The notes: a model not told the origin generated them from the letters alone. A DNA stretch of 64,000 nt from Natronococcus sp. CG52 (GCF_023913515.1 NZ_CP099391.1:2108001-2172000), one strand, 5' to 3'. Numbered from the stretch's first letter, positions 1 to 64,000 are shown. Numbers and translations are program-made.

Positions 1-180
1 TTCGAACTCGAACTGGCGATCGTTCGTGACGACGATCACCGTTTCGCCGACGATATCGATCGACATGTCGGCGGCGTCGGGGCCGAAGTCGACCATAATT
101 GCGCTGGCACCGTCCTCTTCGATCTGGCGAACGACAGCGTCGTCGGTGTGGCCATCGCGGAGTTGTTTGGGGACTCTCAT
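1..180 (-). CDS. Hsp20-like (DUF7127-type) protein, N-terminal part, cut by the window edge
   Basis: Only the first 60 codons are inside the window, reading leftwards from the ATG at 178-180. The visible protein begins MRVPKQLRDGHTDDAVVRQI and continues into a beta-rich stretch (MVDFGPDAADMSIDIVG) of the kind seen in haloarchaeal small proteins with an alpha-crystallin (Hsp20) fold, annotated DUF7127. The family assignment is from recollection of that pattern. Members are short proteins with a single Hsp20-like beta sandwich and no known enzymatic role. The next gene is divergent, 187 bp away, so this one is probably transcribed alone or with genes outside the window. Confidence 0.6.
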   Translation of the reverse strand, partial: MRVPKQLRDGHTDDAVVRQIEEDGASAIMVDFGPDAADMSIDIVGETVIVVTNDRQFEFE

Positions 181-367
181 ACGCAAGGTAGGTCGCCACC
201 ACGTGTAAGCACCACGCACGCAGCATCCGGCCGAACGTCAGATCTGGCAGTTTCGGGGTGAGAGACGGCCCAGATCGAGGAAAGAACCGCCGGTCGACGC
301 CCCTCCACCTCCGGACTGCGCTCAGTAGAAAGCCCTCCATTAACCACCGATCCGGTACTCTATCGAG

Positions 368-799
368 ATGACCATGCCCGTAGGCGATCTCGGCCCGAAA
401 GAAGTGGTAACAGCACGGCCAGACGACGACCTCGAGACCGTGACGAGGCTGTTCGCCGAGGAGAACGTCGGCGCAGTCGTCATCACCGAAGACGAGGAAC
501 CGGTCGGCGTCGTTACCGACCGCGACGCGGCGCTGGCGATCCACGGGAACGACGACGTCGGATCGGTCCCGGTCGAGGACGCGATGACCGCGGATCCCGC
601 GACGATCCGGGCGGACGAGGAGGCGATCGAAATCTCTCGCGCGATCAAAGAGTACAACGTCCGTCGCTTCCCGGTCGTCGACGACGACGGCGCGCTGACG
701 GGGATCGTCACGCTCGATGACCTCGTCGCGACGATCGGCGAGCAACTCGACAACGTCGCCGACACGGTCGAGACCCAGTCGCCGGACTACAGTCCGTAA
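368..799 (+). CDS. CBS-domain pair protein
   Basis: A 143-residue protein made almost entirely of two CBS motifs (about residues 5-60 and 72-132). The repeated features are the motif starts (VVTARPDDDLETV; AMTADPATIRADE) and the ends (VGVVTDRDAAL; TGIVTLDDLVATI), the usual G-[IV]-[VI]-[ST]-x-x-D signature. Stand-alone CBS pairs of this size are common in haloarchaea and bind adenosyl ligands such as AMP, ATP or SAM as an energy or redox sensor. The ligand and partner cannot be told from sequence. It is monocistronic, with more than 180 bp free on each side. Confidence 0.85.
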   Translation: MTMPVGDLGPKEVVTARPDDDLETVTRLFAEENVGAVVITEDEEPVGVVTDRDAALAIHGNDDVGSVPVEDAMTADPATIRADEEAIEISRAIKEYNVRRFPVVDDDGALTGIVTLDDLVATIGEQLDNVADTVETQSPDYSP

Positions 800-1148
800 C
801 GCTCCGGCGATTCGTTTCGAGTCGGTAGCAAGGGCCTCCGACGACGTTCAGTCGCCGGCGACTGTAGGCAGTTTCTGCGAATCGTTGCACTGGTGAAAAC
901 CATCCGTACGGGAACGTTTCGGCTCGGCGGCTCGCCGCTGTTTCCGGCTCAATCTGCCGGGATCACCACCTGGAACACGAGTCTCGTCGGTCGAGAACTG
1001 TCTCGAGAGGACGACTGTCCGTTGGTGAATCGCGTCCGTCCGCGACTGATCGATCCGTCAGTAGTGCGACGGTAAATCGTTTCCTGACGGGAATAAGCGT
1101 CTCTGAAACAATGGGTGGTGGAGACGTTCGTCGGCGTGAGACACTCCA
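800..1148. other. Intergenic region, 349 bp
   Basis: I see no convincing gene. The only open frames are short, arginine- and serine-rich and lack the acidic composition of the neighbours. An AT-richer patch (GGAATAAGCG near 1090) about 55 nt before the ABC ATPase start could hold its promoter. Confidence 0.5.
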
Positions 1149-1913
1149 GTGACGATACTCAACCGGGCAATTCGGAAGACGGTTTCGTCAGCATCAGAGG
1201 CACCCGGCGAGCGTGCGTCGACGACCGTTCGGCTCGCGGACGTGACCCACGAGTACGGAACCGGCGGCGGGTTTCGGTCCCGGCGCGAGCGGACGGTAAC
1301 CGCGCTGCGCGACGTCTCGATCGAGGTCGACCCGGGCGAGATTGTCGGTCTCGAGGGACCGAGCGGCAGCGGCAAGTCGACGGTCCTGCACGCGGTCACC
1401 GGACTCCTAGTACCGACGGCGGGAACGGTCGAACTCCACGGGACCGACCTGACGGCGCTGTCCGACCGAGAGCGGACGCGGATCCGTCGTCGCCACGTCG
1501 GCATCGTCTTTCAGCGCTTTCACCTCCTCTCGTCGCTGTCGGCGCGGGCGAACGTCGCGCTCCCGCTCGTCCAGACCGGGGTCCCGAAGTCGACGCGCCG
1601 GGAACGGGCGACGGCGCTCCTCGAGGAAGTCGGACTCGGCGATCGGATCACCCACCTGCCGAGCGAGTTGAGCGGCGGCGAACAGCAGCGCGTCGCGATC
1701 GCGCGGGCGTTAGCGACCGACCCCGACGTGATCGTCGCCGACGAACCGACGGGTGAACTGGATACGGCGACCGGAGAAGCGGTCCTGGATCTCCTGACCG
1801 ATATCGGCCGGGACAGGGCGATCCTGGTCGCCTCGCACGATGACGCCACGCTCTCCGTTGCCGATCGACTGATCACGCTGCGTGACGGGACGGTGGTCTC
1901 GGATGGCGGATGA
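1149..1913 (+). CDS. ABC transporter ATP-binding protein, MacB/LolD type
   Basis: A 254-residue ATPase with all canonical motifs: Walker A GPSGSGKST near residue 72, Q-loop FQRFHLL, signature LSGGEQQRVAIARAL, Walker B VIVADEPTGELD and the switch His in ASHDDAT. The signature and the ADEPTGELD wording are typical of the LolD/MacB/FtsE group, which pairs with FtsX-like permeases; two such permeases follow with overlaps. The system probably extrudes or mechanically mobilises lipids, lipoproteins or small molecules at the membrane, but the substrate is unknown. The GTG start at 1149 gives a 28-residue poorly conserved leader; a start slightly downstream is possible. Confidence 0.9.
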   Translation: MTILNRAIRKTVSSASEAPGERASTTVRLADVTHEYGTGGGFRSRRERTVTALRDVSIEVDPGEIVGLEGPSGSGKSTVLHAVTGLLVPTAGTVELHGTDLTALSDRERTRIRRRHVGIVFQRFHLLSSLSARANVALPLVQTGVPKSTRRERATALLEEVGLGDRITHLPSELSGGEQQRVAIARALATDPDVIVADEPTGELDTATGEAVLDLLTDIGRDRAILVASHDDATLSVADRLITLRDGTVVSDGG

Positions 1914-3153
1914 CCGCGAGCGGCGTCACACGCGCTGGCTCGGAATCGCCGGTCTCTCGGCGACGCGGCTCTGGAAGCGAACGGTGCAAACGAGATCGGG
2001 ACGGCTCGTGGCGACGATCTCCGCCGTCGCGCTGACGATCGCACTCCTGTTGCTCGTCACCGGAATCGCGCTGGGACTCGCCGAGGGTGGGATCGCGACT
2101 CAGGACGATGCCGACGTTCGCATCACGCCGGAAGACGAGCGAACGCTGTCGGCCGTCGACGGCGTCGAGGAGCCGAACCTCGGCGCGACGAACGAACGAG
2201 CCGAGACGATCCGCTCGCAGGACGGCGTCGAACACGCTTCGCCCGTGCTCGCCGAACCGGTTCGGCTCGAGTCGGCCGACGGCGAGTCCGAGACCGTGCT
2301 GCTCGTCGGTATCGTCCCCGACGACGAGCCGCGGACCGTCGCGGGCCTGTCTACCTCCGGCCTCGAGCCGGAAGATCCCCACTACGCCGACGGCTCGTAC
2401 GACGGGCCACGAGCGGGAGAGATCGTCCTCTCTCGAACGGCTGCCGAGCGACTCGACGCGACGGCGGACGACGATCTGACGCTCTCGAGCGCGCGAACTG
2501 ACGGGGAGTCGCCGACGGTCTCGGTGACAGCCGTCGACGAGCCCGCAGGCGGTAACACCGAGACGCCGGTCGCGCTCGTCCACCTGAGCGAACTCCAGTC
2601 GACGTCCGGCGCGGCCGACGGCGAACTGGCCGATCGAATTCTGGTGTGGGGCGACGCCGATTCGGCGACGGCAGCCGCCACCGACGCGTATCCGGACGCT
2701 GCGGTCGAATCGACGGGCAACAGCGATCCGTCGTCGCTGTTCGACGACGGACTGGCGTTCGCGACGAGCGTCCTCGCGCTGATCGTGGGCGTGGCGATCT
2801 GTGCGTCGTTCGTCGCGACGACGATGGGGATGACGGTCAACGAGGATCGCGCAACCCTCGCGATCCTCGCGGCGATCGGCTTTCCGACCCACAGCCGGCT
2901 CGCGATCGTGGCGTTGTCGACGGCGCTGACGACGCTCTGCGGTGCACTCCTGGGAATCGTACTCGGCGTCGCGGGAATTTACGCCGTCAACGCCGTCGCC
3001 GGAGCGACCGTCGCCTCGGGGGCCGTCGCGGCGATGCACCCCCTGTTCGTCCCGTACGCGATCGGGGTCGCGCTCGTCTCGGGACTGGTCGCCGTCCCCT
3101 ATCCGCTCGCGGTCGCCGCCCGGACGACGATCCTCGCGGAGGTGGAACGATGA
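1903..3153 (+). CDS. FtsX-like ABC transporter permease (first of two)
   Basis: A 416-residue MacB/LolC-type permease. A cytoplasmic N-terminus is followed by a transmembrane segment (LVATISAVALTIALLLLVTG, about residues 35-55), a long extracytoplasmic domain (about 60-280) and three C-terminal transmembrane segments (about 285-410), the FtsX layout. The ATG at 1903 overlaps the end of the ATPase gene by 11 bp, and the stop overlaps the next permease start as ATGA, so the three genes are translationally coupled. The GTG at 1882 is less likely, because it would only add seven residues inside the ATPase gene. Confidence 0.88.
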   Translation: MADDRERRHTRWLGIAGLSATRLWKRTVQTRSGRLVATISAVALTIALLLLVTGIALGLAEGGIATQDDADVRITPEDERTLSAVDGVEEPNLGATNERAETIRSQDGVEHASPVLAEPVRLESADGESETVLLVGIVPDDEPRTVAGLSTSGLEPEDPHYADGSYDGPRAGEIVLSRTAAERLDATADDDLTLSSARTDGESPTVSVTAVDEPAGGNTETPVALVHLSELQSTSGAADGELADRILVWGDADSATAAATDAYPDAAVESTGNSDPSSLFDDGLAFATSVLALIVGVAICASFVATTMGMTVNEDRATLAILAAIGFPTHSRLAIVALSTALTTLCGALLGIVLGVAGIYAVNAVAGATVASGAVAAMHPLFVPYAIGVALVSGLVAVPYPLAVAARTTILAEVER

Positions 3154-4382
3154 GCGGTCGCGAGGCGTTCGCTCGAACCCGCGCCGTCCTCGGACTCGCG
3201 CTCGCGCAGTTGCGACGGTCCCCCGGACGCGTGACGCTGACGGTACTCGCGGTGGCGCTCGCGGTGCTGTCGGTAACGCTGCTCGCGAGCCTCGGCGTCG
3301 GCGTCGTCGACAAGGGCGAGGAGGGACTCGAGGCGGCCGACCGCGACATCTGGATCTCGAGCGAGCCGGTCGATCCGACCGCCAGCGGGACGCAGAATCC
3401 GATCGTCGGCACGCACGGGATCGTAGCCGAGATCGACGCGCGAGACGACGTTCGGAGCGCCACGCCGATCGCGGTTCACGACGTCTACATCGGCTCGGAG
3501 CCCGACGAGCTACGGCGCCACTCGGCGGTCGGCGTCGAATCGACCCACAGCGGCTACGACTTCGTGGAGGGCGACGGGTTCTCGATGGACGACGATCCGC
3601 ACGCGCGACCGCCCGCCGACGAACCCCGGACTGCCGAGATCGTGCTCGATCCGCGGATCGCCGAGGAACTCGACGTCGAGGTCGGCGAGACGGTCTACGT
3701 CGGGACCAGCGCGGAGACGGCGTCGGCCGCCGAGTTCACCGTCGTCGGCACCTCCAGACACCACTCACAGTACATGGGCTCGCCCGCGGTGACCGTGCCG
3801 TTCGCGGACCTGCAGGCGATCGCCGGAACCTCGGGAACGGACCGATCGACGTTCCTTACCGCCGACGTCGCCGACGACGCCGACCGCGAGGCCGTCGCGG
3901 ACGATCTCGCCGCGGCATACCCCGAGTACGACGTCAGAACGAGCGATCAGCAGGTCCGGGCCATGCTCGAGGAGCGTCCGCTCGTGCTCGCGAGCGGCGC
4001 GACGCTGGTCGGACTCGCCGTCCTCGGCGGGATCGTCCTGACGGTCAACCTCTTCGCGCTCGTCGCCTACCAGCAGCGGGAAGAACTCGCCGCACTCCGG
4101 GCGATCGGACTCTCGCGGTGGGTTCTCGCGGGAACGATCGGCGCACAGGGCCTCGTCATCGGGCTGCTCGGCGGACTGCTCGGCGTCGCCGCCACGCCCC
4201 TGATCACGCGCGGACTGAACTACCTCGCCGCCGACGTCATCGGCTTCGAACGGCTCCTTCGGACGCCGCTCGAGGTGTACGTCCTCGGCCTCGTTCTCGC
4301 GGTCTGCGTGGGGACGGTCGTCGCGGTCGCGACCGGCTGGCGAACCGGCCGATACGCCAGCGTCGAACATCTCGACGGCTGA
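3150..4382 (+). CDS. FtsX-like ABC transporter permease (second of two)
   Basis: A 410-residue permease with the same architecture as its upstream neighbour: N-terminal membrane segment (VTLTVLAVALAVLSVTLLAS), a periplasmic-type MacB_PCD domain and a C-terminal FtsX domain with three membrane helices; the phrase ELAALRAIGLSRW is the typical FtsX cytoplasmic loop. The start codon lies in an ATGA overlap with the preceding stop. With the ATPase it forms a heterodimeric exporter. No dedicated periplasmic adaptor gene is adjacent, as expected for an archaeon without an outer membrane. Confidence 0.88.
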   Translation: MSGREAFARTRAVLGLALAQLRRSPGRVTLTVLAVALAVLSVTLLASLGVGVVDKGEEGLEAADRDIWISSEPVDPTASGTQNPIVGTHGIVAEIDARDDVRSATPIAVHDVYIGSEPDELRRHSAVGVESTHSGYDFVEGDGFSMDDDPHARPPADEPRTAEIVLDPRIAEELDVEVGETVYVGTSAETASAAEFTVVGTSRHHSQYMGSPAVTVPFADLQAIAGTSGTDRSTFLTADVADDADREAVADDLAAAYPEYDVRTSDQQVRAMLEERPLVLASGATLVGLAVLGGIVLTVNLFALVAYQQREELAALRAIGLSRWVLAGTIGAQGLVIGLLGGLLGVAATPLITRGLNYLAADVIGFERLLRTPLEVYVLGLVLAVCVGTVVAVATGWRTGRYASVEHLDG

Positions 4383-4427
4383 CGGGAGGCGCGGCTTCGG
4401 AGCTGCGAGGACGAGTCGGCAGAACGG

Positions 4428-4781
4428 TCAAAGATCCGTCTTCCAGAGCGCCAGCGAGTTGTCGTTCGAGCGGTCCACGTCGACGCGGAGGTCTCGAGCG
4501 TCGTCGAGCTCGATCGCGATCCGCTCGAAGTCGGTGACGTACCGGGACTTCTGCTCGCGACCCGGCCGGACGCCGGCCTCTTTGACCAGCCCCGAGTCGG
4601 TCAGCCGATCGAGTTTGCGGTAGGTCGTCGAGAGCGGGCGCTCGATCTCGTCGGCGATCTCCGGGACGGTCAGCGGTTCCTCGAGGACCGTGATGATCTC
4701 CCGACACGCGTCGTCGGTCAGTACGCCGATGACGTGCTCCCGCGCTTGGGCCTCGTCCGACGAGGAGAACTCGAGTGGCAT
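4428..4781 (-). CDS. Winged helix-turn-helix transcriptional regulator
   Basis: A 117-residue wHTH protein. The recognition region (TVPEIADEIERPLSTTYRKLDRLTDSGLV, about residues 38-66, split here for description) is an ArsR/TrmB-like winged helix, followed by a beta-wing ending in an RYVTDFERI strand. Its 3' end lies 45 bp from the convergent permease gene, and its start is 102 bp from the divergent adenosyltransferase. It could therefore regulate the ABC exporter or the corrinoid gene; the sequence alone does not decide. No effector domain or metal-binding cysteines are seen. Confidence 0.8.
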   Translation of the reverse strand: MPLEFSSSDEAQAREHVIGVLTDDACREIITVLEEPLTVPEIADEIERPLSTTYRKLDRLTDSGLVKEAGVRPGREQKSRYVTDFERIAIELDDARDLRVDVDRSNDNSLALWKTDL

Positions 4782-4883
4782 ACGGGTACCACCGGGTTAG
4801 GAACGGAGCCTAAAGACACGTTTGGTCGGATCGCCGGGAGGCGATGTGGCATCTACATGTAGGAGGCGAACGAGGGTCGCCGT

Positions 4884-5573
4884 ATGAGCGACGACCAGTC
4901 GCCCGACTCCGTCGTCGAAAACACGCCGGGACAAGGGCGAACGCCCGAACCCGAACGCATCGAAGCCGCCGCACCCGAGGAGTTCGGCCTCGTGCAGGTC
5001 TGGTGGGGTGACGGCAAGGGGAAGACGACCGCCACGCTCGGCATGGGAATGCGAGCGGCGGGACACGGCTACCGCGTCCACATGCTCCAGTTCATGAAGG
5101 GCGGCGCCTCGAGCGTCGACGCCGTTCGCGGCGAGTACAACGCCATCGCCGCTCTCCCAGGAATGAGCTACGAGAACCTCGGCCACTACGGCTGGCACGG
5201 GATGGCCGACGGGAGCGAGGAGGCGGACCACGAGGCCCAGGCGCGGGCCGGCCTCGAGCGCGCACACGAACTGCTCGAGGCGGCCGCGGACGCCGATCTC
5301 TCGGCGCCGATCGACCTCAACGCCGACCCCGAAGCGGGCGTGCACATGCTCGTCCTCGACGAGGTGCTGTACGCCGCGGACCGGGGACTGCTCGTGGAGG
5401 ACGACGTCCACGACCTGATCGACGCCAAACCCGACGGCCTCGAACTGGTGCTCTCCGGGAGCCACGAGGAGCCGACCTACCTCGAGGACCGCGCGGACCT
5501 GATCACCAACGTTCGGAAGGTGAAACACCCGATCGAGGACGGCCAGCGCGCGCGTCGCGGAACCGAGTTCTGA
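4884..5573 (+). CDS. cobA: Cob(I)yrinic acid a,c-diamide adenosyltransferase (corrinoid adenosyltransferase)
   Basis: A 229-residue CobA/CobO/BtuR-family protein. The glycine-rich ATP-binding loop GDGKGKTTATLGMGMRAAG is near residue 39, and later family motifs LDEVLYA and VLSGSHEEPTYL match the Walker-B-like and C-terminal regions. It transfers the 5'-deoxyadenosyl group of ATP to the cobalt of corrinoids, in de novo synthesis and salvage. The about 35-residue acidic N-terminal extension is usual in haloarchaea. The gene stands alone here; the only other corrin gene in the window is cobyric acid synthase 6.6 kb downstream, so the pathway genes are dispersed. Confidence 0.9.
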   Translation: MSDDQSPDSVVENTPGQGRTPEPERIEAAAPEEFGLVQVWWGDGKGKTTATLGMGMRAAGHGYRVHMLQFMKGGASSVDAVRGEYNAIAALPGMSYENLGHYGWHGMADGSEEADHEAQARAGLERAHELLEAAADADLSAPIDLNADPEAGVHMLVLDEVLYAADRGLLVEDDVHDLIDAKPDGLELVLSGSHEEPTYLEDRADLITNVRKVKHPIEDGQRARRGTEF

Positions 5574-5662
5574 GCGGCCGAGATCCGGTCGCGCCCGCCG
5601 CAGGTTGGTTCCACGGCTGTCGGCACAGTTATTATCGTTTGTTGTGAAAGTCTCTCCATCAG

Positions 5663-6412
5663 ATGGGTGTCATTCAGGTAGACGGACTCGCGAAGTCCTA
5701 CGGCGCCGTCCGCGCGGTCGACGGCATGGAATTTCGCGTCGAACGCGGCGAACTGTTCGGCTTTCTCGGTCCGAACGGTGCCGGCAAGACGACGACGATC
5801 CGGGCGCTGACCGGGCAGATCGAACCCGACGAGGGTACCGTCCGCGTCCTCGAGACGGATCCGGTCGCGGAGCCGATCGAGACGCGACGCCGGGTCGGCA
5901 TTCTACCCGAACAGGAGTCGCCGCCGAGCTTTCTCACGCCGCGAGAGTTCCTTGCATTCGTCGGCCGGATTCGCGACCTCGAGCCGGCGACCGTCGAGGA
6001 GCGGACCGCGATCTGGGCGGATCGACTCGGGTTCGAGAGCAAGCTCGAGACGCTGCACACGGATCTCTCCCGAGGGCAACAACAGAAGGTGATGTTCGCA
6101 CAGGCGTTCCTCCACGACCCCGACGTCGTCTTCATCGACGAGCCGCTGGCGAACCTCGATCCGCTCGTCCAGGAGCAGGTCAAGCGGTTTCTCGTCTCCT
6201 ACACCGCGGACGGCAACGCGGTGTTCGTCTCGACGCACAACATCGACGTCGCCGAGGAGATCTGTACCCGGGTCGGAATCGTCGCCGACGGTCGGCTCGT
6301 GACCGAACGATCGATCGAGTCGACCGACGAGTCCCTGCTCGAGGTGTTTCTCGAGCACGTCGAGGACGAGGCCGTTCGCGATACCCCGGCGACGGCTCGG
6401 GTCGAACGATGA
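5663..6412 (+). CDS. ABC-2 type transporter ATP-binding protein
   Basis: A 249-residue ATPase of the CcmA/NatA/DrrA group: Walker A GPNGAGKTTTIRAL, signature LSRGQQQKVMFAQAF, Walker B VVFIDEPLANLDP and a switch His in VSTHNIDVAEEI. The signature differs from the exporter at 1.1 kb (SRGQQQK against SGGEQQR), placing it in a different ABC class. A TATA-like TTATTATCG near 5630 lies about 33 nt before the ATG, so the transcript probably has a very short leader. The permease gene follows with an ATGA overlap. Substrate unknown. Confidence 0.9.
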   Translation: MGVIQVDGLAKSYGAVRAVDGMEFRVERGELFGFLGPNGAGKTTTIRALTGQIEPDEGTVRVLETDPVAEPIETRRRVGILPEQESPPSFLTPREFLAFVGRIRDLEPATVEERTAIWADRLGFESKLETLHTDLSRGQQQKVMFAQAFLHDPDVVFIDEPLANLDPLVQEQVKRFLVSYTADGNAVFVSTHNIDVAEEICTRVGIVADGRLVTERSIESTDESLLEVFLEHVEDEAVRDTPATARVER

Positions 6413-7854
6413 CGACGAGTCGTACTCGTCTCGGCTGGACGCTCTTCCTCGCGCTCGCCCGCGAGGAGTGGCGGCTCCACACCCGGCTGTTCGGCGGCTG
6501 GCGGTTCGTCTGCTTTCCGTTCCTGATCGCGGGGCTCGCCCTGGGCGCCTCGGTCGCGCTCGTCGAGACGGGCACCGCGGACCGAACGATCGTCGACGGC
6601 CTCCACGTCCTCGCGTTCGGGTTCGGCCTCTACTGCGGCACGGCCGGCTTCGCGGGGTCGGACATGCTCGAGAACGTCTTCGGTCGACTCTCGCTCCTGC
6701 TCTCGACGGCGACCGCGCTGCCGCTGTCGCGGCGGCGGCTGCTCGGCGTCTTCCTCCTGAAGGACGCGCTGTTCTACGGCGTCGTCTTCGTGCTGCCGAT
6801 GGCGATCGCCGTCGTCCCGCTGGTCGGTCTCTCGGCGAGCGTCCCCGCCGCCGTCGGCGCGCTCTGGCTCTCGCTCTCGTTGACCTTTGCCGCCGGGATG
6901 GTCCTGACCGTCGCGATGATCGCCGCCCGGACCCGCGGCATTCCGACGTGGGGAATCGCTCTCGCTGGCGGAATCGCGGTCGTCGGTGCGTGGACGACGG
7001 GACACTCCGCGAGCGCTCGAGAGGCGCTGGTCCCGCTCCGCGGCTCGCGGCTCGGCGCCGTCGGCCTCGCACTCGCGACCGCTTTCGTCGGCATCGCCTC
7101 GCTCGTCGCGTACGATCCCGCCTACAGCCGTCCTTCGCGGACCGCGAGCGATCGCTTCGCGCGGGTCAGCGACGCCCTGCCGGTCGGCCAGGACGCCCTC
7201 GTCGCGAAGGCGGTGCTCGACCTGGCGCGCTCCTCGGGCGGCGTCTGGAAGCCGTTCGTCTCGGTGAGCATTCTGTTCGCGCTCGTGGCCGCGCTGGTCG
7301 GCGTCGTTCGAGAGATTACCGGAATCGAACCGGCACCGGGAATCTTTTTCGGCGGCGTCCTCGGACTGTCGGCGTTTACGACGTACAACTGGCTCACCCA
7401 GTTCGACTCGCTCGAGGCCTACCTCGCCTACCCCGTCTCGATCGCGGCCGTCTTCCGGGCGAAGCGAACCGCGTTCGTCGCCGTCGGCGCGCCGACCGCC
7501 GCGGTGCCCTACCTCATTGCGGTCGTCTGGCTCGAGGCGACGCTTCTCGACGCCGTCGCCGGCGCGGTGGTCCTCGCGGGCTACGCGCTGTACTACTACG
7601 GCCTCACCGTCTACGTCGCCGGCTTCGATCCCAACGAGTTCCTCTTCGACGCCGTCCGCTTCGCGCTGTTCACCGTCGGCGTCGCCGTCGCGCTCGTGCC
7701 GACGCTGGTCGCCGGCTTCGTCGTCGTTCCGCCCTCCCCGTCCATCGCAGCCCTGCTCGTCTGTACCGGGATCGGATTCGGAGTCGTGGGGTACGCCCTC
7801 TCGAGCCGAGCGGGGCCGCGCTGGGAGGAGCGCTATCGGGTCGGATTGCAGTGA
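6409..7854 (+). CDS. ABC-2 type multi-spanning membrane permease
   Basis: A 481-residue integral membrane protein with about ten to twelve hydrophobic segments rich in Ala, Val and Leu, among them FLIAGLALGASVALV near residue 40 and a dense cluster in the last 200 residues. Its ATG overlaps the stop of the ATPase gene, so the two form a two-gene transport operon. The N-terminal part has the charged amphipathic start (LALAREEWRLHTRLFGG) typical of ABC-2 permeases that export drugs, lipids or peptides. No sequence motif points to a substrate. Confidence 0.82.
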   Translation: MTTSRTRLGWTLFLALAREEWRLHTRLFGGWRFVCFPFLIAGLALGASVALVETGTADRTIVDGLHVLAFGFGLYCGTAGFAGSDMLENVFGRLSLLLSTATALPLSRRRLLGVFLLKDALFYGVVFVLPMAIAVVPLVGLSASVPAAVGALWLSLSLTFAAGMVLTVAMIAARTRGIPTWGIALAGGIAVVGAWTTGHSASAREALVPLRGSRLGAVGLALATAFVGIASLVAYDPAYSRPSRTASDRFARVSDALPVGQDALVAKAVLDLARSSGGVWKPFVSVSILFALVAALVGVVREITGIEPAPGIFFGGVLGLSAFTTYNWLTQFDSLEAYLAYPVSIAAVFRAKRTAFVAVGAPTAAVPYLIAVVWLEATLLDAVAGAVVLAGYALYYYGLTVYVAGFDPNEFLFDAVRFALFTVGVAVALVPTLVAGFVVVPPSPSIAALLVCTGIGFGVVGYALSSRAGPRWEERYRVGLQ

Positions 7855-7912
7855 TCCGATCCAGGCCGGTGACCGGGCTCGAAACGGGTCTGAAAGAGTG
7901 TCTGCCGTTCGC

Positions 7913-8155
7913 TCATCGGCGCCGGTTTGCCGACTCTTCGAGCATTCTGTGCCGACCGGGGATCCTCCGCGTCTCGCAGTAGACCTCGCCGTCAGCATAG
8001 TCGACGTCGGCTGGACGAACGGCTACGGACCGTCCGCGGGGGTATTCTGGACGTCACCGCCGTCCTCGAGGGTCGTGACCAGGCCGTCGGCGTCGACCTC
8101 GAGCGGCGATCCGTCCTCGAGGCAGGGGCAGAGGAGAACGGAGACGAGTAACAGC
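7913..8155 (-). pseudogene. Frameshifted small zinc-ribbon-like protein gene
   Basis: Read leftwards, the strand encodes an acidic, haloarchaeal-looking stretch (CPCLEDGSPLEVDADG, then VTTLEDGGDVQNTP) that hits TAG after a run of five C's near 8037. If one base is gained or lost there, the reading continues as GRSVAVRPADVDYADGEVYC and ends MLEESANRRR at the TGA at 7913-7915. Cys clusters at both ends suggest a small zinc ribbon, but the second pair now reads CETR instead of a CxxC-like motif. No ATG precedes the first part. I read this as an inactivated gene; a sequencing error in the C run is the main alternative. Confidence 0.5.
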
Positions 8156-8370
8156 AGTTGGCTATCCAGATTTGCTCCGAGAGCTATCGACACCGTCGGT
8201 TACTGGGGCACCCCTCGATGCCGTTCGTCTGTGCTTTCGATCAGCTTGTGTTTCAGTTTTGTCATACCCGTAGTCGTCTTCGTTATCGTGCGCCGCGACC
8301 GACGAGCAGCGTTCGCTCGAGAACCACGACCATCATGGCTTTTATCTCCGTCAACACCAACCGAGTTGGC

Positions 8371-11300
8371 ATGAGTAAACGAGCGGATGTCACAGAAACA
8401 GCGTTTTGGGCGGACGACGCTGACGACACTGTAGCGATCCAACGCTACCGGACGCTCGTCAATACGGTCGACGACGGAATCTACCAGCTCGATGCCGCCG
8501 GTCGATTCGTTGCCGTCAATAACGTTATCGTCGAGATGAGCGGCTACGCGCGGGACGAACTCCTCGGCGAACACGCCTCGATCCTGCTCGAGGACGACGA
8601 TATCGAACGAATCACGCGCAAAATCACCGAGAGTCTCACGAACGACGATACTCTAGACGAGACGTTCGAACTCACAGCACGAACTGCTGACGGAAACGAA
8701 CTCTACTGCGAGCTGCGTCTGAATCTACTCGTCGACGACGGAACGTTTCAGGGGTCGGTCGGTGTCGTTCGTGACGTCACCGACAGGAAACGAGCGAAGG
8801 AAACGCTCGACGAACGCGAACGGCAACTCGAGCGCGAACGCGACCTGATCGATCAGATTCTCGAGACTAGCCCCGTCGGCATCCGGGTGCTCGACGACGA
8901 CGGGGAGATCACCCGAATGAACGAACGTCTCAAGGAGATACTCGAGATTTCCGAGACGGAAGCGGAGACGTACGATCCGTCGGATCGGATGGTCTACGAC
9001 GAAGACGGTCGCGAGGTTACGGTCGACGAACATCCGTTCGCCCGGACGCTCGAGACGGGCGAACCAGTATACGACGTCGTCTACCGGATCGAACTCCCGA
9101 GCGGCGATACGCGCTGGCTGTCGATCAACACTGCCCCTCTTCTGAGCGACGAGGGGGAGGTCGACCGCGTCGTCTCGACCGCGGAGGACGTGACCGACCT
9201 CAAGGAGCGCGAGGCCGAACTCTCGACGGAACTGAACGAGGTTTTCGGCCGCATCTCCGACGCCTTCTACGCGCTCGACGAGGAGTTCCGGTTCACCCAC
9301 GTCAACGAACAGGCCGAGGAACTCCTGCAGCACGCCGAGGAGGAGTTGCTCGGCAAGAGCCTCTGGGACGTCTTCCCCTCCGCCGCGGAGATCGACGACG
9401 TCTGGGACGCCTTCCACACGGCACACGAAACACAGGAGGCGACCAGCTACGAACTCTACTACGACACGCTCGGGTTCTGGGTCGAGGCGAATATCTACCC
9501 CTCCGAAACCGGCGTTTCGGTCTACTTCCGGGACGTCACCGACCGCAGGGAGCGCGAGCGGGCCCTCGAGGAGTCCGAGCGCCGGTACCGCGCGCTCGCG
9601 GAGTACTTCCCGAACGGACTCGTGACGCTGTTCGATCACGACCTCGAGTACACGCTGGCAGCCGGGCAGGGGTTCGATCGGATTCCCGTCGACCCCGACG
9701 ACCTCGAGGGTCGCCAGCTCCACGACGTCTGGCCGGACGAGACCGCTGTAGACTTAGAGCCAGCGTTTCAGGCGGCACTCGAGGGCGAGGAAACGTCGAT
9801 CGAACTCGAGTACGCGGACCGGGTGTGGGTGATTCACGCGGTACCGCTCACCGACGAACGGGGCGAGGTCTTCGCCGGGATGACGATGGCCCAGGATATC
9901 ACCGAGCAGAAAGAACACGAGCGCTACCTCGAGGACGCGAAATCGCAACTCGAGGCGGCGACCGAAGCTGGTGCGGTCGGCACCTGGGAATGGCGGATCC
10001 CCGAAGACCAGTTTGTCACTGGCGCGTCGTTCGCCAGAACGTTCGGCATTGATCCGGAGAACGCCCGAGACGGTGTTCCGCTCGAGCGGTTGTTGTCGTC
10101 GATCCACGAGGACGATCGGAAACGCGTCGCCGCACAGATCGAGGAGGCAGTCGAAACCCGTAGCGAATACGAGGCGGAGTACCGCGTCTGGAACGCCGAC
10201 GACGAACTCCGATGGGTCGTTGCCCGCGGTCACGTCGAGTGCGACGAGGAAGGCAACGCTGAGAGGTTCCCCGGCGCACTCACCGATATCACGGAACGAA
10301 AGAGAGCCGAACTCGAACTTCAGCGAAACAAAGAGCAGCTGCAGTCGCTGTTCGATATTCTTCCCGTTGGCGTCGTCGTCGCTGACGAGAACGGCGGCCA
10401 CGTCGAGGCGAACACTGCCGCCAAAGAGATCTGGGGCGGAGATGTGTTCGACGCAGATTCCATCGACGACTACAGCAAGTTCCCGGCCGCGTGGGCCGAC
10501 ACTGGAGAGCCTGTCCAGCGCGACGAGTGGACGACCGCTCGGGTACTACGGGGCGAAGAGGTAACCGATCCGAATATCTTCGAGATCGAGGCCGAGAACG
10601 GCGAGAAGCGCGTCATCAGCGTACGAGGGATGCCGGTCAGAGACGAGCGAGGGGCGGTAACTCGCGGAGTAATCACGCTGTCCGACATCACCGAACGTCG
10701 TGAGTACCAGCGAAAACTCGAGGAGACCATCGAACGACTCGAGGTCTCCAACGAACGCCTCGAACACTTCGCGTACGCTGCCTCACACGACCTGCAGGAA
10801 CCGTTGCGGATGGTCTCGAGTTATCTCCAGTTGATCGAGAACAGATACGGCGACGCGCTCGACGAGGACGGCGAGGAGTTCCTCGAGTTCGCCATCGATG
10901 GCGCGGATCGGATGCGTAACATGATCGACGGCCTGCTCGAGTACTCCCGCATCGAAACGCAGGGCGATCCGTTCGAGCTGACCGATCTCGGGGCCGTCGT
11001 CGACGACGTCCTCGCGGATATCCAGCTTCAGATCGAGGAAAGTAATGCTAACGTCTCTGTCGACGAACTCCCTCGCGTGAACGGCGACCCCAACCAGTTA
11101 CGACAGCTGTTCCAGAACCTCCTGTCGAACGCGATCGAGTACAGTGGTGACGAGCCGCCGACGATCCGCGTCGACTCCGAGCGACGGGGCGGGAAGTGGA
11201 CAGTCTCGGTCCACGACGAGGGGATCGGTATCGAGTCTGATGCCCAGGAACGCGTCTTCGAGGTCTTCCAGCGACTCCACAGCCGCGAGGAGCACGAAGG

Positions 11301-11433
11301 GACCGGTATCGGACTGGCGCTCTGTCAACGGATCGTCGAGCGCCACGGCGGCGAGATCTGGATCGAGTCAGAACCGGGCGAAGGAGCGACGTTCTCGTTT
11401 ACGCTGCCAGCGGTAACGGATCGAGAGAACTGA
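8371..11433 (+). CDS. Multi-PAS sensor histidine kinase
   Basis: A 1020-residue, probably cytoplasmic kinase with no membrane segments. Six PAS modules follow one another (about residues 25-140, 158-273, 285-386, 404-510, 526-636, 655-770), each usually ending in a DVTDR/DITER-type PAC tail. A HisKA domain follows with the phospho-acceptor in SHDLQEPLRMV (His about residue 806), then a HATPase domain with N-box, DEGIGI and GTGIGLAL. I chose the ATG at 8371 because it begins the acidic sequence; the frame upstream to 8158 reads as noncoding and overlaps the pseudogene. No response regulator is adjacent, so the output partner is elsewhere. Redox or light-type cofactors cannot be inferred. Confidence 0.9.
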   Translation: MSKRADVTETAFWADDADDTVAIQRYRTLVNTVDDGIYQLDAAGRFVAVNNVIVEMSGYARDELLGEHASILLEDDDIERITRKITESLTNDDTLDETFELTARTADGNELYCELRLNLLVDDGTFQGSVGVVRDVTDRKRAKETLDERERQLERERDLIDQILETSPVGIRVLDDDGEITRMNERLKEILEISETEAETYDPSDRMVYDEDGREVTVDEHPFARTLETGEPVYDVVYRIELPSGDTRWLSINTAPLLSDEGEVDRVVSTAEDVTDLKEREAELSTELNEVFGRISDAFYALDEEFRFTHVNEQAEELLQHAEEELLGKSLWDVFPSAAEIDDVWDAFHTAHETQEATSYELYYDTLGFWVEANIYPSETGVSVYFRDVTDRRERERALEESERRYRALAEYFPNGLVTLFDHDLEYTLAAGQGFDRIPVDPDDLEGRQLHDVWPDETAVDLEPAFQAALEGEETSIELEYADRVWVIHAVPLTDERGEVFAGMTMAQDITEQKEHERYLEDAKSQLEAATEAGAVGTWEWRIPEDQFVTGASFARTFGIDPENARDGVPLERLLSSIHEDDRKRVAAQIEEAVETRSEYEAEYRVWNADDELRWVVARGHVECDEEGNAERFPGALTDITERKRAELELQRNKEQLQSLFDILPVGVVVADENGGHVEANTAAKEIWGGDVFDADSIDDYSKFPAAWADTGEPVQRDEWTTARVLRGEEVTDPNIFEIEAENGEKRVISVRGMPVRDERGAVTRGVITLSDITERREYQRKLEETIERLEVSNERLEHFAYAASHDLQEPLRMVSSYLQLIENRYGDALDEDGEEFLEFAIDGADRMRNMIDGLLEYSRIETQGDPFELTDLGAVVDDVLADIQLQIEESNANVSVDELPRVNGDPNQLRQLFQNLLSNAIEYSGDEPPTIRVDSERRGGKWTVSVHDEGIGIESDAQERVFEVFQRLHSREEHEGTGIGLALCQRIVERHGGEIWIESEPGEGATFSFTLPAVTDREN

Positions 11434-11700
11434 TTTCGTCCGAACGGGTATCGCCTCCTACCCCGGAACTCGCGACTCCTTCGTCGACTCTATCGCGGTC
11501 GTTCGCGACCGTAGTGAGCAATTGGTTCAGTCGGGTCGTCCTGAGCACCGCCCAGGCGTCGTGCTGCACAGCTGCTCCCCGTTCAGCACGCTGTTCTCGA
11601 CGGGAGTGCGTATCTCCCGACGTAACCGGCAAGTGCGCTCGAGGGAATCGTATCGATAAGTGCCCACAGGACGATTCGGCTCGCTCACCTGGAAGGGATG

Positions 11701-12036
11701 ATGGCAGACGATAAAAAGGGCCGAAACGAGCAAGCGGACGACGAAGAGCGGCGCCAGCGAGAGCGAGAACTCGAGGAAACGCGCGATCGGGGTGACGAAC
11801 TCGAACCGGTACGCGACGAAACTGGCGAAGGACTCGGTAGCTTCGACGAAGCGCTCGAAAACCGAGAGTATCCGACGACGACGGACGAATTGATCGAGGC
11901 CTACGGCGATCGTGAGGTCGAAACACGGGAGGGGCGACGATCCATCGACGAGGTGTTCGCCCCGGTCGATACCGAACAGTACGACTCCGCCGACGACGTT
12001 CGAAATCGGATATGGGAACCGTTACGTCGCGAATGA
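11701..12036 (+). CDS. DUF5789 family protein
   Basis: A 111-residue, extremely hydrophilic protein starting MADDKKGRNEQADDEERRQR with a charged coiled-coil-like first half. The second half (EYPTTTDELIEAYGDREVE, then a segment ending near SADDVRNRIW) matches the haloarchaeal DUF5789 pattern as I know it. The function of the family is unknown. Two ATG codons are adjacent (11698 and 11701); the second gives the usual MADD start, and a GGAAGG purine run lies immediately upstream. Monocistronic. Confidence 0.78.
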   Translation: MADDKKGRNEQADDEERRQRERELEETRDRGDELEPVRDETGEGLGSFDEALENREYPTTTDELIEAYGDREVETREGRRSIDEVFAPVDTEQYDSADDVRNRIWEPLRRE

Positions 12037-12222
12037 GTGCGTCCAGATCAATCGACACTGTATCCGTATTTCGCTGTCCCTCGCCCCGGTACGCACGTTA
12101 CCTGTACGTACCAGCGTTTCACGAACGGTGGAGTAACGAGACTGCACTCTCAACGACTGTGAAGTGAAGTTCGCGGATCGAACCGACAGGACGATAGCCC
12201 GCGCCGAGCGAGTGGCGCGTGA

Positions 12223-13824
12223 ATGAGCCGGACCCTTCTCGTCGCCGGGACCGCGAGCCACGTCGGCAAGTCGACCGTCGTCGCGGGGCTCTGCCGTCAC
12301 CTGTCTGATCGCGGCGTCTCGGTCGCGCCGTTCAAGGCCCAGAACATGAGCAACAACGCTCGCGTCGTCGTTCGTGCGGACGCAGGTAACGGGAGCCGAG
12401 GCCGCGAAACCGACACGGCGGACGATGGCCCGAACGGGGCGAACGATCGGTGGGGCGAGATCGGTGTCTCCCAGTTCGCTCAGGCTCGAGCCGCCCGCGT
12501 GACACCGACGACCGACTACAACCCGGTCCTCCTGAAACCGCGCGGCGAGGGAGAGAGCCAGCTCGTGATCCAGGGCCGAGCCCGCGAGCACGTCCCCGCC
12601 GGCAGCTACTACGAGGAGTACTGGGAGGAGGCGCGCCGCGCCGCCGAATCGTCCTACCGCCGGCTGGCCGCCGACCACGAGGTGATCGTCGCCGAGGGCG
12701 CGGGCAGCATCGCCGAGATCAACCTCCACGACCGCGACCTCGCGAACCTCGAGACGGCCCGCTTCGCCGACGCCGATATTCTCCTGCTGGTCGATATCGA
12801 ACGCGGCGGGGCGTTCGCGAGCCTCTACGGAACGATCGAACTGCTTCCCGACGACGTTCGCGAGCGGATCGTCGGCGCGGTCGTCACAAAGTTCCGCGGC
12901 GACCCGTCGCTGCTCGAGCCCGGCATCGACGAGATCGAGTCCCGGACGGGCGTCCCGGTACTGGGCGTCCTCCCGTACGACGACCCCGGTCTCCCCGAGG
13001 AGGACAGCGTCGGACTCCCGGGGCCAAAAGAGCGCGGCGTGATCGGCGATGACGACGGCGTTCCCGACGAGCGCCGCCTGACGATCGCGGTCCCGCGGCT
13101 GCCGCGTATCTCGAACGCGACCGATCTGGAGGCACTCGCCGCCGAACCGGGAGTCGCGGTCGAGTACGTCCCGCTCGAGGGAAGCGACCGCGACGACCCG
13201 CTCGCGAACGCGGACGCGGTCGTCCTCCCGGGCACGAAGAACACGGTCGACGATCTGTGCGCGCTCCGCGAGGCACCGGTCGGAACGGCCCTCGAGACGT
13301 TTTCGGGCCCCGTAGTCGGCGTCTGCGGCGGCTATCAACTGCTCGGCGAGCGGATCACCAACGCCTCGCTCGAGGGAACCGGCGACGATGACGTCCTCGA
13401 GGGACTCGATCTCCTTCCCGTCGAGACGCGCTTCGAACCGGACAAGCGCCTCGAGCGAGCCGCCGTTCCGGTCGACGGAACAGCGTCGCCCCTGCTCGCG
13501 GCGGCCGACGGCGCCACTGTCAGCGGCTACGAGATTCACGCCGGCCGGACACGGGCGCTCGAGTCGGTCGGCCGACCGCTCGGCGAGGCGAGTGCAGCCC
13601 GCGGGCAGGTGCTCGGAACGTACCTCCACGGGCTGTTCGACAACAAGGCCGTCCGGACGGCGTTTCTCGAGCACGTCGCGGCGTCGGCGGGGCGCGACCG
13701 AGTCGTCTCCGACGACGGGGCCGAATCCGGCGCGCTCGCGGACGCGAAGCCGCCGTCGGACCGCGCCGCGCGGCTGGTTCGCGAGAACGTCTCGCTCGAT
13801 GTGCTCGGCGAACCGTTCCGATGA
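12223..13824 (+). CDS. cobQ: Cobyric acid synthase (glutamine-hydrolysing)
   Basis: A 533-residue CobQ/CbiP protein that amidates adenosylcobyrinic a,c-diamide at four side chains using glutamine and ATP. The N-terminal P-loop-like DTBS domain shows [19 protein letters not shown] and [10 protein letters not shown]. The C-terminal class-I amidotransferase domain has the nucleophile Cys in [12 protein letters not shown] and the partner His in TYLHGLFDN. An about 25-residue acidic insertion after [14 protein letters not shown] (residues about 52-75) is a lineage-specific loop. It belongs to the same pathway as the adenosyltransferase at 4.9 kb but is not in an operon with it. Confidence 0.92.
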
Positions 13825-13860
13825 CAGACTGAAGAGAGCGCCGCGGACGGTCGCCCGGTG

Positions 13861-14250
13861 TTATACGCTGCTGTCGCGGTAGGTACCTAGCAACTCCTCG
13901 AGGATGATACACTCCTGGTCCGTCGGATCGTAGTGGGTGTCGATGAACCGTTCGGCGGCCTCGTAGTTGCCCCGAAGCCCCTGTTTGCGGACGGTAATTA
14001 CTGCGTCGAGGAAGAACGTTCCACCGTCGGTACCCAGCGCCTGCGCGTGGGCCTCCTCGGGGATGTCGAGTTCGGACTTGATCTCGTCGAAGTTGAAGGT
14101 CTTCACGTCGTGATCCGAGTCGACGAGCGTGAGGACGTACTCCGCGGAGAACCTGTAGAACTCGGATTTGCTCTCGAACATACCGTCGTCGACGAGTGTA
14201 TCGATCTTTTCGACGACCTCGTCCGGGTACCTGACGGTATCTTTCGCCAT
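13861..14250 (-). CDS. Ribbon-helix-helix regulator with C-terminal domain (CdrL-like)
   Basis: A 129-residue protein with an N-terminal ribbon-helix-helix fold (DTVRYPDEVVEKIDTLVDDG then FESKSEFYRFSAEYVL, about residues 3-40) and a conserved C-terminal part ending ECIILEELLGTYRDSSV. This long form resembles the haloarchaeal RHH proteins related to the cell-division regulators CdrS and CdrL; naming it CdrL is inference. I start it at MAKDTVRYP (ATG at 14248-14250); an ATG five codons earlier (14265) is also possible. It is convergent with cobQ and divergent from the MTH865 gene, with 159 bp in between. Confidence 0.8.
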   Translation of the reverse strand: MAKDTVRYPDEVVEKIDTLVDDGMFESKSEFYRFSAEYVLTLVDSDHDVKTFNFDEIKSELDIPEEAHAQALGTDGGTFFLDAVITVRKQGLRGNYEAAERFIDTHYDPTDQECIILEELLGTYRDSSV

Positions 14251-14409
14251 ACCGAAACCCTTCATACTGCTGAATCATTACTGTTTCGGGAACAGGGGCG
14301 GTCGGTCGCGCGGAACGAGCGGTAGTGCCTAACTGTGAAGACGCGCCCCCCGACCGGTGTCGCAACTACCTACAAATTTATTATTTATTATCCGTAAGCG
14401 GAAGACGCA

Positions 14410-14661
14410 ATGGCAGACGAAAACGAACTCCGCAATCAGATGATCGAAGCGTTCGAGGACGCCGATTATCCGATCTCGAGTCCGATGGACCTCGTTCCGG
14501 CACTGCCGAACGGCCCCGGAACGAAATTCGAGTCGGGTGACTTCTCCATGACGGCCATGGAACTCAACACCAAAACGTCCGGCGGGGACTTTCCCTACGA
14601 TGACCCCGAGACGTTCGTCGACGACATCATCGAAGATCTAAAAGAACAGGGCGAAATATAA
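14410..14661 (+). CDS. MTH865-like family protein
   Basis: An 83-residue protein that matches the MTH865-like family: NQMIEAFEDADYPISSPMDL followed by PALPNGPGTKFESGDFSMTA and a C-terminal helix FVDDIIEDLKEQG. The Methanothermobacter founder has a small helical fold of unknown function, and in other genomes it is sometimes found near redox or stress genes. A strong AT-rich promoter patch (AAATTTATTATTTATTATCC, about 14375-14394) ends about 15 nt ahead of the ATG, so its transcript probably has a very short leader. Confidence 0.8.
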   Translation: MADENELRNQMIEAFEDADYPISSPMDLVPALPNGPGTKFESGDFSMTAMELNTKTSGGDFPYDDPETFVDDIIEDLKEQGEI

Positions 14662-14943
14662 CGTTCTACAGGGGGTAATCGGCCGGCCACCCCCTCGAAG
14701 ACCCCGTACTCGAGCGACGCGTATCGCGACTCGAGCGACTCCCGTCGGAACCCGATAGCCTACCCGCACCGGTCGCGGTCGACCGGCGACGCGACGCACA
14801 GTCCCGAACGAGTGATCGAACTACTGTCTTTTGTTCATCCATTTGTAGATTGTGAGAATAGGAAGGGCTTAACCATTGCCCGATGACAATCGAATAACAG
14901 ACTTGCTGGTGTGGAACGGCGGACCACTGACCCCGGTGACGTT

Positions 14944-16971
14944 ATGGAACGTGTGAATCGAAGCGAGGCGGTCGTCCTGATCACGGAGCACGAAGAGAGC
15001 GAGCTGTCGGCAGCGATCGACGGAGAGCCGTCGCTGGACGTCCGAGCGATATCGCGCGACCGCGCGGTCGACGCCATCTCCGGTTCGCTCGCGGCGGAGA
15101 CGGACTCCGAGGCGACGGTCGATACTGCGATCGACGAGGACCCGTGCGGCGTCGTCCTCGAGCTCGATCAACCGTCGGCGATCCGGTCGGTCCTGTCGCA
15201 CGTCAACGCGGATCTGCCCGGCGTGCCGACCATCGTCGTCCCGCGAGAGGGAAGCGAACGGGCCGCGACGGCCGCACTGCGCGCGGGAGCGACCGACTAC
15301 GTGCCGGCCGACGAGCCGAACCGCGTCGCCGATCGAATCGCCGACACGATCACGAACGCCCCGTCCGCTCCGGCGACCGGAGCGGGGACGGCGTACCACC
15401 GCATTCTGGCGAACGAACTCCCCGACGAGGCGTTCGTCATCGACGAGGACGGCACCTACCTCGAGGCGAAGATCCGGCCCGGCTCGGCCTCCCTCTATAC
15501 GGTCTACGCCGAGGAACTCGTCGGCAGTCGGATCCAGGACGCGTTTCCCGACGACGTCGCGTCGAAACTCCTCTCGTGTCTCGAGCGGGCGATCGAAACC
15601 GGCGACGTCCAGTCCGTCGAGTACGGTGCGGAGACGACCGCGGGGCGGCAGCGGTTCGAGGCGCGCGTCGTCCCGATCGACGAGCGAATCGAGGGCCAGC
15701 GCGCCGTCGTCTGGCTGGCCAGGGACATCACCGAACGGTCGAAACGCGAACGCCAACTCCAGTCGCGACAGGACCAACTCGAGACGCTCAATCGGATCAA
15801 CCGGGTGGTCCGGCAGGTGATCGAGACGCTCGTCGAAGCCCCGAGCCAGGACGCCATCGAACGGAAGGTCTGCGAACAGCTCGTCGAGTCCGAGCTGTAC
15901 TGCGCGTCCTGGATCGCCGAACGAACCGGCGAGGGACAGCTCTCCTACCGAACCGGGGCCGGGCAAGCCGAAACGCTCCTCGAGACCGTCGAGAGCCGTG
16001 CGTTCGAAGAACCGCAACTGACCCAGCGCGCCGTCAAGTGCGGCGAGATTCAGGCGGCAAACGACGTTCTCGAGACCGAATCGATCCCCGACGAGCTGCA
16101 GGACGCGGCCCGGGAGGACGACGTCAACGCCGCGATCGCCGTTCCGATCAGGCACGGCGACACCATCTACGGCGTGCTCTGCGTACTCGCGAGCCGCAAC
16201 GACGCTTTCACCGAGAGCGAGCAGGACGGTTTCCAGCTGCTCGGCGAGACGATCGGGTTCACGATCAGCGCCGTGAAGAACCGACAGCTGCTCTTCTCGG
16301 ACAGCGTTCTCGAACTCGAGTTCCGCATCGAAGACGGAGAGACGTTCTCGTTCGATCTCTCGAGGACGTACGACTGTACGTGTTCGCTCGAGTGGGCGGG
16401 ATCGACCGCTGACGGTCGCATCTTCCAGTACGTGACCGTCGAGGGGCTCGACGGCGAGACGGTGCTCGAGGAGGCCTCGGCCCACGACTCCGTCGAGGAG
16501 TGTCGGCTCATTCACGACGGTGCCGACCAGTGTACGATCGAGATCCGGCTCACCGAGTCGGGCGTCCGCACCCTCGCCAACCACGGCGCGACGATCAGGG
16601 ACGTGACGGTCGAAGACGGCGTCGGCCACCTGCTGGTCGAGGTGCCGCGAGACGCGGACGTTCGCGAGATCGCCGAAGCCCTGAAACTCGTCTACGAGGA
16701 TACGGCGCTCGAGGCCCGACGGGAGGTGGATCATCCCGTCACGACGGCCGTCGAGCGGCGCAATCGCGTCCTCGATCAGCTTACGGACCGACAGCTCACG
16801 ACCCTGCGTCTCGCCTACTACGGCGGCTTTTTCGACTGGCCCAGGGAGAGCACGGGCGAGGACGTCGCGGAGGCGATGGACGTTTCCCCCCCGACGATGC
16901 ACCAGCACCTCCGGAAGGGACTCAAGACGGTGCTCGGCGAATTTTTCGAAGAAAGCAGCGGAACGATGTGA
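14944..16971 (+). CDS. Bat-like regulator: PAS, GAF and HTH_10 domains
   Basis: A 675-residue regulator of the bacterio-opsin activator type. Order: a receiver-like N-terminal module (about 1-130) with DLPGVPTIVVP and ATDYVPAD elements; a PAS domain (about 150-262); a GAF domain (about 282-449); a bacterio-opsin-activator domain (about 455-590); and a C-terminal HTH_10 (LTDRQLTTLRLAYYGGFFDW, then VAEAMDVSPPTMHQHLRKGL). The phosphorylatable Asp of a true receiver is not evident, so the N-terminus is probably a pseudo-receiver. The ATG at 14944 begins the conserved sequence; an upstream in-frame ATG at 14911 is less likely. The target is unknown; it is convergent with the hut genes 190 bp away. 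Confidence 0.87.
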   Translation: MERVNRSEAVVLITEHEESELSAAIDGEPSLDVRAISRDRAVDAISGSLAAETDSEATVDTAIDEDPCGVVLELDQPSAIRSVLSHVNADLPGVPTIVVPREGSERAATAALRAGATDYVPADEPNRVADRIADTITNAPSAPATGAGTAYHRILANELPDEAFVIDEDGTYLEAKIRPGSASLYTVYAEELVGSRIQDAFPDDVASKLLSCLERAIETGDVQSVEYGAETTAGRQRFEARVVPIDERIEGQRAVVWLARDITERSKRERQLQSRQDQLETLNRINRVVRQVIETLVEAPSQDAIERKVCEQLVESELYCASWIAERTGEGQLSYRTGAGQAETLLETVESRAFEEPQLTQRAVKCGEIQAANDVLETESIPDELQDAAREDDVNAAIAVPIRHGDTIYGVLCVLASRNDAFTESEQDGFQLLGETIGFTISAVKNRQLLFSDSVLELEFRIEDGETFSFDLSRTYDCTCSLEWAGSTADGRIFQYVTVEGLDGETVLEEASAHDSVEECRLIHDGADQCTIEIRLTESGVRTLANHGATIRDVTVEDGVGHLLVEVPRDADVREIAEALKLVYEDTALEARREVDHPVTTAVERRNRVLDQLTDRQLTTLRLAYYGGFFDWPRESTGEDVAEAMDVSPPTMHQHLRKGLKTVLGEFFEESSGTM

Positions 16972-17160
16972 TTGCGCGGCGTTCGTCGCCGCCAAAACCG
17001 GTCGAGGGAACGGTAGGTGGTGGCGTTTCGAACGATCCCCCCGTCCCGGCGCCTTCAGAACGAAGGCAGATGCCGGTACGTTCTCAACCCTGATAACCTT
17101 ACCCGAACCGATCGTCGGCTGACGTGGCCGTCCCCGACGTAATCGATAACTCGGCGGCCG

Positions 17161-18795
17161 TCACTCCGCCGTTCCAGGACCGTTCGACCCGCCGACGGCG
17201 CGTTCGATCGTCTCGTCGACCAGTCCACGCGCGAGGAGTGCGGCGACCTGATCGACGTCAGTGTGGACCGGTCGATCCGCCTCGAGCGACGGGACGACCT
17301 CCCGGACCAGGTCGTAGACGGCCGCCGTGCCGACGCCGAGCGACAGGGGGTCGTCGGTCTCGAAGGCGTCGTCCGCGTAGTCGGCGGCCTGCGTCCCACA
17401 GACGAGTTCAGCCGCGACGACCTGCGTGGCGTTTTCGACGGCCGTACGGGCGTGGAGCGCCGACTGGGCGCTCATGCTAACGTGATCCTCCTGACCGCCG
17501 CTGACCGGCGTGTTGTCCGCCGAGGCGGCCCCGAGCGATCGAAGTTCGTTGACCAGAGACGCGGCCGTGTACTGGGCGATCATGTAGCCCGACTCGACGC
17601 CGCTGTTGGCGGCGAGAAACGGCGGAAGGTGTGGCTCCTGCAGGTTCGGGTTCAGCAGCCGATCGATCCGGCGCTCCGAAATCGCCGCGAGATCGGTTAG
17701 CGCGAGGCGAACGTACTCGAGTCGCAGCGCCAGCGGCGCCCCGTGGAAGTTGCCTCCGGAGAGGATCGCGGCGTCTTCGGTGCCCGAAGCGCGGTCGTCG
17801 ACGCGGTCGCCGGCGAAGACGAGCGGGTTGTCCGTCGCGCTGTTGAGTTCGATCTCGACCGCGTCGCGGAGGTGGGCCAGCGCGTCCCGGACGGCGCCGT
17901 GGACCTGCGGGAGACAGCGCAGCGAGTAGGCGTCCTGCACGCGGTCGCAGTTGCGGTGTGCCTCGACGATCTCGCTCCCCGCGGTGAGCTCGCGGATCGC
18001 CTCGGCGCTCTCCAGTTGACCCGAATGCGGCCGCACCTCGTGGATCGCTCGATCGGCCGTCGCCGTCGTCCCGAGCGTCGTCTCGATAGTTAGCGCGCCC
18101 GCCGCGTCGGCGCCGCGGACGGCCCGTTCGCCGTCGACGACGGCGAGTGCTGCGAGTCCGACCGTCAGCTGCGTGCCGTTGATGAGCGCGAGGCCCTCCT
18201 TCGGCGCCAGGGTGAGGGGCTCGAGGTCGATCTCGGCGAGCGCGTCGGCACCCGGCAGTCGCTCGGTTTCCGACGCGTCCGCCGACTCACCGCGAGTCCG
18301 ATCGACCACGGCCTCGCCCTCGCCGACGAGGACCAGCGACATGTGTGCGAGCGGCGCGAGGTCTCCGCTCGCGCCGAGACTGCCGTGGGATCTGACGACC
18401 GGGTGGACGCCCTCGTTGCACATCGCGACGAGGTGGTCGACGACGGTCTCGCGGATCCCCGAGTAGCCCTTGACGAGGGCGTTGATCCGGGCGATCAGCA
18501 TGGCGCGGACCTCCTCGCGAGTGAGTTCCCGTCCCGCGCCCGCCGCGTGGCTGCGCAGCAGGTTGAGCTGTAACTGTTCGACCTCCTCGGGCGGAATGCG
18601 TTCGTCGACCAGTTCGCCGAAGCCGGTGTTGAGCCCGTAGACGGGTTCGCCGCTGTCGATGACGTCCTCGACCCGGGCGCGGGACTCCCCGATCCGGTCT
18701 CGAGCGCTCTCGGGGATCTCGATTCGAGCCCCATCTCGTGCGACCGCGACGACGTCTTCGGGAGTCAGTGACTCGCCGTCGACGACGACGGTCAT
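17161..18795 (-). CDS. hutH: Histidine ammonia-lyase
   Basis: A 544-residue lyase that converts L-histidine to urocanate and ammonia, the first step of histidine degradation. The Ala-Ser-Gly triad that cyclises into the MIO cofactor is in GSLGASGDLAPLAH (residues 142-144), and YGLNTGFGELVDERI near residue 53 is the conserved tyrosine loop. Length fits the bacterial enzymes with a modest extension. A good Shine-Dalgarno sequence lies just upstream. Although it catalyses step one, it is last in the minus-strand hut order, separated from hutI by a gene on the other strand, so it probably has its own promoter. Confidence 0.95.
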   Translation of the reverse strand: MTVVVDGESLTPEDVVAVARDGARIEIPESARDRIGESRARVEDVIDSGEPVYGLNTGFGELVDERIPPEEVEQLQLNLLRSHAAGAGRELTREEVRAMLIARINALVKGYSGIRETVVDHLVAMCNEGVHPVVRSHGSLGASGDLAPLAHMSLVLVGEGEAVVDRTRGESADASETERLPGADALAEIDLEPLTLAPKEGLALINGTQLTVGLAALAVVDGERAVRGADAAGALTIETTLGTTATADRAIHEVRPHSGQLESAEAIRELTAGSEIVEAHRNCDRVQDAYSLRCLPQVHGAVRDALAHLRDAVEIELNSATDNPLVFAGDRVDDRASGTEDAAILSGGNFHGAPLALRLEYVRLALTDLAAISERRIDRLLNPNLQEPHLPPFLAANSGVESGYMIAQYTAASLVNELRSLGAASADNTPVSGGQEDHVSMSAQSALHARTAVENATQVVAAELVCGTQAADYADDAFETDDPLSLGVGTAAVYDLVREVVPSLEADRPVHTDVDQVAALLARGLVDETIERAVGGSNGPGTAE

Positions 18796-18799
18796 CGGC

Positions 18800-18809
18800 G
18801 ATCACCCCC
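18800..18809 (-). promoter_or_regulatory. Ribosome binding site of hutH
   Basis: On the minus strand the sequence GGGGGTGATC sits four bases before the hutH ATG. It nearly matches the archaeal Shine-Dalgarno core GGAGGTGATC, which supports this start and a leadered transcript. Confidence 0.6.
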
Positions 18810-18887
18810 GACCGCGACGATCGGTCGTGGGAAACTCGCACACGAGCGCACAACGGGCATAAGGCTCGTTTCCCAACCGGAGGACGC

Positions 18888-19241
18888 ATGCCAAACGCAG
18901 CGATCGTTATTCTCGCCGGTACGGAATCGCCCGCCGAACTCGGCCGCGTCGTCAACGGACTCCAGACCGCCCAGGAGTTCGACGAGGCCGGAGACGACGT
19001 CGAGATCGTCTTCGACGGCGCCGGAACGCAGTGGATCCCCGAGCTCGCGGACGAGGACCACGACTACCACTCGCTGTACACCGATCTGACCGGCCTCATG
19101 ACGGCGTGTCACTACTGTGCGAACGCCTACGACGTCGCCGACGAGGTCGAGGACAGCCCCGCCGAACTGCTCGACGAGCACGAGGGCCATCCGAGCATCC
19201 GATCGCTCGTCGAGGACGGCTACGAGATCATCACGTACTAA
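18888..19241 (+). CDS. DsrE family protein
   Basis: A 117-residue single-domain DsrE/DsrF-like protein: an N-terminal Rossmann-like strand and helix (AAIVILAGTESPAELGRVVN), the motif EIVFDGAGTQWIPEL, and a Cys pair in LMTACHYCANAYDVAD (near residue 75). Relatives act in sulfur-relay or persulfide chemistry, but many haloarchaeal members have no assigned role. It lies on the opposite strand between hutI and hutH; a TATA-like GCATAAGG about 28 nt upstream of the ATG gives it its own near-leaderless promoter. A link to histidine degradation is not established. Confidence 0.8.
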   Translation: MPNAAIVILAGTESPAELGRVVNGLQTAQEFDEAGDDVEIVFDGAGTQWIPELADEDHDYHSLYTDLTGLMTACHYCANAYDVADEVEDSPAELLDEHEGHPSIRSLVEDGYEIITY

Positions 19242-19330
19242 CGCGCGTTCCTGCGGTTGAGTACCGACGTTCGGGGCGGATCGCGGAACGGACGCGCTCG
19301 GGACCGAATCCGTCCCGTCGACCGCGACCG

Positions 19331-20590
19331 TCATTCGCCCATCACCTCCCCGGCCTTGAGCACGGTGTCGACGGCCGGCGTGTCGAACCGGTAGGAGACG
19401 TGGACGTACGACGGCGCCTCGAGCACGACGGCGTCGGCCGGCGCTCCCTCGCGAAGCGTGCCGGTGCCGTCCTCGAGGCCGAGCGCCAGCGCGGCGTTGC
19501 GCGTCGCCGCGAGCAGCGCCTCGGCCGGCGTCATCCCCATCTCGACCGCGCCGAGCGTCTGTGCGAACCCCATGCTTCGAGCGTGACAGTTGGGGTTGAA
19601 GTCGGTCGCGAGGGCGACCGGCGCGCCGGCCTCGAGGAACGCCCGCGCGTCGGCGTACGCCTCGCCGAGGCCGAACGCGGTGCCCGGCAGCAGAACGGGG
19701 ACGACGCCAGCCTCGACGAGCGCGTGGATGTCGTCCTCGTCTGCGTGCAGCAGGTGGTCGGCGCTCGCGGCCTCGAGGTCTGCTGCGAGCCGTGCACCGC
19801 CGAGACGCGTGAACTCCTCGGCGTGGACCTTCGGCGTCAGGCCGTACTCCGCGCCGGCCTCGAGGACGCGCCTCGACTGCTCGACGTCGAAGACCCCTTC
19901 CTCGCAGAAGACGTCGCAGAACTCGGCGATCCCCTGGTCGGCGACCGCCGGAAGCTGTTCTTCGACGACGGCGCGGACGTAGTCGTCCGTCTCCTGGCCC
20001 TCGGGGACGGCGTGAGCGCCCATGAACGTCGGGACGAGATCGATCGGCTGCGCGTCGTCCGCGCGGTCGATCGCCTCGAGCAGTCGGAGCTCGCTTTCGG
20101 TGTCGAGTCCGTAGCCCGACTTCACTTCGACAGTCGTCGTCCCGTGGGCGAGCATGGTTTCGAGGTGGCCGCGGAGGTTCTCGAGCAGTTCGTCGTCGCT
20201 CGCCTCGCGGGTCGCCCGGACGGTCCGGAGGATGCCGCCGCCCTCCTCGAGGATCTCCTGGTACTCCTTGCCCCGCAACTTGGCCTCGAACTCGTCGGAC
20301 CGATCCCCGGCGAAGACGGCGTGCGTATGGGGATCGACGAAGCCGGGAACGACCGCTCGTCCCCGAGCATCGATCGCCGTCTCGGCGTTCTCGGGCGGGT
20401 ACTCGCGGGTCACGTCCTCGCTCGAGCCGATTGCGACGACCTCGCCATCGACCGCGGCGACGGCGGCGTTCTCGCGGACGTCGAGCGACGAGTTGCCGGG
20501 GCCGTCCGCCGCCGGTCCGACGACGAGTTCTCCGATATCGTAAACGACACACGTCTCGCCCGTTTCTGACGGCGCCTTACGTTCGCTCAT
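19331..20590 (-). CDS. hutI: Imidazolonepropionase
   Basis: A 419-residue amidohydrolase that opens 4-imidazolone-5-propionate to N-formimino-L-glutamate, step three of the pathway. The metal-binding HxH is in [15 protein letters not shown] near residue 75, with further conserved elements [30 protein letters not shown] and [13 protein letters not shown] containing the later metal ligands. The ATG at 20588-20590 overlaps the hutG stop as ATGA and is preceded by a GGAGGGGAA ribosome-binding sequence, which decides the start against an in-frame ATG 31 codons upstream inside hutG. Confidence 0.94.
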
Positions 20591-21603
20591 CGTTTCCCCT
20601 CCAGGTAGCCCGACAGGAAGTGAGCGATCGAACGGGCTGCCGCGTCCGTCGTCAGCCCCTCCCGATCGAGCGGCGGGGCACACTCCACGATTTCGAAGCC
20701 GGAGATCCGGTCGTCGCTCGCGAGCAGCCGCAGCAGCCGGAACAGCTCCCGCGTCGTCAGCCCGCCCGGGGTCGGCGCGCTCACGCCCGGCGCGGCGGTG
20801 GCGTCGAGGACGTCGCAGTCGACGCTGACGTAGAGGTGATCGACGTCGGCCATCGCCTCGAGCGCGCGATCCGCGGCCTCGACGGCGTCGTCACCGACCT
20901 CTTCGGCGGTGACGACCTCGCCGCCCCGCTCGCGGAGGAACTCGTGGTACGGCGTCGAGGTTTCGAAGTGGCGCGCGCCGACGCAGGCGTAGCGCTCGAG
21001 CCCCGCCTCAACGAGCTGTCGGTAGGGCGTGCCGCTCGTCGGGTCGTCGTCGACCTCGCGAACGTCGAGGTGGGCGTCGAGGTTGACGACACCGACGGAT
21101 CCCTCGCGAAGCAGCGGCGCGACGTTCGGATAAGTGAGCGAGTTGTCCCCGCCGAGGAAGATCGGGAGCGCGTCGGCCTCGTGGACGAGCCGTGTCGTCT
21201 CCTCGAGGTCGGCCTGGACGTCCGCGACCGACTCGTCGGTCCCCTCGGCCTCGAGGCGCTCGACGAGCGAGCGCACGTCGCCGAGGTCGGCGACGGCGTC
21301 GATCGGTCCGCCGTCGAAGTGGTGGCTCTTGGTTCGCGCGAGCGATCGTCTGATCGCGGGCGGCGCTTCCCGCGCTCCCTGCCGTCCGATGACCGCGCTG
21401 TCGTACGGCTCGCCGACGAGAACGGCGGTCGCGGCTGCGTCCTCGAGGCTCTCGAGATCGACCCGTTCGACGACGTGGCCGAGCAGTTCGTCGTTCGGGT
21501 CGCCGCCGCGCGCCAGTTCGCGCCAGCCGCCCGTCGTCTCCCAGTCCGGGTGGGTCGCGAACCGGCGTCCGTTCCCGTCCTCGCGTTCGCCGTCGTCGGT
21601 CAT
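20587..21603 (-). CDS. hutG: Formimidoylglutamase
   Basis: A 338-residue ureohydrolase (arginase/agmatinase fold) that hydrolyses N-formimino-glutamate to glutamate and formamide. Visible metal-site motifs are NLDAHLDVR and [20 protein letters not shown]. The first family motif, usually GGDHS or GGGHE, here reads GGDNSLTYP, so the expected His ligand is Asn. Both ends overlap neighbours as ATGA (hutU upstream, hutI downstream), which fixes start and stop and shows a coupled hutUGI operon. The family assignment rests on the context and the two later motifs. Confidence 0.9.
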
Positions 21604-23345
21604 TTGCGGCCCTCCATCGGAACGGGCACGTTCGAGTCGCGGGCCTCCTCGTGCGCCTCCTCGTACCCCGCGTCGGCGTGGCGGATCACGCCCATTCCCG
21701 GGTCCGTCGTGAACACCCGTTTTGCCTTTCGGGCGGCCAGGTCGGAGCCGTCGAGGACGACGTGATTGTTCGCGTGAAGGGCGTTGCCGATGCCGACGCC
21801 GCCGCCGTCGTGGACGCTGACGATGTCGGCGCCGGCTGCGCAGTTGAGCAGCGCGTTCAAGATCGGCCAGTCGGCGACGGCGTCGCTGCCGTCGCGCATC
21901 GCCTCCGTCTCGCGGTTCGGGCTCGCTACGGAGCCGGCGTCCAAGTGATCCCGCGTGACGACGATCGGTGCCGAAATTTCGCCGTCGGCGACGAGGTCGT
22001 TGATCCGGAGGGCGAAGCGGGCGCGCTCGGTGAGCGCCTCGTCGCCCTCTCCATCGGTGTTGTAGCCGAGCCAGCACACCCTCGAGGGCAGCCCCTGGAA
22101 CTCGACCTGCTCCTGGGCGAGGTCGATCCAGCGGTGGAGATGGTCCTTCTCGGGGAAGAGTTCCCTGACCGCGTCGTCGGTCCGGTGGATGTCGGCCGGG
22201 TCGCCGGACAGGGCGACCCAGCGGAACGGCCCCTTCCCGCGACAGAACAGCGGGCGGATGTACGCCGGCACGAAGCCCGGGTAGTCGAACGCCGACTCGT
22301 GGTCGCGGTGGTCGGCGACCTGTCCGCGGATGTTGTTGCCGTACTCGAAGGCGACCGCGCCCTCCTCCTGCATCTCGAGGATCGCGTCGACGTGGCGCTC
22401 CATCGTCGCGAGGCTCTCCGCGACGTAGCTTTCCGGATCCTCCTCGCGAAGCCGGTCGGCCTCCGCGACCGAGTAGCCGGACGGGTAGTAGCCCTCGAGT
22501 TCGTCGTGGGCGCTGGTCTGGTCGGTGACGATGTCCGGGACGAAGCCGCGCTCGAGCATCGCCTCGAGCATATCGGCGGCGTTCGTGTGGACGCCGACGC
22601 TGTAGGGTTCGCCGGCCTCGGCGGCGGCTTCGGCCCGCTCGATCGCTTCGTCGAGGTCGTCGGTCTTCTCCCGGCAGTAGCCCGTCTCGAGGCGGCGGTC
22701 GATTCGGTTTTCGTCGACTTCGGCGGCGATGCAGACGCCGCCGTTCATCGTCACCGCGAGCGGCTGGGCGCCGCCCATCCCGCCGAGTCCGCCGGTAACG
22801 ACGATCTTGCCGTGCAGGCCGTCGGTGTCCGGGTAGTGCTGGTTCGACAGCTCGGCCAGCGTCTCGTAGGTGCCCTGGATGATCCCCTGGGTGCCGATGT
22901 AGGCCCACGAGCCGGCGGTCATCTGGCCGTACATAATCAGGCCCTTCGCCTCGAGTTCGTGGAAATGTTCCCAGTCGTCCCACTTGCCGACGAGGTTCGA
23001 GTTGGCGATCAGCACCCGCGGCGCGCGCTCGTGAGTCTCGAATCGGCCGACGGGCTTCCCGCTCTGGACGAGCAGCGTCTCCTCGTCGCCCAGTTCGCGG
23101 AGTTCGTCACAGATCGCGTCGTAGGCGTCCCACGAGCGCGCCGCCCGGCCGGTCCCGCCGTAGACGACCAGGTCCTCGGGCCGCTCGGCGACGTCGGGAT
23201 CCAGGTTGTTGTTCAGCATCCGGAGGGCGGCCTCCTGGCGCCACCCCTCACATTCGATATCCGTCCCCGTCGACGCACCCTGGTACTCCCGCCACTGTTC
23301 GCTCGGAGAACCCCTCCCGAGAGACGACCGCTGCTCGTTGCTCAT
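21600..23345 (-). CDS. hutU: Urocanate hydratase
   Basis: A 581-residue urocanase that adds water to urocanate using NAD+ as electrophile; step two of histidine degradation. Conserved blocks include [39 protein letters not shown] (nucleotide binding, about residues 170-190) and [20 protein letters not shown] with the catalytic Cys. I start at [10 protein letters not shown] (ATG at 23343-23345) because the 10 preceding codons run into the promoter zone. First gene of the hutUGI operon; divergent from the small HTH_10 regulator, 87 bp apart. Confidence 0.95.
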
Positions 23346-23383
23346 ACTCGGTAGAACGACCCGCAGAACCAACACCTATGATG

Positions 23384-23407
23384 TTCCGTTCGGAAATGGA
23401 TTTATAA
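23384..23407. promoter_or_regulatory. Shared hut promoter region: inverted repeat and single TATA box
   Basis: Between hutU and the divergent HTH_10 gene lies TTCCGTTCGGAA (23384-23395, arms TTCCG/CGGAA around a 2-base centre), then TTTATAA (23401-23407). The AT box reads as a TATA element on both strands. It is 26 nt ahead of the regulator's GTG, giving a leaderless start, and about 57 nt ahead of the hutU ATG. The inverted repeat lies on the hutU side and could be an operator. The reading is by eye; no other AT box is present in the gap. Confidence 0.5.
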
Positions 23408-23432
23408 CGGGTGGGGCGCGTACTGGAAGCGC

Positions 23433-24083
23433 GTGTACGAGTCAACCTTCGCCATCTCCGACTCGAGCGCCTACACCGAGCCGACCGACGGAACCGACTG
23501 TCGAATCGAACTCTGGTGTAACGACCACGCGGATCTCCTTTACGTCGCCGGCTCGACGATCGAGCCGGTCCTCTCCCAGGTTCGTTCCGATATCGGGGTC
23601 GACGAGTGCGTTCGGGGGGACGGAGAGGCCGTCGTCATCACGAGTTCGTGTCTGAAACGACACGAGACTACGTACGTCGAGCAGTATCTCGAGTCCCACA
23701 ACTGTCTCTTTCTCCCGCCGCTCCGGTACGAAAACGGGAGGAAACACTGCCGGATCCTCGCGCTCGACTCGACGAGCCTCACCGCGCTCTACGCCGATCT
23801 CGTCGACGACGGGTTCGAGATCGACGTCCTGAGCAAGCGCGAAATCGACGTCCCCGCTCGATCCTCCCCGCTGTTGTCCCTCGACGAGGTTCTCCCGGAA
23901 CTGACGGATCGGCAGCAGGAGGTCCTGTCACTGGCGATCGAGGCGGGGTACTACGAACTCCCTCGAGAGACGACGACCGAACGGCTCGCCGACGAACTGG
24001 GAGTCAACCGGCGGACGGTGGAGGACCACCTTCGGCGCGCCGAGAGAAAGCTGGTTACGTCGTTACACCCACACCTGTACTGA
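23433..24083 (+). CDS. HTH_10 transcriptional regulator, probable hut regulator
   Basis: A 216-residue protein with an N-terminal domain of unassigned type (about 1-150) and a C-terminal bacterio-opsin-activator HTH: LTDRQQEVLSLAIEAGYYEL, then ADELGVNRRTVEDHLRRAER. The N-terminus ends before the HTH in a segment resembling the Bat-associated sensor fold (FLPPLRYENGRKHCRILALD). The GTG start at 23433 lies 26 nt after the TATA box and fits a leaderless mRNA. Its divergent position next to hutU, sharing the promoter gap, makes it the natural candidate regulator of the hut operon; this is inference from context. Confidence 0.85.
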   Translation: MYESTFAISDSSAYTEPTDGTDCRIELWCNDHADLLYVAGSTIEPVLSQVRSDIGVDECVRGDGEAVVITSSCLKRHETTYVEQYLESHNCLFLPPLRYENGRKHCRILALDSTSLTALYADLVDDGFEIDVLSKREIDVPARSSPLLSLDEVLPELTDRQQEVLSLAIEAGYYELPRETTTERLADELGVNRRTVEDHLRRAERKLVTSLHPHLY

Positions 24084-24292
24084 TCCTCGTCCCCCACTCC
24101 TGAGAAACGCGCTCGTATCGCGTACGATCTCGCGTCGCGTGAGGTTTCGCGTTACGCGAGATTCCGCCCGTACTGGATCGAGCGCGTCACGTTTTCGCAC
24201 TCTCGACGGAACGACCGTCCTTCGACGGCGTCAGTTCCGTGGTACGGACACTCAACCGACTATAAGAGTCACAGATGTTAACCCGACTGAGG

Positions 24293-24673
24293 ATGGGACT
24301 GGCCCGACTCGGTTCGGAGGATGAGCGATTCGGGTATCCAGCGGAGACGGCCGCCTCGAGAGCCGGCGGAGGATCAGTCGTGATCGACGAAACCTCGGTC
24401 GAGGCCGTGTTCGAGGGGTCGAACGGCGAGTACTACACCGGCTGGGAGGTCGATCGACGCCTCCGGACGGACGCGTGGCGCCCCTGTCTTCGACAGAACG
24501 ATCCCGACCGACGGCTGATCGAGGTCGAAACCGGCGTCCTGCTGTTGCTTGCGCCGATCGACCCGGAGGAGCTACCGGCCTCGATGGTGGTCCGTGTCGA
24601 CGATGACATCGCCCGAGTCGTCGACACGAGGCGCCCGTTACCGACCGCCCGCTCGGTGCAGGCTCTCGAGTAA
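24293..24673 (+). CDS. Hypothetical acidic protein
   Basis: A 126-residue protein that I do not recognise. A variable N-terminal third is followed by a conserved-looking part: SVEAVFEGSNGEYYTGWEVD, then RRLIEVETGVLLLLAPIDPE, a predominantly beta pattern without membrane segment or signal. I start at MGLARLGSED (24293) because a TATA-like CTATAAG at 24259-24265 lies about 28 nt ahead; the ATG at 24275 would sit too close to the box. Base usage matches the neighbours. Stands alone. Confidence 0.6.
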   Translation: MGLARLGSEDERFGYPAETAASRAGGGSVVIDETSVEAVFEGSNGEYYTGWEVDRRLRTDAWRPCLRQNDPDRRLIEVETGVLLLLAPIDPEELPASMVVRVDDDIARVVDTRRPLPTARSVQALE

Positions 24674-24946
24674 CCTGTAACGGGCGGAAGGGCCAGCTGC
24701 TCCGGAGTCGCCGAAGGGCGACCCTAGCTTCGGCTCTGCAGTCGTGATCCCGTGCGCTTTCCGGGCATCGGTCGAGGAGATCCGTCCGCGAATCGCCGTC
24801 GAACTCCGGTCCGGTTTCCCGAGTGTACGGCCGTTCTGACCGTCTGTAGTCCGAATGTAACCGTTTTAGGCACGGCCGTTATAGCTCGTAGGGACACCCA
24901 ACCCCGACCGACGATCGCGAGCCGAACTGACACCGATTACAGAGAC

Positions 24947-25759
24947 ATGAGCACGGATACCCACGCGGGCTCGAGTACGGGGTCCGTCAGACGCCGCCTC
25001 TTCCTGGGCGGACTCGGATCGCTACTCTCGCTCGGCACCCTGGGAACGCTCGGCTACGCCACGCGGTCGCCGGCCGAGACGCTCGAGGTCCGAGTCTGGC
25101 TCTCGGAGGAGGCGGCCCGATACGACGCCGTCGACAGCCGGCTGCTCGAGTACCTCGACGCACTGCTGGGCTACGAGTACTGGCAGCTCGAACTCTCGTA
25201 CGGCGGCGTCGTCTCGGTTTCGACCGAGGACGGCGCCCGCGTCACGATCAACGGGGAGTGGCCGAAGATTCTCGCGGCGGGCGCGCTGGGGGCGCGCGAT
25301 CTCGATCCGGTGGCGGACGTCAACCTGCTCGTGACCGACGGACAGATGACGACCACTCCGACCGGATTTGCGATCCCGCAGGTCGCCTCCGTCGGCGGCG
25401 CCCGGTATCTCGCCACGCTGCCGCCGTTCGACGAACTGGAGACGGTCCGGGACGGCGATTCGATTCACCGGGTCGTCGAAAACGAGCGACGGACGCGGAC
25501 GACACAGATCCTGTTACACGAACTCGGCCACGCCCTCGGACTGGAACACGACCACGGCATCGCGTTCCGCGACGGGGACGCGATCGTCGCGACGCCGATG
25601 CTCAGCAGCTACGCCTGGGATTCGACGTACGAGAACGATCGGTCGCGGTGTGGGACGGTCTACCCGAGGACGGACGGTTACGACCGCACGCTCAGTCTTA
25701 CCTTCTCGGCGTGCGCACAGCGCGAACTCGAGGCGTACAACGGCGGGTTCTCGCTGTAG
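24947..25759 (+). CDS. Tat-exported matrixin-like metalloprotease
   Basis: A 270-residue secreted protein. The N-terminus carries a twin-arginine signal (SVRRRLFLGGLGSLLSLGTL, about residues 12-31). The catalytic helix HELGHALGLEHDHG (about residues 186-199) matches the metzincin pattern HExxHxxGxxH, with a Met-turn candidate in TPMLSSYAWD about 20 residues later. That combination is diagnostic of metzincins such as matrixins, zinc endopeptidases that cut extracellular proteins. A Cys pair (RCGTVYP and SACAQREL) may form a disulfide outside the cell. The start at MSTDTHAG gives a correct Tat n-region. No inhibitor or partner is adjacent. Confidence 0.83.
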   Translation: MSTDTHAGSSTGSVRRRLFLGGLGSLLSLGTLGTLGYATRSPAETLEVRVWLSEEAARYDAVDSRLLEYLDALLGYEYWQLELSYGGVVSVSTEDGARVTINGEWPKILAAGALGARDLDPVADVNLLVTDGQMTTTPTGFAIPQVASVGGARYLATLPPFDELETVRDGDSIHRVVENERRTRTTQILLHELGHALGLEHDHGIAFRDGDAIVATPMLSSYAWDSTYENDRSRCGTVYPRTDGYDRTLSLTFSACAQRELEAYNGGFSL

Positions 25760-25868
25760 CGCCACCGCTGTGGGGCAGTATCTTCTCACCGCTCGGCCCG
25801 CAGGATGAAACGGAACGGCGACGCTCCGAAAAGCGGCCGGCCTGCAGTCGACCCGGTGACTCAGGACG

Positions 25869-26219
25869 TTACTCGTCGTTGTCTTCGCTCTCGCCGCGAG
25901 CGAAACTGGCCTGACTCTCGGCCTGTTCCCCGTTCGCCTCGGCGCTCGGCCCCTCGATGAGCGACTCGAAGTCGTCGGCGTCGTCGTACTGGTCGCGGTA
26001 GACCAGCGCGGCCTTTCCGAGGGAGGTGATCTCGTACAGCCCGGATCGTTCCGCCGGACCGATCTTGCGGACGAGGCTGTAGTCCTCCAGCACCGGCAGT
26101 CTGGTGTTGATGTTCTTCCGGCTCTTTCCGGTGTGGGCTGCGAGATTGGTCGCGACGTTGCGCCCCTTATCCTCGAGTTCCTCGAGAATCAGGAAGTCAG
26201 TGGGTTGTCGTAATTTCAC
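25869..26219 (-). CDS. Winged-helix regulator, PhiH1 repressor-like
   Basis: A 116-residue protein with an N-terminal winged helix: TDFLILEELEDKGRNVATNL, then SRKNINTRLPVLEDYSLVRK and the wing GLYEITSLGKAALVY, and an acidic unstructured tail. This layout matches the numerous haloarchaeal wHTH proteins often named after the phage PhiH1 repressor; the name reflects homology only. The stop is 110 bp from the convergent protease gene, and the start is followed by an AT-rich stretch (CACTATATTTCC at 26241-26252) that can serve as its promoter. Confidence 0.8.
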   Translation of the reverse strand: MKLRQPTDFLILEELEDKGRNVATNLAAHTGKSRKNINTRLPVLEDYSLVRKIGPAERSGLYEITSLGKAALVYRDQYDDADDFESLIEGPSAEANGEQAESQASFARGESEDNDE

Positions 26220-26355
26220 TCTCGGTCACGCTCGTACTCACACTATATTTCCAGTGGTGACTAATACTTTCGATCCGACCGGTCGGGTCCCTCCCGCGAT
26301 TTGCCGGGGTAATAACGCGGTAGAGCGTCTGAGGGGAGTACTCCGGCAGTCTCAG

Positions 26356-27207
26356 TTACCGAGTGTCAGTCTCCTGAACGCCCGAGCGGTTCGCCCGATC
26401 GCGAACGCGTTCGAGACCGGCCGTCGCGAACCACTCGAGCAGCGAGGCGACCTGCTCCGGCGAGCGAACGCGGCCGGACGCAGCGGTCGGCTCGTCGCCG
26501 CCGACTCGTACGCCGATACCCTCCGGTTCGACCGCCTGAAACGCCGACTCGTCGGTGACGTCGTCGCCGATATAGACCGGGACCGCCTCGTCGGGGAGGT
26601 CCGCCACGATCAGTTCGACCGCGTTCCCCTTTCCCCAGGGGATATTCGGACCGATCTCGAGGATCTGCTTGCCGGTCGACACCTCGAGGTCGTCGCCGCC
26701 GAACCGGTCGACGGCGTCGTACGTGAGCCGTTCGACCTGCGGCTGGGCGCCCGACGGGACCGAGCGGAAGTGGACCGTCGCGGTCAACCGCTTGTTCTCG
26801 ATCCGAGCGTTCGGAACGGGTTCGAGGGCAACCTCGAGCGCCTCGCAGACCGCGTCGATCCGTTCGGCACGTTTGCGCGCAACCGGGTGGACGGCGACCG
26901 ATCCGTCGCGAGCGAGTTCGAGCCCGTGATTGCCGGCGTAGATCCGGGGCCCGTCGACTCGCTGGCGCACGTCCGCGAGTCCCCGACCGCTGACGACCGC
27001 GGTCGTTACGTCCGGCTCGGGCGTGACGGTCTCGAGTGCGTCCGTGACGGCCTGCGTCGGCTCTGCCTCGTCCGGATCCTCGACGATCGGTGCGAGCGTC
27101 CCGTCGAAGTCGAGACAGAGGAGCAGCTCCGCGGCGCCGGACAGTTTCGTTCGGAGCCGCGGCACCAGCTCGTCGATCGGCCGCGGGTGCGTCTTGCTCT
27201 TCGACAT
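26356..27207 (-). CDS. otsB: Trehalose-6-phosphate phosphatase
   Basis: A 283-residue HAD-superfamily phosphatase that dephosphorylates trehalose-6-phosphate. Motif I LLCLDFDGTLAPI has the nucleophile Asp (about residue 33); AVVSGRGLADVRQRV is motif II; and the late GDDVTDESAFQAV provides the metal-binding acidic pair. The length fits the family. The start lies one base after the otsA stop, so the two are co-transcribed and trehalose synthesis is complete: OtsA makes trehalose-6-phosphate and OtsB releases trehalose, a compatible solute in halophiles. Confidence 0.93.
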   Translation of the reverse strand: MSKSKTHPRPIDELVPRLRTKLSGAAELLLCLDFDGTLAPIVEDPDEAEPTQAVTDALETVTPEPDVTTAVVSGRGLADVRQRVDGPRIYAGNHGLELARDGSVAVHPVARKRAERIDAVCEALEVALEPVPNARIENKRLTATVHFRSVPSGAQPQVERLTYDAVDRFGGDDLEVSTGKQILEIGPNIPWGKGNAVELIVADLPDEAVPVYIGDDVTDESAFQAVEPEGIGVRVGGDEPTAASGRVRSPEQVASLLEWFATAGLERVRDRANRSGVQETDTR

Positions 27208-27208
27208 T

Positions 27209-28885
27209 CTACACTGGCGGCGTCTGCGCGTCCGTGTCTCGATCCGAGTTCGATCCCTCGTCCTCGTCGTCGTCCGAGTCAGAAGGCGCGTGAACGCGCC
27301 TGATCTCGTCGAACTGGCTTCGCATCCACGACTCGAGGTCGCCGTCGAACACCCGATTGCGGAGCGTGTTCATCCGCCGCCGGCGTTCCTCGGTCGGCAT
27401 CGACAGCGCGGTCTCGAGCTGTGAGGCGAACGCGTCGGTGTCGGTCGGGTCGATCGTCAGCGTGGTGTCACCGAGTCGCTCGTGGGAACCGGTGCGGTCG
27501 CTCAGCACCAGGACGCCGTCGCCGTCGACGCTCGAAGCGACGTACTCCTGTGCGACGAGGTTCATCCCGTCGAGCAGCGGGCTGATAATCATCACGTCGG
27601 CCCGTCGGTAGAGTCCGCAGAGGTTCTCGTGGGAGACGTAGTCCTCGGTGTAGACGATCGGCTGCCAGTCGTCGGTCCCGAACCGGCTATTGATGCGTTC
27701 GACCTCGCTCCGGACCAGTTCGCCGAGTCGTTCGTAGGCGGGGATACCCGTTCGCGAGGGCGTCGCCTTCTGGAAGAACGTGAACTCGCCGTGCCACTCG
27801 GGACTGCGCTCGAGGACGCGCTCGATCGCCGACAGCCGCTCGGGAATTCCCTTCGAATAGTCGAGACGGTCGACGCCGAGGGCGAGGACAGTGTCGGCGG
27901 GAACGTCGTGGCGCTCGAGCAGCGCTGTCACCTCTTCGTCGTCGACGGCGCGGGCGTCTTCGTCGTAGGATTCGGCGTCGATCCCCATCGCGGACGTAAC
28001 GAGTCTCGTCGTTTTACCCTCGTAGCGGACGAGGCACTCGTCGCGGTCGACGACCGCGTCGGCGAGGAACTCCTCGACGCAGTCGAGGAAGAGCGTGGCG
28101 TACTGGTCGACGTGGAATCCGAGCAGGTCGTTTCCGAGCAGTCCCTCGAGAATCTGCTCGCCCTCCGGACAGTGTGCGAACGTCTGCGGCGTCGGCCAGG
28201 GGATGTGCCAGAAGTGCGCGATCGTCGTCCCGTCTGGTACGCGTTCGCGGATCATCCGCGGCGCGAGCGCGAAGTGGTAGTCCTGGATCCAGACGACCGA
28301 GTCGTCGGTCGCGTGCTCCGAGACGGCCTCGGCGAAGCGCTCGTTGACGGTGCGGTACCACGCGAAATCGTTCGACCAATCGCCGTCTTTCTCCTCGATC
28401 AGGTCGGGAAACTCGTGGCACAGCGGCCAGAGAACCTGGTTGCTGAAGCCGTAGTAGTAGGAGTCGACCGCCTCTTCGGAGAGGTCGATCCGGTGAAGCG
28501 TGTACGCGTCCTCGCCCGGCGGCACGGTGACGCAATTGTCCCCGTCCGTGACGTCGAAGTCAGCCTCGCCGTCGCCCCAGGCGATCCAGGTCCCGCTTGC
28601 CTGCTTGACGACCGGATCGATACCGGCGGTCAGCCCGCCGGCCGGTTCGTCGACGGTAATCGATCGTCCGTCGGCCGAATCGTCGAGCGTACCGTCGGCG
28701 TTCGCCGCGGCCTCCGATCCGTCGTCCGCGTATTCGTGGCGATACGGCTGCCGGTTCGAAACGACGATCAACGAACCGGGACAGGACGGACCGTCGTCGC
28801 CGGATTCGTCGAGGGTCCGGGTTCCGCCGTCTGTTCGTCGCTCGTCCGCGAGTCTCTTCGACAGTCGCTGCTCCGTGAGTCGCAT
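27209..28885 (-). CDS. otsA: Alpha,alpha-trehalose-phosphate synthase (GT20)
   Basis: A 558-residue GT20 glycosyltransferase transferring glucose from a nucleoside-diphosphate glucose to glucose-6-phosphate. Diagnostic blocks are VWIQDYHFALAPRMIRE, FWHIPWPTPQTFAHCP, LLGFHVDQYATLFLDCVEEF, LGVDRLDYSKGIPERLSAIE and ISPLLDGMNLVAQEYVAS. The N-terminal about 65 residues are an acidic extension before VVSNRQPYRHEY, where OtsA homologues normally begin; the ATG at 28885 is therefore probable but a downstream start cannot be excluded. The C-terminal about 20 residues are acidic and tail-like. First gene of the otsAB pair. Confidence 0.92.
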   Translation of the reverse strand: MRLTEQRLSKRLADERRTDGGTRTLDESGDDGPSCPGSLIVVSNRQPYRHEYADDGSEAAANADGTLDDSADGRSITVDEPAGGLTAGIDPVVKQASGTWIAWGDGEADFDVTDGDNCVTVPPGEDAYTLHRIDLSEEAVDSYYYGFSNQVLWPLCHEFPDLIEEKDGDWSNDFAWYRTVNERFAEAVSEHATDDSVVWIQDYHFALAPRMIRERVPDGTTIAHFWHIPWPTPQTFAHCPEGEQILEGLLGNDLLGFHVDQYATLFLDCVEEFLADAVVDRDECLVRYEGKTTRLVTSAMGIDAESYDEDARAVDDEEVTALLERHDVPADTVLALGVDRLDYSKGIPERLSAIERVLERSPEWHGEFTFFQKATPSRTGIPAYERLGELVRSEVERINSRFGTDDWQPIVYTEDYVSHENLCGLYRRADVMIISPLLDGMNLVAQEYVASSVDGDGVLVLSDRTGSHERLGDTTLTIDPTDTDAFASQLETALSMPTEERRRRMNTLRNRVFDGDLESWMRSQFDEIRRVHAPSDSDDDEDEGSNSDRDTDAQTPPV

Positions 28886-29065
28886 TCGCTGAATCGAAAC
28901 AGTTCGCCGACGTGTTGGTTCGCGGCCTGCAACTGCATGGACCTCTAATGGGACCCCGTATCATTCAGGCGGATGGACCCGTCAAACAACCGGTTTCGCC
29001 GATTTTTCGCGGCAGTTCGTTTCGAAGACCCGAACGTTCTTCTCCCGATCGGCCGAAGCGCCGGC

Positions 29066-30208
29066 ATGCATCCACCGTTCGAGGCCCGCATCGAAACCTG
29101 TCAGCGACGCCTCGAGGCCGTCGACGCGGACCTGCTCGTCTGCTTCCCGAGTCCGAGCCTCACCTATCTCACCGGCTTCGCGGAGTCGCCGTCGGAGCGC
29201 CACCTGTTGCTGTTCGTCCCGCGAGTCGGCTCACCGGCACTCGTCGCGCCGACGATGTACGAGGCGCAGTTGACGGCCTTCGACATCCCCGACCTTCGAC
29301 TCTGGGACGACGAGGACGATCCGGTCGCGGTCGTCGACGGAGTGCTCGAGGAGTACGAACTCGAGTCTCCGACCGTCCTCCTCGACGACCGCATGTGGAC
29401 GACGTTCGGCCAGGATCTGCGCGCGCTGCTTCCGACGGGCGAGTTCGGCCTCGCGAGTACCGTCCTCGAGCCGTTGCGAATCCGCAAAGACGAGGTCGAA
29501 CTCGACGCGCTCCGGCGGGCGGGGGAGATCGCCGATCGCGTCTCGCTCGAGATCCGGTCGCGCGGCGAGGATCTGGTGGGAACGACCGAGGCCGAACTCG
29601 CCGCGGAGATCGACCGCCTGCTCGCGGCGGAAGGCGGCGGCGAGCCGGCGTTCGAGACGATCGTTGCGGCGGGACCGAACGGCGCCCGGCCGCACCACCA
29701 CAGCGGCGACCGCGAAATTCAACGGGGCGATCCGATCGTGCTCGACTTCGGCGCGTTCGTCGACGCCGACCTCGAGGCCGGCACCGCCCGCTACCCCGGC
29801 GACCAGACCCGGACGATCGTCGTCGGCGACCCGCCGGCCGAGTACGAGCGGGTTCACGACGTGGTCCGCGAGGCCCAGCAGGCCGCCGTCGAGGCCATCG
29901 AACCCGGCGTCGCGGCCGGCGAGATCGATCTCGCTGCCCGGTCGGTTATCAAGGATGCCGGGTACGGCGATGCGTTCGTCCACCGCACCGGCCACGGCGT
30001 CGGCCTCGAGGTCCACGAGCCGCCCTATATCGTCGACGGTAACGACCGCGAACTCGAGCCGGGTATGGTCTTCAGCGTCGAGCCGGGGATCTATTTCGAG
30101 GGACAGTTCGGCGTCCGGATCGAGGACCTCGTGGTCGTCACCGAGGACGGCTGCGAGCGGTTGAACGACTCGCCTCGAGGGTGGAAGACCGGAGCCGCCA
30201 GCGAGTGA
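29066..30208 (+). CDS. M24 family metallopeptidase (Xaa-Pro peptidase-like)
   Basis: A 380-residue protein with the N-terminal creatinase-type domain (about 1-140; LLVCFPSPSLTYLTGFAESP) and a C-terminal pita-bread catalytic domain. Metal-site elements include IVLDFGAF, ARYPGDQTRTIVV, GHGVGLEVHEPPY, FSVEPGIYFEG and VRIEDLVVV, the order expected for M24B aminopeptidase P or prolidase. It would remove N-terminal residues preceding proline, or split X-Pro dipeptides. I start at MHPPFEARIE, since the preceding 31 codons are not acidic. The next gene begins 3 bp after the stop. Confidence 0.9.
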   Translation: MHPPFEARIETCQRRLEAVDADLLVCFPSPSLTYLTGFAESPSERHLLLFVPRVGSPALVAPTMYEAQLTAFDIPDLRLWDDEDDPVAVVDGVLEEYELESPTVLLDDRMWTTFGQDLRALLPTGEFGLASTVLEPLRIRKDEVELDALRRAGEIADRVSLEIRSRGEDLVGTTEAELAAEIDRLLAAEGGGEPAFETIVAAGPNGARPHHHSGDREIQRGDPIVLDFGAFVDADLEAGTARYPGDQTRTIVVGDPPAEYERVHDVVREAQQAAVEAIEPGVAAGEIDLAARSVIKDAGYGDAFVHRTGHGVGLEVHEPPYIVDGNDRELEPGMVFSVEPGIYFEGQFGVRIEDLVVVTEDGCERLNDSPRGWKTGAASE

Positions 30209-30211
30209 GCA

Positions 30212-30676
30212 ATGCCCTCGATCAACCGGCGGTTCCGCGGCGTGGTGAAGACGCTCGCGACCGCGCTCGACGACGTCCCGTGGGCGCTGACGGGCAGTAC
30301 GAGCTTCGCGCTGCAGGGCGTTCCGCTGACTCCGAACGACGTCGACGTGCAGACGACCGAAGACGGTGCGTACGAGATCGAACGCCGGTTCGCGGCGCAG
30401 GTGGTCGAACCGGTTTCGTTCGCCGAATCGGCGTCGATCCGGTCGCACTTCGGCGCCCTCGAGCAGGACGGCGTCCGCGTCGAGATCATGGGCGACGTTC
30501 GGAAACGACGCGACGGCGGAACCTGGGGGTCGCCGATCGAACTCGCGGAGCATCACGAGTTCGTGACCGTAGACGGCGTTCGGGTTCCGGTTCTCTCGCT
30601 CGAGTACGAAGCGGACGCCTACGAGAAGTTGGGACGGACAGAGCGAGCTGCACTCCTTCGCGAGCACGCCGATTAG
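30212..30676 (+). CDS. Nucleotidyltransferase-fold protein
   Basis: A 154-residue protein with a minimal nucleotidyltransferase signature, WALTGSTSFALQGVPLTPND followed by VDVQTTEDGAYEIE: a GS motif, then two carboxylates that would bind magnesium. Later VRVEIMGDVRKR could supply a third acidic residue. Relatives of this size include toxin-antitoxin MNT-type and AbiEii-like proteins and a broad haloarchaeal group of unknown function. It is 3 bp behind the M24 peptidase, so co-transcription is likely. Substrate unknown; no HEPN-type partner is adjacent. Confidence 0.7.
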   Translation: MPSINRRFRGVVKTLATALDDVPWALTGSTSFALQGVPLTPNDVDVQTTEDGAYEIERRFAAQVVEPVSFAESASIRSHFGALEQDGVRVEIMGDVRKRRDGGTWGSPIELAEHHEFVTVDGVRVPVLSLEYEADAYEKLGRTERAALLREHAD

Positions 30677-30761
30677 GCGGTGCGTCGCTCGGACCGTTTG
30701 TCGGCTGTACGAACGACTCCTGACTCGATCGGACCGTGAAACGGGTTCGTACGCCCCCGCG

Positions 30762-30779
30762 GCTAAAATATATTTTAGC
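30762..30779. promoter_or_regulatory. Perfect 18-bp palindrome containing the TATA box of the proteasome operon
   Basis: The sequence GCTAAAATATATTTTAGC is its own reverse complement. Its AT-rich centre lies about 45 nt ahead of the proteasome beta ATG, where a TATA element would stand, and no other AT-rich patch is present in the 138-bp gap after the nucleotidyltransferase gene. A homodimeric repressor binding here would block TBP, so it is a candidate operator and core promoter in one. Confidence 0.6.
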
Positions 30780-30814
30780 TAACAGTTATTCGCTGACGTG
30801 CCGTTCGTTCGAGT

Positions 30815-31543
30815 ATGAGAGAACCCTTGCAACCGCCGGAAACGGACAATACGATCACGAATGGACGAGCGCCGGTCGTCGACGCGGACGCCGACGACCG
30901 AATCGTCAAGACCGGAACGACGACGCTGGGAGCGGTCGCCGTGGACGGCGCCGTCCTGGCCGCGGACAGCCGGGCCAGTCTCGGCGGACAGTTCGTCACG
31001 AACCGGACGGCCCAGAAGATCGAACCCATCGACGACCGGACGGCGGTCGCCTTCGCCGGCAGCGTGAGCGACGCCCAGTCGTTCGTTCGACAGCTTCGGG
31101 CCGAAGTTCGGGGCTACGAAATGCGACACGAACGGCCGATGTCCGTCGAGACGATGAGCACCGTCGCTGGCGACCTCGTTCGCCGCGGCTCCTACCGGAT
31201 CCTCGACCCGGTGCTTGCCGGCGTCGACGACGAGCCGGCAGTGTACGATATCGGCCCCGGCGGCGGCGTCATGCGAACCGACTACGCTGCGAGCGGTAGC
31301 GGGATGCAACTCGCCTACGGCGTCCTCGAGAACTCCTACGAACCGGACGCGACCGTCGAAGAACTTCGGGACGTCGCCGTCTCAGCCGTCCACGGCGCGA
31401 CCGAGCGCGACACCGCCAGTGGCGACGGGATGACCGTCGCGGCGATCACCGAGTCGGGGATTGACCTCGAGCGGTTCGACGACCTGGAGGCGGCCGTTGC
31501 GACGACGAACGAGACTCCTGACGGCGCCGAGGAGGTGGCCTGA
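30815..31543 (+). CDS. psmB: Proteasome beta subunit
   Basis: A 242-residue 20S proteasome beta subunit, the proteolytic ring. A propeptide of 34 residues precedes the autocatalytic site in VKTGTTTLGAVAV; cleavage before Thr35 exposes the N-terminal nucleophile. The partner acid is in LAADSRASLGG (Asp51, equivalent to D17) and the Lys in TAQKIEPI (equivalent to K33). SGSGMQLAYGVL and SGDGMTVAAI are also typical. The about 25-residue C-terminal tail (ETPDGAEEVA end) is longer than in many archaea. The alpha gene follows directly. Confidence 0.93.
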   Translation: MREPLQPPETDNTITNGRAPVVDADADDRIVKTGTTTLGAVAVDGAVLAADSRASLGGQFVTNRTAQKIEPIDDRTAVAFAGSVSDAQSFVRQLRAEVRGYEMRHERPMSVETMSTVAGDLVRRGSYRILDPVLAGVDDEPAVYDIGPGGGVMRTDYAASGSGMQLAYGVLENSYEPDATVEELRDVAVSAVHGATERDTASGDGMTVAAITESGIDLERFDDLEAAVATTNETPDGAEEVA

Positions 31544-32299
31544 ATGGAGTCCTCGCGCCAGCAGGCCTACGACCGCGGGCACACCATCTTCTCGCCGGAC
31601 GGGCGGCTCTACCAGGTCGAGTACGCGCGGGAGGCCGTCGAGCGCGGCTCGCCCAGCGTCGGCGTCCGAACCGACGAGGGGGCCGTCCTCGCAGCCCGGA
31701 AGCGGCTCCCGTCGCCGCTGCTCGAGGCCGACACGGTCGAGAAGATCCACCGGGTCGACGACCACGTCGCGGTCGCCTCGGCGGGCCACGCGGCGGACGC
31801 CCGTCGGCTCGTAGACCTCGCGCGCGAGGTCGGCCAGCGCCACCGGCTCCGGTACGGCGAACCGATCGACGTGGAGTCGCTCACGACGGCGATTGCCGAC
31901 CACGTCCAGGAGTTTACCCAGACGGGTGGGTCGCGGCCCTACGGAACCGCGTTGCTCGTCGCTGGCGTCGACGAGTCCGCACCCGCCTCGAGCCCGCGAC
32001 TGTTCGAACTCGATCCGAGCGGGACGCCCTACGGCTGGCGCGCGGTCGCGATCGGGAACGGCGCCGACGCCGTTCGAGGATACTTCGAATCGGCACTCGG
32101 CGACGACGGTGGCGGAACCCAGTGGGGGATTCGACGCGCACTCGAGGGGCTCGGGACGGCAACCGACGAGCCGCTCGTTCCCGAGAAAGTCGACGTCTGG
32201 AGGATGGAACCGGAGCCGGTGACGGTCCAGTCGCTCGCGAACGACGAAATCGCCGCTGCACTCGCAGAATCGGGCGTGGACGGCGGCCAGGAGAACTGA
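31544..32299 (+). CDS. psmA: Proteasome alpha subunit
   Basis: A 251-residue 20S alpha subunit forming the outer rings that gate the chamber. It has the alpha-specific N-terminal signature YDRGHTIFSPDGRLYQVEYA (about residues 9-28), which includes the gating segment and H0 helix, followed by RREAVERG-like continuation and ASAGHAADARRLVDLAREVG. The start is immediately after the beta stop (31541-31543), so both are made from one transcript. Haloarchaea often have two alpha forms; which one this is cannot be told from this sequence. Confidence 0.92.
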   Translation: MESSRQQAYDRGHTIFSPDGRLYQVEYAREAVERGSPSVGVRTDEGAVLAARKRLPSPLLEADTVEKIHRVDDHVAVASAGHAADARRLVDLAREVGQRHRLRYGEPIDVESLTTAIADHVQEFTQTGGSRPYGTALLVAGVDESAPASSPRLFELDPSGTPYGWRAVAIGNGADAVRGYFESALGDDGGGTQWGIRRALEGLGTATDEPLVPEKVDVWRMEPEPVTVQSLANDEIAAALAESGVDGGQEN

Positions 32300-32323
32300 G
32301 AACGGGTGCGACGACTGGGGCCC

Positions 32324-33439
32324 TCACTCCGCGGGCCGACTCTGTGCGTCCGTCGAACCGTCCGCCCCTTCGGTCGTCGCCGGAGTTGCCGTCAGCGACT
32401 CCGCCGAGGAATCCCCCGCCATCCGTTCGCTCGACACGAGAGCCGCGTCCGGCCGTTCTTCCGGTTTCGACGGCGCCGTATCCGTCCGCTGGATCTCTCG
32501 AATCTGCACGGTTCCGTCGACGTACAGCGCCAGGATCTCCTCCTCGAGTTCGACGACGACCCGAACGCACAGGGGGTCCTCGGAAAGCACCGTCTCGTGC
32601 CACTCGTCGCCGACGTTCCAGATCGGACGGTCGCGAATCGGCCGATCATGGTCGCGGTGAAACGACACGACGGCAGGATGCTCGAGCAGGGCGAGCGTGA
32701 CGGGGCAGCGGACACCGTGGCCACACTGGTGACACTCGAACGCCGCCTGAAGGTGGCCCGTCATCGGTTCGGGTAACAGATCTTTGACGCCCTCGGTCGG
32801 CGAAACGAGGTGGCCGTCGATGCGGCCGCTACACTCGGGGCAGACGCCGTCCTGCATGAGCGCAAGCCGATGGCGATGGTGGCGATCGAACGCTTCCGGC
32901 AGTCGCTCTCCGTGAGCTTCGAGTCCCGACGGCGGAAAGTCGAGTCCGAGCAGGGAGCGATCACACTCCCGACACGCGACCGTGACGACGTTGTCCGTGG
33001 ACGTCGCCTCGAGCCCCGCCGCGTCGCAGAACGGGCAGGGGTCGGACAGCGAGATCGGGTCCCGGTCGACTCGTCGAGTGTAGTCACCGGCGGCGATGGC
33101 GCGGGCAATCTTCCGGCCCGCGTACGTGAACTCGTAGCCGTCGGAGTCGGTTCCGTCTCCCTCGACCTTCCGGAGGTACGCCCCCTCGAGTTGCTCGAGG
33201 TGGTAGGCGAACTTGGCCGACGTCTCGAGCCCCGACGCCTCGAACAGGTCCGTGAACGTCGGTCGCGACGGACCGTCCGCGTCGGTCCGCGCGAGCATCG
33301 TCTCGAGAATTCCCATCCGGATCTCGTTACCGAGCGCCTGGAACGCGTCGCTCGGCTCGGTGACGATAGTTCCGGCCGGTTGGTCGTCGTTTCGACCGTC
33401 CGATGCGGTCGTCGCGTCGCCATCGGATCCTGGAGTCAT
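32324..33439 (-). CDS. ArsR-like winged-helix protein with zinc-ribbon repeats
   Basis: A 371-residue regulator. After an about 28-residue acidic leader comes a winged helix (AFQALGNEIRMGILETMLAR, LFEASGLETSAKFAYHLEQL, about residues 32-95). The middle carries three Cys-pair sites: DPCPFCDAAG with VACRECDRS, QDGVCPECSG and FECHQCGHGVRCPV, forming zinc ribbons (about 130-250). The last about 50 residues are a low-complexity Ala/Ser/Glu tail. Such wHTH plus zinc-ribbon proteins are haloarchaeal regulators without assigned targets. It is convergent with the proteasome operon, 24 bp apart. Confidence 0.8.
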   Translation of the reverse strand: MTPGSDGDATTASDGRNDDQPAGTIVTEPSDAFQALGNEIRMGILETMLARTDADGPSRPTFTDLFEASGLETSAKFAYHLEQLEGAYLRKVEGDGTDSDGYEFTYAGRKIARAIAAGDYTRRVDRDPISLSDPCPFCDAAGLEATSTDNVVTVACRECDRSLLGLDFPPSGLEAHGERLPEAFDRHHRHRLALMQDGVCPECSGRIDGHLVSPTEGVKDLLPEPMTGHLQAAFECHQCGHGVRCPVTLALLEHPAVVSFHRDHDRPIRDRPIWNVGDEWHETVLSEDPLCVRVVVELEEEILALYVDGTVQIREIQRTDTAPSKPEERPDAALVSSERMAGDSSAESLTATPATTEGADGSTDAQSRPAE

Positions 33440-33490
33440 TCGCAGCTAGTTTGTCGCTCCGTCGACAAGTGGGTGTGGATACCGGTCGGT

Positions 33491-34327
33491 TCAGCCGGTG
33501 AGAAACTTCCGCAACTCCTCTCGGTAGGCCTCGGGTCGGTCCTCGGGCACCCAGTGGTTCGCCTCCTCGAGGCCGACGAGTTCGGCGCCGTCGATATCGC
33601 CCTCGAGTCGCTCGGCGTACTCGATCGGCTGGAACTCGTCCTCGGCGCCCCAGAGCATGAGCGTCCGAGCGTCCACCGCGCTGTGGTCGATCTCGGTCGT
33701 GTGGCTCGTGTTCGTCCCGATGGCGTTCCGGGAGAGCGAGACCTTCCCCTCCTCGGAGGCCCACTGGGTAACCATCCCCTCGACGAAGGCGTCGTCGGCG
33801 TCGTCACCGTACAGGGTCTCTCGGTAGACCGACTCGAGCAGGTCGGTCAGGTCGTCGACGCTCATCTCCTCGATGGTCGACGGCAGTCCGAGATCGACGA
33901 TGCGCTCGATCGGCCAGGAGTCGTAACAGACGGCGTTCGAGAGGACGAGGTCGTCGACCGCGTCGGGTTCGTGGACCGCGTAGCGCAGCCCGACGCCGCC
34001 GCCGAGGTCGTGGCCGACGAAGGAGACCGAGTCCAACCCCAGCTGGTCGAACAGGTCGGCGACCGCGCGCTCCTGGGCTCGGATGGAACGGTCGAACCGG
34101 TCGTCCATCGTCGACTGACCGTAACCGACCATGTCGGGAACGATCACCCGGTAGTCGTCGGTGAACGCCGGAGCGATCTCGCGCCAGAGAAACGACGAGG
34201 TCGGAATGCCGTGGAGAAAGACGAGGGGGTCTCCCTCGCCTTCGTCGTAGTACGCCATCTCGAGGGCGTGTTCGTCGACGGTCACGGTCGTCGATTCGAG
34301 GTGGTCGATCCACTCGTCGTACTCCAT
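33491..34327 (-). CDS. Alpha/beta hydrolase, haloalkane dehalogenase / epoxide hydrolase type
   Basis: A 278-residue alpha/beta-fold hydrolase. The oxyanion-hole motif VFLHGIPTSSFLWREI is near residue 38. The nucleophile elbow reads FVGHDLGGGVGLRYA, with Asp rather than Ser (about residue 107), the hallmark of haloalkane dehalogenases and epoxide hydrolases. The catalytic acid candidate is in LWGAEDEFQP, and the His in EEANHWVPEDRP. Cleavage of an ester intermediate on Asp fits both activities, so substrate is open. The start at MEYDEWIDHL is preferred over an ATG five codons earlier. Monocistronic. Confidence 0.85.
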   Translation of the reverse strand: MEYDEWIDHLESTTVTVDEHALEMAYYDEGEGDPLVFLHGIPTSSFLWREIAPAFTDDYRVIVPDMVGYGQSTMDDRFDRSIRAQERAVADLFDQLGLDSVSFVGHDLGGGVGLRYAVHEPDAVDDLVLSNAVCYDSWPIERIVDLGLPSTIEEMSVDDLTDLLESVYRETLYGDDADDAFVEGMVTQWASEEGKVSLSRNAIGTNTSHTTEIDHSAVDARTLMLWGAEDEFQPIEYAERLEGDIDGAELVGLEEANHWVPEDRPEAYREELRKFLTG

Positions 34328-34440
34328 GGTCGGCGCTCCCACACGCGAGTCAATAGTGATTCGCCCTGACCGGACGCGGCCGAGCGCCGGCTCGAGTCGA
34401 CCTGGAAACGCTTAGGAGTCTCGCGGTCACAGAGTCTGAC

Positions 34441-34668
34441 GTGAGCGAGAATCGCGTCGTTCAGGGGCGAATGGTTACGGCCGAAAAGCTCGCGGAGCTA
34501 ATCGAGGACGACTCCGTCATGGAGGTCGACTCGATCGAGGAGGCCGACAGGGAGTGTCCCGACTGTGGCGGCAACGTCCTCAAGGTCGGCTACATGCCCT
34601 CCGTCACCGAGTTCGTCACCGGCTGGAAGTGCCAGGACTGCGACTGGAGCGAGACCGACAGGGACTGA
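34441..34668 (+). CDS. DUF5795 family zinc-ribbon protein
   Basis: A 75-residue protein starting with GTG: MSENRVVQGRMVTAEKLAEL, then a zinc ribbon of two CxxC pairs (RECPDCGGNV and WKCQDCDWSE, about residues 39-70). The pattern corresponds to haloarchaeal DUF5795. Function unknown; such small zinc fingers are frequent in haloarchaea and some affect regulation or protein interaction. It lies divergent from the hydrolase (113 bp) and is followed by a long gene-poor AT-richer stretch. Confidence 0.78.
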   Translation: MSENRVVQGRMVTAEKLAELIEDDSVMEVDSIEEADRECPDCGGNVLKVGYMPSVTEFVTGWKCQDCDWSETDRD

Positions 34669-35170
34669 GAGCACCTTTTCCCGACGGATACAGGCACTCT
34701 GCTGGTGTCACTGCAGCGCGTGGAGTCAGTTACGAAGTGCGTGCTCCGGAAACTCGGCACCGCTCTGTGATTACAGCCAATTCTCACGCCAGTAGACACA
34801 TACCTGATCCGTCGAAAGAGAGCCACTCATTCCCAACGGACCCGAATAGCATCTCAACCAGCGACGGCTCGCGGGCTACAAAATATACTGGAAGGAGTAT
34901 CTTACAGCTACGACGTAATTCTCGTGTGCAAACGCGTTCTGCTGGTTATTATCATTCTACTCTTCCCTTCGAGATATCGATCTGCCCGGTGTCTGCACCG
35001 ACCATTCAGCGACGCTCAACGTTTGCACAACAATGAAAATCCCGACATCGTAACAGTGAACGAAACCCAGTCATATAAAATTACATGATTGTATAGTTCT
35101 GTTTCAATATATTTCACATATACATGTCTTTTCGCCAATCTTATTGCATACTATAACCCATACTTTCAGT
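34669..35170. other. Gene-poor, AT-richer region upstream of the acidic lipoprotein
   Basis: About 500 bp without a convincing gene. The GC content falls markedly from about 34800 on compared with the flanking genes. Several AT-rich elements occur near 35070-35150 (CATATAAAATTAC, CAATATATTTCAC, CACATATACATG); one or more of these is the likely promoter of the gene at 35171. Confidence 0.5.
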
Positions 35171-36814
35171 ATGGATAGAAGAAGAGTATTAGCAGGTACG
35201 GGTATCGCTTTCTCTGCTGCACTCGCCGGCTGTTCCGATCTCGACGGCGATCAGGCCGACGAGAATGACGATGGTGCCGACGATCTCGACGAGGACGACC
35301 ACGACCAGGGCAACAGTACCGACGATTCTAGTGAGGACGACACTGTCGATGATCAAGGGGATCAGGACCAGGATGGCGAGCAGTTAGACGAAGACGAGGA
35401 GTACGAAATCCAGGAGGAGGAAGAGCAGGAAGAGCAGGGTCAAGACGAAGACGAGCAGGAGGACACCGAAGACGATGAAGAGGCTGAGCCGGAAAAACAG
35501 CCCAATGTGATCCTTCCAGAGGACGCTGAGGAGCATCTGGATGTTCTCAATCACGAACTCGACTCGGACGGGACCCGGTGCGAGTTTTACGGGGACCTCG
35601 AGCGAACCAGCAGCGACGACGAGTACCACGTCTCCTTTGATACCGAGGTAACGCTCTATTCTGACGGCGGTGAGACGGTCGCAGAGAAATCTGGCCCGAG
35701 TGTGGATAGGGATGATCTCAGAGAGGGTGAGAGCCGAGTCTACTCGATCAGTTTCGACGACTGCGAGGGTGCTAACCAGTATACGTTCGAGGTTGTGAAT
35801 TTTAGCGCTATCCTCACGGCCGATGCGATGGAGGCTGACGTCGAAATCCATCCCGAGCTCGAGGATAAGCTCGAAGTCGGTCACAGCTTCAGCTGGGTGG
35901 ACGAGCCTGGTAGTGGCCGATGTCGGATCCGTATGAGTGTAGAAAACACCACTCACGATCACGTCATCAGTGCCACCGCAAATAGTGATGATCTCGATCT
36001 CGGGTTCACTAACATCGAGCCGGGTGAATCAGCTGAGAAAGAGATCGAGGGGTCCTGTAGTGAGGACATCGAGCAGTATCTAGTTCGAATCGGAACGTCA
36101 GACTACGAGATTGAAGACGCTGAACTGGTCAACGATCACAATGAAGAGATCGATGCAGAGGGTGAAGTGAGCCTCTCCGAGGAAGCTGAAGAGCATCTGG
36201 AGGTTCAGGATCACGCGCTCATACGGAATGGTTCGGATGGATGTGAGGTTCGTATCGAAGTCGAGAAAACCAGCGTCGACAAGTACCTAATCTCCTTTAG
36301 GGCTGCGGTGGGTGTCTATTCTGATGACGGTGAAGAAATTGCGCGGAGAGGAGGTCTCGGCGGGCCGGGTACAAGTAACGAGCGTATTGAAAAAGGCGAG
36401 AGCCGAATCTACTCGAGTCTCGGTTTAGAAAACTGTGAGGGAGCTGCTGAGTATGAGATCGATGTTTGGCGTTTTGGCGCTTCCGTCCCGATCGACGAGC
36501 TGGATCCTGACTTCGACCTGGATACCGAGCTCGAAGGAAAACTCAAAGTCACGGATTCTTCGATCCGTTATCTCGATTCCGTTCCGCTCTACGATAGTGA
36601 ACCCTGCAGGAAACATGCAACAGTGAAAAACGTCACTGAAGACTATCGTCTCTCTGTTAGAGGGCCAGAAGGCGACGAACGCAGAAAAACGATCACGCTT
36701 GAACCAGACGAAACCGGTGAGTTCTATTACTCCGGTTGGTGCTCGGTCTCTATGGACGATCTCACGTACGGGTACAGCATCCAGGCAGAGGAAGTCACAG
36801 AGATCGACTCGTAG
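35171..36814 (+). CDS. Tat-type lipoprotein with acidic linker and duplicated modules
   Basis: A 547-residue secreted lipoprotein I do not recognise. The Tat signal and lipobox MDRRRVLAGTGIAFSAALAG precede the anchor Cys (residue 21). Residues about 22-120 are an extreme Asp/Glu/Gln linker (EEEEQEEQGQDEDEQEDTED). Four beta-type segments follow; the first and third are clearly related: EDAEEHLDVLNHEL with FDDCEGANQYTFEV against SEEAEEHLEVQDHAL with LENCEGAAEYEIDV. Conserved Cys pairs suggest one disulfide per module. Codon use is less GC-biased than neighbouring genes. I chose the ATG at 35171 because it begins the Tat motif. Confidence 0.75.
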   Translation: MDRRRVLAGTGIAFSAALAGCSDLDGDQADENDDGADDLDEDDHDQGNSTDDSSEDDTVDDQGDQDQDGEQLDEDEEYEIQEEEEQEEQGQDEDEQEDTEDDEEAEPEKQPNVILPEDAEEHLDVLNHELDSDGTRCEFYGDLERTSSDDEYHVSFDTEVTLYSDGGETVAEKSGPSVDRDDLREGESRVYSISFDDCEGANQYTFEVVNFSAILTADAMEADVEIHPELEDKLEVGHSFSWVDEPGSGRCRIRMSVENTTHDHVISATANSDDLDLGFTNIEPGESAEKEIEGSCSEDIEQYLVRIGTSDYEIEDAELVNDHNEEIDAEGEVSLSEEAEEHLEVQDHALIRNGSDGCEVRIEVEKTSVDKYLISFRAAVGVYSDDGEEIARRGGLGGPGTSNERIEKGESRIYSSLGLENCEGAAEYEIDVWRFGASVPIDELDPDFDLDTELEGKLKVTDSSIRYLDSVPLYDSEPCRKHATVKNVTEDYRLSVRGPEGDERRKTITLEPDETGEFYYSGWCSVSMDDLTYGYSIQAEEVTEIDS

Positions 36815-37557
36815 CGCAACTCTTCCCTGATTTCAAGGAACGGAGACAACGGAGGAATGCGGTGGGTTCGATGGGTGACTGTTTTGGACCGGTGCTATGC
36901 GTGCCTCTGACGCCGGAAAAGGTCGGTCTGGGGAAGTGGAAGGAAGCGACTTTTTGTATCAACTGGTGGCTATCTATTGACTACTGGGGGTTTAGCTCGG
37001 AGCGGTCTCCTGGCGAAGATCGCCGAGCTTTGGACGTCTGATTTTCTGACGGCAAGCAGAAAATCATGCGCCTAAGACAGCAGAGGGATATATTCCACAG
37101 GAGGGAGGAACAGTTCCCGCAGGCGAGTGTGATGTTCGGGTAGTACGACACTCGATAGGCAAGACCGTTCTCGAGTACGAACTCTAAGTATTCGTCTGCC
37201 ATCCGTTCTGGATTCTGCATCTGATAAAAATCGTCCAGAACGAACTCCGTTTGAGTCACTCGGTAAATGGCACCCGACGATGTCTAGCATCTACTGGTGG
37301 CTATTCTTCGCGAGACAATTTTCGCATTTAACAAAATTGAAGGGGAATCGATATCGGATGATCTGTTCTTACGGCCACTTTCGAGCTCACCAGAGACGAA
37401 ATCCACTTCTTGGATACATACGAGGCATCCAATATTCGATGTTGAGCAAAAGTCCTAATGGAACAGTCATTAAACCGCGTTCCTGACGCCGTTCCGGCTG
37501 GGTCGCTCCGCCGCTGCCCGCCCCTCGAAACCCGGACCTCACCGCTGTCGGGACGAT
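36815..37557. other. Gene-poor region with a possible decayed gene
   Basis: About 740 bp without an intact recognisable gene and with reduced GC. On the minus strand about 36981-37268 encodes a protein-like stretch (TQTEFVLDDFYQMQNPERMA, then EYLEFVLENGLAYRVSYYPN), after which the same frame turns into poor sequence (SSLLWNISLCCLRRM) while the neighbouring frame resumes LRELFLPPVEYIPLLS and stops. This looks like a frameshifted remnant of an unknown gene, or chance. Nothing is seen from 37300 to 37557. Confidence 0.4.
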
Positions 37558-38418
37558 CTACAGCGACTCGGCCGCGTAGGACGTCTCGATCCCGTGGTTC
37601 CGAAGGAGGTAGCCGGCCAGCGACGTGGCCCACTGGGTCTGGGTCTCGAGGGTCGTCTCGTATCGCGTGACCTCCGTGAGATAGCCGGCATCCTCGAGGT
37701 CGGCGGCGACCTTGTGGACGAGTCGAGGGTGTTCGCCAGAGAGGGTGTTTCCGAGCGTGAAATCGTAGTCCTCGGGATACGAGTCGTCGATAACGTTCCG
37801 GTTCATGCAGCCGGCGACGTTGCTCGCGATCGCCCTCGAGTTACCCGCCGCGGACGGGAAGATCGCCTGTCCGTAGCCGTCCGGGCCGAGATCCGATCCC
37901 CAGATCCCCATGGAAGTGTGCATGTCGATAACGACGTCCGCGTCATAGTCCGTGATGAGGTCCCAGATCTCCCGCGCGATCGGCGTCGTGGGAGCCGAGC
38001 CGGAGGGGAACTGCTGATTCAGATCGCCGTCCGGCCCGCTGTACGTCCGCGCTTCGACCGCCGGCGCGTTCGCTTCGGGCAGCACGATGAGCGTTCCGCG
38101 GTCGAACTCCCACCCCCTGGCGTTCCGGGCGGCCTCGACGCCAGCCAGTTCGTTGCCGTGGATGCCCCCGATGACGACCGCCGTCGGACCCGATCGTTCG
38201 GATTCGCCGATGTACGCCGTGGTCTCGTACTCGGTTCCTGCCCGTAGCGTGCGCGTGGTTCGACGGATCGGGCGGAATCCGTCGTCCGCGCTTACGCTTC
38301 CGACGCCGACGAGTGCAGCGGTCGCTACCGTCGTCCCGCTCGCGATAAACGATCGCCGAGACGGCGTCGTCCGTTCAGTGCGTTGCTCCGGTTGTTCGTC
38401 CGCCGAGTGGTCGTTCAT
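37558..38418 (-). CDS. Tat-exported AstE/AspA-like zinc deacylase or peptidase
   Basis: A 286-residue exported protein. The Tat motif SRRSFIASGTTVATAALVGV is about residues 21-40. The catalytic domain resembles the succinylglutamate desuccinylase/aspartoacylase branch of the M14 carboxypeptidase clan: zinc motif VIGGIHGNELAGVEAARN (H and E ligands, about 94-105) and a later His in VVIDMHTSMGIWG. The usual glutamate region is in LVHKVAADL to YLTEVTRYETT. It would remove an acyl or amino-acid group from an external substrate; the substrate is unknown. An upstream in-frame ATG at 38595 is rejected because it bypasses the Tat signal. Confidence 0.83.
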   Translation of the reverse strand: MNDHSADEQPEQRTERTTPSRRSFIASGTTVATAALVGVGSVSADDGFRPIRRTTRTLRAGTEYETTAYIGESERSGPTAVVIGGIHGNELAGVEAARNARGWEFDRGTLIVLPEANAPAVEARTYSGPDGDLNQQFPSGSAPTTPIAREIWDLITDYDADVVIDMHTSMGIWGSDLGPDGYGQAIFPSAAGNSRAIASNVAGCMNRNVIDDSYPEDYDFTLGNTLSGEHPRLVHKVAADLEDAGYLTEVTRYETTLETQTQWATSLAGYLLRNHGIETSYAAESL

Positions 38419-38835
38419 TGAATTCAACCGGGTACACCAAACTGGAATGTGTATGAAAGTATACTGTCTTTTCCAGATGACAAAGCGATCATATCGGCAG
38501 CGTCTCGAGCCGCACCGGTTCGTATACCTCCGGAGATAAATGGCGCCATCGAGCCGCGTGTGTGCCGAATTCGTTCCATCCGCGAATAGCGCCACTCGAC
38601 CGGAGCGCCCGTTCTCGCCCGAATTTTCGCCGAGAACGTGCTCGATCCTGTACTGCGACCGTACTCGGCCGCCGTTGGTTGCAGAACTGCAACGAACTCG
38701 CCAGACGGCCGCTACCGACCGTTCCAGTGCGCGAATTGAGCGGTCAACGATGCCAAGAGACGGATCGAGAGCGTCTCGCTCGAGAATACTATCAGTACCG
38801 AAAACAATATCGGTGTCTGATCGTTGTCGATCAGT
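38419..38835. other. Intergenic region between divergent genes, 417 bp
   Basis: No supported gene. Short open frames here are rich in Arg and Ser and lack haloarchaeal composition. Promoters for the deacylase (leftwards) and the glmU-glmS pair (rightwards) must lie here; an AT-rich ACAATATCGG near 38802 is a candidate for the latter. Confidence 0.45.
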
Positions 38836-40008
38836 ATGAATGAGTGTTCAGCGATCGTTCTTGCGGCGGGCGAGGGGAAACGGCTTCGGCCGCTCACGAA
38901 ACACCGACCGAAGCCGATGCTCCCCGCGGCGACGAAGCCGATTCTCGAGCACGTTTTTGACGCGCTGATCGAGGCGGGGGTTACCGATATTACGGTCGTC
39001 GTCGGCTACAAGCGCAACCGTGTCCAGTCACACTTCGGACCGACGTATCGCAACGTGCCGCTACAGTACGTCACCCAGCAAAAACAGCTCGGCAGCGGCC
39101 ACGCGCTGCTGGCAGCGGAGTCGGCGGTCGACGGCTCACTGCTCGTCGTCAACGGCGATCAGCTGGTCGACGAGCAGATCGTCGAGGACGTTCTCGCGGC
39201 CCACGACGCGGCTGCGGCGACGCTCGGGCTGATCCGGCGAGCCGACGTCGCGAGATACGGTGGCGTCCTCCTCGAGGAGGAACGGGTGACGGAGATCGTC
39301 GAGAACCCGCGCGACGAGCGAGGGTATTGCCTCAATGCGGGCGTGTACGCGTTCGAACCAGCAATCTTCGACGCGATCCGCGCGATCGAGCCCCGGGCGG
39401 GCGAACACTCCCTCACGGATGCGATATCGACGCTCCTCGGAAACGACGAGGACGTTCGTGGAGCCGTCTCCGAGGGAACGTGGATCGATGCCACCTATCC
39501 GTGGGACCTCCTCCGGATCGCCGACGATCTGCTCGCTGACGCCTCTTCCGTCGAAAATCGGGTGTCTCCGGCAGCGTCGATCCACGACGCCGCGACGATC
39601 CTCGAACCGGTCGTCGTCGGGCCGGATTGCGTCGTCGGTCCCGGCGCCGTCGTCGGACCGAACGTCTGTCTCGGCGAGAACGTGACGATCGGCTCGAACG
39701 CGACGGTCGAGCGCTCCGTGCTCGACGCGGACACGCGAGTCGGAAGCGGCACCACCCTGTCCGACTGCGTGACCGGTCGCGGCGTGCAGATCGGCCCGAA
39801 CTCGACGGTCGTCGGCGGACCGGGCGACGTCGAGGTCGGAGACGAAATCCACCGCGAGGAAGCGCTCGGTGCGGTGCTGGCAGATCACGCCCGCGACGGC
39901 GGCGGGGTGACGTACGAGTCGGGGACGATCGTCGGTTCGGGGACCGTCTGCTATAGCGGCGCGACCGTCGGCGGCACGATCCCCGGCGACACCGAGGTGC
40001 GTACCTGA
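38836..40008 (+). CDS. glmU: Bifunctional sugar-1-phosphate nucleotidylyltransferase / acetyltransferase (GlmU-like)
   Basis: A 390-residue two-domain protein. The N-terminal nucleotidylyltransferase (about 1-230) has the signature IVLAAGEGKRLRPLTKHRPK and the metal-site LVVNGDQLV; the C-terminal part (about 250-380) is a left-handed beta helix of hexapeptide repeats (VVGPDCVVGPGAVVGPNVCL). This architecture occurs in archaeal GlmU-type enzymes that make UDP-GlcNAc from glucosamine-1-phosphate, acting as uridylyl- and acetyltransferase. Glucose-1-phosphate thymidylyltransferase is an alternative, but linkage to glmS (1-bp overlap) favours the amino-sugar role. Start at MNECSAIV. Confidence 0.85.
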   Translation: MNECSAIVLAAGEGKRLRPLTKHRPKPMLPAATKPILEHVFDALIEAGVTDITVVVGYKRNRVQSHFGPTYRNVPLQYVTQQKQLGSGHALLAAESAVDGSLLVVNGDQLVDEQIVEDVLAAHDAAAATLGLIRRADVARYGGVLLEEERVTEIVENPRDERGYCLNAGVYAFEPAIFDAIRAIEPRAGEHSLTDAISTLLGNDEDVRGAVSEGTWIDATYPWDLLRIADDLLADASSVENRVSPAASIHDAATILEPVVVGPDCVVGPGAVVGPNVCLGENVTIGSNATVERSVLDADTRVGSGTTLSDCVTGRGVQIGPNSTVVGGPGDVEVGDEIHREEALGAVLADHARDGGGVTYESGTIVGSGTVCYSGATVGGTIPGDTEVRT

Positions 40009-41807
40009 TGTGCGGCATCATCGGCTACGTCGGCACGGACCGCGGCGACGCCGCCGAGGTGCTGCTCGAGGGACTCTCACAGCTCGAGTATCGCGGGTAC
40101 GACTCGGCCGGAATCGCGCTGGCGAACGGCGAACTCGACGTCCACAAGCGCGAGGGCGAACTCGCCGAACTCGAGGCCGCACTGTCGACGGCCCGGCTCG
40201 GCGACGAAGCCGTCGGGGTCGGGCACACGCGATGGAGTACGCACGGCCCGCCGTCGGATCGCAACGCTCACCCCCACACCGACGAGGACGGCCGGGTCGC
40301 GGTCGTTCACAACGGGATCATCGAGAACTACCAGGCGCTCCGGGACGAGCTCGCGGCCGACGGCGTCGAGTTTCGAAGCGAGACCGACACCGAGGTCGTC
40401 CCGCACCTGATCGCGACGTTCCTCGACCGAGGGTTGGCGCCGGAGACCGCGTTCCGACGGGCGATCGATCGACTCGAGGGGAGCTACGCGATCGCCGCCG
40501 TCTTCGCCGGCTCGGAGACGGTGTACGCCGCCCGCCACGAGTCGCCGCTGGTGCTCGGCGTCGCCGCCGACGGCTACTACCTCGCGAGCGACGTGCCGGC
40601 GTTCATCGAGTACACCGACCGCGTCATTTACCTCGACGACGGCGAGTTCGCCCGTCTCGAAGCCGACGAGATCGCCGTCACGGACGGGAACGGCGAGGTC
40701 GTCGAGACGTCGATCGAGACCGTCGAGTGGGACGCCGAGGACGCCGGCAAGAGCGGCTACGACCACTACATGCGCAAGGAGATCAACGAACAGCCGTCGG
40801 CCCTTCGCGAGTGTTTCCGCGGCCGACTGGACGAACTCACGGGCCGCGTCTCGCTCGAGGGATTCGACGAACTGGAGCTGTCGACCCCGATCACGTTCGT
40901 CGCCTGTGGAACGTCCGCTCACGCGGCGATGTTCGGCGCACAACTGCTCCGGAAGTGGGGCGTCCCGGCCCACGCGTTTCTGGCCAGCGAGTTCGACGCT
41001 AGGTCGATGCCCCTGGGTTCGGAATCGACGATCGTCGGCGTCACCCAGAGCGGCGAGACGGCCGACACCCTGCGTGCGCTCCGGGAGGCCAACGGCGCCG
41101 GTGCGACGACGCTCGCGGTGACCAACACGGTCGGCAGTTCGGCCGCCCGCGAGACCGACGAGACGCTGTACATCCGGGCCGGACCGGAGATCAGCGTCGC
41201 CGCGACCAAGACCTTCGCGAGCCAGCAGGCCGCACTCACGATGCTCGCCGCCGAACTGAGCGATCACCGGTCCCGGGAACTCGTCCGCGAGCTACGAGCC
41301 GTCCCCGATCGAATCCAGTCCGTCCTCGATAGCTCGAGCGCTCGAGAGATTGCCGAACTGTACTGCGACGCCGACGCCTACTTCTTCATCGGTCGGGGGG
41401 CGAACTACCCCGTCGCACTCGAGGGCGCCCTGAAGATGAAGGAGATCACCTACGAGCACGCCGAGGGGTTCGCCGCCGGCGAGTTGAAACACGGCCCGCT
41501 CGCGCTCGTCTCCGAGAACACGCCGGTGTTCGCGGTCGTCACCGGCGACGGCCGCCGCACCGAGAAGACGATCGGGAACGTCAAGGAAGTCGAAGCGCGC
41601 GGGACGCCCGTCGTCGCGGTCACCGACGGCCGCTCCGAGGTCGGACGGTACGCCGACCACGTGCTCGAGATCCCGCCGGCCGGCGACGTGACGAGCGCGA
41701 TCCTCGCGAACGTCCAGCTTCAGCTCGCGGCGTACTGGACCGCCAACGAATTGGGGCGGTCGATCGACAAGCCGCGAAACCTGGCGAAGAGCGTCACAGT
41801 CGAGTAG
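40008..41807 (+). CDS. glmS: Glutamine-fructose-6-phosphate aminotransferase (isomerizing)
   Basis: A 599-residue enzyme making glucosamine-6-phosphate from fructose-6-phosphate and glutamine. The class-II amidotransferase half begins MCGIIGYVG (Cys2 is the nucleophile after Met removal), with HTRWSTHGPPSDRNAHPH downstream. Two SIS sugar-isomerase domains follow (ITFVACGTSAHAAMFGAQLL about residue 295; YFFIGRGANYPVALEGALKM about 460), and the C-terminus ends KPRNLAKSVTVE, the standard active-site tail. Its start overlaps the upstream stop, so it is co-transcribed with the GlmU-like gene; together they supply UDP-GlcNAc for glycoproteins or polysaccharide. Confidence 0.95.
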   Translation: MCGIIGYVGTDRGDAAEVLLEGLSQLEYRGYDSAGIALANGELDVHKREGELAELEAALSTARLGDEAVGVGHTRWSTHGPPSDRNAHPHTDEDGRVAVVHNGIIENYQALRDELAADGVEFRSETDTEVVPHLIATFLDRGLAPETAFRRAIDRLEGSYAIAAVFAGSETVYAARHESPLVLGVAADGYYLASDVPAFIEYTDRVIYLDDGEFARLEADEIAVTDGNGEVVETSIETVEWDAEDAGKSGYDHYMRKEINEQPSALRECFRGRLDELTGRVSLEGFDELELSTPITFVACGTSAHAAMFGAQLLRKWGVPAHAFLASEFDARSMPLGSESTIVGVTQSGETADTLRALREANGAGATTLAVTNTVGSSAARETDETLYIRAGPEISVAATKTFASQQAALTMLAAELSDHRSRELVRELRAVPDRIQSVLDSSSAREIAELYCDADAYFFIGRGANYPVALEGALKMKEITYEHAEGFAAGELKHGPLALVSENTPVFAVVTGDGRRTEKTIGNVKEVEARGTPVVAVTDGRSEVGRYADHVLEIPPAGDVTSAILANVQLQLAAYWTANELGRSIDKPRNLAKSVTVE

Positions 41808-41888
41808 TCCGGCAGTCAGCGGGTCCTGAAACTCGACCCACAAAATACATACCCGTAACGTAGCTCTCATCTGTACGAATTTCAGCCG

Positions 41889-42020
41889 ATGCGGATCACC
41901 GATCCGGACACCGTTTCTTCGCAGTCTCGAGCGACGGTCCGACGCCCGACAGACACTCGAGCGAGCGTCGTCGCTGGTGAAAGCGACCGGCGCGAGCAGG
42001 ACGAGGGTGAGCGCCGATGA
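41889..42020 (+). CDS. Very small hydrophilic protein, 43 residues
   Basis: A short reading frame starting MRITDPDTVSSQSRATV and ending SDRREQDEGERR. Its stop overlaps the start of the next small gene as ATGA (42017-42020), the same arrangement as in the well-supported operons of this window, which suggests translational coupling. An AT-rich ACAAAATACATACC at about 41840-41853 lies 35-45 nt ahead and could be the promoter. No domain, membrane segment or Cys is visible. It could equally be a fortuitous frame in the leader of the next gene. Confidence 0.45.
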   Translation: MRITDPDTVSSQSRATVRRPTDTRASVVAGESDRREQDEGERR

Positions 42021-42202
42021 CGGTCATCGTCGACCTGACTAACGGCGTCCGCGAGGAGTTCGAAACCGTCGAAGAACTCGAATCGGGCTGGATCAGGTGT
42101 ACGCGCCCTCGCAAGCAGCCGGAACCGGACCTGCCCGGCGACGAAACGACGAAGTACTATCCGCTCGAGAAGGTCGACGCTGTCGAGTCCGTCTCGAAGT
42201 AA
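42017..42202 (+). CDS. Small conserved-looking hypothetical protein, 61 residues
   Basis: A 61-residue protein, MTVIVDLTNGVREEFETVEE followed by LESGWIRCTRPRKQPEPDLP and PLEKVDAVESV. The alternation of beta strands with a charged loop resembles small OB- or SH3-like barrels, but no family is recognised. Composition and codon choice are haloarchaeal, arguing for a real gene. It follows a 43-residue frame with ATGA overlap. No paralogue occurs in the window. Confidence 0.6.
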   Translation: MTVIVDLTNGVREEFETVEELESGWIRCTRPRKQPEPDLPGDETTKYYPLEKVDAVESVSK

Positions 42203-42443
42203 GAAACCGTCGTGACGCGGTCGTTCGAGCGAGATAGACGTCGTATCTCTCCGCATCGATCACACGTCCGTCGGGCGTACCTGAATAGGTGGTGGGCCCC
42301 CGACACCACCACACTGTCGGTACCCGCTCTCTCACACGTCGTCGTCGCACCACGAGATCGTAATTCTGTCGGCCGACTAACCCTTGTGTCGGAGGCGTGG
42401 CGTCTGCGGGTAGACGCCGACTCGCGGTGCGTTCCGTCCGGTC

Positions 42444-43007
42444 TCACGCCGACTCCTTCGTCGACGAACGGGTCAGGACGTCGAGGATGGCACGGATCGC
42501 CCCGAGTCCCGGATAGCCGTCGCGACGCCAGTAGACGAGCGCGAGCGCTGCGAGCGCGAACTCGAGGAGGAAGTACGGATTGCCGAGCGATTCCTGGAAG
42601 AGTCCGATCACCGACGGCGCCCCGGACTCGTAGGGCTCGACCGGTAGCGCGGGCCAGAGGAGGAAACTCGGATCGGGAGCACCCCACAGTACGGGCACGG
42701 CGTCGACCAGCGTGTGTGAAAGCGCACCGAGTGCGAACGCGATCCCGTACTCGGGACGATCGTACCGTCGAACGAGGAGATAGACGCCGATCGAGAGCGG
42801 CACCAGAAGGAGCAACGAGTGGGCGAGGCTGCGGCCGGTCGGGATCACACCAAGATACCACGCCAGCGGTTTATCGACGAGATCCGGGAACTGCGTGCCG
42901 AGCAAGAGGATCAGGACGGTGATCTCACCCGGTGGACGGTCGAACCGCGTCCGCGTCGCGAGCGTGTAACAGAGATAACCGACTGCTGCGTGTCCGAGCG
43001 GCCACAT
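42444..43007 (-). CDS. Membrane-bound metal-dependent hydrolase-like protein (YdjM/DUF457 type)
   Basis: A 187-residue membrane protein beginning MWPLGHAAVGYLCYTL, with about four transmembrane helices (VLILLLGTQFPDLVDKPLAW, LLLLVPLSIGVYLLV, FALGALSHTLVDAVP). Conserved His and Asp in GHAAVGY, PDLVDKP, RSLAHSLLL and SHTLVDAVP match the YdjM/LexA-binding membrane hydrolase family, thought to coordinate a metal at the membrane face. The start at the WPLGHA motif is standard for the family; an upstream ATG at 43106 would add 33 unrelated residues. Confidence 0.8.
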   Translation of the reverse strand: MWPLGHAAVGYLCYTLATRTRFDRPPGEITVLILLLGTQFPDLVDKPLAWYLGVIPTGRSLAHSLLLLVPLSIGVYLLVRRYDRPEYGIAFALGALSHTLVDAVPVLWGAPDPSFLLWPALPVEPYESGAPSVIGLFQESLGNPYFLLEFALAALALVYWRRDGYPGLGAIRAILDVLTRSSTKESA

Positions 43008-43170
43008 GTAGTTCGGACGACGCGAGCGACGCCTATAACGCGTCTGATTTCTCGTCGGGTTCGTCTCGCGTCCGCTGGGCGAAAAACGATTGGACGGAGT
43101 TGTCACTAGGTTCTTATTCGCTCTTGATTTTACCAGTTTTTGTGGCGATAGAAGTCACAGTCAGTAAACT

Positions 43171-45429
43171 ATGAACCATTCCGACCACGATTCTGAACAG
43201 CGGGACGTAACGCGGCGGACCCTCCTGCAGGTAACGGCAGCAGGGACGGCCGGGCTCTCGATGTCCGGCCTCGCGTCAGCCGACGACGATCCGATCGACG
43301 GTCCACTTCCGGTCGAGGACCCGCCGGTAGACTTCGTCTGTGACCCGGACAACACCGAGCACTACACCGAGGTATCCGCCGAACCGACCCACGAGTTCGG
43401 AGAGGAGGAGACGATCGAACTCGAGAGCGAACAGGACGGGAAGAAGATCCAACTCGGGGTCCTGAAACCCGACCTCGAGGACGAGGAGACGGCGCCCGTC
43501 ATTCTGCGGGCAACCCCCTACGTCGACGACCTCCGGGAGAAGTCGCTGCGGGACTGCGTGCGCACCGAACGGCTCACCGAGAACTACGTCGAGCAGGGGT
43601 ACGCCGTCGCCGCCGTCGCCGTCCGCGGAACCGGCGGTTCGGGCGGCTGTATGGAGCTGTTCGGCCCCAACGAGCAGGCCGACGTTGACCAGACGGTGAC
43701 CTATCTCGGCGAGGCCGACTGGTCGAACGGAAACGTCGCCATCGTCGGCCGCTCCTACGACGGTTCGACGCCGTGGATGGCGGCCCGGATGGGGAACCCG
43801 TACCTGGCGACGGTCGTCCCGTTCTCCGGCGTGCCGGACATGCACGATCTGATGTACCGGCGCGGCGCACCCGAGCCCCGCGGGTACGCGATCCTGCCGG
43901 GACTGTACTACGCCATCTCGCTCGGCATCCATTCGCCCGCGACCGGGGTCGGGCTGGCGACCTACCTCGAGCGCCTCTCCTGTCCCGACAACTACACCGA
44001 CGGCTCGGTCTGGTCGCTGTACGCGGGTGCGACCGGCGAGCGCGACCCGAGCGGCTACTGGACCGAGCGCATCCTCAAGCGCGGCGTCGCCCGCAACTAC
44101 GACGGTAGCGTCCTGATGGTCCACGGGCTCCAGGACTGGAACGTCAACCCCTCGCAGGTGTACCCGTGGACGGACGAACTTCGCGAGGCCGGCATCAGGA
44201 CCCACATCTACTTCAAGCAGTTCGGGCACCACTATCCCGACGACGGTCGAATTCGGGAGACCGACGCCTACAACGAGAACTGGGCGGACTTCCTGCTCGC
44301 CTGGTTCGAGAGCGAACTGAAGGGACGCGACGAGGGCGTCGTCGAGGACGAGATCGACACGGTGGACGTCTTCGACGCCTCCGTCCACGCCCACCACTCC
44401 GGGGGCGAGTGGTACACCGCCGACGAGTGGCCGCCCGCGAAAGCGGCGGAGACCGAACTCTTCCTCGGCACCGACGAGGATCTGCGCGCAACGCCCGACC
44501 CCGAGACCGACGAGGAGATCGTCTACGTCGACGAGACGCGGGAGTACGATCCGACCCAACCCTCGGATCCGGAGCCTGGCTGTCGGGCGTGTGCGACGTT
44601 CGTCTCCGCGCCGTTCGACGACGACTTCCGGTTCGCGGGCGAACCCGAACTCACGCTCACGGTAACGCCGACGACCTCGGGCGGTCACCTCACGGTCTAC
44701 CTGTGGGCCGTCGACGAAGACGACGAGGCCGAACGCCTCGGCTGGGGGCAGATCGACCTGCGGTACGCCGACGACTCCCCCGCTGCGGAGTATCCCACCC
44801 CCGGCGAGGAGCTGGACGTCCGCCTGCCGATCGAGCCCCTCGACGCGGTCGTCCCCGAGGGTCACCATCTCGCCGTCGTCCTCCACCAGGGGACGACCGG
44901 CGACCGAACCTACTCGCCGACGCCGGCGCCCGTCGTCGTCGAGACCGGCGGCGAGAACGGGATGTCGCTGCAGGCGTGGAACGCCGCGGTCCCTCGAGCG
45001 AGCCTCGATCTCAGCGCGGCGCGCGACGACAGCGGCTCGGTGTTTACCGGGGGCCAGACAAACCGAACCGACCTCGACGTGACGGTCCGGCACCCGGACG
45101 ACGAGACGTTCCTCGTCCGTGACACGGTGCCGTCAGGGTGGACCGTCGACGAGGAATACGGTGACGGCGCCGCGACGACGCCGGCGTCGGACGGTGCCAC
45201 GCACGTCCACTTCGGACTCGAGGATCCCCGGAGCGAGTACGACGTCACCCACTTCGCGACGGCACCCGACGACCTCGAGGAGTCGGACGAGTACGCGTTC
45301 GGCCCGGTCGCGGTGACGACGGAGACGGCTGATCCGCGGTCGGACGACGCCCCGACGCTGACCGACCGCGAGTGGACGGTCCTCGAGGAGACCGATCGAG
45401 ACGTGACCGTCGCTGCGGCGGACATCTAG
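43171..45429 (+). CDS. Tat-exported CocE/NonD family hydrolase (X-Pro dipeptidyl-peptidase-like)
   Basis: A 752-residue secreted serine hydrolase. Tat signal TRRTLLQVTAAGTAGLSMSG is about residues 14-33. The alpha/beta domain has the nucleophile in VGRSYDGSTPWMAARMG (Ser195), the acid candidate in VHGLQDWNVNPSQV and the His in KQFGHHYPDDGR. The middle third is the jelly-roll X-Pro-DAP C-terminal domain (FRFAGEPELTLTVTPTTSGG). After about residue 600 a further beta domain follows that I do not recognise. Relatives cleave X-Pro dipeptides or esters such as cocaine and beta-lactams; the physiological substrate is unknown. A TATA-like GATTTTACC lies about 45 nt upstream. Confidence 0.88.
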   Translation: MNHSDHDSEQRDVTRRTLLQVTAAGTAGLSMSGLASADDDPIDGPLPVEDPPVDFVCDPDNTEHYTEVSAEPTHEFGEEETIELESEQDGKKIQLGVLKPDLEDEETAPVILRATPYVDDLREKSLRDCVRTERLTENYVEQGYAVAAVAVRGTGGSGGCMELFGPNEQADVDQTVTYLGEADWSNGNVAIVGRSYDGSTPWMAARMGNPYLATVVPFSGVPDMHDLMYRRGAPEPRGYAILPGLYYAISLGIHSPATGVGLATYLERLSCPDNYTDGSVWSLYAGATGERDPSGYWTERILKRGVARNYDGSVLMVHGLQDWNVNPSQVYPWTDELREAGIRTHIYFKQFGHHYPDDGRIRETDAYNENWADFLLAWFESELKGRDEGVVEDEIDTVDVFDASVHAHHSGGEWYTADEWPPAKAAETELFLGTDEDLRATPDPETDEEIVYVDETREYDPTQPSDPEPGCRACATFVSAPFDDDFRFAGEPELTLTVTPTTSGGHLTVYLWAVDEDDEAERLGWGQIDLRYADDSPAAEYPTPGEELDVRLPIEPLDAVVPEGHHLAVVLHQGTTGDRTYSPTPAPVVVETGGENGMSLQAWNAAVPRASLDLSAARDDSGSVFTGGQTNRTDLDVTVRHPDDETFLVRDTVPSGWTVDEEYGDGAATTPASDGATHVHFGLEDPRSEYDVTHFATAPDDLEESDEYAFGPVAVTTETADPRSDDAPTLTDREWTVLEETDRDVTVAAADI

Positions 45430-45582
45430 CACTACTGCCCGGATCGAAGCCGGACCGTCCGCCGAAGTGATCGGCGTGTCGACTCCGATCGCAGCCACCG
45501 GCATCGAGGATCGCCGTTCGTCTCGACTTCCATCGCTACTTCCGGTAGCTTTATCGTGTGAGGAGTTGACACGATCTACCCC

Positions 45583-45708
45583 ATGGTTGGCAAACTCATC
45601 GCCCTGTTCACCCTGCTCCTGCTGGTGCTCTTTCTCGCGGGAGCGCCGGCGGTCGCCGAGTTCACGACGACGCAGCTGTGCGGGCCGCTCGAGTCGCTCG
45701 AGTGTTGA
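45583..45708 (+). CDS. 41-residue single-span membrane protein
   Basis: A small frame starting ATGGTTGGC and encoding MVGKLIALFTLLLLVLFLAG followed by APAVAEFTTTQLCGPLESLEC: a charged start, one hydrophobic helix, then a short extracytoplasmic tail with two Cys. A TTTATC box at 45550-45555 lies about 30 nt ahead of the ATG. The organisation (n-region, helix, AxA-like AVAEF) also fits a cleaved secretory signal with a tiny mature peptide. Too short to place in a family, but the promoter spacing and composition support a real gene. Confidence 0.55.
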   Translation: MVGKLIALFTLLLLVLFLAGAPAVAEFTTTQLCGPLESLEC

Positions 45709-45795
45709 TCGCGTTCGACGGCTCGGGCGATCCCGGGAAGATCGACGCCGTCCGAGAGGGACCGGCGCGGTCGGAGGGTGCCGCCGGTCGTATCC

Positions 45796-46488
45796 TCAGT
45801 TGACAGCAATCAGATCGTCGGTTTCCTGCAGTTCGCGTTCGAAAAAGGCGCGGTTCTCGCGGATCGTCTCTTCGTCCCACTCCCACCACTCGAGTTCCAG
45901 GAGGTGCTCTCTCACCCCCTCGGGGAATCGCCAGCCGATCCGTTCGGCCGGGACCCCCGCGACGATAGCGTACGGCTCGACGTCGTCGGTGACGACCGAC
46001 CCGGCACCGATGGCGGCGCCGTCGCCGATCGTTACCCCGGAGAGTATCGTCGTCCGGGTGCCGATCCAGACGTCGCTGCCGACCGTGATCGGCCCGTCCG
46101 ACGCCGGCGGCAGTTCGCTGTCGAGGACCTCGTCGTAGAACCGGATCTGCATCGACGGCTGCGACATCTTGTGGTTCGTCTGCTGGAACGTCGTCTCCCT
46201 GGCGATCGCGCAGTACTTCCCGATTTCGACGTCTCCGACCAGATCACAGTCGGGCTCGAGATTCGTCCGTTTTTGGACGGTGACGTCGCCGTCGAGCACG
46301 CAGCCGCGACTCAGTCTCGTGTGCGGACCGAGTTCCACCTGCCGTCGGAGCAGACAGCCGATCGAGACCCGCGCGGATGGAGCGATATCCAGATCCATCG
46401 AATCGAAGTACCGGTTGAGCACCGCGTGTGTCACAGCGGGATACCCGAGTATCGACAGTGACCGTTCTACGATGGTCCGGAGGGCCAT
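45796..46488 (-). CDS. Hexapeptide-repeat acyltransferase (CatB/XAT-like)
   Basis: A 230-residue left-handed beta-helix acyltransferase. Hexapeptide repeats run from about residue 45 (VELGPHTRLSRGCVLDGDVT) to 180 (GSDVWIGTRTTILSGVTIGD, GAAIGAGSVVTDDVEPYAIV). A catalytic-type His is in FQQTNHKMSQPS inside a loop, and the C-terminal block FPEGVREHLLELEWWEWDEE matches CatB-related O-acetyltransferases. These acetylate sugars or, in bacteria, chloramphenicol; here surface-polysaccharide acetylation is plausible. Monocistronic, transcribed towards the small membrane gene. Confidence 0.82.
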   Translation of the reverse strand: MALRTIVERSLSILGYPAVTHAVLNRYFDSMDLDIAPSARVSIGCLLRRQVELGPHTRLSRGCVLDGDVTVQKRTNLEPDCDLVGDVEIGKYCAIARETTFQQTNHKMSQPSMQIRFYDEVLDSELPPASDGPITVGSDVWIGTRTTILSGVTIGDGAAIGAGSVVTDDVEPYAIVAGVPAERIGWRFPEGVREHLLELEWWEWDEETIRENRAFFERELQETDDLIAVN

Positions 46489-46977
46489 GCGCGTTGTATT
46501 ACCTCACTATTTCCCTTATATAATTTAGACGTACACGTGATATAGGGTCGGAGAGACGCTTCTTCAAGACGCACCTACTCGAATAGGTACCGGAAAACCT
46601 CGGGTAGACCACCGTTTCACGCGCTACAATTACGATTCGCGACACGGCGGGAGATCCCCGATAGCGTGGTACGTCACCCGCACCAGCCGCCGTCTCGACG
46701 GAAGGCGATCGTTCAGATCGTGCGCCGGCGCGTCGTGACACTCCGTCGTCGCCGTCCGCCACGATAAGCCCGTCAACACCGCCGACGGACGCTCGTAACC
46801 GGTATTCGCGACGGGAGCCGGACGGACATCGTCGGTGGTCGAGCCGGTTCGGACGACGAGGCACGCGTGTCGGCCGCGTTCGATCCTGGTACCGGGATAC
46901 CGGCGCAGTAAAAATGGTCGCGCTGGAGGTACACAGCGCATAACAATCCGTCGAACCGGGCTGTCCTCGAATGGACA
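46489..46977. other. Intergenic region, 489 bp
   Basis: Space between two divergent genes. No acidic, family-like reading frame was found on either strand. An AT-rich TATTTCCCTTATATAATTTA at 46508-46527 is a strong candidate for the promoter of the acyltransferase, about 20-40 bp from its start. Confidence 0.5.
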
Positions 46978-48300
46978 ATGGACCGACGAACGTATCTTGC
47001 AACAGGAGCGGTGGTCGCCCTCGCCGGCTGTAGCGAACTCGGCGGACCGGGCGAAGCCGACGACGAGGATCCCGAGGACGACGAACGGAACGGAGACGAC
47101 ACGAACGGCGAGGACGAGTCGGACGACTACCCCGAACTGGCCGGCACGTTCGACGACTTCGAGGACCTCGAGCCCTGGGTGGCGTTCCAGGACATCGGCT
47201 CGATCGAGGCGGATACGGAGCGCGCATACGACGGCTCGCAGTCCGCCCGCCTGACTCCGGACGCGGAGGGTCACGTCCGAGTGCGTCGCGAACTGGACGA
47301 CCCGATCGACATCACCGAAGTGACTCCCGGACTCGCCATGACCGCCGAGGACCGCGGAATCGTACTCATCCAGCTCCAGGACGAGAGCGGGGACTACGTC
47401 GAGTACAGCCAGCAGGTGCTCGGAGACATGCCTCTCGCCCGCAAGAACTTCGGACCCACTCGCGTGCGCGGCGAGCCCGACCTGGAGAACATCATCGTCT
47501 TACAAATCATTCGCTGGTTCGGCAGCGACGAGGCCGTTGCCGGGGAGGAGGACGAGGAACTCGAGGAGAGCGACGGCGCCGCCGACGACGCCACCGATCA
47601 GATGTGGGTCGACGACTTCCACTTCGTTCCCAACACTAACCCGGGCAAAGTGATGATACAGTTCCACGGCGGGTACGAGACGCACTACACGGAGGCGTAC
47701 CCGCGAATCGCCGAGACCGACTATCCGGCGACGACGTTCGTGCCGACCGGCCGCCTTCGGGAGGACCCCGCCGTCGAGGGCGACCGACTCACCCACGAAC
47801 AGGTCGGCGAACTCGCCGACGAGGGGTGGACCATCGGCGCGCAGCCGGCCAACGGGCTGCAGCTTCAGACCGTCGAGTCGGACAGGGTCGAGGAGGTCGT
47901 CACCGAGCCGGCAGACTGGCTCGCCGACGAAGGCTACGACGACGGCGCCCGGTTCTTCGCGTTCCCCGCCTCGCAGTACACCGAGGAGTCGTACGAGGCC
48001 GTCCAGGACACCTACGACCTCGCGTTCGCGGGGCAGTCGCCGTGTCAGGGGTACGCCGGGAATCCACACCTTTGTTCGACCGTCCCGAACCCGACGCCGG
48101 ACGAGGCGACGGAGCTACTCGAGTGGACCGCGGAGCACGGCGGGATCACGTCGATCGCGTTCTACCAGCTCGAGGAGAGCGACGCTCTCGGCGGCCTCGA
48201 GGCGACCCTCGACGGGCTCGACGAGTACGTCGACTCGGGCGACCTCGAGGTGATCACGCCCGCGGAGATGGCCGACGAGTACGTCTACGAGGACGACTAG
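46978..48300 (+). CDS. Lipoprotein resembling a polysaccharide deacetylase with degenerate metal site
   Basis: A 440-residue lipoprotein: MDRRTYLATGAVVALAGCSE gives signal and lipobox (Cys18), followed by an acidic linker. Residues about 55-215 form a beta domain (ARLTPDAEGHVRVRRELDDP), probably carbohydrate-binding-like. Residues about 220-435 follow the NodB fold: MIQFHGGYETHYTEAYPRIA, then YPATTFVPTGRL and LADEGWTIGAQPANGLQLQ. In active enzymes these read roughly TFDDGY and GxEIGsHtxtH; here the Asp pair is HG and the metal His residues are replaced. It is therefore probably a non-catalytic glycan-binding protein. Confidence 0.72.
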   Translation: MDRRTYLATGAVVALAGCSELGGPGEADDEDPEDDERNGDDTNGEDESDDYPELAGTFDDFEDLEPWVAFQDIGSIEADTERAYDGSQSARLTPDAEGHVRVRRELDDPIDITEVTPGLAMTAEDRGIVLIQLQDESGDYVEYSQQVLGDMPLARKNFGPTRVRGEPDLENIIVLQIIRWFGSDEAVAGEEDEELEESDGAADDATDQMWVDDFHFVPNTNPGKVMIQFHGGYETHYTEAYPRIAETDYPATTFVPTGRLREDPAVEGDRLTHEQVGELADEGWTIGAQPANGLQLQTVESDRVEEVVTEPADWLADEGYDDGARFFAFPASQYTEESYEAVQDTYDLAFAGQSPCQGYAGNPHLCSTVPNPTPDEATELLEWTAEHGGITSIAFYQLEESDALGGLEATLDGLDEYVDSGDLEVITPAEMADEYVYEDD

Positions 48301-48743
48301 ACTCGTCCGACCGATCGGAACGAACGGCGCCTCCGGACGGATCGAGCGCCGATCGAACACGACCTCCGCGAGGGAGGCTCCACCGGGACGAACCGACGCT
48401 TGCGACGTTTTTCGACGGACTTCTCGAAGGACGACCGAGAGCCATCGCCGAGCGCGAGCAGCCCGACACGAACGTACGAACGATCGCGCCCATTGCTACC
48501 AGCCGACGCTTCTTTTTCGGAGTCAGATATCCAAAAATTCGATCGATTTGCGACGGGCGTACGGATAAGATGTATTAAGTCGGTATTATTCTGCCCGTGC
48601 TTCCGCCAGAGTCGCTATTTATTTTATTTCATAAACACAAGCCTTTATGAGATCTCATCTGTACACATACTATCCGTGCCAGAGCATGATCTCGCAGATA
48701 TTCGCTCCAGCGGTCGACAAACGTTTCCGGAACGGTGGTTCTG
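48301..48743. other. Intergenic region upstream of the nitrite reductase, 443 bp
   Basis: No supported gene. From about 48540 the sequence becomes AT-rich, with several overlapping TATA-like elements around 48619-48640 (CTATTTATTTTATTTCATAA). This is about 100 bp ahead of the reductase start and probably carries its regulated promoter, with a leader of some 75 nt. Confidence 0.5.
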
Positions 48744-50510
48744 ATGAGTAATAAGAAAGAGGAGTGGAAGGAGGGGCTGTACGGCGACGAGGTCCGGGAA
48801 AAGATTCTCGAGTTCGCCGACCGCGGTTGGGAGTCGATCCCCGAGGACGAACGCGACGAGTGGTTCACCCGGTTCAAGTTCTGGGGTCTCTTCCACCACC
48901 GATCGGGTCAGGAGTCGTACTTCATGATGCGGCTGACCAATTGCGGCGGCGTGCTCGAGCCCGGTCAACTTCGAGCGATCGGCGAGGTCGCCCGCGACTA
49001 CGCGGTCGGCCCCGTCGAGAACCCCGAGTTCGGCAACGCCTGGATCGACCTCACGACCCGGCAGTCGATCCAACTTCACTGGCTCAAACTCGAGGACGTT
49101 CCCGAGATCTGGGCGAAACTCGAGGACGCCGGCGTCTCCTCCCGGTCGGCCGGCGGTGACACGATGCGCAACGTCTCGGGCTGTCCCGTCGCGGGCAAGG
49201 GCGAGGAGTACGTCGAGAGCCGCGAGATCTTGGACGAGATCCAGGCGGAGATCCGCGGCGACGACGACCTCTGCAACATGCCGCGGAAGTTCAATATCTC
49301 GGTCTCGGGCTGCCGTCAGGGCTGTGCCCAGGACGCGATCAACGACATCGGTCTCGAGCCCGCCCACAAGCTCATCGACGGATCGGAGGTCGAGGGCTTC
49401 AACGTCCGCGTCGGCGGCGGTCTCGGCGGCCGAAAACCGCGTCGCGCCCGCCCGCTCGACCTGTTCGTCCGCCCCGAACGCGCCGTCGAGACGGTGCGAG
49501 CGTTCGTCGAATGCTACCACGAGGAGGGGAACCGGCAGAACCGGTCGAAGAACCGCGCCCGGTTCTTCGTCGACGAACTGGGGACCGACGAGATCCGCGG
49601 CATGCTCGAGGAGCGACTCGAGTTCGACCTCGAGCCCGCGGGGACGGACTTCCGCGGCGAGTACACGTACAACGCCGGCCGGCCGACCGACCGCGGTGCC
49701 CACGACCACGTCGGCGTCTACGACCAAGCCGACGGGAAGAACTACGTCGGCCTCTCGGTACCGGTCGGACGACTTCCGGCGGACGAGGCGATCGACCTCG
49801 CCGACCTCGCCGATGCGTACGGCTCGGGCGAGGTCCGACTCACCCGCCGTCAGAACCCGCTGGTGATGGACGTCCCCGACGACGCGCTCGACGACCTGCT
49901 CGCCGAGCCGCTGCTCGAGAAACACAAGCCCGAGCCCAACCCCTTCGTCCAGGGGACGATGGCCTGCACCGGGACGGAGTTCTGCTCGCTCGCGCTCACC
50001 GAGACGAAGGCCCGGACGGCCCGGGTGCTGCGGTGGCTCGGCGAGAACGTCTCGCTCCCCGACGACGTCGAGCGGATCAAGATCCACTACTCGGGCTGTA
50101 CCGCGGACTGCGGTCAGGCGATGACGGCCGACATCGGGCTGCAGGGGATGCGCGCCCGCAAGGACGGCGAGATGGTCGAAGCGCTGGACGTCGGCGTCGG
50201 CGGCGGAATGGGCACGGATCCTTCGTTCGTCGAGTGGATCCGCCAGCGCCTTCCCGCCGACGAACTGCCGGGGCTGCTCCGGAACCTCCTCGAGTCGTAC
50301 GCCGCGCTCCGCGAGGAGGGCCAGCCCTTCCGCGAGTGGGTCGAGGCCACCGGCCACGAGACGCTGGTCGAACTCGCCGAGCCCGAGGAAGTCACGGGAT
50401 ACACGGATCCGTGTCTGGCCGACGGCAAGCAGTCGTGGTACCCCTTCGACGACGGAACGAGCCCGGCGCCGACGGCTCCCGACGGAACGCCGCTGGAGGC
50501 CGACGATTGA
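48744..50510 (+). CDS. nasD: Ferredoxin-dependent assimilatory nitrite reductase
   Basis: A 588-residue siroheme/4Fe-4S reductase (NirA/NasD type) reducing nitrite to ammonium with six electrons from ferredoxin. Two ferredoxin-like half-domains (LHWLKLEDVPEIWAKLEDAG; LVMDVPDDALDDLL) alternate with the two siroheme domains. The cluster ligands are CTGTEFC and SGCTADCGQ (about residues 407-455), pattern C-x5-C plus C-x3-C. Sulfite reductase has the same fold, but the adjacent nitrate reductase indicates nitrite as substrate. Start at MSNKKEEWKE (48744); an ATG three codons earlier is equally in frame. First of three nas genes. Confidence 0.92.
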   Translation: MSNKKEEWKEGLYGDEVREKILEFADRGWESIPEDERDEWFTRFKFWGLFHHRSGQESYFMMRLTNCGGVLEPGQLRAIGEVARDYAVGPVENPEFGNAWIDLTTRQSIQLHWLKLEDVPEIWAKLEDAGVSSRSAGGDTMRNVSGCPVAGKGEEYVESREILDEIQAEIRGDDDLCNMPRKFNISVSGCRQGCAQDAINDIGLEPAHKLIDGSEVEGFNVRVGGGLGGRKPRRARPLDLFVRPERAVETVRAFVECYHEEGNRQNRSKNRARFFVDELGTDEIRGMLEERLEFDLEPAGTDFRGEYTYNAGRPTDRGAHDHVGVYDQADGKNYVGLSVPVGRLPADEAIDLADLADAYGSGEVRLTRRQNPLVMDVPDDALDDLLAEPLLEKHKPEPNPFVQGTMACTGTEFCSLALTETKARTARVLRWLGENVSLPDDVERIKIHYSGCTADCGQAMTADIGLQGMRARKDGEMVEALDVGVGGGMGTDPSFVEWIRQRLPADELPGLLRNLLESYAALREEGQPFREWVEATGHETLVELAEPEEVTGYTDPCLADGKQSWYPFDDGTSPAPTAPDGTPLEADD

Positions 50511-50512
50511 CC

Positions 50513-50806
50513 ATGCGTCGCCAGCTCGACGTGACCGCCTACACCACGTTCGACCGCGTCGACGCCCGCGCGACGGGCGACGGCTGGACCGACGAGGCGG
50601 TCGCCGTCCTCGACGTTGAATCCCCGCGGGACGAGCGAACGGTGACGCTCGGCCTCGAACTCGATCCCGTCGAACTCGAGCACCTCGATCCGCACGCCGA
50701 TACCGTCCTGCTGACGCCCGGGCAGGCGCGGGTGCTCGCCGCGGAACTGGAGGCGGCCGCCGCCGCCGCCGAGAGCGGCGAGGCGATGACCAGCGGGAGA
50801 CGGTGA
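50513..50806 (+). CDS. DUF6360 family protein within the nas cluster
   Basis: A 97-residue protein, MRRQLDVTAYTTFDRVDARA followed by TVTLGLELDPVELEHLDPHA and TPGQARVLAAELEAAAAAAE. It resembles the haloarchaeal DUF6360 family, with alternating strands and a C-terminal helix; assignment is from recollection. It begins 2 bp after the nitrite reductase stop, so it is co-expressed with it, and the nitrate reductase follows 83 bp later. A role in cofactor insertion or regulation of nitrate assimilation would fit the position but is not shown by sequence. Confidence 0.68.
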   Translation: MRRQLDVTAYTTFDRVDARATGDGWTDEAVAVLDVESPRDERTVTLGLELDPVELEHLDPHADTVLLTPGQARVLAAELEAAAAAAESGEAMTSGRR

Positions 50807-50889
50807 GCACCCGGTGAGATGATGATCGAACACATCCGCTTCTTGAGAAGCCACGAACCGCCCCGCGCCAGACGCGCGCGTGATCGGCC

Positions 50890-52953
50890 GTGAGCGACTG
50901 GGTCTCGACGACGTGCATGCGCTGTGCCGTCGGCTGCGGACACATGCACCGGGGCGCCGACGTCAGCTACGGAATCGACACCGTCCGCGGCGACGCCGCC
51001 CACCCCGTCAACCAGGGGTTGGCGTGTGCGCGCGGCATCAGTGAGAGCAAGGACCCCGAGGGCGACTGGCTCACCCAGCCGCTCGTCCGCCGCGGCGGAG
51101 AGCTTCGCCGGACGACCTGGGACATCGCCCTCGCACACGCACTCGAGGGGCTCCAGCGGGCCCACAAGCGGGCTCCGGACGCCGTCGCCGTTCTCGGCAG
51201 CGGCCAGCAGACCAACGAGGCCGCCTACGCGCTCGGAAAGGTCGCCCGCGGCGGCTTCGGTACCCGACACTACGACGCCAACACGACGCTGTGTATGGCC
51301 AGCGCGGTGACGGCGTACTACCAGGCCTTCGGCAGCGACGCCCCGCCCTGTACCTACGCCGACATCGACGAGGCCGAGCGACACGTCATCTGGGGGGCCA
51401 ATCCCGCGGTCGCCCACCCAGTCCTGTTTCGCTGGCTCAAGCGGCGAGCGGCGGAAGAGGACGTCGAGATCGTCGTCGTCGACCCGGTACGCTCCGAGAC
51501 CGCGGAGAATGCCGAACGACACGTCGCACCCGATCCGGGTATGGATCTCGCCTTGGCCCGTGCGGTCCTCGCCCGACTCGTCGACGCCGACCGCCTCGAC
51601 GAGGCGTTCCTCGAGGAGGCGACCGACGGGTTCGACGAGCTTCGCGACGTGCTCCCCGACGCCGACTCCGCCGCCGACGCGGCTGGCGTCGAGATGGCCG
51701 ACGTCGACCTCCTCGCGGACGCGCTCGACCGGCGGGCGCTCGTCTACTGGGGGATGGGCGTCAACCAGCACGTCCAGGGGACCGAGACGGCGCGGGCGCT
51801 GATCGACCTGACGCTGGCGACCGGCAACCTCCGCCCCGGCGGCGGCCCGTTCTCGCTCACCGGCCAGGCGAACTCCATGGGAACCCGCGTCTGCTCCTCG
51901 AAGGGAACCTGGCCCGGCCAGCGCCCGTTCACCGATCCCGACCACCGGCGAACCGTCGCCGACCACTGGGACGTGCCGGTCGACCGCCTGCCAGGCGATA
52001 CGGGGCCGGGGCCGGTCGGCATCCTCGAGGCGGACGACGTCGAGGCGGTCTGGACCGTCGCGACCAACCCCGTCGCCGGGATGCCCGACGCCGACACCGC
52101 TCGCGAGGCACTCGAGGACGCCTTCGTCGTCGCCCAGGACGCCTTTCACACGGAGACGACGGCGGTCGCCGACGTGGTCCTTCCCGCGGCGACCTGGGGC
52201 GAGTCCGAGGGAACGACGACGAATATGGAACGCACCATCTCACGCGTGCGTGCGGCCACCGATATCCCGGGCGGCGTGCGCCCGGACCTCGAGATCATCG
52301 CCACGATCGGTTCACGGCTCTTTCCGGAGCTCTTCGAGACCGGATCGCCGGAGCCGGCGGCGGTCTTCGACGAGTTCACCGCGCTGACGGCGGGGACCGC
52401 CGCCGACTGTTCGGGCATCACGTACGAACGACTCGAGGAGGCTCACGCGGTTCGCTGGCCGGCTCCCGACGAAACGAGCGCCGGCGGCTACCGGTACTAC
52501 GAGGACGAGTCGTGGGCGTTCCCGACCGAGACCGGCAACGCTCAGTTCTCGACCGGGCGACAGGCGTCGCTTCCCGAACCGGTCGACGACGAGTTCGACC
52601 TCGTCCTGACGACGGCCCGCGAGGCCGACGGCTACAACACCGGCGTCCGTTCGCGCGGCGGCTCAAGCGGCGAACTGGTCGCGCGCATCCATCCGGATAC
52701 CGTCGACGCCTCTGTCGACACTAGGGAGGACAATCGCGTCACCATCACCTCGCGGCGCGGCAGCGTTACGGCTTACGTCGACCGGGACGAGGGAATTCCG
52801 CGGGGAATGGTCTGGCTTCCAATTCACCGTCCGGCAACGAATCGACTGACCCTCTCCGACCGTGACCCGCAGTCGAAGGAGCCGCACTTCAAACAGTGTG
52901 CCGTCCGGCTGGCGACTCCGGAGGCAGCCCTCCCGCCTGCAACGGCCGATTGA
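50890..52953 (+). CDS. nasA: Assimilatory nitrate reductase, molybdopterin type
   Basis: A 687-residue Mo-bis-MGD oxidoreductase reducing nitrate to nitrite. The N-terminal 4Fe-4S site uses TTCMRCAVGCGHMH plus the later Cys in NQGLACARG (C9, C12, C16, C46). Molybdopterin domains follow (HYDANTTLCMASAVTAYYQA; HVIWGANPAVAHPVLF; SLTGQANSMGTRVCSSKGTW), and the C-terminal dinucleotide-binding domain includes NTGVRSRGGSSGELVARIHP. The GTG start puts the Cys motif at the normal distance. The length and lack of a Tat signal indicate a cytoplasmic assimilatory enzyme, coupled with the nitrite reductase upstream. Confidence 0.92.
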   Translation: MSDWVSTTCMRCAVGCGHMHRGADVSYGIDTVRGDAAHPVNQGLACARGISESKDPEGDWLTQPLVRRGGELRRTTWDIALAHALEGLQRAHKRAPDAVAVLGSGQQTNEAAYALGKVARGGFGTRHYDANTTLCMASAVTAYYQAFGSDAPPCTYADIDEAERHVIWGANPAVAHPVLFRWLKRRAAEEDVEIVVVDPVRSETAENAERHVAPDPGMDLALARAVLARLVDADRLDEAFLEEATDGFDELRDVLPDADSAADAAGVEMADVDLLADALDRRALVYWGMGVNQHVQGTETARALIDLTLATGNLRPGGGPFSLTGQANSMGTRVCSSKGTWPGQRPFTDPDHRRTVADHWDVPVDRLPGDTGPGPVGILEADDVEAVWTVATNPVAGMPDADTAREALEDAFVVAQDAFHTETTAVADVVLPAATWGESEGTTTNMERTISRVRAATDIPGGVRPDLEIIATIGSRLFPELFETGSPEPAAVFDEFTALTAGTAADCSGITYERLEEAHAVRWPAPDETSAGGYRYYEDESWAFPTETGNAQFSTGRQASLPEPVDDEFDLVLTTAREADGYNTGVRSRGGSSGELVARIHPDTVDASVDTREDNRVTITSRRGSVTAYVDRDEGIPRGMVWLPIHRPATNRLTLSDRDPQSKEPHFKQCAVRLATPEAALPPATAD

Positions 52954-53314
52954 GAGAGCAGCGCGTCTCCGTTACGGGCGCTGGTATTCCGGTCAGTTTT
53001 CGTCGAATCGGCCGTCCAGTAAACCTGCGCATCGACGGCTATAACCGGGAGAGTCGGGGTCGCGGACGTCGTGGCTTTCGCCTCCTTTTCGCGTCGCTTC
53101 CGACCCTCCGACGACCGTCCCCCGATCCTACAGCTATCCCTCATCACTCCGTATTGGCCCTCTTCACGAGTGGCACGCGATCGGTCGTCTCTGCGTGACA
53201 GCAGTCAGGAAGGTCGAAACGTTTCGGCGACCTGTCGTCGGCGGCAGTCTGTCCGTTATCAGGGGCACCCGCGTGAAACACGATTATTATTAGCCTTTGG
53301 TTGCATCAACCCGT
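52954..53314. other. Intergenic region, 361 bp
   Basis: No supported gene. The end carries an AT-rich GATTATTATTAGCC (53282-53295) about 25 nt before the cupin ATG, which is a good TATA element for a near-leaderless transcript. The remainder shows only short non-acidic frames. Confidence 0.5.
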
Positions 53315-53686
53315 ATGGGGTATCACCTGATCAGTCCGGACGATATCGATCCGCTGTCTGATCGTCCGGTGGATGCACGATCCGTTAGTGATGCTGCGGG
53401 ACTGGAGAACGTAGGTTTGCGTCTCTACGAAGCCAGTCCGGGAGAACAACTCCCGCTCGCATACCACTACCACGAGCAGCAGGAGGAGGCGTTCTACGTC
53501 ACTGAAGGGGTGCTCCACGTTGAGACGCCCGACGAGGAGTACGTCGTCGAGGCTGGCAACGTATTCGTCGCCGAACCGTCGAGCCCCCACCGCGCCTACA
53601 ACCCGACGAGCGCCAGCGGACCGGTTCGCGTCCTCGCCGTCGGCGCGCCGGCCGTTAGTGACGCCGAACCGTACGAATCGTCGTAG
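53315..53686 (+). CDS. Cupin-domain protein
   Basis: A 123-residue single cupin barrel. Cupin motif 1 is in YHYHEQQEEAFYVTEGVLHV (two His and a Glu for metal binding, about residues 50-69), and motif 2 in AGNVFVAEPSSPHRAYNPT. Such small cupins may be isomerases, dioxygenases or ligand binders; no substrate can be derived. The start at MGYHLISPDD lies about 25 nt after a TATA-like box, favouring it over the GTG at 53297. Monocistronic, facing the VOC gene convergently. Confidence 0.85.
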   Translation: MGYHLISPDDIDPLSDRPVDARSVSDAAGLENVGLRLYEASPGEQLPLAYHYHEQQEEAFYVTEGVLHVETPDEEYVVEAGNVFVAEPSSPHRAYNPTSASGPVRVLAVGAPAVSDAEPYESS

Positions 53687-53884
53687 AAAACGGTCAGAAG
53701 GCGAAAACGGCCTCTTCCGACGTGGTCGGTTTCGGGTAAGCACCGGCGAGTGCTGCACACGCGCTGTACGTTCAGTAAGGCTCTGCAAACACCATCCGTA
53801 GCTGATAGTAACCCCCGGCGTTCAGTTCGAACCTGTACGGAACGGATACCGTCAGTTGCTCTCGGCAGGTTCACTCCCTACCGG

Positions 53885-54757
53885 TCACACCGGGATCGGT
53901 CGCTCGAGGTCGCTCTCACGGATCCGAAGTCGGATACCGTCCGGGTCGGTCGTCTCGAATCCGTCGCCGTCCGCTTCGTCGGCGGTATCGGACCCCCGCT
54001 GCTCGAGTCGCTCGCGAAGCGCGGCAAGCGCGCCCGCATCGGGAACGAGGAGTTCGAACCATTCGAGTCCGCGTCCTCTCGGCGGCACCGACCGGCTTCC
54101 CCACACGTTCAGCCCGAGATGGTGGTGGTAGCCGTCGGCGGCGACGAAGAGCGCCGAATCGTCGAACCGCTGTTTGATCCCCATTCCGAGAGCATCGACG
54201 TAGAACTCCCGCGCTGCCGGCAGCGAGGACACCTCGAGGTGGACGTGGCCGACGGTCGTCGCGTCGGGAGTCGACTCCCGTCCCTGACCGGCGCTCCGGA
54301 CGCCCTCGAGGTCGAGCGGCTCCGTTCCGATTCCGATCGTGCCGTCGTCGGCGACGGGCCACTCCTCGCGGGGCCGGTCGCAGTACACCTCGACCCCGTT
54401 CCCCTCGGGATCCGAGAGGTACAGCGCCTCGCTCACGACGTGGTCCGCCGAGCCGTCGAGTTGCCAGCGGTCCTCGATTCGCTCGAGGGCGTCGCCGAGC
54501 GCCGCCCGCGACGGGACGAGAAACGCCGTGTGGAACAGTCCCGTCTCGTCCGCTCCCCGGGGAGCGGCCTTCGGATCCTCGACGAGCACGACGAGCGGTT
54601 CTTCGCCCGCGGCGAGGACTGCACGGTCGTCGCGTCGCTCCCGGACGTCGAGTCCGATCACCGTCTCGTAGAACCGGCTGACCCGCTCGAGATTACGTAC
54701 CCGAAGCGCGACGCGTCCGATCCTCGCCGCGGCCGGCAGGGAACTCTCAGCAGTCAT
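53885..54757 (-). CDS. VOC superfamily dioxygenase (CatE-like), two-domain
   Basis: A 290-residue protein with two glyoxalase/vicinal-oxygen-chelate modules: ARIGRVALRVRNLERVSRFY with GLFHTAFLVPSRAALGDALE (about 1-130), and TVGHVHLEVSSLPAAREFYV with ADGYHHHLGLNVWGSRSVPP (about 160-290). The arrangement matches CatE-type proteins, ring-cleaving dioxygenases or glyoxalase-like enzymes. Likely metal ligands are His in HVHLEV, His in HHHLGLNVW and a Glu near the end of each module. The substrate is unknown. Start at MTAESSLPAA; the upstream extension is noncoding. Confidence 0.85.
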   Translation of the reverse strand: MTAESSLPAAARIGRVALRVRNLERVSRFYETVIGLDVRERRDDRAVLAAGEEPLVVLVEDPKAAPRGADETGLFHTAFLVPSRAALGDALERIEDRWQLDGSADHVVSEALYLSDPEGNGVEVYCDRPREEWPVADDGTIGIGTEPLDLEGVRSAGQGRESTPDATTVGHVHLEVSSLPAAREFYVDALGMGIKQRFDDSALFVAADGYHHHLGLNVWGSRSVPPRGRGLEWFELLVPDAGALAALRERLEQRGSDTADEADGDGFETTDPDGIRLRIRESDLERPIPV

Positions 54758-55137
54758 TACGTTGGTACTCGAGTGCCCGTCGGTTAGGACTTTCCGCACC
54801 GGTGAATCGCTATCTGATGCGGATACTGTTCGTCGAATCGTGCCGCTCGCTACGGAGAACCGTCGGTTGCGAGGTGACGCGTGAAGGAAGGAAGGTGCCT
54901 GCCGACTGCGGCCGTCGACAGACGCATCACTGAACCGGTTGCAATCGACCAGCAGGGCGACTATCGACCGACAACACGGTAGTCCCCTACGTCCTCGCTG
55001 GTCGTTTTCCACTTCGACTGCTCCGGAAAGTACCCGTCGAATTCGAAATCGGAACGACAGCTGAACAGTCGTGCAAACTCGAACGTCCGGTCCGTTGACC
55101 GACGTCCGATAAACTGGATCCGGGGATGTCGGAACCG
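54758..55137. other. Intergenic region, 380 bp
   Basis: I see no gene or clear regulatory element. The frames are short and not acidic. The gene remnant described next lies directly to the right. Confidence 0.45.
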
Positions 55138-55311
55138 TCATTCGGACACCAGATGGACGGCCGGTACGCTTTCGGCGTCTACCGCCACGTAGAGGTGGCC
55201 CGTATCGGGTGCGACCTCGACGTCGCGAATCCGCCATCCGCAGTCGTCCGGCAGCGGCTCGAGTTCGTCAGCGGGTCCCGTACTATGCGCGTTTTTCGCG
55301 GGAGCGAGACT
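55138..55311 (-). pseudogene. Remnant of an unknown acidic protein gene
   Basis: Read leftwards, about 57 codons look strongly coding (STGPADELEPLPDDCGWRIR, then DVEVAPDTGHLYVAVDAESV, ending VHLVSE and TGA at 55138-55140). The frame is closed upstream by TAA and there is no ATG, GTG or TTG in front of the coherent part, so the 5' end is missing. The composition (acidic, GC-rich third positions) is typical of this genome. I interpret it as the 3' piece of a gene whose start was lost. I do not recognise the family. Confidence 0.38.
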
Positions 55312-55465
55312 CTGTTACGAGCTGGTATGTCAATGCGGAAAATTCTTCCCCCGACGAGATAAATAAAAAACAATAGGTTAGTAATCCTCCGGTTCACACT
55401 GGGGAGCAGGGGCGAACGGGTCGAGAGTGGGCGAACCAGCAACACCGAACCACGCAGGTACCAGA

Positions 55466-55621
55466 ATGTGCGCACTCGAAATTTCCGTTACCGGATCCGA
55501 TAACGACGAACTGACCGCTGTCGAACGAGAACTCCTCGCGAAAGTCGTTCACGACTCGCTGGCTAGCCACTTCGACGTGTATCCCGACTCGGTCGCTGTC
55601 CACACGACGGTGGATAGCTGA
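55466..55621 (+). CDS. Small hypothetical protein, 51 residues
   Basis: A 51-residue frame, MCALEISVTGSDNDELTAVE followed by LLAKVVHDSLASHFDVYPDS and ending VAVHTTVDS. A beta strand, a long amphipathic helix and a second strand would make a minimal alpha/beta unit. The composition is haloarchaeal and there is a strong codon bias, favouring a real gene, but no family is recognised. AT-rich sequence upstream (TAAATAAAAAACAATAG, about 55360-55377) could be its promoter, although it is about 90 nt away. Stands alone ahead of the first repeat copy. Confidence 0.5.
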   Translation: MCALEISVTGSDNDELTAVERELLAKVVHDSLASHFDVYPDSVAVHTTVDS

Positions 55622-55746
55622 CTCGAGACGCCTCCGAACGGACCATCGGCGGCGGTGGAGAACGATCTCGGCGGGGCGTCTCGATCAGTCGTTCGGCGGG
55701 GTGAATCAGTTCGAAGATCAGTGAGGCGGTGGTGTTCGATAGAGTG

Positions 55747-55871
55747 CTATAGTACCAACTGAAACGATTTCCACACCGATCGCACTGTCCGCGGTTCGGA
55801 GCGAGCGAAGCGAGCGAGAACCGCGCACCCGTCGTGCGAGCGGGCGCGCAGTGACTTTCAGCGGCTACTAT
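55747..55871. repeat. Palindromic repeat family, copy A (125 bp)
   Basis: Begins CTATAGTACCAACTGAAACG and ends GACTTTCAGCGGCTACTATC, so the ends form imperfect terminal inverted repeats. The centre (55793-55822) is a 30-base hairpin-forming block, GGTTCGGAGCGAGCGAAGCG followed by AGCGAGAACC. The whole is related in reverse orientation to copy B at 59802. No reading frame is present. It resembles a MITE or palindromic small mobile element. Confidence 0.75.
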
Positions 55872-56138
55872 CGTTCTCGACCCGGCGAGTGGCGTCGATC
55901 ACCACCTCGAGTTCGGACATCGGTTCGGCGTTCGCTGCTAGTGGCGCTGTCCTGTGTCCGCCCGGGGAGCGGGCATCTCACCGGCTGACCTGTCGACTGT
56001 TCGCTCGCGAACAACAGTCACAACTGCTGACTACCGGATTCGAGCCGGCTCGGAGTAGCCGGATGGGTGGGCGTTACAATACTGCTCACACTGCTATCGG
56101 CGTCTGGATCGACTGCTAGCCACGCTCACAACACGATC
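55872..56138. other. Intergenic region between repeat A and the WbqC gene
   Basis: About 270 bp without a convincing gene; with repeat A and the space before it the gap is 517 bp. The short open frames are Ser/Arg rich. No clear TATA box was identified for the WbqC gene. Confidence 0.4.
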
Positions 56139-56909
56139 ATGCAACGCAATAACTCCTGCTCGCAGCCGTCTTCGAATCGGGCCAGCACCGAGTCAGCACC
56201 GCCAGCCTGTGGACGCCCGGACGACCGCACCGTCGCGATCCATCAGCCGAACTACCTGCCGTGGCTCGGCTACTTCCACAAACTGCACCGAAGTGACGTC
56301 TTCGTCGTTCTCGACGATGTCGAATACACGTCCAACTCCTGGATCAATCGCAACAAGATCAAGACGCCCGACGGGTGGACGTGGCTCACCGTCCCCGTTC
56401 GCAGTTCCGACGAGTCGATCGCAGCCGTCGAGATCGCAGACGACGAGTGGCGGGACACACATCGCAAGAGTCTCCAGCAGAACTACGGTAAGGCGGCGTA
56501 CTTCGACGAGACCATCGAGTTCTTCGAGCGGACGTACGCGCGGTCGTGGGACTCGCTGTGCGAACTGAACGTCCATCTGGTCCAGGAACTCGCCGACCGG
56601 ATCGGCCTCGAGTGTACGTTCGTTCGCGCGTCGACGCTCGACGTCGACGCCACGAACAGCGAACGCATCGTCCGACTCTGCGAGGAATCGGGTGCCGACC
56701 GATACCTTTCCGGAGACGGTGCCCGATCTTACAACGACCGTTCGAAGTTCGAGGCAGCCGACGTCAGTCTCGAATATCAGTCGTTCGACCACCCTCAATA
56801 CGAACAGCGGTTCGACGGCTTCGTTCCAAACCTCTCCATCGTCGACGCGCTGATGAACGTCGGTCCGGATGGGACGTTCGACCTGTTGCGGTCAGCACCC
56901 GACGGATAA
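56139..56909 (+). CDS. WbqC family protein
   Basis: A 256-residue protein of the WbqC-like family: VAIHQPNYLPWLGYFHKLHR is the diagnostic N-terminal block, followed by NSWINRNKIKTPDGWTWLTV, HRKSLQQNYGKAAYFDETIE and a C-terminal RYLSGDGARSYNDRSKFEAA. In bacteria WbqC genes occur in O-antigen and other polysaccharide clusters; a glycine or other amino-acid transfer to sugars has been suspected, but activity is not established. Here it is not inside a glycan cluster. The first about 35 residues are a variable Ser/Asn-rich leader, so a later start is possible. Confidence 0.82.
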   Translation: MQRNNSCSQPSSNRASTESAPPACGRPDDRTVAIHQPNYLPWLGYFHKLHRSDVFVVLDDVEYTSNSWINRNKIKTPDGWTWLTVPVRSSDESIAAVEIADDEWRDTHRKSLQQNYGKAAYFDETIEFFERTYARSWDSLCELNVHLVQELADRIGLECTFVRASTLDVDATNSERIVRLCEESGADRYLSGDGARSYNDRSKFEAADVSLEYQSFDHPQYEQRFDGFVPNLSIVDALMNVGPDGTFDLLRSAPDG

Positions 56910-57030
56910 GTCACACCGACCGAAGGGCGACGAGCGCGCGGCGTTCGTTCGCCACGACGTCTGCCCCGGTCAGCGCGACACTGATGGCACCCCTGATTGA
57001 TTGTTCCTGGTGTGGTATCCAGTACCAAGA

Positions 57031-57042
57031 AGGAGGGTGATC
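57031..57042 (+). promoter_or_regulatory. Strong Shine-Dalgarno sequence of the 34-residue gene
   Basis: AGGAGGGTGATC lies 3 nt ahead of the ATG at 57046, nearly the full complement of the archaeal 16S rRNA 3' end. It is the best ribosome-binding site in this part of the window and decides that the short frame is translated from a leadered mRNA. Confidence 0.65.
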
Positions 57043-57045
57043 AGT

Positions 57046-57150
57046 ATGACGCCGTTCGAGTACGTGCTTTTGGGTGTCGCGATCGCGATCCTCGCCGGCT
57101 ACCTGGGGGCGATCGTGGCCACCCGGCTCGAGCGACTGCGCGCGCGCTGA
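57046..57150 (+). CDS. 34-residue single-span membrane protein
   Basis: A short frame encoding MTPFEYVLLGVAIAILAGYL, then GAIVATRLERLRAR: one hydrophobic helix with a basic cytoplasmic end. A near-perfect Shine-Dalgarno sequence in front supports translation. It lies between WbqC and a convergent methyltransferase. Small single-span proteins of this size often act as subunits or regulators of larger membrane complexes; nothing here identifies a partner. Confidence 0.65.
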   Translation: MTPFEYVLLGVAIAILAGYLGAIVATRLERLRAR

Positions 57151-57248
57151 GGGCGTCCGAGCGCCGATAACAGTACCACGCCGAACAGGGACGGCGAGCA
57201 ACGAGCCTCGAGGACGTGAACCACTCCAATCGTCTTGGAACGGGGCCG

Positions 57249-57917
57249 TCACTCCGTGTCGTGGCTGGCGGGCCGCGCCTGGATCATGGTGATGATGCCG
57301 AGCAACCGGGTGGACGCACAGTGTGTCGGCAGCCCGGCGTCTGCGACGAGCGTCATCGGTTCCTGGTTCCAGCGACACCCCATCTTCTCGTAGTGGGCCT
57401 CGGCGCGCCGATCCTGAAACCGGGCGATCGACTCGACGTCGCTTCTGCCGTGTTCGAGGAGGAGGATCTGTCCGTCGGGACGACACACCCTGCTCATCTC
57501 CCGGAGCGCCGCGACGGGATCCGGAAACGTGCAGGTCGATAGCGACGAGAGCACCGTATCGAAGCTGTCGTCGGGAAACTCGAGCGCCTGGGCATCCATC
57601 TCGTACAGGGTGCCGTCCACGCCGAGTCCCTCGAGTCGCTGCCGTGCCTTCGCCAGCATCTCGGGACTGATGTCGATTCCGGTGAGATCGACCGTGTCCG
57701 GGAGATACCGAAAGTTCGGTCCCGTACCACAGGCGACGTCGAGAACGCGCCCGTTCGCCGCCGCAAACAGCTGCCGGCGATATCGGCCGGCGAGCAGGCG
57801 GTCGAATCGCTCCATCCGGTGGATCCAGTCGGCCTGCTCCGCGTACACCGATCGAATCTCGGCGATGGACATCTGGCGGTGATCAGTCGGTGCGTGAGTG
57901 GTGTCGGTCGAAGTCAT
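57249..57917 (-). CDS. Class I SAM-dependent methyltransferase
   Basis: A 222-residue methyltransferase of the UbiE/COQ5-like Methyltransf_11 type. SAM motif I is GRVLDVACGTGPNFRYLP (about 57-74), motif II LTGIDISPEMLAKARQRL, motif III EMDAQALEFPDDSFDTVLSS and the later block MSRVCRPDGQILLLEHGRSD. The end CRWNQEPMTLVADAGLP resembles lipid or quinone methyltransferases. Substrate unknown. The preceding gap contains a fragment of cysteine synthase on the other strand. Confidence 0.87.
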   Translation of the reverse strand: MTSTDTTHAPTDHRQMSIAEIRSVYAEQADWIHRMERFDRLLAGRYRRQLFAAANGRVLDVACGTGPNFRYLPDTVDLTGIDISPEMLAKARQRLEGLGVDGTLYEMDAQALEFPDDSFDTVLSSLSTCTFPDPVAALREMSRVCRPDGQILLLEHGRSDVESIARFQDRRAEAHYEKMGCRWNQEPMTLVADAGLPTHCASTRLLGIITMIQARPASHDTE

Positions 57918-58063
57918 ATGTGGATCTGGTTGTGCGGCGTTCGAGCGAGCGGAGGTCGGTCGCTGGTTGCGGTGAACGCGCTACTACGGCAGTGGGACTA
58001 CGACCCCGTGGCATAATATACCGTTCCAGAAACGCGAGACGAGAGTCGTCCCGATCACCAAGT

Positions 58064-58201
58064 CGACGCGAACTGTTGATCGGCCCGAACACCGCCGGGG
58101 CGCTCGAGGTCGCCGAGAGAGACGGCGACGAGCCGACGAATACGGTGCTGACGATCGTCTGTGATGGCGACAGCCGGTTCTTCGCGACCATCGCCGACTG
58201 A
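58064..58201 (+). pseudogene. C-terminal remnant of a cysteine synthase-like gene
   Basis: About 45 codons read ELLIGPNTAGALEVAERDGD, then EPTNTVLTIVCDGDSRFFAT and end IAD-stop. This matches the last part of PLP-dependent cysteine synthases (a ...SGAN...ALEVAER... block followed by TVVTILCD-type and RYLST-type strands). The upstream sequence in this frame is Arg/Ser-rich and unrelated, and there is no start, so only the 3' end of the gene survives. It shows that an about 1-kb gene once stood here or that the piece was transferred. Confidence 0.55.
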
Positions 58202-58361
58202 TCGGTAGTCCGGCGGAGCGGTTCTGCCGGTACGTTGCATCGATACGTCATACGGGAGTGAGTCGTCGACACCGCGTTTTTCCCGGCCGATCCGGTATCG
58301 TCGGTCCCGTACCGGAACGGGGGTCACGGCGATCGACACCGGACGCGACCCGCTGGGAAGG

Positions 58362-58565
58362 CTACTGATTTTCCCACGCACTGGGCGCAACGTCGAGCGC
58401 GTGGACGGCGGGCCGGTACAGGAAGACGACGACGAAGATGATCACGAGTTCGATCCAGAATCCCAGGTCACCGACGAGCGCCCGCACGACGGCGAGGACG
58501 AGGAATACCAGAACGAGCATCGCGGCGTAGTGCGGTGCGACCTCGAGGAGACGGTCGTTGTCCAT
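58362..58565 (-). CDS. Small two-span membrane protein, 67 residues
   Basis: A 67-residue protein with two hydrophobic helices: HYAAMLVLVFLVLAVVRALV (about residues 12-31) and FWIELVIIFVVVFLYRPAVH (about 36-55), the second ending in a basic patch. The ATG at 58563-58565 follows sequence that is no longer haloarchaeal-coding in character. Comparable tiny haloarchaeal membrane proteins are common and functionally uncharacterised. Monocistronic. Confidence 0.68.
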   Translation of the reverse strand: MDNDRLLEVAPHYAAMLVLVFLVLAVVRALVGDLGFWIELVIIFVVVFLYRPAVHALDVAPSAWENQ

Positions 58566-59215
58566 GGGCGTTCTTCGACGATGACCACTAAAAATCGTAG
58601 TGTAGAATCTCCTTCTCCGTCGCTCGCCCGGGGACGATCGCGGAGACCGGACCGACGGCGGATCGATGCCGAACGCGGCGATTGCGTGGCCGGGAACGCC
58701 CCGAAAGAACGGCAACAGGTGCGTCTCACGACCGGGTGTGAGACGAGTCGATCGCCTCGAGGGCGTGCTCATTGCCGCGGGTGATGGGTAGCAGGCGGTC
58801 ACGTCGGTCGACGGCAGTCGGAGAGACGGAGTGGCGGTGTGTGCACTCGTAAAGCCGCCGTGCGTGCGCTGGCGACGACCGTGCCGGAGATGCCAATTCC
58901 AGGGCAGACGCCGTCTCGGACTCAAACTCGCGATTTCAGTCGACCCGCACTACTACTCGATCGCCTCGGCTGTCGTTCGTGCGGTCGAGTAATCATCTGT
59001 TACCGGCTTCATCTCGAAGCAGGACGATCGCGTCTAATCTCGCTCCAGGGCTGGTGAGAAGCGAGAACCCTACTCTGTGCTCCGAGAGAGTGTATTACTT
59101 ATTTGAAGCACTTTTCGAAAATTCTCGCCGTTCGTTCACGTTCTAATGTAATTGTGCACAATATTCCTTTAACTCGACGGGAAGACTTAAGTTTCGATAG
59201 TTAGCTTTCACGGAC
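58566..59215. other. Intergenic region, 650 bp
   Basis: No supported gene on either strand. The right end is AT-rich (about 59085-59200, for example GTGTATTACTTATTTGAAGC and AAGACTTAAGTTTCG) and probably contains the promoter for the gene at 59216; the TTAAG box at 59187-59191 is about 25 nt before its ATG. Confidence 0.5.
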
Positions 59216-59530
59216 ATGGCACGCGATGCTGCGGAACTGGATGCGAACGCGACGGACAGCGGAAACGAACTCCCGAACCAGATAACGGTCGTCGGACACG
59301 GCACACCTGCGAGCTTCGAGCTCACCGTCGACGGGGTAATCGAACCCGCGGGAGCCGAACAGACGACGTTCGTTTCGAATCACGCCGTCGAAGGAGCGAT
59401 CGAAACCGGCGTCGTCCAGTTTCGTTTCTCCGGCGAGATGGCTAACGTTCACATCGTCGACGTGGACGGGTTCGGACGGGACGGCTCGCCGTCCTCGCCG
59501 ACGATCCACGTCGAATACGGGAATCAGTAG
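59216..59530 (+). CDS. Hypothetical beta-rich protein, 104 residues
   Basis: A 104-residue acidic protein: NQITVVGHGTPASFELTVDG followed by GVVQFRFSGEMANVHIVDVD, a run of beta strands without signal or membrane segment. The motif VVGHGTPASFELTVDG recurs, as far as I recall, in haloarchaeal hypothetical proteins, but I cannot name a family. Start supported by an AT-rich promoter about 25-30 nt upstream. Stands alone between two long noncoding stretches. Confidence 0.6.
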   Translation: MARDAAELDANATDSGNELPNQITVVGHGTPASFELTVDGVIEPAGAEQTTFVSNHAVEGAIETGVVQFRFSGEMANVHIVDVDGFGRDGSPSSPTIHVEYGNQ

Positions 59531-59654
59531 TTCGCGAGATAGGTGATTCAGGGTGTTCACGGGACCGTCGGACCAGCCGTCGATGAACCGATGCGAACCC
59601 AGAGTGTAGGAGGCGCCCGGCCTCTGCAGAACGCGGTGTAAAAAGTACCCGAGT

Positions 59655-59770
59655 TCACCCGACTGGTTGCGCGTAGCCCTCGACCCGTTCGTGGTACTGG
59701 CGAAGAACAGGAAGTGTACCGCAGATACTGCTCGGCTTTCGAGTAGTCACCAGATGCGAGTTACCGCCAC
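59655..59770 (-). pseudogene. Possible frameshifted 3' gene remnant
   Basis: Read leftwards, one frame gives SGDYSKAEQYLR and the next frame continues TLPVLRQYHERVEGYAQPVG to a TGA; joined, they look like the C-terminus of a haloarchaeal protein with one frameshift. Nothing upstream in either frame extends it beyond about 25 codons. The case is weak and chance cannot be excluded; noted because it lies in an otherwise gene-free zone beside a mobile-like repeat. Confidence 0.3.
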
Positions 59771-59801
59771 TCGCGAGCAGCGCCGTCCACGTCGAGCTCC
59801 T

Positions 59802-59928
59802 CTATAGTAGCCACTGAAAGTCACTGCACACCCGATCGCACGACGGGTGCGCGGGTCGGAGCGAGCGAAGCAAGCGAGAACCGCGGACAGTGCGATCGGT
59901 GTGGAAATCGTTTCAGTTGGTACTATAG
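59802..59928. repeat. Palindromic repeat family, copy B (127 bp)
   Basis: Begins CTATAGTAGCCACTGAAAGT and ends TTTCAGTTGGTACTATAG, with the terminal CTATAG present at both ends. Both outer arms match copy A (55747) in reverse orientation almost base for base. The 30-base centre (59853-59882), GGGTCGGAGCGAGCGAAGCA followed by AGCGAGAACC, however runs in the same direction in both copies and is thus inverted relative to the arms. Confidence 0.75.
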
Positions 59929-61032
59929 CCGGCGCTGTGACTTCGCCGGCAGGCGACGCCGATATCGACGGCGCGCGGACTCCACTACCGAACTTCTGTG
60001 AACGGTTCTGAAGCGCGAGTTGAGAGCGACGAGGATTCGGCAACGGCCGGTAAAGTACCACTTTCGAGTACTGTACCCATCAGTGAGTGTATGGGATAAA
60101 CGCAAGTCGACAGATGGCAGAAAGCGCCCGGTTGGATACGGTTTCGTCGCCGAAACGACGGTTCCGCGGAACGAGCGGCGTTACTGACCGTGTATCGTCC
60201 GTAAAAGGCGGTCCGAATCCGATTAGACTGTCTTCGGAACGTCGTCGACTCAGAAACCAGCAGAGCCCTCGAAACGGATTCGGTAAGATTCTTCCTGCCT
60301 CGCAGCGGATTTCGAGACAGTATACGGAAACGGAGTGAATTGTATATAGTATACTATATTAACCGGAACCTGATCGATTTATGATCTTTTAAACACGCTA
60401 CCAGTAATCGTTGGAACAGGTATCGACCGACGGGCTACTGAAATCGACCAATCTAACCGATACGTCGAGCGAGGCGAGCGATTTTCCGCTTACCGCCCGA
60501 CCGCTGGGAGGACGCCAGCTTTGGAGTGAAACTCCCTTCGAACGCGACCCGAGGGGTTCGTAAGGGACGGCCGCCGAATGCGGTTTCGTCCGCCTCTCTG
60601 TGCTCACTGCTCGACGTTCGGAGACCACGAAAGGGCCCGCACTCCCGACTGACGCGTTCCTCGTCATCCTCGTCCGAAACAGTTCGCCACTACCTGGTAG
60701 TCCTTCCCACCGTTTCACCCGCTATGAGACACCGACAGTGAGAGAACGCGTCGAAAAGACGGGGGTCGCAGCGATCTCGCCGTGACTACCGGCGGCCCCG
60801 TCGTAGCACTACGTTTCTGGAGCGATTCACCACTCTCCGTGACGACCAACGGAGCAACCAGCTCTCTATGGCCGGTTTCCGGTTGAGATCTCGAGATCGA
60901 AGTTGACCGGAACCGATCGATGCGCGGAATCTGTAATCGGTACAGAATCTTCTTTACAACCATATTATTGTAATCAACGGTCGCTCTCGAGAACGGGAAT
61001 CAGCTAGGGTGGACGGACTCGAACGAGGTGAG
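59929..61032. other. Long gene-free stretch, about 1.1 kb
   Basis: No gene could be supported on either strand; open frames here are Arg/Ser rich. Notable is a perfect 16-base palindrome ATATAGTATACTATAT at 60344-60359 followed by further AT-rich sequence to about 60395, which would fit a promoter or protein-binding site but has no gene to drive within 600 bp. Confidence 0.5.
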
Positions 61033-62526
61033 TTAAAACGAGTTGCGGAGTTGAACGCGATCTATCTTCCCGGTCGCCGTTCGCGGAATGTCGTCGACGA
61101 ATTCGATTCGCTGTGGCACCTCGTGGTCGTCGAGGTTCGCTCGGCATTCCGCTTTCACCCGCTCTGCGGTGAGATCGGTGCCGTCTCGCTCGATGATCGC
61201 CGTAATAAGTGCGCCGTTCAGATCATCGGTGACGTCGATGACTGCAGCCTCGACGACTCGGTCGATCTGATACAGCGTTTTCTCGATTTCTCGCGGGAAC
61301 ACGTTGGCACAGCCGGTCGTAAACATATCCTCGCGTCGATCGACGATATAGAGGTAGCCGTCTTCGTCCAACCAGCCGATGTCGCCCGAGCGCAACCAGG
61401 TCGTTCCGTCCCGTTCGACGTACCGTTGTCTCGCTCTCTGGAACTGCACGTATCCGGGTGCAACGGTGTCGCCGTGCCAGAGGAGTTCGCCGCGCTCGCC
61501 GGGACTGACGGGCGTCCCCGTTTCGAGGTCTTCGATACGGAGTTCGATCACCTCTCGGGCGGGCGGTCCCACGCTTCCCGGCTTTCGGCGGTCGCTGGTT
61601 GCCGGGCTGAACGCCGCAAGTGGCGTCGTTTCGGTCATTCCGTACCCCTCCAGCACCGGACAACCGAGGAGCTGTTCGGCATCGTCTAACCGTTCACTGG
61701 GCATCGGAGAGCCGCCGACGCCGACCCGCTCGAGAGAGGTGAGGTCGTACGTGTCGGCCCGTTCGAAGCCGAGGAGGTCGATAATCATCCCCGGCGTCAG
61801 GAAGCTGTACGTCACGCGGTGGGTCTCGATAGCCGCAAGCGCCGCCTCGGGGTCCCACTCCGGAAGCAGTCGGTTCTCGGCTTCGGCGACCAGCAACGGT
61901 GTCGTCGTCACGTTGAGTCCGGTCACGTGAAAGCACTGACACACCGTGAGGCCGACCTCGTGGCGCGTCCACTCCATGTACTTCCGGATTCCCTGTGCGT
62001 TGGCCTCGAGGTTGCCGTGGGTGTGTTGGACGCCCTTCGGTCGGCCCGTCGTTCCGCTCGTAAAGAGAATTTCCGCGATATCGTCGCTTCGACGAGGACG
62101 GAGTTCGTACTCGTCGTCGCTCTCCTCGAGCAACCGTTCGAACCGATCGCCGACGGAGCCGTCGATCGTCACCGGTGAGTCGACCGCGGTTGCGACGTCC
62201 GCCCATCGCTCGTCCGTGACGAGAACGGAGACGTCGCTGGTCTCGAGGATGTACTCGATTTGCTGGTCGCTGAACTGTGTGTTGATCGGGACGGGAATCG
62301 CACCCCGTTTCATCGCCCCTAGATAGCTGAGGAGTAACTCGAGGCGATTCTCGAGACAGATCGCGACCCACTCACCGCGCTCGACACCGAGTGTCTCGAG
62401 CGCGTTTGCCACCCGGTTGGTTTCCGTCGCGAATTCTTCGTAGGTACGGAGACCGTTTGCGTCGCCGACCGCCGGTCTGGTGGGAACGTTTCGCGCGGCG
62501 AAGTCGACGTGATTTGCGAAATTCAT
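61033..62526 (-). CDS. Acyl-CoA synthetase / AMP-dependent ligase
   Basis: A 497-residue adenylate-forming ligase that activates a carboxylic acid with ATP and couples it to CoA. The P-loop-like motif is in AEILFTSGTTGRPKGVQHTH (about 155), followed by the A5 motif VLEGYGMTETTPLAAFSP, the A7 STGD-like WLRSGDIGWLDEDGYLYIVD and the C-terminal lysine in TATGKIDRVQLR. It is of the medium/long-chain fatty acid or aryl-CoA ligase type; the substrate is unknown. A TTTATA element (62565-62570, reverse TATAAA) lies about 40 nt ahead. The IclR regulator upstream on the same strand may control it. Confidence 0.9.
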   Translation of the reverse strand: MNFANHVDFAARNVPTRPAVGDANGLRTYEEFATETNRVANALETLGVERGEWVAICLENRLELLLSYLGAMKRGAIPVPINTQFSDQQIEYILETSDVSVLVTDERWADVATAVDSPVTIDGSVGDRFERLLEESDDEYELRPRRSDDIAEILFTSGTTGRPKGVQHTHGNLEANAQGIRKYMEWTRHEVGLTVCQCFHVTGLNVTTTPLLVAEAENRLLPEWDPEAALAAIETHRVTYSFLTPGMIIDLLGFERADTYDLTSLERVGVGGSPMPSERLDDAEQLLGCPVLEGYGMTETTPLAAFSPATSDRRKPGSVGPPAREVIELRIEDLETGTPVSPGERGELLWHGDTVAPGYVQFQRARQRYVERDGTTWLRSGDIGWLDEDGYLYIVDRREDMFTTGCANVFPREIEKTLYQIDRVVEAAVIDVTDDLNGALITAIIERDGTDLTAERVKAECRANLDDHEVPQRIEFVDDIPRTATGKIDRVQLRNSF

Positions 62527-62564
62527 ACTATCCTGTTACTGTGGACACCTATCCCGTTTTCTGA

Positions 62565-62570
62565 TTTATA
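62565..62570 (-). promoter_or_regulatory. TATA box of the acyl-CoA synthetase gene
   Basis: On the minus strand GTATAAATC lies about 40 nt before the ATG, consistent with transcription starting some 15 nt upstream of the gene. Assigned by eye only. Confidence 0.5.
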
Positions 62571-62689
62571 CACCCGATCTCAGCTGAGAAATTAAAAATA
62601 GGGTTAGTAGAACGCGTCTCCCGTCGCGTGGAGCGCTGTCCCGTATTATCGAACAATCGACGGGGGCAGGAAGTAATTGCGGAGGTGGA

Positions 62690-62772
62690 ATAGTAGCTAC
62701 TGAACGTCATGCACACCCGATCGCACAGCCCTCGTGCGATCGGTGTGAAAACCGGTTCAGTTGGTGTTATAA
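62690..62772. repeat. Palindromic repeat family, short copy C (83 bp)
   Basis: Starts ATAGTAGCTACTGAACGTCA and ends CGGTTCAGTTGGTGTTATAA, in the orientation of copy B. It keeps both arms (CACACCCGATCGCAC and GTGCGATCGGTGTG, which pair with each other) but has only about seven bases between them instead of the 30-base hairpin core with its flanks. It represents a core-less form of the same element, or the ancestral form. Confidence 0.65.
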
Positions 62773-62950
62773 GAGCGGTCCGAGAGAGCAGGTCCCCACC
62801 CGGCCTGGATTTCAAATTTATTGGCCGTCGATACCCTCTCGATCACACGACAGCTGTGGGGATCGGAAGAACAGCTCTTCGGGTGTTCGGAACGATCCCA
62901 CATTGTCGAACAGCGTCGAACCGATTCCCTCCCGAACCCGCCCCTGAACC

Positions 62951-63727
62951 CTATCTTTTCGACCCGAAGACGATGTCCGTCTGAATCGTGTCGGCGTGCT
63001 CTCGGACGAGTGAGACGATCTCTCCGCCCTCGAGTTCCTCCGCAATCTCAGCCGTAGGGCCGTAGACAGCGATGGCACCGTACACGCGGTCGTCGGTCGC
63101 GATCGCTGCGCCGACCCCCGTGCTTCCGTCGATCATCTCACCGCGATCCACCGCGTACCCCTGTGTACGAACGGTCTCCAGTTCGGCGCGGAGTGCCCGC
63201 TCGTCGGTTATCGTCCCCTCGGTTCGTCCCGGAAGGCCGTACCGATCGACGATCGACGATAGTCGTTCCGGGGGGAGTTGTGCGAGGATCGCCTTCCCCG
63301 GTGCGTTCGTGTGGAGGTGGACGCGCGTGAGCGAGAGGCCACCTGCGGCCGGCGTGTACTCGTCGTCTCTCCAGTGCGTTGCAAACAGGATCGCCCCCAT
63401 TCCGTTCTCTTCGGTGACCAACTGAACGTGCCCGTTCGACTCCCGTTCGAGGCGCTTGACCGTTTCGATCCCGTGAGCGAACACCTCGAGGGTAGCGCGC
63501 GATTCCCGGCCGATATGGAAGTATCGGGTACTGAGCCGGTAGTTCCCGTCCGTTTTGACGACGTATCCGAGCCGTTCGAGCGTCTGGAGATGATTGTGTA
63601 CCGTACTCTTCGGACGCTCGAGTGTCTCCGATAGCTCGGTCACTCCCGCTTGCCCGCGGTCGCGAATCGCGTCGATCACTTCGTAGGATCGCTTGACCGA
63701 ACTGATCGGAACGGACGGATCGTTCAT
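62951..63727 (-). CDS. IclR family transcriptional regulator
   Basis: A 258-residue IclR-type regulator. The N-terminal winged helix (SVKRSYEVIDAIRDRGQAGV, LSETLERPKSTVHNHLQTLE, LGYVVKTDGNYRLS, about residues 9-66) is followed by the effector-binding GAF-like domain (about 80-245; HLHTNAPGKAILAQLPPERL and GVGAAIATDDRVYGAIAVYG). These regulators usually respond to aromatic or short carboxylic acids and often sit near the catabolic genes they control; the acyl-CoA ligase 424 bp downstream on the same strand is a possible target. Repeat C lies in the intervening gap. Confidence 0.9.
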   Translation of the reverse strand: MNDPSVPISSVKRSYEVIDAIRDRGQAGVTELSETLERPKSTVHNHLQTLERLGYVVKTDGNYRLSTRYFHIGRESRATLEVFAHGIETVKRLERESNGHVQLVTEENGMGAILFATHWRDDEYTPAAGGLSLTRVHLHTNAPGKAILAQLPPERLSSIVDRYGLPGRTEGTITDERALRAELETVRTQGYAVDRGEMIDGSTGVGAAIATDDRVYGAIAVYGPTAEIAEELEGGEIVSLVREHADTIQTDIVFGSKR

Positions 63728-64000
63728 ACCTCAGTATGATCGTTCCGCTACTTAGGTTTGTTCGATAATGTGGTACGAGTTAGGGCGTTTCGGTATTCAG
63801 TCAGCTCTCGGACGCTCCTCTCGACTGGATCCGCCGGTTCACCACTCGCAGCGACGGTCGGCGGCGACGATCTGCCAACTCTCGAATCGAACCCGCGAGA
63901 GCTATAACCTATGTAATGAAAAATGTAATAACTCGGCTCTGTGTCTGAAGAGAGTGTATATGCCGGCCGGAACAGACCAGACACTCCGACCGTTTCTGTG
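63728..64000. other. Right end, no supported gene
   Basis: The last 273 bp contain only a low-quality 78-codon minus-strand frame that begins in AT-rich sequence and is not acidic. An AT-rich TAATGAAAAATGTAATAAC lies at 63915-63933. A gene may start beyond the edge. Confidence 0.4.

Follow-up and report, generated by a model that had tools for sequence, protein, structure and literature searches.

The terminal repeats of AAV and other parvoviruses, which cap a linear viral genome, flip routinely between two orientations (flip/flop) by means of a dedicated nickase. In Saccharomyces cerevisiae, polymerase template switching between the arms of inverted repeats leads to spacer inversion and arm homogenisation, and ten spacer inversions have been described, with arms of at least 10 bp and spacers of 2-5 nt (PMC8604942). 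Template-switch inversion has also been inferred in rRNA hairpins, including bacterial ones, and in a microRNA (PMC8794818). So far, hairpin template switching has mostly been inferred from such scattered hairpins, and the literature searched yielded no report of a hairpin-driven case in archaea. In the halophilic archaeon Haloquadratum walsbyi, MITEs depend on a transposase supplied in trans (PMC3119063).

Here, we describe a haloarchaeal element in which internal segments switch orientation with respect to their arms. It was noticed in a window of 64,000 nt from Natronococcus sp. CG52 (the window genome), as two copies, A and B, lying 4 kb apart. The asymmetric segment between either of two nested pairs of stem arms (S2 or S3, defined below) exists in either orientation, and it has been turned in place after insertion. 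Most likely, a mutational process already known from elsewhere is at work here, on a substrate that suits it unusually well.

Copies A and B

Copy A (55746-55871) has the opposite orientation to copy B (59802-59929); Table 1 gives the limits of the element proper. The left arm of A (55746-55797) and the right arm of B (59878-59929) are 100% complementary (52/52 nt), and the remaining pair of arms shows 91% identity over 54 nt. The two cores, in contrast, agree at 28/30 positions when read on the same strand and at 9/30 when one of them is reversed. The first-pass annotation had claimed as much, that is, copies in opposite orientation with matching arms and a core inverted relative to them, and the alignments bear it out. 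It had also raised the idea that the core is symmetric enough for a few mutations to produce the pattern. This fails as an account, because the core matches its own reverse complement at only 8/30 positions, close to shuffled sequence (20,000 shuffles; mean 6.7, maximum 14), and the 9/30 identity on reversal rules out point mutation of a symmetric core. Aligning A with reverse-complemented B gives a score of 104.5, which rises to 117.5 once the core of A is re-inverted.

When the copies of the window genome are oriented by their arms, B displays the majority state and A the flipped core. The two also differ in folding: as single-stranded DNA, B folds with z-scores of -5.6/-4.6 against shuffled sequence and A with -0.8. 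Of A and B, only B now keeps better-than-shuffled folding.

Table 1. Coordinates of the element copies and their parts within the window
Feature	Position	Strand	Remarks
Copy A, palindromic MITE, 121 bp	55750..55870	+	Read from the outer left arm; core inverted with respect to the arms
A, left terminal inverted repeat TAGTACCAACTGAAA	55750..55764	+	TA flank at 55748-55749
A, stem S2 left arm CACACCGATCGCAC	55772..55785	+	
A, 30-bp core with stem S3 (GGTTC...GAACC)	55793..55822	+	Flipped; GGAGCGAGCG... in arm orientation
A, stem S2 right arm, diverged: GTGCGAGCGGGCGC	55834..55847	+	
A, right terminal inverted repeat TTTCAGCGGCTACTA	55856..55870	+	
Copy B of the MITE, 121 bp	59805..59925	-	Orientation opposite to A; majority core orientation
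TA target duplication left of B	59803..59804	.	Site empty in N. pandeyae
TA target duplication right of B	59926..59927	.	Site empty in N. pandeyae
B, stem S2 arm CACACCCGATCGCAC	59827..59841	-	
B, 30-bp core with stem S3	59853..59882	-	Majority orientation
B, stem S2 arm GTGCGATCGGTGTG	59890..59903	-	
Third copy, short (80-bp) class without core	62691..62769	-	7-nt S2-S2 spacer flipped

The element family and its mobility

Both A and B belong to a family of palindromic, non-autonomous MITEs with TA as the insertion target. The assignment follows from its terminal inverted repeats, TA target duplication, lack of coding capacity and many copies, and on these grounds the first-pass view that it differs from a simple MITE was wrong: the flips follow insertion. 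The family comprises two size classes (121 bp with the core, 80 bp without it), with no ORF or transposase inside. Its stems are nested, with S1 formed by the terminal repeats TAGTANCNNCTGAAA, S2 by CACACC(C)GATCGCAC and S3 by CGCGGTTC. Between them lie asymmetric stretches. The outer one (CGATTTCCA on the left, GTCAGTG on the right) sets arm orientation; the middle one reads TGTC versus GACGGGA, and is represented in the short class by the 7-nt spacer AGCCGTC; the innermost part of the long class is a 20-nt loop within S3.

A scan of the window genome (4.74 Mb, three contigs) for the terminal repeat TAGTANCNNCTGAAA gave 44 + 41 = 85 matches, against 0 + 0 for a reversed control. Long copies number at least 40, nearly all spanning the whole element, in an incomplete census with A as query (40 scored among 127-153 candidate places). 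Its distribution takes in the whole of Natrialbaceae as well as plasmids of Haloarcula, Halomicrobium and others, with hundreds of copies across haloarchaea. No copies were found in a phage collection, and no Rfam RNA family was found in the window.

Empty and filled sites reveal how the element inserts. Where N. pandeyae carries ...GAGCAGG-TA-[80 bp]-TA-GCTCAACAG..., the MAG CSSed10_265 has the empty site ...GAGCAGG-TA-GCTGAACAG..., which demonstrates the TA target duplication. Filled, the site reads GG-TA-element-TA-GC, and empty it reads GGTAGC (L175 filled, L100 empty). Around A and B the outer flanks are TA, except on the right-hand side of A, where TA has decayed to TC.

The mover is probably a transposase of the IS630/Tc1-mariner family, as the sequence of the ends and the TA target suggest. 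The MITE ends are TATAGTAACAACTGAAA and TATAGTAGCCACTGAAA, and those of IS630-family (DDE_3) elements in the same genomes are TATAGTAACCGTTAGAA and TATAGTAG(T/A).GTTAGAA. Both MITE tips (TATAGTAAC... and TATAGTAG...) match the IS630-family tips (TATAGTAAC... and TATAGTAG...) of these genomes, and the DDE_3 elements of the genus share TATAGTA(A/G) with the MITE, but not CTGAAA. Among the DDE_3 loci examined, no autonomous IS630 with ends identical to those of the MITE was found. One apparent autonomous element in the window genome (C1:873223/874651) is really two separate 80-bp copies.

How often the orientation is flipped

The first-pass annotation had suggested orienting all copies in the genome and in related haloarchaea by their arms, and had allowed that every other copy might have one core orientation. 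Both orientations are present and flips are recurrent. Non-identical intact long copies in the window genome fall into 31 majority, 6 core-flipped and 4 block-flipped cases, where block-flipped means that the whole segment between the S2 arms is turned, core included. Besides A, the core-flipped copies are the pair C1:596341 and 597680, C3:232850, C1:1809423 and C1:2065807. Inspection added one block-flipped copy (L028) and one truncated, core-flipped copy (L012).

Flips of the middle segment extend to both size classes and to other genomes. Among all copies fetched, this segment is flipped in 16/140 short and 6/86 long copies. A spacer-motif scan of about 85,000 species genomes returned 119 stretches (120 hits), with 103 majority, 13 flipped and 4 undecided; that is, the 7-nt spacer is flipped in 13/116 scorable hits across Natrialbaceae, in about nine species of several genera. 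The third copy in the window is one more case, its spacer reading GAGGGCT in arm orientation where the majority has AGCCGTC. The majority state accounts for about 85-90%.

On the copy tree, five changes of core state are needed, at least two of them forced by supported branches, and an AU test did not reject a single clade for all core-flipped copies (p = 0.12). The switch of core orientation relative to the arms is recurrent, and it occurs in place.

Flips in place at shared insertions

After a template switch, comparison of orthologous loci should show the spacer as its exact reverse complement, still framed by the inverted arms. This signature is present at locus 1, an insertion common to N. 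amylolyticus DSM 10524 and Natronococcus sp. A-GB7 and A-GB1, within 3-kb collinear flanks of 92.7-94.4% identity. The spacer is GACGGCT in N. amylolyticus and A-GB7, and its exact reverse complement AGCCGTC in A-GB1. Perfect 9-bp stems stand on both sides, and the arms are the same, not exchanged. Locus 2, again with collinear flanks, bears the signature together with a third state: AGTCGTC in the window genome, GACGGCT in MAG CSSed10_265 and GACCGTC in A-GB7. With the A-GB7 sequence the arms form a perfect palindrome, as is usual after arm homogenisation. At locus 3, the core has the majority orientation in N. pandeyae and is flipped in the window genome. This change could be due to conversion, since recombination between two inverted copies also acted there.

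These loci bear on whether the core could be a separate hairpin, inserted several times and in either orientation into the 80-bp element. The existence of a coreless 80-bp class, and of other core types at the same place (L032, L038, L130, L132), would fit such a history. However, the junctions are base-identical whichever way the core lies, A and B are sisters, coreless copies show in-place flips of their 7-nt spacer too, and locus 3 suggests the same insertion with opposite core orientations. We therefore consider independent core insertions very improbable.

Orientation is not a fast switch. Eight of the 11 shared insertions inspected have unchanged orientation, and in one of these eight a flipped block is common to L008 of the window genome and L408 of N. 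pandeyae, so that orientation is stable on the time scale of species. For the other flipped copies, no intact orthologue was found in N. pandeyae and G008, in a search run without L134 and L012 and with L045 partial. Palindromes are hard to sequence, and an assembly or sequencing artefact of hairpins could in principle mimic a flip. Yet flips occur in genomes from many independent projects, the L008/L408 block flip is common to two independent assemblies, and A and B sit in unique sequence of a three-contig assembly, all of which makes an artefact scarcely credible.

Probable template switching between nested stems

From these sequence comparisons, we favour replication template switching between inverted-repeat arms as the process that inverts segments in place after insertion, with a probability of about two in three. 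During replication or repair synthesis, the nascent strand would stall in the first stem arm, jump to the matching arm on the opposite strand, copy the spacer there and return in the second arm. The result would be an exact inversion of the spacer, leaving everything outside it unchanged. Because the stems are nested, one event could flip either the 20-nt loop (S3) or the block of about 70 nt (S2). The greater length of these spacers, set beside the 2-5 nt of the yeast inversions, tells against this reading; an inner hairpin may shorten the effective distance across long spacers. That two nested levels with different stems both flip is as expected of a stem-dependent process. The same hairpin chemistry may account for arm homogenisation, interior collapse and tandem-array growth of the core in relatives.

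The main rival is ectopic gene conversion, in which a copy inserted the other way round would pair by way of the palindromic stems and overwrite the spacer or core with an inverted version. It ranks as such because conversion, like recombination between arms, leaves the same final sequence as template switching. Haloarchaea are polyploid, and gene conversion comes readily to them. Each genome offers tens of near-identical donors in both orientations, and the closest arms are those of A and B, which lie 4 kb from each other. Recombination between copies does occur: in the window genome, two inverted copies that differ at only 1/121 positions flank a 1.3-kb segment, and this segment is inverted relative to N. 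pandeyae. Against this, conversion would need pairing over stems of 9-15 bp with non-homologous sequence on both sides, and the breakpoints of the flips, which affect two nested levels, lie in the stems. In A-GB1, most short copies have a similarity of 91-99% to the query copy, short of identity, and no donor-specific variants were seen travelling with a flipped spacer. On balance, we think conversion unlikely.

The first-pass annotation had offered cruciform resolution, site-specific inversion or replication through a folded intermediate. The last of these fits best. Cruciform resolution of the classic kind is possible, yet the data do not require it. Strand exchange within one molecule, or the processing of a cruciform (e.g. 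by the Holliday-junction resolvase Hjc on an extruded cruciform, followed by rejoining), would invert the loop conservatively. Nested hairpins can be extruded from the element, the folding of B far surpasses that of its shuffles, and the element at site A of N. pandeyae has lost its interior, which would fit palindrome breakage. But cruciform cutting normally gives hairpin-capped ends and not inversion, and the same S2 type in both arms (L016, L020, G007 locus 2) points to non-conservative products; we regard this route as improbable. Site-specific inversion fares worse. A segment between inverted repeats that is present in both orientations does resemble a phase-variable inverton, but a Pfam scan revealed no recombinase among nine neighbouring ORFs, the two nested levels use different repeats, and orientations persist, with most orthologous copies in the same state, the flipped block common to L008 and L408, and a majority of about 85-90%. 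A dedicated invertase is thus most unlikely, and a flip that has persisted in two species argues against phase variation. Rather than a regulated switch, the flips are probably neutral traces left by the replication of hairpins.

Further changes also occur between the stems. Many N. pandeyae cores are nested tandem arrays, with left units of about 53 bp and right units of 16 bp, which bring the elements to 180-380 bp; for example, one insertion (L068/L113) measures 121 bp in the window genome and 271 bp in N. pandeyae. Individual arms have been homogenised (L020, L231, G007 locus 2); their enrichment among flipped copies did not reach significance (Fisher p = 0.11). All four kinds of change (inversion, homogenisation, growth of arrays and collapse of the interior) fall between stems, as expected if hairpin copying is their source. 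A bolder version, possible but tentative, posits a replication intermediate specific to these hairpins, e.g. during transposition-coupled gap repair in polyploid cells, by which nested hairpins would undergo inversion, homogenisation, expansion into tandem arrays and collapse at high rates. The copies would then record template switches that include inversions of about 70 nt, beyond simple short-range models.

For A and B themselves, the arms of A are closest to those of B (support 97/89) despite the opposite cores. In N. pandeyae, site A holds a 31-bp remnant of the element with both ends present and the interior gone, and site B is empty. In the simplest history, whose order we infer, A inserted first, B either arose later as a local copy or stayed A-like through conversion, and the core of A flipped afterwards.

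If the copying machinery switches templates at the hairpin, as is most likely, each copy keeps a record of such events. One family provides well over a hundred natural replicas in a clade, and in it each of two nested levels serves as a built-in marker of orientation. Together with insertions common to pairs of species, this makes rates, spacer-length dependence and strand bias measurable in archaea.

Comparison with known systems

As a mobile repeat, the element has clear relatives. It resembles the MITEs, PATEs and SMRs of Haloquadratum walsbyi in being a short non-coding mobile repeat of halophilic archaea; PATEs differ in having no terminal inverted repeats or target duplications, and the part of PMC3119063 that we draw on describes no internal orientation switching. 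With MITEs that depend on IS630/Tc1-mariner elements it has in common terminal inverted repeats of about 15 bp, the TA duplication, the absence of an ORF and a high copy number, and with the IS630 elements of the same genomes the outermost TATAGTA(A/G). It departs from the latter in its inner terminal repeat (CTGAAA versus GTTAGAA in IS630), and from the former in its internal palindrome with an orientation-switching core.

As a flipping palindrome, it recalls the terminal repeats of AAV and parvoviruses. Both have an internal palindromic segment found in two orientations against fixed outer arms, owing to a hairpin copying step that is probable in the case of the element. The viral repeats are at genome ends and flip routinely, whereas this element is internal and its flips are rare.

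In the flips themselves, it is like spacer inversion in yeast and in rRNA and microRNA hairpins (PMC8604942, PMC8794818): an exact inversion between arms at an orthologous locus, recurrent, with the arms left in place. Homogenised arms occur as well. The yeast cases are single short hairpins, while here the stems are nested within a dispersed archaeal mobile element, and the spacers, 2-5 nt in the published set (PMC8604942), are 7, 20 and about 70 nt.

Copy counts and contig ends

The same copies of the palindromic element (MITE) are found close to either end of contig C1 of Natronococcus sp. CG52, separated by a constant offset (e.g. 21745 and 3958038). On contig C2, the pairs 4892/362152 and 11674/368934 also share a constant offset near opposite ends. 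This pattern suggests that terminal overlaps of about 35.7 kb were left untrimmed in these circular contigs. Copies near contig ends are entered twice in the raw lists for this genome.

Variation of the element interior

In N. pandeyae, the cores of L101-L118 have grown into nested tandem arrays, in which left units (about 53 bp) and right units (16 bp) vary independently in number. Single insertion sites differ between species in the same region of the element: core length varies at one (L068/L036 versus L113; 121 to 271 bp), and another has 121 bp in one species and an expanded array in the other (L008 versus L408). Three CG52 copies (L130, L132 and L050) carry an additional core type within stem S2 (GTGGGCGAGGTCGGTGGTGTCGACCTCGAG...), which suggests that this interior can house unrelated hairpins.

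Insertion sites and recombination

Features of the window at or beside family members
Feature	Window position	Remark
WbqC-family gene	56067-56909	immediately right of core-flipped copy A
Third family member	62691-62769	short class, spacer flipped; not among the copies named in the note

The WbqC-family gene is mostly missing at this site in N. pandeyae and in genome G008, and both have relatives at other places. Another core-flipped copy, L005 (C1:2065807), interrupts what looks by eye like an elongation-factor-type gene; four regions of N. pandeyae and G008 carry the target sequence without a break. At L180 (C1:596341-597801), a 1.3-kb chromosomal segment flanked by two inverted copies is reversed relative to L179/L410 of N. 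pandeyae. The inversion ends at the elements, and the copies thus act as recombination sites.
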